Part shown: positions 1 to 64,000 of the stretch, one piece after another | Layout: each line of letters begins with the position of its first letter | Position numbering within the stretch: the stretch's first letter is position 1 | NCBI RefSeq assembly: GCF_042242105.1 | Contig: NC_092012.1 | Coordinates: forward strand, 9,702,970 to 9,766,969 | Direction of reading: 5' to 3' | Source: Pempheris klunzingeri | Lineage: Eukaryota > Chordata > Actinopteri > Acropomatiformes > Pempheridae | Length of the DNA: 64,000 nucleotides | Position numbers and translations under genes: made by a program | The notes under the pieces: generated by a model | What the model saw: the letters and a program-made list of their open reading frames with translations, nothing else | Database searches by the model: none | Told to the model about the DNA's origin: nothing

Positions 1-302
1 TAAAAGTAGTTGGTTTCAGCTGATAATGTCCACTCATCCAGTTTGTTCATCCGAATAAGACAACATGAGTTCCGTACTGACAGAAAACACCTAACGACTA
101 AAAGAAAAAAATATATAAAATGTAGGCTCCTCATAAAAAAAAAAAAAAAAGATCTGAATAACATTTTGATGACCACCATGTCTGGTGATCTATTACCTTA
201 CAGCTTTTTAGCTGAACCATTTTTTTAAATCTTAAAATCAGTTGCATCATGGTATATGTATGAATAAAGTTCTTTGTAAACAAAGCTACAGTAAGTGGAG
301 CT

Positions 303-616
303 TTAACCCTTTATAGGGTACTCATTGAAATACTTAGAAATTCAACATTTCAACCTAGACCATTACTGGTGATCGTTAGACTTTTTTTTTTTAACTTTTG
401 TAAGTTTTTGTAAAAAATAATTTAATTTTATGGTGAAAATCAGGGTCAATGAAGTTACCATATATGGTTTCTTGCCGGTCTGTCGTGTAGCCTGATTGTT
501 GTTGATTAGCTTGGAGAAATCTTGTATCTCTACTGCCTCATGGTGAGGCAAGGGGCGGGCATTTTGAACTCCCACTTAAGTTACCAAATATGGTGCCTTG
601 CCCGATAAAGGGTTAA
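303..616. mobile_element. piggyBac-like MITE with TTAA ends
   Basis: The segment begins TTAACCCTTTATAGGG and ends CCCGATAAAGGGTTAA, so it has terminal inverted repeats of about 12 bp starting CCCTTTAT, flanked on each side by TTAA. TTAA target sites and CCCT-type ends are typical of piggyBac transposons. At about 310 bp, with no transposase ORF, it would be a non-autonomous copy. The family name is inferred from the ends only. Confidence 0.6.
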
Positions 617-1037
617 CAGAAAATGGTAATGTATGTTATCCTACTGAAAACATTATTTGCGCTACCTGCAGGTAGAAACTACATGCACATGTGTTAACAT
701 TGCATATGGTTTTTCTTTTTTAGATTGTTTGAACATTGCAGGGCCTTGCTTATTACAGACGCTATGGGAATAGTGCTTGGGCAAAGAGGTTCACGTCCCC
801 ATGCAAGCCAGCATCCAGCCTCTAATGAATTTATTAACATTAATGAAGACATTTCTGCAATATTCAGGAATTGCAATATCCACATTTTTACACAAGTAGT
901 TTATTTTGATGACTTAAATTTCAGTTTAGATTAGTTAGGAGCTTTTATCCATCCATACACACTCTGAAGCTTAGGCAACACTTAATGTAATAATACTGTG
1001 AAATAAGTAGATGTGGAAATGTAGTTCTTCATTATGA
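617..1037. other. Intergenic, no gene recognised
   Basis: Ordinary AT-rich DNA beyond the likely 3' end of tanc1. Only short chance ORFs are present, with no splice structure or similarity that I recognise. Confidence 0.5.
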
Positions 1038-1863
1038 TTTTATTACCCCACAATAATAATGTGGTAACATTCTGTAATCCATAGTATGACTCTGAAAAGG
1101 GTATATGACAACTATGGAGATACAGCAATGTAAGAAGTCTCTTAAGATTTATCTTCGACTGTTGCTTATGTAAATCCTCTCTCTGTGTCCAAATAAACCA
1201 GTAAACACTCCATATGAATATGTTCTCTGCTATGCAAAAATAAATAACATATACTGTGAATATTATATTGAAGCAATCAATTCAATATTAGATTATGACA
1301 AGTTTCCAACAATGTCATGTACAGTGCCTTTTTTTTTTTTTATCAAATGTACCAAGAAAAAGAATCTCAAGTACACAAAGTAATTTCTTTCGAAGCCTGT
1401 AATGCTAACAGATAACCACTTACAGGGAAATATATAATCTGCAAATATAGTGTACACCGTACAAATATAAATGTTTTTTAAAAGACACTTGACAATAGAA
1501 ATGGTCATATCCTGCAACTAATAGCATGAGGATTTTTATATTCATGCACAAAGCTTTCTCTGACTTCTATATTTGATATAATAAATTAAAAGTTTAGACA
1601 ATATACTACTTTTTTTTTTTTTTTAATCCCTACTTAAGGTATGTCTGGTTTTCTTGAATACACTGGTGTAGCTGTAGACATGTAAGCAAAAGCATAGTAG
1701 CCTGAGTTGAACACTGGTTCTAGATTGTAAATGCAGTGCAGCAGCATAACTCTACAAAACAGGCTCAGGGAAGGGAGATGTTCTCAAACCAGTCTCCCTT
1801 GCTACCTTAGGTGGGGCATAGTTTGTTGAAAACAGCCTGTATCTGTGCTTTGATAAACTATAT
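1038..1863 (-). other. tanc1: tanc1 3' UTR with candidate poly(A) signal
   Basis: This lies directly after the tanc1 stop codon (TGA, read from 1866 to 1864). On the minus strand the first good AATAAA is at 1043-1038, so the transcript would end near 1020. The stretch has T- and A-rich tracts and no coding potential. The signal choice is a guess; a second AATAAA occurs further on near 830. Confidence 0.5.
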
Positions 1864-33354
<31,491 letters not shown>

Positions 33355-33598
33355 AGCTGGGCTGTTGCTTCACTGTGAGCCGCCTGTGGAGGACTGTGGA
33401 AAATGTCCCTTTGAATTAGAAGCACATTATTTCATGCAACATTACCCCAACTGTTAGTTTTTAATTCAACTGCAGGAGAGCTGTACTTAACTGGTGTTTT
33501 TTAGTCTTAAACAATGAGTACTTCCTTTGCATTAATCATTAGTGCACATAAGGGTACAAAACAAAATGCTATCATCCTAAAATAAAGCCACAAGTTAC

Positions 33599-33775
33599 CT
33601 GTTCTTAAATCCTCTTTGGAGCCTGCATGTCTTCACATAAATCCACAGGAAGCTGATGGTAGACCATTTAAACTGGCGGAGTCCAATTAAGAAGTGCTGC
33701 ACCTCCTCAGTCTGCTCACGCACTGTTGGAAGAGGAGCTGGGCGCGCGCGTCGTGCACACGCGTGCTTGCCTCAT
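33599..33775 (-). promoter_or_regulatory. tanc1: tanc1 5' UTR exon and start region
   Basis: A good minus-strand donor (CAG then gtaac, 33598-33594) lies about 240 bp upstream of the start-codon exon. Upstream of it is GC-rich sequence with GGGCGCGCGCG near 33740, the likely transcription start. There is no TATA box. The exact start is not visible. Confidence 0.45.
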
Positions 33776-34740
33776 GTTCCACATTTGATGAGCCCGATGA
33801 TGATTTTTTAATGTTTTATTTCAGTCCGTTTTGTTCCCTTAACTTATAGCATGGGTTATTTATAGTTTTAATCTTTACAGTTTATATTACTCTGCCACCG
33901 TTACAACACAACCACAAATAGACTTCATCATAATAATGATAATAATAATGACAATAATGATAACAATGATAATAATAATAATAATAATAATAATGATAAT
34001 AGTAATGATAATAATAATAATAATAAGAAACATGCTTGCCTAGTTTAACAATGGTAAGTTACATCCAAATGAAACGTTAACTCGTCTGCTTGACCTGACA
34101 CTGGCTTTTCATGCAGCGACATGACGTTCAAATAATGTATTTTATAGTTCAAACATATTTTAACGCGTACTTATGATCCTCGTCAAATAGTAATCTAAGC
34201 CCTGAATTAACTCTATGTAGACCTGCATGCAGAAACTGTGCATATCCACCTACTTCGTGTGTACAAAGTAACTTGATAGCCAACATTAATCGCCCAGTTG
34301 CATATCTTTACTATTTTACTCTTGTTTAGAAATTACAGTTTGACTTGTATAAAGACACTATATGTTGTTGTTGTTCATATATTTATATACATATCCAAAT
34401 GCATCTACTTGTAGCCTATGTTCACTTAGTATTTAGTCCTTGTATTTATCTGCATGTATATTTCTATCAAATTCGCTGTATGTGTACACGTTAATTGCAA
34501 AATAAAACTGATTCGGATTTTCTAAAAACAGCATTATTAGAATAAATAAATTATATACCATATCATTTGCACCAAAGCCTTTTTTTAAACCCTTAAATCC
34601 AAAAATGAACATTGTTTTTAAATTCATTGAACATGAATCCAGTGCATGTTGTCGTCGCCTCCCACTGTGAACACCAGGGGGCGACGACGTGACTTAAAGT
34701 TCCTCCTTCGTCCTGAAGGGGGCGGAAGTGAGTGGTAGCC
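33776..34740. promoter_or_regulatory. Head-to-head intergenic region between tanc1 and the snoRNA host gene
   Basis: About 1 kb separates the minus-strand tanc1 start from the plus-strand non-coding gene. It contains an AT-rich microsatellite and, close to the plus-strand start, a GC-rich patch with GGGGGCGGAAGTGAG near 34719-34733 (Sp1-like and ETS-like). It may act as a bidirectional promoter; this is inferred from layout. Confidence 0.4.
33929..34026. repeat. (AAT)n/(GATAAT)n microsatellite
   Basis: An interrupted run of ATAATA, TGATAA and related triplets of about 98 bp. Confidence 0.9.
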
Positions 34741-34780
34741 TATTTAAAGTGGAGCCTCCAACGTTTTCGGTCCTTTTCTC
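34741..34780 (+). promoter_or_regulatory. TATA-like box and 5'TOP start
   Basis: TATTTAAA at 34741-34748 is followed about 32 bp later by C at 34773 and the pyrimidine run CTTTTCTC. A cap-site C followed by 5-15 pyrimidines is the 5' terminal oligopyrimidine (TOP) signature of translation-machinery genes, including TPT1, and of snoRNA host genes. Confidence 0.6.
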
Positions 34781-35959
34781 ACCGACTGCTCTCTCCTCAA
34801 GTCACAGAATAAGTGCATAATGCAGAACCACTTCAGCTGTTCACTAATCTCCACCGCCATGGACCACTGTAAGTATATTCTGCCCCTCACAGTGAAGATA
34901 AACAGCAGTAACTGTTCAGTTTTGGTGTAAAGTCTCTTCAGTGTGGACACGTGTAAGAGAGCTGATGCCATTTTGTATCGAGTCAGTGTCGGATACCTTT
35001 TAAAGATCCCAGTGCAGCGTTATCCCACGTAACAACAAGTAAACTTAGTGAGGTGATTTAGCCAAACTAATGTCCAGTATCTTCAGGAGTTTCGGGCAAC
35101 AGGAACCATTTAAAAAGGGACTTGAAATTTACTACAGCACCGGAAATGCCTCACTGCTAGCTAGCTAGCTCCGTAGACTGTGCGTGGTTAATGCTAATTT
35201 GAGTTTTACAACATTAGTTAACACTAAATGTATTAATCTCATGGTTGCGTAGAGTTAACAGCGAAACTATAAAATGGTCTTGCTGATTTCAATTGGTTGA
35301 AATTGTGTTGTTGGCTTACACAGATAGTTGTACTGTAGGAACTTTACCCGGCTGTGACTAAGCCTTAAAGTTAAGGCGGCATCAATCAAAAGCTATAACA
35401 TCAGGGATTAATTTATGATTTTTAAAGTAAATCATTCGTACAATCCACTGCATCAGAAGCTGTTTCGTCCTTATGATTAAAGAAATACTCTATACAAACC
35501 AATACTTATGAAATAACATAGCACATGACGTCATCACAGTTCAAAGACAGAGGTGTATCAGTTTGTCTTACGTGAATAATTTAGACAAGCTTCATACAGT
35601 TAACAGGAGTTTTCATTATAAAAAGGTACTGCTCCATAAAAGTGCACTGTGCTTGAAATTTACATAAAATATCTGCTTTTAGTATATGCAGTTCTTATAA
35701 ATGACTCTAATGTATTTTTTTTTTCTCTCCTTATTGGATCATGTTCAGATGTTGGACCCCTGTTTGAGCCGGCTGAAGGATGACTGAGCTGCAGTAAACC
35801 GTCCCAGAGATGTGCTGTTACAACACTACAGTCTGCCATGGCAGTGTAATAAAGCGGGTCTGAGAGGACCTCTACCAGCTGCATCAAGTCACGAGTGAAA
35901 ACGTATGTAGACATGCTAACTCTGTGGTGACTCGCTGCCTTTCCACATGGTCACAAGCT

Positions 35960-36094
35960 GCATCTTTGACAGCCTGGGCTCTCTGCTGTGAGAGATCCCG
36001 GGTTTTAAGATTTCAGATGCAATATCAAATGTCCCTGCGCTTTCTGTCCGCCTCTTTTTCTATGGCGTCTCAGATTGAATTGGGGAGGATAAAT
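35960..36094 (+). ncRNA. snora31: H/ACA snoRNA, SNORA31-like copy 1
   Basis: 135 nt in intron 2 of the host gene. The 5' hairpin has outer stem GCATCT/AGATGC, inner stem CCTGGG/CCCGGG and apical CTCTC/GAGAG. The H box is ATATCA (36022-36027). The 3' hairpin has lower stem TCCCT/GGGGA, pocket arms GCGCTT and TTGAAT, and apical CGCC/GGCG. The pocket is exactly 14 nt from an ATA at 36089-36091, which would serve as an ACA-box variant. The 3' pocket pairs with 28S rRNA AUUCAA-UG-AAGCGC, whose U is the SNORA31 target (human U3713). The 5' pocket does not fit the 18S target of SNORA31. Confidence 0.8.
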
Positions 36095-36387
36095 CAAAAA
36101 TACAGTCTATTGACATGTTGCTCCCATTAAGAACTGCTTCAGCTTTAATCATTCGTTTCTGCCCATGAAACCAATCTATCTCAGCATATACCACAGATGG
36201 GTAAAGCGCCTGAATGTTTTGCCCTCCCTCCCCTTTCCAGGCTCAAGGCTCCAGCTTGAAGAGATTAACCCGGAGAGAAGTTACTGCAGGAGCTGGAACC
36301 TGTTGAGCTGTCTTAGAATTGTTGCTTTGCAGGTGAGCACTTTCTAATGCACTTAAAACTATTTTTAATCTGGGTTGACTTCAATTT

Positions 36388-36518
36388 GCATCCACTGATA
36401 GACCTGAAGCAGGCTGCATTGGCTTCTGGGTTTGCATAGAGATGCTAAACTGAGCCTTCCTCGCGCTTTCTGACTGCTAAATATAATAGCAACCCAGATT
36501 GAATGGAGGAATACATGA
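36388..36518 (+). ncRNA. snora31: H/ACA snoRNA, SNORA31-like copy 2
   Basis: 131 nt in intron 3. The 5' hairpin has outer stem GCATC/GATGC and an H-box variant AAACTG (36447-36452). The 3' hairpin has lower stem TTCCTC/GAGGAA, pocket arms GCGCTT and TTGAAT, apical TGCTA/TAGCA, and a canonical ACA (36513-36515) 14 nt after the pocket and 3 nt from the end. The 3' pocket predicts 28S U3713 (human numbering). The 5' pocket arms CTGATA and TGCAT fit 18S GUGCA-UU-UAUCAG, the other SNORA31 site (U218), again 14 nt from box H. Both guides match, so the identity is well supported. rRNA sequences are from memory. Confidence 0.87.
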
Positions 36519-37205
36519 GCTTTGTTGGGCATGGTCCAAGGGCAGATTCACAGTGCTGCACACTGCTCTTGCATTCAGGTCAAACGTTTACAGAATCTGT
36601 ACATCAAACTACCAATTTGGTCCCTGGACATGTCTGGTCAAAACATTGTATATTTGGACATGCCAATATGTGGCCTATAAAAGCATTTTTCCATTTACTT
36701 GCTGTGTCTTAAGATCTGAAGGCACAACTGCTCATTGCCATTTATTGTCTTTATGCAGGTAACAAGACACTGCAATCACCTGATGGGTATTGGATCCATG
36801 GAATCTGTCAGCAGGATTTCTCTTGCATACCTAGGCATTGAAGCAATCTGAACCAGCATGCAATGCGTCAAACTTGACACCATTTGTTTTTGTTTTTTTT
36901 GAGAAATAAAGCTTTAACTTTCTGAAGCATGGTTGTGAAATCAAACTTGATGCGTAGTGTTGTACTCTGTATGTTGTGATGAACAGAAGCAAACGATCTT
37001 CAGTTACTGCTGTCATACTAGCCATTGACCGAAATGCATTCTTGGAGTGGAATACCAATATTAGAGTAGCCTGGATTACAACTTAAAAGTGCTATTAAGA
37101 CCATTTTTGAATAAGTTGTGTACAGAAATTTGGTTCATCTCATTCTTTAAATGCAATATTTTGCTACTGCTCCAATAAAGTACCATGTTTTTTCCTAATC
37201 AAACA

Positions 37206-37844
37206 TTTATTGCATAAGTCAACCACATGTAAAAGTTTAAAATCACAAAGATGGGCCAATAAGACACCTGAAATCACAAATTTAGGTCAGTGCAGAAACC
37301 TGTTAAGCTGCATTTAAAAAATTCTAAATATTTTTACAAAACTTGCTCACACAATTTAGTGGTGAGAGCCATTACATGTGTCACATCCTTCCTCTATCAT
37401 CTTTATAAGAGTTATCCTTAACATTAAACCCCTAACCTCTGGATACACTTGTGAAAGCATATTGCAATGCTATGAACCAGAGTTCAGAAATGCATCTTTT
37501 GCGTTTAAAATGCTACGTCCTGTGCCGCTGATGGCTAGAGCAACTAACTCAATACTTTTTGGGACGTTCTCCTCAAAAGGTGTGCTGGAGTTATGACCGA
37601 AACCACATCAGGAAGAGCCGTTGCACACTTGAGCCTAAAACCTTCACGTCCTACAAAATACAAGGATACAACAACCTTTACCCCCCTCGAACTCCGCCTT
37701 TGCTTCACCTTGTCATCCAGTGTGTTTTGAAACCTGATCTGTGGGCATCAGGAGACAACTCAAAATGTCCACCCAAGGCCTGGTCTGGGAGGGGGAGTCC
37801 ACGTGAAATGAAACTGGTGCATCAGCCTTGGGAGAGTCAAGACA
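37206..37844 (-). other. gtf2f2: gtf2f2 3' UTR with poly(A) signal
   Basis: Follows the gtf2f2 stop codon. A minus-strand AATAAA at 37211-37206 gives an end near 37190. The convergent non-coding gene has a plus-strand AATAAA at 37174-37179, so the two transcripts may meet or overlap by a few bases. Confidence 0.6.
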
Positions 37845-40800
37845 CTATTCGTCAGTCTTTTCTTCTCCTTGGTAATGTCTGTATTCTGGCTTGAGCTCCC
37901 AGGTGTTTTTATGTGTTCCCTTCACATTGTAGATGCCAATATCACGCAAGATTTCCTTCAAGTAAATCTAGAAGAGGAGAGAGGCCAAATGTGAGAAAAT
38001 ATTAATATATTGTCATTTTTCTGAGTGAAGCATCACTAAAATAACTCTATATAAGCATCAATTCTTGAAAAGATAAAGCTACACCAAATAGTATTGTTTG
38101 AAATCAGTAGAGCAAAGTGGTCTAAACCCAGCCCTCGTGTTGCCCTGTAATCTTACCACAGGCTGCTTGGTGATATCCACCAGGTCTTTGATGTTGTAGT
38201 ACTGGTGCTTCTCGAAAGCAGAAAACAACATGTCCAACACCTGCTGCTTGTCAGCTCTCGCTCTCTTGCCCTCTTCCTTCTTTTTCCTCTCATACTCCAG
38301 CTGCAGCAAAAAGTAAACAGGCAGCGGTCAGGTACCACATAATATCAGTGGATTTGCATGTCTTGACTAATGAAACTGGACACTCCAGTGTGGGATTTAT
38401 TTCTTACGTTGTAAGTATGGTTGGCCACAGGTTTGTAGTTGTTGGTGACGGGATTCTGCAGCTGTTGTGACAGCCTGACTGGCTTGGAGGACTCTTCAAT
38501 TTGTAACCTGTTTAACAACAAGAATTACTTTATTTTCCAAGTACAATACATGACATACATTCTAACTCTGCAATTAATACTGGTGCTTGCCTATGTGACT
38601 ATAGCATCTTTAAAACTGGAGAGATTCAACCATTGAATCTTTAATTTTTCAAATATGAAAAGTGTTATACTGTTTAAATACACGGGGGTTTCTTTTCTTT
38701 TTTTTAATATGATTTTGAAAATACCCACCTCTTCAGCTTCATATAGCTTTCACTAACAGCAGGTCTGCACTCTGCTCTCTGCACCACCACTCCCTCCAAG
38801 GCTATTTTATCTGGAAGAGATGAGAGTTAATTAAAACTTCAACAGGAATTGGAAGTCCATATGTCCTAAAGCACTTTTAGTGCGTGTTTACTTCATAAGT
38901 AGGGGAAGGTGAGCGGTTGCATGTGTGCAGGAGGAGACATGAAAGAAGACACGACTGATGAGTTTAGTGAAAAAAACAATACACTCCAGAAACAGAATTG
39001 GCTTTTGATAGTGGCATGAATCTAGCTCAGGCCGGAGTCTCCTAAAGTTGAAATAAAGATCAGATCAGATAGCAATCAAGGGTCAGTTTCAGAAACTCAA
39101 ATGAAAAAAAGACAAATCTTCTGAATAAAGTTCTTTTTCTCCTCTATAAACACATAAAAACAGCTTCTATTTCTATTGGAATTTTCCAAACGGCTTGTCT
39201 CATATCCACAACTGCTTTATTAGTTTCACCATTTAAAGAAAACTATGTGAATACACATATTGGGGTTAAATTCTATGAAAAAAGGAGGAAAAAGAACTCA
39301 ATTCAACCCCACATCATTGAGAGCACCACTTTTTCACATCAAAAAGTCTCTACATTAGTTTTGAAGGAAGCTTGGTAAATCTGCAACTGCCATGTACGTA
39401 TAACACTTTGGGCAGTCAGATCTTCAAATCTCTTTGCCAAAGCGATGTCACAACTGGAATTACAACCATCACCACAAGCAGATAGCTGCTGAAGCGCAGT
39501 GTCGACCATTCTGACCACAGACTCATTTTCATCCTCCAGTCAAGATGATACAAACTGAGTGCAGAAGCTCCATATGGCAAACCTGGGTGCTACATGAGCA
39601 CAATGTGTCTAAAGTTTTTATACCAATACATGCATCGTCCAAAGCATGTATGTGTGTTACTATTGTGATGCTACAAAACGCCATTCATTCATAAAAATAA
39701 TAGACACTCGGGGTGTCTGATTCCTAGTGGTGCAGCTTTGTCACTCACTGGCGAAACAGAGGACTCACCTGGACCTGCCCCTGCCCCCGAACCTGAGCTG
39801 CTGCAATCAGATCTCTCTTCTGACTGGCCTACAGGAAGGGAGGGAGGGATGGTAAACATGAAAATACAGGGGGTTGGAAGACGGAGGGAGGAGGGGATCG
39901 AACAGCAAGAACCACACCCAGGGTTTAGTCGCATACGAAAACGTGTGATCACACAGAGCCTCTCGGTGTAATCTCTGATGAGTACACACACGTGCATGTG
40001 AGCGAAGCAAGCATGCCCTTACGTCAAGCGAGCACAGATACCCCTTCTCGCCACAAATGCACATCCTAAACAGGGCTGCACATTAGTGAAACATGAAACA
40101 AAGCACATTTTCATGTGGCAAAAAAAAAAAAAAAAAAAAAAAAGTCTCCAGTTTAAAAGTAAATGGGTAACAGTGCAGCAGTAATTACCTCTCTTATCTT
40201 TTGTCTTTCCTGTTAATACACTGAATTTTATACATTGTGCTGCCTTCTTGGCCAGGTCTCCATTGAAAAAGAAGTTTCATATCGTACTTATTAAATGTGA
40301 TTGAAAAAAACAGGACTGCGCAGCCCTAAATCACACACATACACACAAAAGATGGTGTCCCAAAGTAAGCACAGCAGCACAAGCTCACCAGCACCCACAG
40401 CAAAAAACACCTACATTACATCCAGAGGGCAGACAAGGCTAGTGAAGTTCAAACCAAACCAAAGAAACACATGCACAAATTAAATCAACGACAAATTCAG
40501 TGATGATTTGTGTTGATATTGCTCTACTCTATGTTAAATGAATCCAATTAGGACCATTGTGCCTGATCAATGCAGTCCAGTCTACTAAGAGGTGATTGGG
40601 AGTGGACGGAAAAGGTCAAACTTACAGGTGATCAAACACAAATTTCCAACAGACCAGCTCTCTTTTATTTTCCATTGAGTGTTCACGTATCCACTATGAT
40701 TCCTTACATATGCTGTTAGGACTGTGTACAACCTCACACTCTGTTGAGAGTTCACAGCACACACAGACAAGCAAGGCAGGCAGGGGAAACACTGTGCATG

Positions 40801-42574
40801 AAGACAGCAAGCCGCACAAAGAGTAGCAGGATGGGCGCCTCCACCACCTGATCACACAGAACTTACCTCTGGGCTCCAATACAAACAGATATTTCACAGT
40901 ACAGAAAACCAATAATGAAATCTGTGGATTGTTACGAGCGCCTCGGCTTGCAGCAGAGTGAAACGCACCTGATGGCGTCTCGGTGAAGACCGCCAACGTC
41001 TGTCCTCCTACTGACTGCATAGTGAACGGGTGCTCACGAGGCGCAGACACAGTCTTATCATCGATACCCTGAATCACGGTCAGCTCTTCGTTCAAAGTAA
41101 AGGACACCTGTAAGGAGCAGTATCATCCACATTTAATCTTTTCAGCTTCTCTCTTTACTGTTGATATTACTGCCAGTTATCCTGTGTTCAGTACAGAAGC
41201 AGACATACATAGTTGTACTGTACTTAGAATTATCAATCAAAACCATGTTTACTGAATTGGGCAGCATAAGGAACCACAATTTACTGGCATTAACTGACAG
41301 ACTACATAGTAAAAACTACTGTTTTAGTATTGCATCATTAATGCCACAAACAAACAGTTTTATAGCAAATTAAGTTTTGCAACCTGTCTAGAATAATAAA
41401 GTAATGATCTCCAAGAACTACAGAAGGTAGAATTCTTACATTTAAATATGCACAATTCAAATTGCAACTAAAACACAGCATTATCCAACTCATGTACCAA
41501 ACACATAATAATCTGAAGATATTTTGGCTCTCAGTTAAGCTGTCCATCCTTGAGCTTGGCCATACATGGAGGATGGGGAGACAAAGGGGGGTCACAACAT
41601 CCTGACTGTGAGAAAGACTTCTACACAAAATATTGCTCTGCATGCATCAATACTTGTCTTGAACATCACGTACCTCTGCTTTTCCTTGGTTTCCTTTCCT
41701 TGAAAATAAGAATGAGAAACATGAGAATTAATTGATTGGCGCGATTAACAGCATTCATTTAATCTGAAATACATTCGTGATAGTATAACAAAACACTTTG
41801 TTCACCACAGTGATTTTATTATTCATCAACACACATTAAATTTAATTTTTCTCTCTTCCCTTTCCCCGTGTATAAGTACATGCTAGTGTACAGACCACAT
41901 CACTTGCTTTAAACACAGAGACCTACATAAATAACTTAAAACTTCTGCACTGTTATTGATGTTAAGATGCTTCACATACTTGCAGATTCGGAGTTTCCCG
42001 ACCTCGCCTCTGCCAGTTGCTTTTGCCCATTGTTGAGAGAGGTATTTGGGCACCTGCAAGAAGAAGCATGGATGTATTTTAGAAGGGTTGCTTTCACATC
42101 TTGACAAAGAGTCCATGAGGAGTTAACATGAATAAATGCGGTCATTTCTCACCGCTAACTGTCCGAAATCTCAATAAAACAATGCAAAAAGTATTTTCAA
42201 CGTGCTGTCAGGATGAAGTTATACCCAACTTTCCCGAGATACCATGTGTGCACCCTTCGACGGTCTCTTGTTAAACCGATAAAGTTATGGTGTGTTCAGC
42301 ATCTAAGACAATTCAGTTATAAGTAAGTTAAACTATGAACAGTTTAACTTAGCTAGCGTTAGCTAACTTAGCCAACGTTGGCTACAGCGCACGGTTTCTT
42401 TCATTGTAGCGGAGTATGCTAAGCTACATTAGTTAGCCTTCGCTGTGTTTGAATAATAACTGCAGCTTTATCTCATTAACCGGTGTTATCAAAAGAGTAT
42501 ATACGCACCTTTACGAGCCACACGCCCATGTTCTGTTTGGCACCAGTTAAATCCACTTCTCCCTTTTCTGACAT
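37845..42574 (-). CDS. gtf2f2: gtf2f2: TFIIF subunit beta (RAP30), complete
   Basis: RAP30 pairs with TFIIF-alpha and escorts RNA polymerase II into the pre-initiation complex, in the nucleus. Eight exons: 42574-42509, 42053-41980, 41698-41674 (only 25 nt), 41107-40969, 38810-38729, 38507-38408, 38300-38157, 37967-37845. They sum to 753 nt, 250 aa plus stop (human 249). The N-terminal dimerisation part begins MSEKGEVDLTGAKQNMGVWL and includes VSFTLNEELTVI and REHPFTMQSVGGQTLAVF. The C-terminal winged-helix DNA-binding domain includes KRARADKQQVLDMLFSAFEK and GIYNVKGTHKNTWELKPEY. All phases agree. The gene lies tail-to-tail with the SNORA31 host gene, as GTF2F2 does with TPT1 in human. Confidence 0.96.
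39769..39828 (-). CDS. gtf2f2: Candidate in-frame cassette exon of gtf2f2
   Basis: Inside the 2.2-kb intron between gtf2f2 exons 4 and 5. A 60-nt open segment is bounded by a good acceptor (cctgtag) and a strong donor (CCAG then gtgagt). Its phase fits both neighbours, and it would add 20 residues, starting GQSEERSDCSSS and ending GAGAGP, between TPS and DKIALEG. The Ser/Gly-rich insert would extend the linker between the dimerisation and winged-helix parts. It is absent from the known 249-aa human protein, so it may be alternative, lineage-specific or chance. Confidence 0.4.
40117..40143. repeat. Poly(A) run
   Basis: An A homopolymer of more than 20 nt in gtf2f2 intron 4; no element is recognisable beside it. 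Confidence 0.8.
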
Positions 42575-42697
42575 GTTTTAAGAAGATGCCTCTGCTAGCT
42601 TAGCGACACAACTGACACGCATGCGCACAAGAAACAAGGAAGTGCAGATCACATCGGCAATACGTCATCCAGAGTGGGATCTCATCATGATGTGTCT

Positions 42698-42889
42698 ATG
42701 GTAACAGCGTCCACACTGAAACAAGCCGATTTAAATGGTCAGCGCTATGCCACAGAGGAATTGGTTGCAACAGGATTAAATCCATCGCTGAGCTCTGATT
42801 TGTTGCCCAACCATGTCCTGAAAACAGCACAGCACAGCAGCAGGCTAGCCCCTTTGCTAACAACAAGGTCGGGTAGAAAAAACGTATAA
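42698..42889 (+). CDS. Small unassigned ORF divergent from gtf2f2 (63 aa)
   Basis: Starts 124 bp upstream of the gtf2f2 ATG on the other strand and reads MVTASTLKQADLNGQRY to SGRKNV. A GGTAAC half-site (RFX/X-box-like) overlaps the start. I do not recognise the protein. A diverged copy of its first 120 bp at 43846-43978 is broken by stops, which argues against a conserved coding gene. It may be a divergent promoter transcript. Confidence 0.2.
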   Translation: MVTASTLKQADLNGQRYATEELVATGLNPSLSSDLLPNHVLKTAQHSSRLAPLLTTRSGRKNV

Positions 42890-43414
42890 AATCTGTTGTG
42901 ATCTGACGGTAAACTTGATAAATATACTGATAATAATAAATGAACTGATTAAAACAGTCAAAAGAGGAGGGGAGACACGTTTGGCTCCTGTCTGCAGCTA
43001 CACACCCCAGCGCTGTGAGCAGAAGAGCCTCAGACTGTGATTACTCTGAACAGTATGCGTCAGAAAGACTTATGATATAATATATTTAAAAAAACGTTAT
43101 ATTTACCCCCTTTTCCCTGACGCTATGGCTCTGAATAAGTCGCGACATGAAGCCTTGCAACTAGACATCTGTCACAGCACCCATCTGTCTTTCAAAGCGG
43201 TCACGCTCTTAGTTATGCATAACTTTAAGCCGAAATGTAATGTAATCGGGTGAGTTATATAAAATTCACCCCCCATACAGTTGTCATGAATGAAAAAATT
43301 ACCAATACTGACCAAAAGCTTTTTGTACCAGGCAGTCCAGGAACTGCAGTATTTGCACCTCCGCATTGGCTTAATTGGCTTAATTTACCAGAACCTGAGG
43401 TCACCTTTCCTTAT

Positions 43415-43737
43415 TTTGGTTGATTAGAGTGCCCTTTACTTTCGACCAATCAGAGTGCTTCTTTCTTTTGGCCAATCAGAGAGCCCCTTACATTTAACCA
43501 ATCAGAGCCCCTTACTTTCGACCAATCAGAGTGCTTCTTTTTTTCGGCCATTCAGAGCACTTATTTCTTTTGGCCAATCAGAGAGCCCCTTACTTTTCAC
43601 CTATCAGATTGCTTCTTTCTTTCGGCTAATCAGAGTGCGTCTTTCTTCCAGCCAATGTTTCTTTCTTTTGGCCAATCAGAGAGCCCCTCACTTTCGACCA
43701 ATCAGAGAGTCCCTTACTTTTGGCCAATCAGAGAAAG
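43415..43737. repeat. CCAAT-box minisatellite, about 13 units
   Basis: Units of about 25 bp of the form GRCCAATCAGAGWGC plus a C/T-rich spacer recur from 43415 to 43737. CCAATCAGAG is exact in eight units (starting near 43446, 43472, 43498, 43522, 43574, 43672, 43699, 43724) and decayed in the others. The chance ORF through it is only the repeat translated. Each CCAAT is a consensus NF-Y site. Confidence 0.9.
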
Positions 43738-43845
43738 AGAGAAAAAGATAGTAGCGACACGAAGACTTTGCGGAATGCGGAAGTATTGTATCGTCACGGG
43801 CGAGCGATAGTTCCAATCAGGTAGATCCGATCGGCAGACAGTGAC

Positions 43846-43978
43846 AGTATCCACACTTAAACAAACCAATTTAAATTAACAACACCATACCAACGAGATA
43901 CTGTGGAGTTGGTTACACTAAGATTTAATTTTCACATTCGCAGATCTCTGATTTATTCCCCTGCCCTATCCTGTAAAA
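43846..43978 (+). repeat. Diverged duplicate of 42706-42830
   Basis: Starts TATCCACACTTAAACAAACC, which matches GCGTCCACACTGAAACAAGC near 42706, and similarity continues to CTGATTTRTTSCCC and TCCTGWAAA. Identity looks about 65-70% with one insertion. The two copies flank the CCAAT array, about 1.14 kb apart. Confidence 0.6.
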
Positions 43979-45636
43979 GATCCTGATGAAAGGGTTTTAT
44001 GGCTTCAAGCTACATGCTAACGCTGTATGCTCATGTGGTGGCCGCTGCGCCGCTCATCTGCTGTGTCTGAAATGGCCTGCACCAGCTTAGTTTATTTAAG
44101 CCAAAACAATTTTACTTGCATAAACTTAATATTAACCGCTGCAGACTGTTACTAACACAGATGCTTTCAGCCATAGCACACACAGTGCAGGACAGCGGCA
44201 GAGAGTCTGTGAGCGCTCATCCTCCTTACAGTATCAAGGTACGGCTAATGATTTCATAACAATTCATAGCCTGATAAAGATTAGCTTGTAGTTGGACACG
44301 TGTTCTTCATAGACTACTAACAGGTGACTACTGGCAAGAGCTCAAGCTACACTGACTGGGCTAACGTAAGCTAACCTTAACTTGTAGGCTGTAACGTAGC
44401 ATTAGCTTTGTCAGTTGTCAGAACACAGTGCTGCTGCTAGCTAGCATACTGTTAGCAGAGCAGGACTGAAAAGTAAAATATCTCAGAGGTAATTTGTTGA
44501 CTTGGGGACTCAATAAGGTAAAAACAGGTGTTGGTAGGACATGTCTGACCACTGAGTGGGTTACTGAGGGACCTTAATACACCAGCCTGATGCTGGAGAA
44601 TGTAGGGATGAGACTGAACGTGGATGAAATTAATCTTTTCCATGTATGCACTTTTTAGGTCAAGCAGAGTGGATGTACATTTGCCTAACATGGCGTCTTC
44701 AAGTCATTTATAAAGTAATTTAATTCAGGTGGTTTTCTTTTGACGTTGTTTTGTTCTGCTATTTTGCATTAAAGTCTACGGAGAGTGTCGCTTGTTCTCC
44801 CCCAGAAAGCGGACGGTTAGTGACGCAAGTTACCGGATGTGATGTGATCTATGGCGGCCCTGAAGGTCCATCTCAATGTTACACTTTTCTTCCTTTACAC
44901 CATGTGCAGCATTCCCTAACACGCCCCAAATGGTTAATAACATAACTCATACTGGTTTACGAAAAAAACATTTAATCAACTAAAGAAAAAACAAAGCATT
45001 TCACAGCAATCTGTGAAAAAAGTGTGACATAAAATCAAATTAAACAATCCCAATCTTACAACAGGCTACATTACTTACAGGGTTGAGCATTGAGGGACAA
45101 CGGTTTTTTGTTGATTTAGTTTGCCCAAGAGAAGCCAGGTTTAAGAAAAGCATTTTCCAAAATCGTCACTCAAACATCAAATAACACATAATGGGGCTAA
45201 ATTAATTAGAAAAACAAAAACAAGTACTGGTCAAAACTTTAACAGGTGATTATCCAACTCTCAAAAGATAACCAGAAAAACTGTACATTAATGTAGCAAA
45301 ATATTTCAATTATTTGAATGTTTCCCTCTCTATCACCAGCTGTAAATATCACATATATAACAGCTGGACTCTTTGAAACTTTTGAAACATCTGCTGCAGC
45401 AATGCAACCAGTCAGCAATATCAAGTCCCATAAATGGACGCGTTTGCTATGGTCTGTTTAGTCCAGTTTAGTTTAAATCACAGACCAACATAAGATTCAA
45501 TTCTCCATTTGAGTAACACGAGCATCCGTAGAAACATAATCCACATTGTACAAAAAACCTGTATGACAATGTCACCAGCCAGACTGTAGCGGTACGTCTG
45601 CTTGTTCAAATAAGTTTCTCGCATCTTGATCATTTC
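43979..45636. other. Intergenic and gpalpp1 3' UTR
   Basis: From about 44970 upward the sequence is probably the gpalpp1 3' UTR, with a minus-strand ATTAAA near 44975-44970. Below that, 43979-44960 shows no exon or repeat that I can name. Confidence 0.45.
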
Positions 45637-47351
45637 TTACAGGAACATTCGGTCCTTGCTGTGGGAGAACCGTGTGTTCAGCTCCTGAGATTTCTTCAGC
45701 AGCCGCTGCTTCTGCGCGTCATCAAAGCGATTCACCTGCAGGTCTGCGTCCCGATCGAACGGTCTCCTCTCCACCGGTATATTAGCCGTCTCCTTTGCTT
45801 TTTCCTTCATCGTCTTTGTGTGCAAAGTCATTAGAGACTCAGCACGTTTAGACTCCTAATAACAGGGAGTGGGTGAGAACATTTTAGTCTTGACTTTAAT
45901 GCAAACACTTGTAAAATGCATTTATTCTGGGATTAATTGTATGTAGGGACATGTAGGAAAAAAGAACGATGAAGTAATACCACTCACATTATACTTGGAC
46001 ACTTTCTCTGCCATTTCCATGTCCTTCTGGGAGACTTGTGGGACGTCATCTTTCTCCACCTCACCCTTCTTCTTTTTCTCAATGCGTTCCTATTGTTCAA
46101 GAACAGACCGGTGAAATGTAGGGAAGTAATACATAGGCTACAATGCATTTAATAAAAACGGTCAGATATTTCTGATCTACCCTCATCTTGCGCTCCCTGT
46201 CTGCCGGTGTATCCGTCCAAATGGAGCGATCCTTGTTCTCCGGGCCGGACTTCTTCTTGAAAGTTCGAGCACCCAAGCCAATGTGCTGCAGCTCTGGTGG
46301 GAGCTCTGTCATCCATGTTTCTCTGGTCACCACTTCAGGAGCGTCCTGTTTGCACAGAAATACACACAAGAGCAAATTCACACAGCAGAGGAGGTTAACG
46401 TGTTATTCTGTTTACATTTTTTTCCTATTCAGGGGTCAATCTGCAAGCGTTTAACTGAGGATTTACTGTGTTACACAATGCAGATTAAACTCACTTCTCC
46501 TGTCAGCTTCTCCTTCATCCTCTTTGCCCTGCGCTCAAAGTCCAGAGCCACAGAGTCTTGAACAGGCCCCTTAAACGGCACGGGCCCGATCACATCCTCA
46601 TCCTCTCCCTCGCTGCTGGAGGGCTCAGCCCGGTAGCCTGGAGGTAGGGCAGGACCCGGGAAACCCTCTTCGTCTTCACCATCATTATTATCATCATCAT
46701 CATCATCTTTTTCATATGCTGCTCTGCGAAACCCAGGAGGCAAAGCTGGTCCCAGCACAGGAGGCCTGAGGGGACACTATGAAGTTACAGCTTCCGTAAT
46801 TAACTATTTATCCACATCTAACTGTTTACACATAAAATCCAGTGGAATATAATGTAGATTTAGTTTTCTCACCTTTCTGGTGACATCTGTTGCTTCTTAA
46901 ACCCTGGAGGCAGAGCTGGTCCAAAGAAACCATCATCTTCTTCCACTTGGTTCTTAGTGTTCTCCGCCCTGCTCAGAAGACACATGTCAGTGTTTGGTTT
47001 AACCAGACATTTATTTTCGTAGCTTCCAGTCCATTAATGAACTAACTTTTCTGCTTCCTTGTGTCTTGTTTTGGCTCTTTTGGCCGCCACCTCCTCTTCA
47101 CTCTCATCCGAGGAGCTCGACGGTTCTCCCCGTTTATAACCGGGAGGCAAAGCGGGACCAGAGACTGACACAGAGGGAGGGAGGAAAAAAAACATTAACT
47201 ATCAACCGTTAACGGATCTACACAACATTTAATCCATACTGAGGAAAGATATTTGAATCTTACATCCTTCCCCATTGTCGTCGTCTTCATCGTTCTCCTC
47301 CTTTCTGAACATCGGGGGTAAAGCAGGTCCGATCGGTTTATCAGACGACAT
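45637..47351 (-). CDS. gpalpp1: gpalpp1: GPALPP motifs-containing protein 1, complete
   Basis: A vertebrate protein of poorly known function named for its repeated GPALPP motif; likely nuclear given its very acidic and basic runs. Seven exons: 47351-47264, 47164-47047, 46968-46873, 46765-46495, 46345-46181, 46089-45988, 45855-45637. They total 1,059 nt, 352 aa plus stop (human about 340). Five motifs are visible: IGPALPPMF (exon 1), SGPALPPGYK (exon 2), FGPALPPGFK (exon 3), and LGPALPPGFR and PGPALPPGYR (exon 4). The C-terminal half has the conserved RETWMTELPPELQHIGLGAR and ends SKDRMFL. An Asp/Asn/Glu run after GFRRAAYEK is coded by an ATC microsatellite near 46681-46709. The gene lies head-to-head with ercc3 and next to gtf2f2, as in human for the latter. 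Confidence 0.95.
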
Positions 47352-48978
47352 ATTTGGCACTTATTTCCTAAGTCACGTTAGTCTGAGCAATTTATATTTA
47401 AGTTACCCCATAAACACAGACGAGACAAGAGCGAAGGACGAATTTGACCTTTCACACAGGAAGTAAACAGTGAAGCTTCCGTTTGGTCAAGCTTGCTAAA
47501 GATAAACCGCACTAATACCGGAAGTAAGTTATTTTGCTTCAAAAATAAAGGCAAAAAATTATATGTTTGATTTCATACACTACACTTGATCCTGAGAGTG
47601 TTGCTAGTTATTTTTCATTTGTTTGTTTCTTCTTAACTTGAACCATAATTCACTCTTTTTTACCATAATGGTGTAATACACTCTGGAGTGCTTTGACTGA
47701 ATAAGTATAAGTAATATTAATATGTGTTAATAACATGTTAGTATGTTTGATTAATGTGTCCTTTCTAATGAGTGATACATTTATAACTTACATTTTAGAA
47801 TATTCCTTTTCATTTGTAATGTCTTTTTTTTTTTTTTTTTTTTTTACTACTGTGCAATACTTGCAATATCTGGCTTAAACCGGGACCTGAGAGCGTAATT
47901 TCGTACCACCCCATTTGAAAATGTGTGTTGGTATGACAAATAAAGTTCCTTGAATCCTTAAATCCAATACACACGTATATATTTTATATTTCCTCATGTT
48001 TTTATATTTGTTATATCTCTTGTTTTTGCACTACTTGTGTGTCTGCCACTTTCTTTCTGCACCTTTTCTGTCTCTTCTGTTGGTGAATATCCCCTGTGTG
48101 GGATAAATAAATGTTTTTACTTTCCCTATATTTTACACCACTTTTATTTAATACTTAACAACTGTTTACATCTTCAAATATTTCTTACTGTTTATACTTG
48201 CACAGTATATAATATATTTATATAATTATCTCTTTCCAAGCTGCTTAACATCATAGCAGTATATGTATTTATTACCACACAACCTGTAGTGGGGCCTTTT
48301 CTACACAACCAGTCTTCATTACAGTGTATTCAGTTCATCATTACTGTACACCTGCTACCACACTACTATATTCTTACCACAGTATCATGTTCTCCCATAG
48401 TATTATATTGAATTCAATCAATCATACATTATATTTTATCCCCATATTTCCCTGTATTTATCCATTTATTTCTACACTATTTTATATTATATCCTAATTT
48501 TAATTTTTACTTTTATTTGCGTGTTTTTTCCTCTCTAATCTTTGATATTTTAATTACCTGTAGTAGTTGTGCACATGACAAATGCAGAAATTGATCTTAA
48601 ACTGACAGCATGGAACAAACAAACAAATAAATAAATAGTCACCAGAAAACACATAAAATAAATAGTGATGCATAATGCATGATTTCATTTTGTCAACTTA
48701 TTCGGTAGAAAAACATAAGAATTGCGAGCTTCATTGATCTCATCTTTATTTCAGTTGTAGTACTTGTGAGTCTTCCCCAAGGTTTTATTTTGAAAACGGA
48801 GGCCGGAAGTTGTGTTTCTATATTATTTTAACTAACTAGACAGTGGTCCTGTGTCGTAGCAGATTTTGCAGCACAACACACAGTCCCTGCGTGTGGGGAT
48901 TTCAAGAGGACATCAGATAGGTTATGAAGATATGCCCAACACGATTTAAAAGACATTTCCTATTTATGAATTTGTAAA
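47352..48978. promoter_or_regulatory. Intergenic region between gpalpp1 and ercc3 (head-to-head)
   Basis: 1.6 kb separates two divergent start codons. It contains a poly(T) run at 47826-47846, a retroposon tail near 47895-47965 and a very AT-rich stretch from 48000 to 48660 without an ORF. The ercc3 promoter is likely just after 48780, where GGAGGCCGGAAGTTG carries an ETS-like GGAAGT; a similar ACCGGAAGTAAG near 47517 probably serves gpalpp1. Confidence 0.45.
47895..47965 (+). mobile_element. LINE/SINE-type 3' tail
   Basis: Reads GTAATTTCGTACCACCCCAT, then GGTATGACAAATAAAGTTCC and TTGAATCC, the pattern of fish CR1/L2-like retroposon 3' ends. The body is not recognisable. Confidence 0.55.
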
Positions 48979-56073
<7,095 letters not shown>

Positions 56074-57900
56074 ATGCACCGGGTGAAACCCTGCCACCTA
56101 AAGACTCGTTCAGTTGCAGCAGGGTGATAGGTTCCATTGATGTCCACTGAGGTGAAGCACCAGGCTACCAGCAGCAGATTCAGATAGTCCAGCTGGTCTG
56201 GGGAACAGAGGAATGACTGGAGATAAACTGAAACTGAATATTACCTGAAGCTAATTATGATATACATGGCGTACGTTTCAGACCCAAATATCTGTATGCA
56301 TGTATGTAGGATGAGAGTGGATGAGTACTGGAGTGTGACTGATGGGTGATGGTTAGCCCTTCAAGTATTTAAACATCAGCTCTCAGTCATTTGGCAGTGA
56401 GAGGAATAAACGTGTCTTATCTACTGTTAGTGGCTGCTTCACTGAAGACAGTATCCGAAAAGGAAAACCAAGGATATCTTGTATGTATATTGGACTTTTG
56501 TCAATACAAATTTTTGTAAATGTGTTTTATGAATTAAAACATCACAAATTAAACCCACACAATCCACGGGCATTTATCCGTTCCTGCAATCCCCACTGAT
56601 GTTAGTTTTCCCTAATTATGGATAAATATATTCAGCAATATGTTTTGTAAAAGAACATATTGTAAAAGTATTTCTTTTTTTCTGATTCTGAAAAATCTGG
56701 ATATGAAAGTGCCTAATATTTTTATTTTTTATTCTGCTAACTATAAGGGAAAACTTGCTTACTTTACCAGCGCACCGGTTTATTTTGATTTGAATGAGTA
56801 AAGAAACCGTAGCTGCAAGATTCATTTCCTTTGAAAACTGAAAGGAGGCAAACTTTATTTGGACTTGGCATGAGTAAAAAGCTTGGCCACAGAGTGGTGA
56901 GGGGTTGTGGGGTCTACTTCCTCTGCTTGTTGATGACTTGAAGATGTTCCAAAAACAGCATCTATAGCTTGGTGTGTCGTGCAAAGCTGCCAAAGTGGTG
57001 AGTGTGGGAAAATGCCCACCTCTGCCCAGACACCCTTCACTAGACCAGAGGGCACCATTCCCCCTGAAAGGCCTCGTCTGTGGCCTGGTCGGTTTAATCC
57101 CTTTTCTTGTGTGTCCTCTTGAAACCTGAGGCTTATTGGCTTGGAGGCAGTGAATAGTAGTGAGGTAGATTTGAAAGATGGTGATGGTGATGTTACGGTC
57201 TTCTCTGAAAGGATTTTAGCTCAGTGCTCAGGCACTCACAAGCTCAAAAGCAGTGATGTGTTCAGGGTTTAAACCTCCACTTCAACATCTTTTACAGTCA
57301 ACACCAAAAGCTTGGCCCAAGTCCATATCTAAAATGAGCACTTTCTGGAGCAGAAGCATGAATAATGTGCAAATATTTTACATTTGCTGAATTGCCATAA
57401 TAGCACAGTCCAACCATTTATCTCTCGGAGAGGTGTTAATTGCATTCAAGAGACATGTTACACACATTAATCTCCTGCCTCTACATGAGCTCCAGACTTG
57501 GATAACTTCTTTGCAGTCCTTCTCCACAGATTGTGTAAAACGTCTATCCTTATTTGTCAAAATACCTGCTAAACATTAACAAACCAGTGAGGCTTACATG
57601 TGTAGGTATACACAGCTGATGATTTGTGCGTGTGCGTGCATAAGCTTGACTGTGGGAGTTTTTTTTTTTGTTATGTGACTAATGTAAACATGCAATCTGG
57701 CTCCATGTGACACATAAATGTTCATTCAACGTGTGTGCGCGTGCACACAGGGTGATTGATTGGTGTGATGTAACTGTGTTTTGGCACGTTGAAACGCCCT
57801 CCTTTTCCGACGAAACAATGAACCCAACCGCTTTTGGGGGGAAACGCCCACACCCGAATACAGAGTGGACCCTCCCTTCTTTGAGAGCGAACATCCAATC
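56074..57900 (+). other. ercc3 3' UTR and ercc3-cyp27c1 intergenic DNA
   Basis: AATAAA at 56405-56410 and an alternative ATTAAA near 56535 give the likely ercc3 ends. The rest, to about 57900, has no exon or repeat that I recognise. Confidence 0.5.
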
Positions 57901-57965
57901 CTCATCCACTTCTGAGGTTGTACAAGCAACTATTTAAAAGCGTTCCACAATACAATCCCATCTAA
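57820..57965 (+). promoter_or_regulatory. cyp27c1: cyp27c1 promoter
   Basis: A TATA-like TATTTAAAAG at 57931-57940 lies about 170 bp before the start codon. A GC-box-like GGGGGGAAACGCCCACACCC lies near 57837-57856. CYP27C1 is known to be induced by thyroid hormone, but I found no clear DR4 thyroid-hormone element here. Confidence 0.4.
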
Positions 57966-58110
57966 CATCACATTACCACACAGGGACGACTGCGTTCTGC
58001 ATGTGCCAGGAACATGCATTTGCAGATGTGAACTTTGCGCTTTGAGACTTTGGAAAAGACTCAACCACACATCGATTTTGTTCACGGAAACACCGAGAAG
58101 TATCCAAATA

Positions 58111-61100
58111 ATGGCAATCCTGAATAATTTTACGGCAGCATGCTGGAAGAACCTTCAAGGCGACCGGCTAAATAAGCAGCTGTTCTTCATTTTACGCGCT
58201 TTACACAAGTCGGCAGCCAGCGAGGCTTTTGGGATCTCCACGGCTGGAGAAGAAGCCATGCCTGAGAGATTGATCAAACCTGCGAACGTCGGCGAGAAAA
58301 CCACAATCAAGACCCTGAAGGAGATGCCTGGACCGAGCACCTTATCCAACTTGATCGAGTTCTTCTGGAGAGACGGCTTCAGTAGAATTCATGAAATTCA
58401 GGTAATGGTGTCCACATATGTCACTTTCAGTGAATTATCTAGTTTTGTTTGACATGTGAAATAATGTCTTTGTGTTTCCCACCAATGACACCCAGCCTGC
58501 GTATTCGCAGCGTCAGCCAAATTTACCACCTATGCGTAAAAGACAGTTGCGTAAAAGCGCACCAGGAGTTTGGCCGCCGGTCAGCTTTCCACTCCAAGGC
58601 ACGAGTTTTGTGATGGTATTCAAGATGAGTTCAGTGTAGCAGTGACAGCGTTTTCTATATTGCAGCAGATCGTTTGATTGTAAAACGTTTAGTCGCAGTT
58701 TGTAGAGAAAATGTTTAAAACAAAAAAAAAATATGGAATGTGCAAATCAGCCAAACGTAGGTGTCAACCAATGTGACAAAACACTTGTGTAAATATCTTA
58801 TGAGAAATCCTTTGTTAAGTGTCCTGTGCTGTAATCAGCAGATCAAGACGAGTGATTGCTGATGATAACTGAGTCTAACTTGTGTTCCAACTATGATAAC
58901 ACTAATTGCATAATAAGCCATATTTTGTAATGAAAATGTAATGTCAAGTGAATACACCCCCTCTCTCTTTTATTAAATCCCATCATTTTTATAGTCATGT
59001 TTTTATTAATTGCATTAAAGTTGTTCATCTGAATATTATTTTTTCCAAACCAACTGTCATGTAAAAGTGTCAAATGCGTTCATGTTATCATAGCTATTTC
59101 TTTTGTACTTTCATTTGAGGTAGTGTCTCAATTCTATGTGACAATTGCATTGGAAGTGACAGAGATTAGATATGTCTGTGAAGATTCTCAGTCATCCAGG
59201 TCATAGTTATTCCTTAGGAGTTGAGCTTCAACAAGTCCTGTTGTCTTTTGCTCAACTCCTAAGGAAGAGATTAGATAGGTGCTTATTGAAAATTTGGTTT
59301 TTATATCTCTAAGGAAACAGCATTATTACAGGCTGGCTCTACTGGAGACACCACTGGCATGGTAGACATACAACTCTATTCTGCTGAAATGTACTCCATT
59401 AAAATTATCTGATGTTTTTTGTTATATTATCTATAATACATGCACACTAAAGTGCTGATTGAACATAGATTTAACCGAAAAGCTAGTATGTAAGTATACC
59501 ACATTACATTACGTTTTGATTTTATTAGTAAAATTAGTCCAGGATTTTCTGCTAATTTTTCTGAAATTTATGTGACTACTAATGTATTGGTGTCACTTTT
59601 GTTTTACAGATGGAGCACAGGAAGAAGTATGGTAAAATTTTTAAATCCCGTTTTGGGCCTCAGCTGGTGGTGTCGGTGGCGGACCGTGACCTGGTGGCTG
59701 AGGTGCTGAGGGCCGAATGTGTGGCTCCTCAGAGAGCTAACATGGAGTCCTGGAAGGAGTACAGAGACATGAGAGGCCGCTCCACCGGCCTAATCTCAGC
59801 GTGAGTCCCGACAAGGACCTCCTGAAATAAATGAGTTTGGGGTCGACTGGATAATCACTTCACTTTCCATATGTGTAGATGGGCACAGCACAAAAGTTCA
59901 GCATTACCTCACGTCTGGTGTACATTACCCTTTACTCAATAGTCTGCTTTTCTATCTAGGAGCTAAGACATGATGGCATCAATACTTACAATCAGTCTTC
60001 ACAGAAGTAAAAGCATTTCCAAAAATTCACCATGTCCCTTGCGTCCTGTTTTCCAGCGAGGGAGAAGATTGGCTGAAGATGCGGAGCGTGCTCAGACAGC
60101 TCATCATGCGCCCCCGTGACGTGGCGGTCTTCTCTGACGACGTGAACAAAGTGGTAGACGACCTGATCAAAAGAGTTTGTATTCTGCGCACCCAGGAGTC
60201 TGACGGAGCAACTGTCCACAATGTGAATGACCTCTTCTTCAAATATGCCATGGAAGGTTGGTAAAGATCGTACAAAGGTTGTTTGGAAAGGAAATGAAAA
60301 TTGGGCAGGCTTGAAAAGGATAACGCAGGTGGACTATAGATGTGGAGGGAAAGGAGATTGCTGAGGCTATCAGAGGGGACAAACGGTTCACAGGAAGAGG
60401 TAATAGAAATAGAGAAAATGCACTAGAAGAAAATAAAATTAAGATTTGTCACGTGCTTAATAAATCCTGATGTTCCATCATGATTAAAAATGTTGTCTCC
60501 TGTTTCCATGCCTTTTGACCTTACAGGTGTGGCAGCCATTTTGTACGAGTGCCGACTAGGCTGTTTGAAAACTGAGATTCCCCAGGAAACCCAAGACTAC
60601 ATCAATGCACTGCACCTCATGTTTAGCTCCTTCAAGACAACCATGTATGCCGGAGCGATCCCCAAGTGGCTCCGACCCATCATCCCCAAACCATGGGAGG
60701 AGTTCTGTCACTCCTGGGATGGCCTCTTCAAATTCAGTAAGTGGTTTACAACTTGTAGGTTTTGACAACAAGAGACATATAAATACTTTTTAGTATACCT
60801 TTACGCTCAGTGAACTGTCTGCCTGCAGTAACTAGAGTACTTTCATATTAAAAGGGTATTCCAGCAATTTAGTACTGCACTTTCAAAAATCCTTCCCTTG
60901 GGGCAGAGAGAGAGATATATGAGAGAATCTACCACTTTAGTTACATGTTTCCCTGAATATCCCCAGTCTAATGAGTTGAAGTCTTGTAAAAAGATCATTA
61001 TATGCACGAATGTTATATAATGCTTTCCTCTATGATACTTTTAAAAATACAAAACAGTAAAGCTTAAGTGTATTTGCAAATGTTTTGAGGATTAATTGCC

Positions 61101-63919
61101 CGGCATCAATAGAAAGGAATGTTGATTTGCATATAAATCTCTTCAGTTGTACCATGTGGGAGTGTGGGGTCCCTCTGTTACATAACCTGTTCTCTCCTCT
61201 TTCCTTTCCTTCACTACCCTCCCTCACCTCCCCATCCCTCCTCACCTACCCCCCCCATTTCCATTCATCCCACCTTCTCTGTGTCTGTCTGGTCCCAGGC
61301 GTTATTCACGTTGATAAGAGGCTCTCAAAGATCAAGGCCCAGCTGGAGCAGGGAGAGGAGGTGAAGGGGGGACTGCTCACACACATGCTCATTACCAAGG
61401 AGCTGAACATGGAGGAGATCTACGCCAACCTAACGGAGATGCTACTGGCTGGGGTTGACACGGTGTGTGTCTGTGTTTATACAGAAGTGTTAAAGGACAA
61501 CTGCAGAGAGGGGTTTGAGGAGTGCAGAGATGCAGTAAGCGTGGCTGTAGCAGGAGGTGGAGGGGTTGGGAGTTGTACGTGTGTGTGTGTGTGTGTGTTT
61601 GTCAGTGTTGAGTTTCAAGGGTTGGGTTTCTGGCGCCACATCCATGCCTGTGTAGCTGTGCCAGCGTCAGGTCAGAGCAATGAATCGGGGGGGTTACACA
61701 GTATCCCACTGACAAACTTGCTCTCACTCAGATTTAGTTTCTTGTCATTTGTCTCTACACAGGGGGGCTTTTGTCTTTTTCTCCTCCTCTGCCAGGCGTC
61801 TGTGTTGTGTTCATATGTTTCCACATTAGAACATAATTGAATAGCGCTTGCAAATAATTAAGACTGTTGATTTAATGCCACCGTTGTATCATTTTTGGGG
61901 GAGTTTTATACCAATAGAAAACACTGAAAGGGAGAAGGGGCATGATGTACAACAAAGACCTAGTGTCAGATTTAGGCCCGGAGTGTTTTTTTTGGTTGGC
62001 GCCTCAGAGTCATCAGATGTCCCCACCCGACACTATTCAGGCAGAAAATTAAAGATGTTCAGAAAACATACTTGTATTTGAACCCAATAATATTTCAGAG
62101 ACAAAGAAAATCAGTTTCATACACACTAACAATGATTTCTTGTATAGATTTTGCACTTCTCTGGGACATGACTGTGCATTTGCATCTGTGTGCATACTGT
62201 GTGCACATGTGCACAGTTACTGCCTAATTAGTTTGGGGTACTGTCAGATTAATGAGAGTTATGGGTGTAGAGTGTTTTGTTCTGAGCTGGGGGCCACGGG
62301 ATAAAAGGGTGTGTGTTTTTGTTGAACTTGTTGCAACGGCCACGTCCTGGTGGGGGGTGGACTTAGCTGAGCCATTACCTGACCCCGTGGTGCATTTGCC
62401 TTTACTCAGCACACACAAGACCTGTCAAGACACGTTAGCCACAGCCAGAGTTATAGCACAGACTGGGCAGAGGTGAGATGGAGGGGGGGAATAAAGGGGG
62501 TGGGCCTGAGGAAGAGGGACGCTGTCGTGAAACAGCAAAGATTGGGGAACTGGCGTCATGGGGTGGCGGGAGGAAGAGTTGTGTGAACGATGGATGTTAG
62601 AAAATGAGGAGATGTGTGGGAGAGGCCTAAGCCGTTCAGGGCTGTGCTTGGATGAGCTTTTGTCATATGATTCCTCTTTGGCTTTGTCTGAGGTGTTGCC
62701 AGCATCTGTCACAGCTGGGGTTGATTAGGTTCAAGTTGGTTAGATGGGGAGAGGGTGATGACGGAGCGGGAGGGAGAATCTGAAGAAGAGTAGGGGGAAG
62801 AGGGAGGTGGAGGACGGAACAGCGAGAGGGATGGCGGGGCTTATACAAGGGTAGAGACTCTTTTGCTCATTAGTTAGGCCACTGAGAGATGCCGACCGTA
62901 GACTGACCTCTGGGGTCTATTCAGTGTGATGTTAGTAAAAACAAGGCTGCCCTTCCGCCACCCATGCCTTTCGTGACATATACACGGGTATTAAAGTGAG
63001 GATGCCGGATGGAAAGAGACAGACAGGATGCCAGGAACTTAAGTAACATTGGGGGTTTGGGTAACAAGGCATACAATGCAGTCAATAAAGACGTGCTGAG
63101 AATACAGGAAAGGTGTCACCCATTTCCCTATCATTTGCTCATTTGCTTGCATCAGTGAAATGAAAATGCCAGTGGCGTGTGAGTCAGAAAAAGGAAGAAT
63201 TGAGATATGTGAGATAAGTGAAATAAGTACGTAGGCTGGCTGCAATGAAGGAAAGAGGAAATGAAAATGATCAGGGTGTGTCTGAGGACAGAGGGAAAGC
63301 ACATAGGTGCACAATTTAAAAAGTATAGTGCAGTAGAACTGCTTTGAAATTCCATTGATTAGGATTATTTTCAATTCTCATTGCATGTGAACTGCATGCT
63401 GTAATGCTATGTGTGGCAGACCTGAGTGCACTTTAATTAAGGTACAGTTGGATAAGAATGAATGAGAGATAAAGGGCTGAGGGTGCAGCTGGTGGAGAGG
63501 ACTTGAGTGTCTGCTCAGCACGTGGAATTGGCCCCCTCTCCGTCAAAGCCCCTCACTGTTTCCCAACACTTGCGCAACATCATAGAAACCCTCATAGCAG
63601 CTTGCATTGCAGTCAAACTTGTTACAGAACATGAGGAGCAAAGGAAACATCTCCACACAGATTAAATTAAAGAGTTAGTGAACTATTCTAATGTACTACA
63701 AATTCAAAGAGGAATGTATGTGTTTTTTTAATACCCTTTATCATTGTTCTAGACATCCTTCACCCTTTCATGGGCCAGCTACCTGTTAGCGCGGCACCCT
63801 CATGTACAACAGCAAATCTTTACTGAAGTGATGAGGACACTGGGACCTGGAGGAGTTGCCACAGCTGACGATGTCCCTCGCCTGCCCCTCATCAGAGGGC
63901 TGGTCAAAGAGACACTCAG
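58111..63919 (+). CDS. cyp27c1: cyp27c1: retinol 3,4-desaturase P450, first six exons (cut by window end)
   Basis: CYP27C1 is a mitochondrial-type P450 that converts vitamin A1 to A2 by 3,4-desaturation of retinol. This red-shifts visual pigments in fish and amphibians and is controlled by thyroid hormone. Exons: 58111-58401, 59610-59800, 60057-60256, 60527-60736, 61299-61462, 63753-63919, with consistent phases (407 codons so far). I chose ATG 58111 (A at -3, G at +4); the frame continues upstream but with no earlier ATG. The N-terminus is basic, as for mitochondrial import. The I-helix motif is AGVDT|TSFTLSWAS and the K-helix ExxR is KETLR at the end of exon 6. The haem-binding Cys loop lies beyond the window. 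The ercc3 linkage supports CYP27C1 over CYP27A/B. Confidence 0.93.
59210..59266. repeat. Perfect 17-bp inverted repeat (foldback)
   Basis: TTCCTTAGGAGTTGAGC (59210-59226) and its exact reverse complement GCTCAACTCCTAAGGAA (59250-59266) enclose a 23-nt loop. It lies in cyp27c1 intron 1. The sequence just before it (GATTCTCAGTCATCCAGGTC) resembles dispersed fish repeat sequence, so a MITE fragment is likely. Confidence 0.7.
61463..63752 (+). other. cyp27c1: cyp27c1 intron 5
   Basis: 2.3 kb between the two halves of the I-helix codons. It contains a (GT)n tract near 61578-61598 and G-rich stretches near 62470-62830. No exon was found inside. Confidence 0.7.
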
Positions 63920-64000
63920 GTGCAGATTGCATGTACTTTTGTACTCTTTGCAGCTTTTTCCTCCGTAGCTGTCGATGTCTTATGTTGTTATGGTCTGCTC

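Follow-up and report, generated by a model that had tools for sequence, protein, structure and literature searches.

A probable tpt1 duplicate without TCTP that carries two SNORA31 copies in its introns in the fish Pempheris klunzingeri

The four-exon gene and its SNORA31 copies

The window analyzed here, a stretch of 64,000 nt, corresponds to C1:9702970-9766969 in the 646 Mb genome of the percomorph fish Pempheris klunzingeri (C1 and C10 denote contigs). Near its middle is a gene modeled with four exons on the plus strand, at positions 34773-36921, both outer ends being predicted, that has SNORA31 H/ACA snoRNAs in two of its introns and gtf2f2 as its downstream neighbor (Table 1). A TATA-like sequence, TATTTAAA, is found at position 34741, and the sequence CTTTTCTC is present at the predicted start site 32 nt downstream; this agrees with the TOP-like start that an earlier note on this DNA had described. 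At the other end of the gene, an AATAAA at position 36905 lies within exon 4. A simple repeat rich in TAA/TGA is present upstream of the gene, at 33930-34030.

Table 1. Positions of features at the SNORA31 locus, numbered from the first nucleotide of the window
Feature	Position	Strand	Basis
Core promoter, TATA-like TATTTAAA and TOP-like pyrimidine start	34741-34780	+	Sequence reading; start at 34773 predicted
Exon 1, holding the first ATG of a 27-codon frame that extends into exon 2	34773-34868	+	Gene model
Exon 2, with the stop codon of the first frame	35749-35902	+	Gene model
SNORA31 copy 1, intron 2	35958-36094	+	Rfam RF00322, 49.4 bits
Exon 3, remnant of tpt1 exon 4	36241-36332	+	TCTP profile match, splice sites
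SNORA31 copy 2, intron 3	36386-36518	+	Rfam RF00322, 68.2 bits
Exon 4, possible remnant of tpt1 exon 5 (suggestive only)	36759-36921	+	PDG position, AATAAA
gtf2f2, last four matched exons, tail-to-tail with the four-exon gene	37848-38827	-	TFIIF_beta; C10 match

The splice sites of the model were ranked among those of the window, the donors with a scoring matrix and the acceptors by their pyrimidine content. The exon 3 donor is fourth among 3727 GT sites, and the exon 3 acceptor is fifth among 2019 YAG sites. The other donors of the model rank 144 and 285, and the other acceptors 424 and 240; because of these lower ranks, exons 1, 2 and 4 are less certain.

A SNORA31 cargo had been proposed from the sequence alone, and Rfam bears this out with two copies, both of which exceed the gathering score of 40. 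Both are situated wholly inside predicted introns (35903-36240, intron 2, and 36333-36758, intron 3), and a two-hairpin fold is predicted for each, with z-scores of -2.84 and -1.73. Copy 1 displays the H box ATATCA and has ATA where ACA is expected; copy 2 displays an ACA box near its 3′ end and has a hinge without ANANNA. When the two are compared, they align over the 3′ hairpin, with a match at 37 of 55 positions. A covariance search of the whole genome reports these two SNORA31 copies alone; 42 of its 60612 first-look candidates were scored, and thus a weak additional copy is possible.

The departure of one box from the consensus in each copy, and the lower score of copy 1, are what a plain decaying pseudogene might show, in which case the locus would be functionless and the SNORA31 copies relics. 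However two SNORA31 sequences above the gathering score are present although the exons around them are almost unrecognizable, and the splice sites are still good, those of exon 3 being near the best in the window. In addition, SNORA31 is reported nowhere else in the genome, and to read both copies as relics would leave the fish without SNORA31. That the locus is a functionless pseudogene is therefore considered very unlikely.

The spliced transcript, as modeled, has a length of 505 nt. No readable TCTP frame was found in it, as the earlier note had maintained, and its longest frame that begins with an ATG has 27 codons. This frame is opened by the first ATG, and a second ATG in the same frame has a good context, ACCGCCATGG. 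A transcript that still yields a short peptide of importance, for instance from this very frame, has therefore been weighed. The frame is short, however, and is not that of TCTP, and its stop codon lies 119 nt upstream of the next exon junction, with one further junction after that. From the distance between the stop codon and the junction, the spliced RNA would likely be a target of nonsense-mediated decay. A functional peptide is regarded as extremely improbable.

The coding tpt1 and the duplicated block

The earlier note expected a coding tpt1 elsewhere in the genome, and one is located on C10. A genome search with PF00838 gives three TCTP matches, all on the minus strand of C10 and within 12697049-12698489. 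The gene consists of five coding exons, from 12699812 to 12697034, with AG/GT borders, and their joined translation is letter for letter the recorded Pempheris TCTP (P0121; 100% identity over 170 residues), which has a score of 217.3 bits with the TCTP Pfam model. In a tree of 40 TCTPs this protein has a long branch, 0.36, compared with an end-branch median of 0.15. The only coding copy may thus have undergone rapid evolution.

No SNORA31 accompanies the C10 gene. Rfam models detect nothing at gathering score over the 70 kb of C10:12665001-12735000, and SNORA31 was not found at E values up to 10 in C10:12695001-12700500, the span that holds all five coding exons. Rfam also gave four matches below threshold along C10 tpt1, of which the best was GlsR5 (21 bits; cut-off, 100); they were set aside as chance. 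Thus an intact TCTP is encoded at one place in the genome and SNORA31 at another.

The 3′ end of SNORA31 copy 2 (window 36490-36517) resembles coding exon 4 of C10 tpt1 (C10:12698063-12698168) at 23 of 28 bases, with an E value of 0.001 under lenient scoring. This resemblance is probably also due to chance, as the snoRNA sequence agrees with the Rfam consensus here and the corresponding residues of C10 look lineage-specific.

The four gtf2f2 exons listed in Table 1, one of which has a translated peptide that carries the Pfam TFIIF_beta domain, match C10:12688109-12694190 on the plus strand, and one exon is 83% identical over 48 residues between the two contigs. The C10 match is directed towards tpt1, and its end at 12694190 lies some 2.8 kb short of the tpt1 coding end. 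In the window, gtf2f2 is directed towards the four-exon gene, the end of which is about 0.9 kb away. On both contigs gtf2f2 is thus tail-to-tail with its neighbor, tpt1 in one case and the four-exon gene in the other, and the two regions are therefore two copies of one block. The proposal that the four-exon gene occupies the place and orientation of tpt1 relative to gtf2f2 is upheld by this comparison. A long run of A is found at window positions 40120-40143, inside the gtf2f2 side.

A kctd4 gene with a KCTD4_C domain is about 26 kb from C10 tpt1, and the window yielded no kctd4. Conversely, the window has a gene that by eye is gpalpp1-like (minus strand, 46498-47330), and none was found in the 70 kb of C10. 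In human 13q14, GTF2F2, KCTD4, GPALPP1 and TPT1 are together, with GTF2F2 and TPT1 convergent. Further genes of the window, also named by eye, are a TANC-like gene on the minus strand at 1864-18954, in which one exon has Pfam ankyrin repeats, and an ercc3-like gene (49458-54545) and a cyp27c1-like gene (59583-63968), both on the plus strand. Pieces of the gpalpp1-like, ercc3-like and cyp27c1-like genes gave no Pfam match. Repetitive stretches at window 43424-43810 and at C10:12666033-12666473 both have an NQSASF..PIR-like motif, and by eye look like a dispersed minisatellite.

Two distinct full-length TCTPs encoded on contigs of different length are found in each of three early-branching teleosts, Denticeps clupeoides (P0013 and P0052), Scleropages formosus (P0025 and P0083) and Albula goreensis (P0020 and P0028), among the best 120 of 1635 and the best 120 of 573 matches. 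Thus both duplicates may still be coding in these fish, and their presence is consistent with an early teleost duplication. Two TCTP entries of odd lengths are also among the matches listed for each of Oryzias latipes and Oreochromis niloticus, and these look like variants of one gene. Duplicate clades are not separated in the tree of 40 TCTPs. The tpt1 duplication probably stems from the teleost genome duplication, a dating that is based on the duplicated block and the three teleosts with two TCTPs rather than on a dated tree.

Remnants of TCTP in the exons

A frameshift-aware TCTP profile was built from 107 of the 120 listed TCTPs, i.e., those of 160-175 residues, and pieces of the window and of 70 kb of C10 that start with AG were used as controls. 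Exon 3 has a score of 28.9 with the part of the profile that corresponds to tpt1 exon 4, and this was reached by none of 17435 control pieces, although the pieces overlap and these counts, like those that follow, are thus not independent trials. When repeated with exact boundaries, no piece out of 17410 was as good at three penalty settings and one was as good at the loosest of the four. With the same part of the profile alone, the 2158-nt region as a whole was equaled by 0 of 358 controls.

The earlier note had pointed to an LEE-x-NPER motif in exon 3, and the profile match consists of LEEINPER, which is read one base out of frame; none of the 17410 control pieces has a reading as good. The related forms LEETNPER, LEESNPER and LEENNPER are found in 10 of the 152 TCTPs that have a recognized stretch, out of 175 examined. 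In the native intron phase of tpt1, exon 3 opens with three codons that translate as L-K-A, where the TCTP of Amia has I-K-A, and 15 of the 17410 pieces do as well. The L-K-A and LEEINPER readings are separated by one base of frame.

The PDG that had been seen in the last exon is indeed present in exon 4, at an offset of 20 nt, i.e., 4 nt from its native TCTP place at 24. A P-D/E-G within 4 nt of the native place is found in 27 of 17422 control pieces, with a tolerance that was chosen after the offset was known. However the best profile match of exon 4, which 719 of 17415 pieces equal, falls away from the PDG. The pairing of exons 3 and 4 with tpt1 exons 4 and 5, also put forward by the earlier note, thus stands with respect to order and to offsets that are near the native ones, but the assignment of exon 4 as a remnant of tpt1 exon 5 is suggestive only.

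Broader comparisons gave weaker or negative results. The whole 2158-nt region compared with the whole TCTP profile is not significant, being equaled by 63 of 358 controls, and the best of four random exons is as good in 86 of 3000 cases. At the DNA level, exon 3 shows a weak similarity to C10 exon 4 (101 of 1500 as good), and for exon 4 and C10 exon 5 the count is 328 of 1500. No TCTP remnant was detected in exons 1 and 2 by profile or by DNA comparison; the query for C10 exon 2 in the latter included 5 intron bases, and one of its alignments was driven by gaps. The likeness of the promoter to that of C10 tpt1 is likewise not significant, with 264 and 644 of 5000 as good under two scorings. 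A score of 58 with loose gaps, beaten by 0 of 1500 and 0 of 5000, suggested that exon 2 might have been copied from the C10 promoter and exon 1; this was rejected, as with stricter gaps 966 of 5000 were as good.

Exons 1 and 2 are thus unlike anything in tpt1, and this, together with the whole-profile scan, would suit a different history, whereby the tpt1 duplicate was wholly deleted and an unrelated noncoding gene with an acquired SNORA31 now lies beside gtf2f2, in the same spot and in the same orientation. Such a replacement appears quite unlikely, in that L-K-A and LEEINPER occur in order within exon 3 and are followed by PDG in the next exon, the position of the four-exon gene is that of tpt1 at the other copy, and the cargo is the same as that of human TPT1. 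The homology of the exons to tpt1, as read from sequence, is based on position, phase and order together and not on any single score.

Proposed division of protein and snoRNA between duplicates

In the human genome TPT1 is listed as the host of SNORA31, the assigned targets of which are 18S U218 and 28S U3713 (table in PMC3766210), and a second copy, SNORA31B, is placed at 13q14.13 in the same direction as TPT1 (PMC6028756). From this human arrangement, an ancestral tpt1 with SNORA31, perhaps in two copies, is plausible.

Very probably, then, the four-exon gene is a duplicate of the ancestral tpt1 that lost its protein, kept its promoter, its splicing and both snoRNAs, and became a noncoding host of SNORA31; the C10 duplicate would be the one that kept the protein. 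The C10 copy, with its own convergent gtf2f2 and without SNORA31, is what one would predict if the locus is a fossil duplicate, as the earlier note had read it. It is likely, with somewhat less confidence, that the split followed the teleost duplication, such that one duplicate was left with TCTP only and the other with SNORA31 only, and that SNORA31, in percomorphs or more widely, comes solely from the stripped copy.

The events may have been as follows. A tpt1 gene that coded for TCTP and bore SNORA31 in its introns was duplicated; in one copy the protein would have been lost, with promoter, splicing and both snoRNAs retained, and in the copy now on C10 the protein would have been kept and SNORA31 lost. 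From the features of the sequence we infer that RNA polymerase II would transcribe the four-exon gene from the TOP-type promoter, that introns 2 and 3 would be spliced out, and that the two SNORA31 RNAs would be trimmed from them, in line with the production of vertebrate intronic snoRNAs from host pre-mRNA as described in PMC3349704. The SNORA31 RNAs would join H/ACA proteins and guide rRNA pseudouridylation. The spliced exons, with their early stop codon, would probably be destroyed by nonsense-mediated decay, to which host transcripts are often subject according to a statement in PMC3753356.

The locus resembles human TPT1 in its gtf2f2 neighbor, its convergent orientation, its SNORA31 cargo, its exon remnants and its TOP-like start; it differs in having fewer exons and no TCTP frame. 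Noncoding snoRNA hosts with a TOP start, and long noncoding RNAs derived from dead protein genes, are kinds already known. The hosts GAS5 and U50HG/SNHG5 likewise combine a TOP-like start with short exons that, once spliced, give no useful frame; they bear snoRNAs in their introns, and their spliced RNA is likely to be degraded. In PMC3753356 U50HG is characterized as a 5′TOP noncoding snoRNA host, and a fish gas5 is mentioned in PMC5024134.

For long noncoding RNAs of the second kind, Xist is reportedly derived from Lnx3. In the fossils of protein genes treated in PMC5577775, as here, a former protein gene is kept as a noncoding one, with remnants of its coding exons. Those cases, as the source presents them, were taken from losses of an ancestral gene, and it calls duplication followed by pseudogenization much harder to quantify. 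In contrast to them, the function kept at the Pempheris locus would be that of the snoRNA in the introns, and a duplicate still encodes the protein.

Like subfunctionalization, the proposed history divides two jobs of one ancestor between duplicates, with an ancestral state that is taken from the human gene. Unlike the usual form, the jobs would be those of a protein and of an RNA that lies within the introns of its gene, instead of two expression domains or two protein functions. The parting of protein and snoRNA between two duplicates looks like the added feature here, and no description of such a partition between tpt1 duplicates was found in the open-access literature, as judged from titles, best matches and passages.

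The origins of snoRNA hosts are hard to trace, since their exons evolve fast and the history is erased. Here, in contrast to GAS5 and U50HG/SNHG5, it is possible to name the parent gene and to read part of an exon, and an intact duplicate free of SNORA31 is found in the same genome. The locus offers a model, open to testing, of how a snoRNA host gene can arise and of how duplicates may divide a protein and an RNA. If the proposed history is true, subfunctionalization would here have taken place between a protein and the RNA in its introns, and the locus would illustrate the birth of at least one noncoding snoRNA host. In the Pempheris klunzingeri genome SNORA31 is uncoupled from TCTP. In human both come from one gene; a fish in which the genes are separate would therefore allow their roles to be tested apart.
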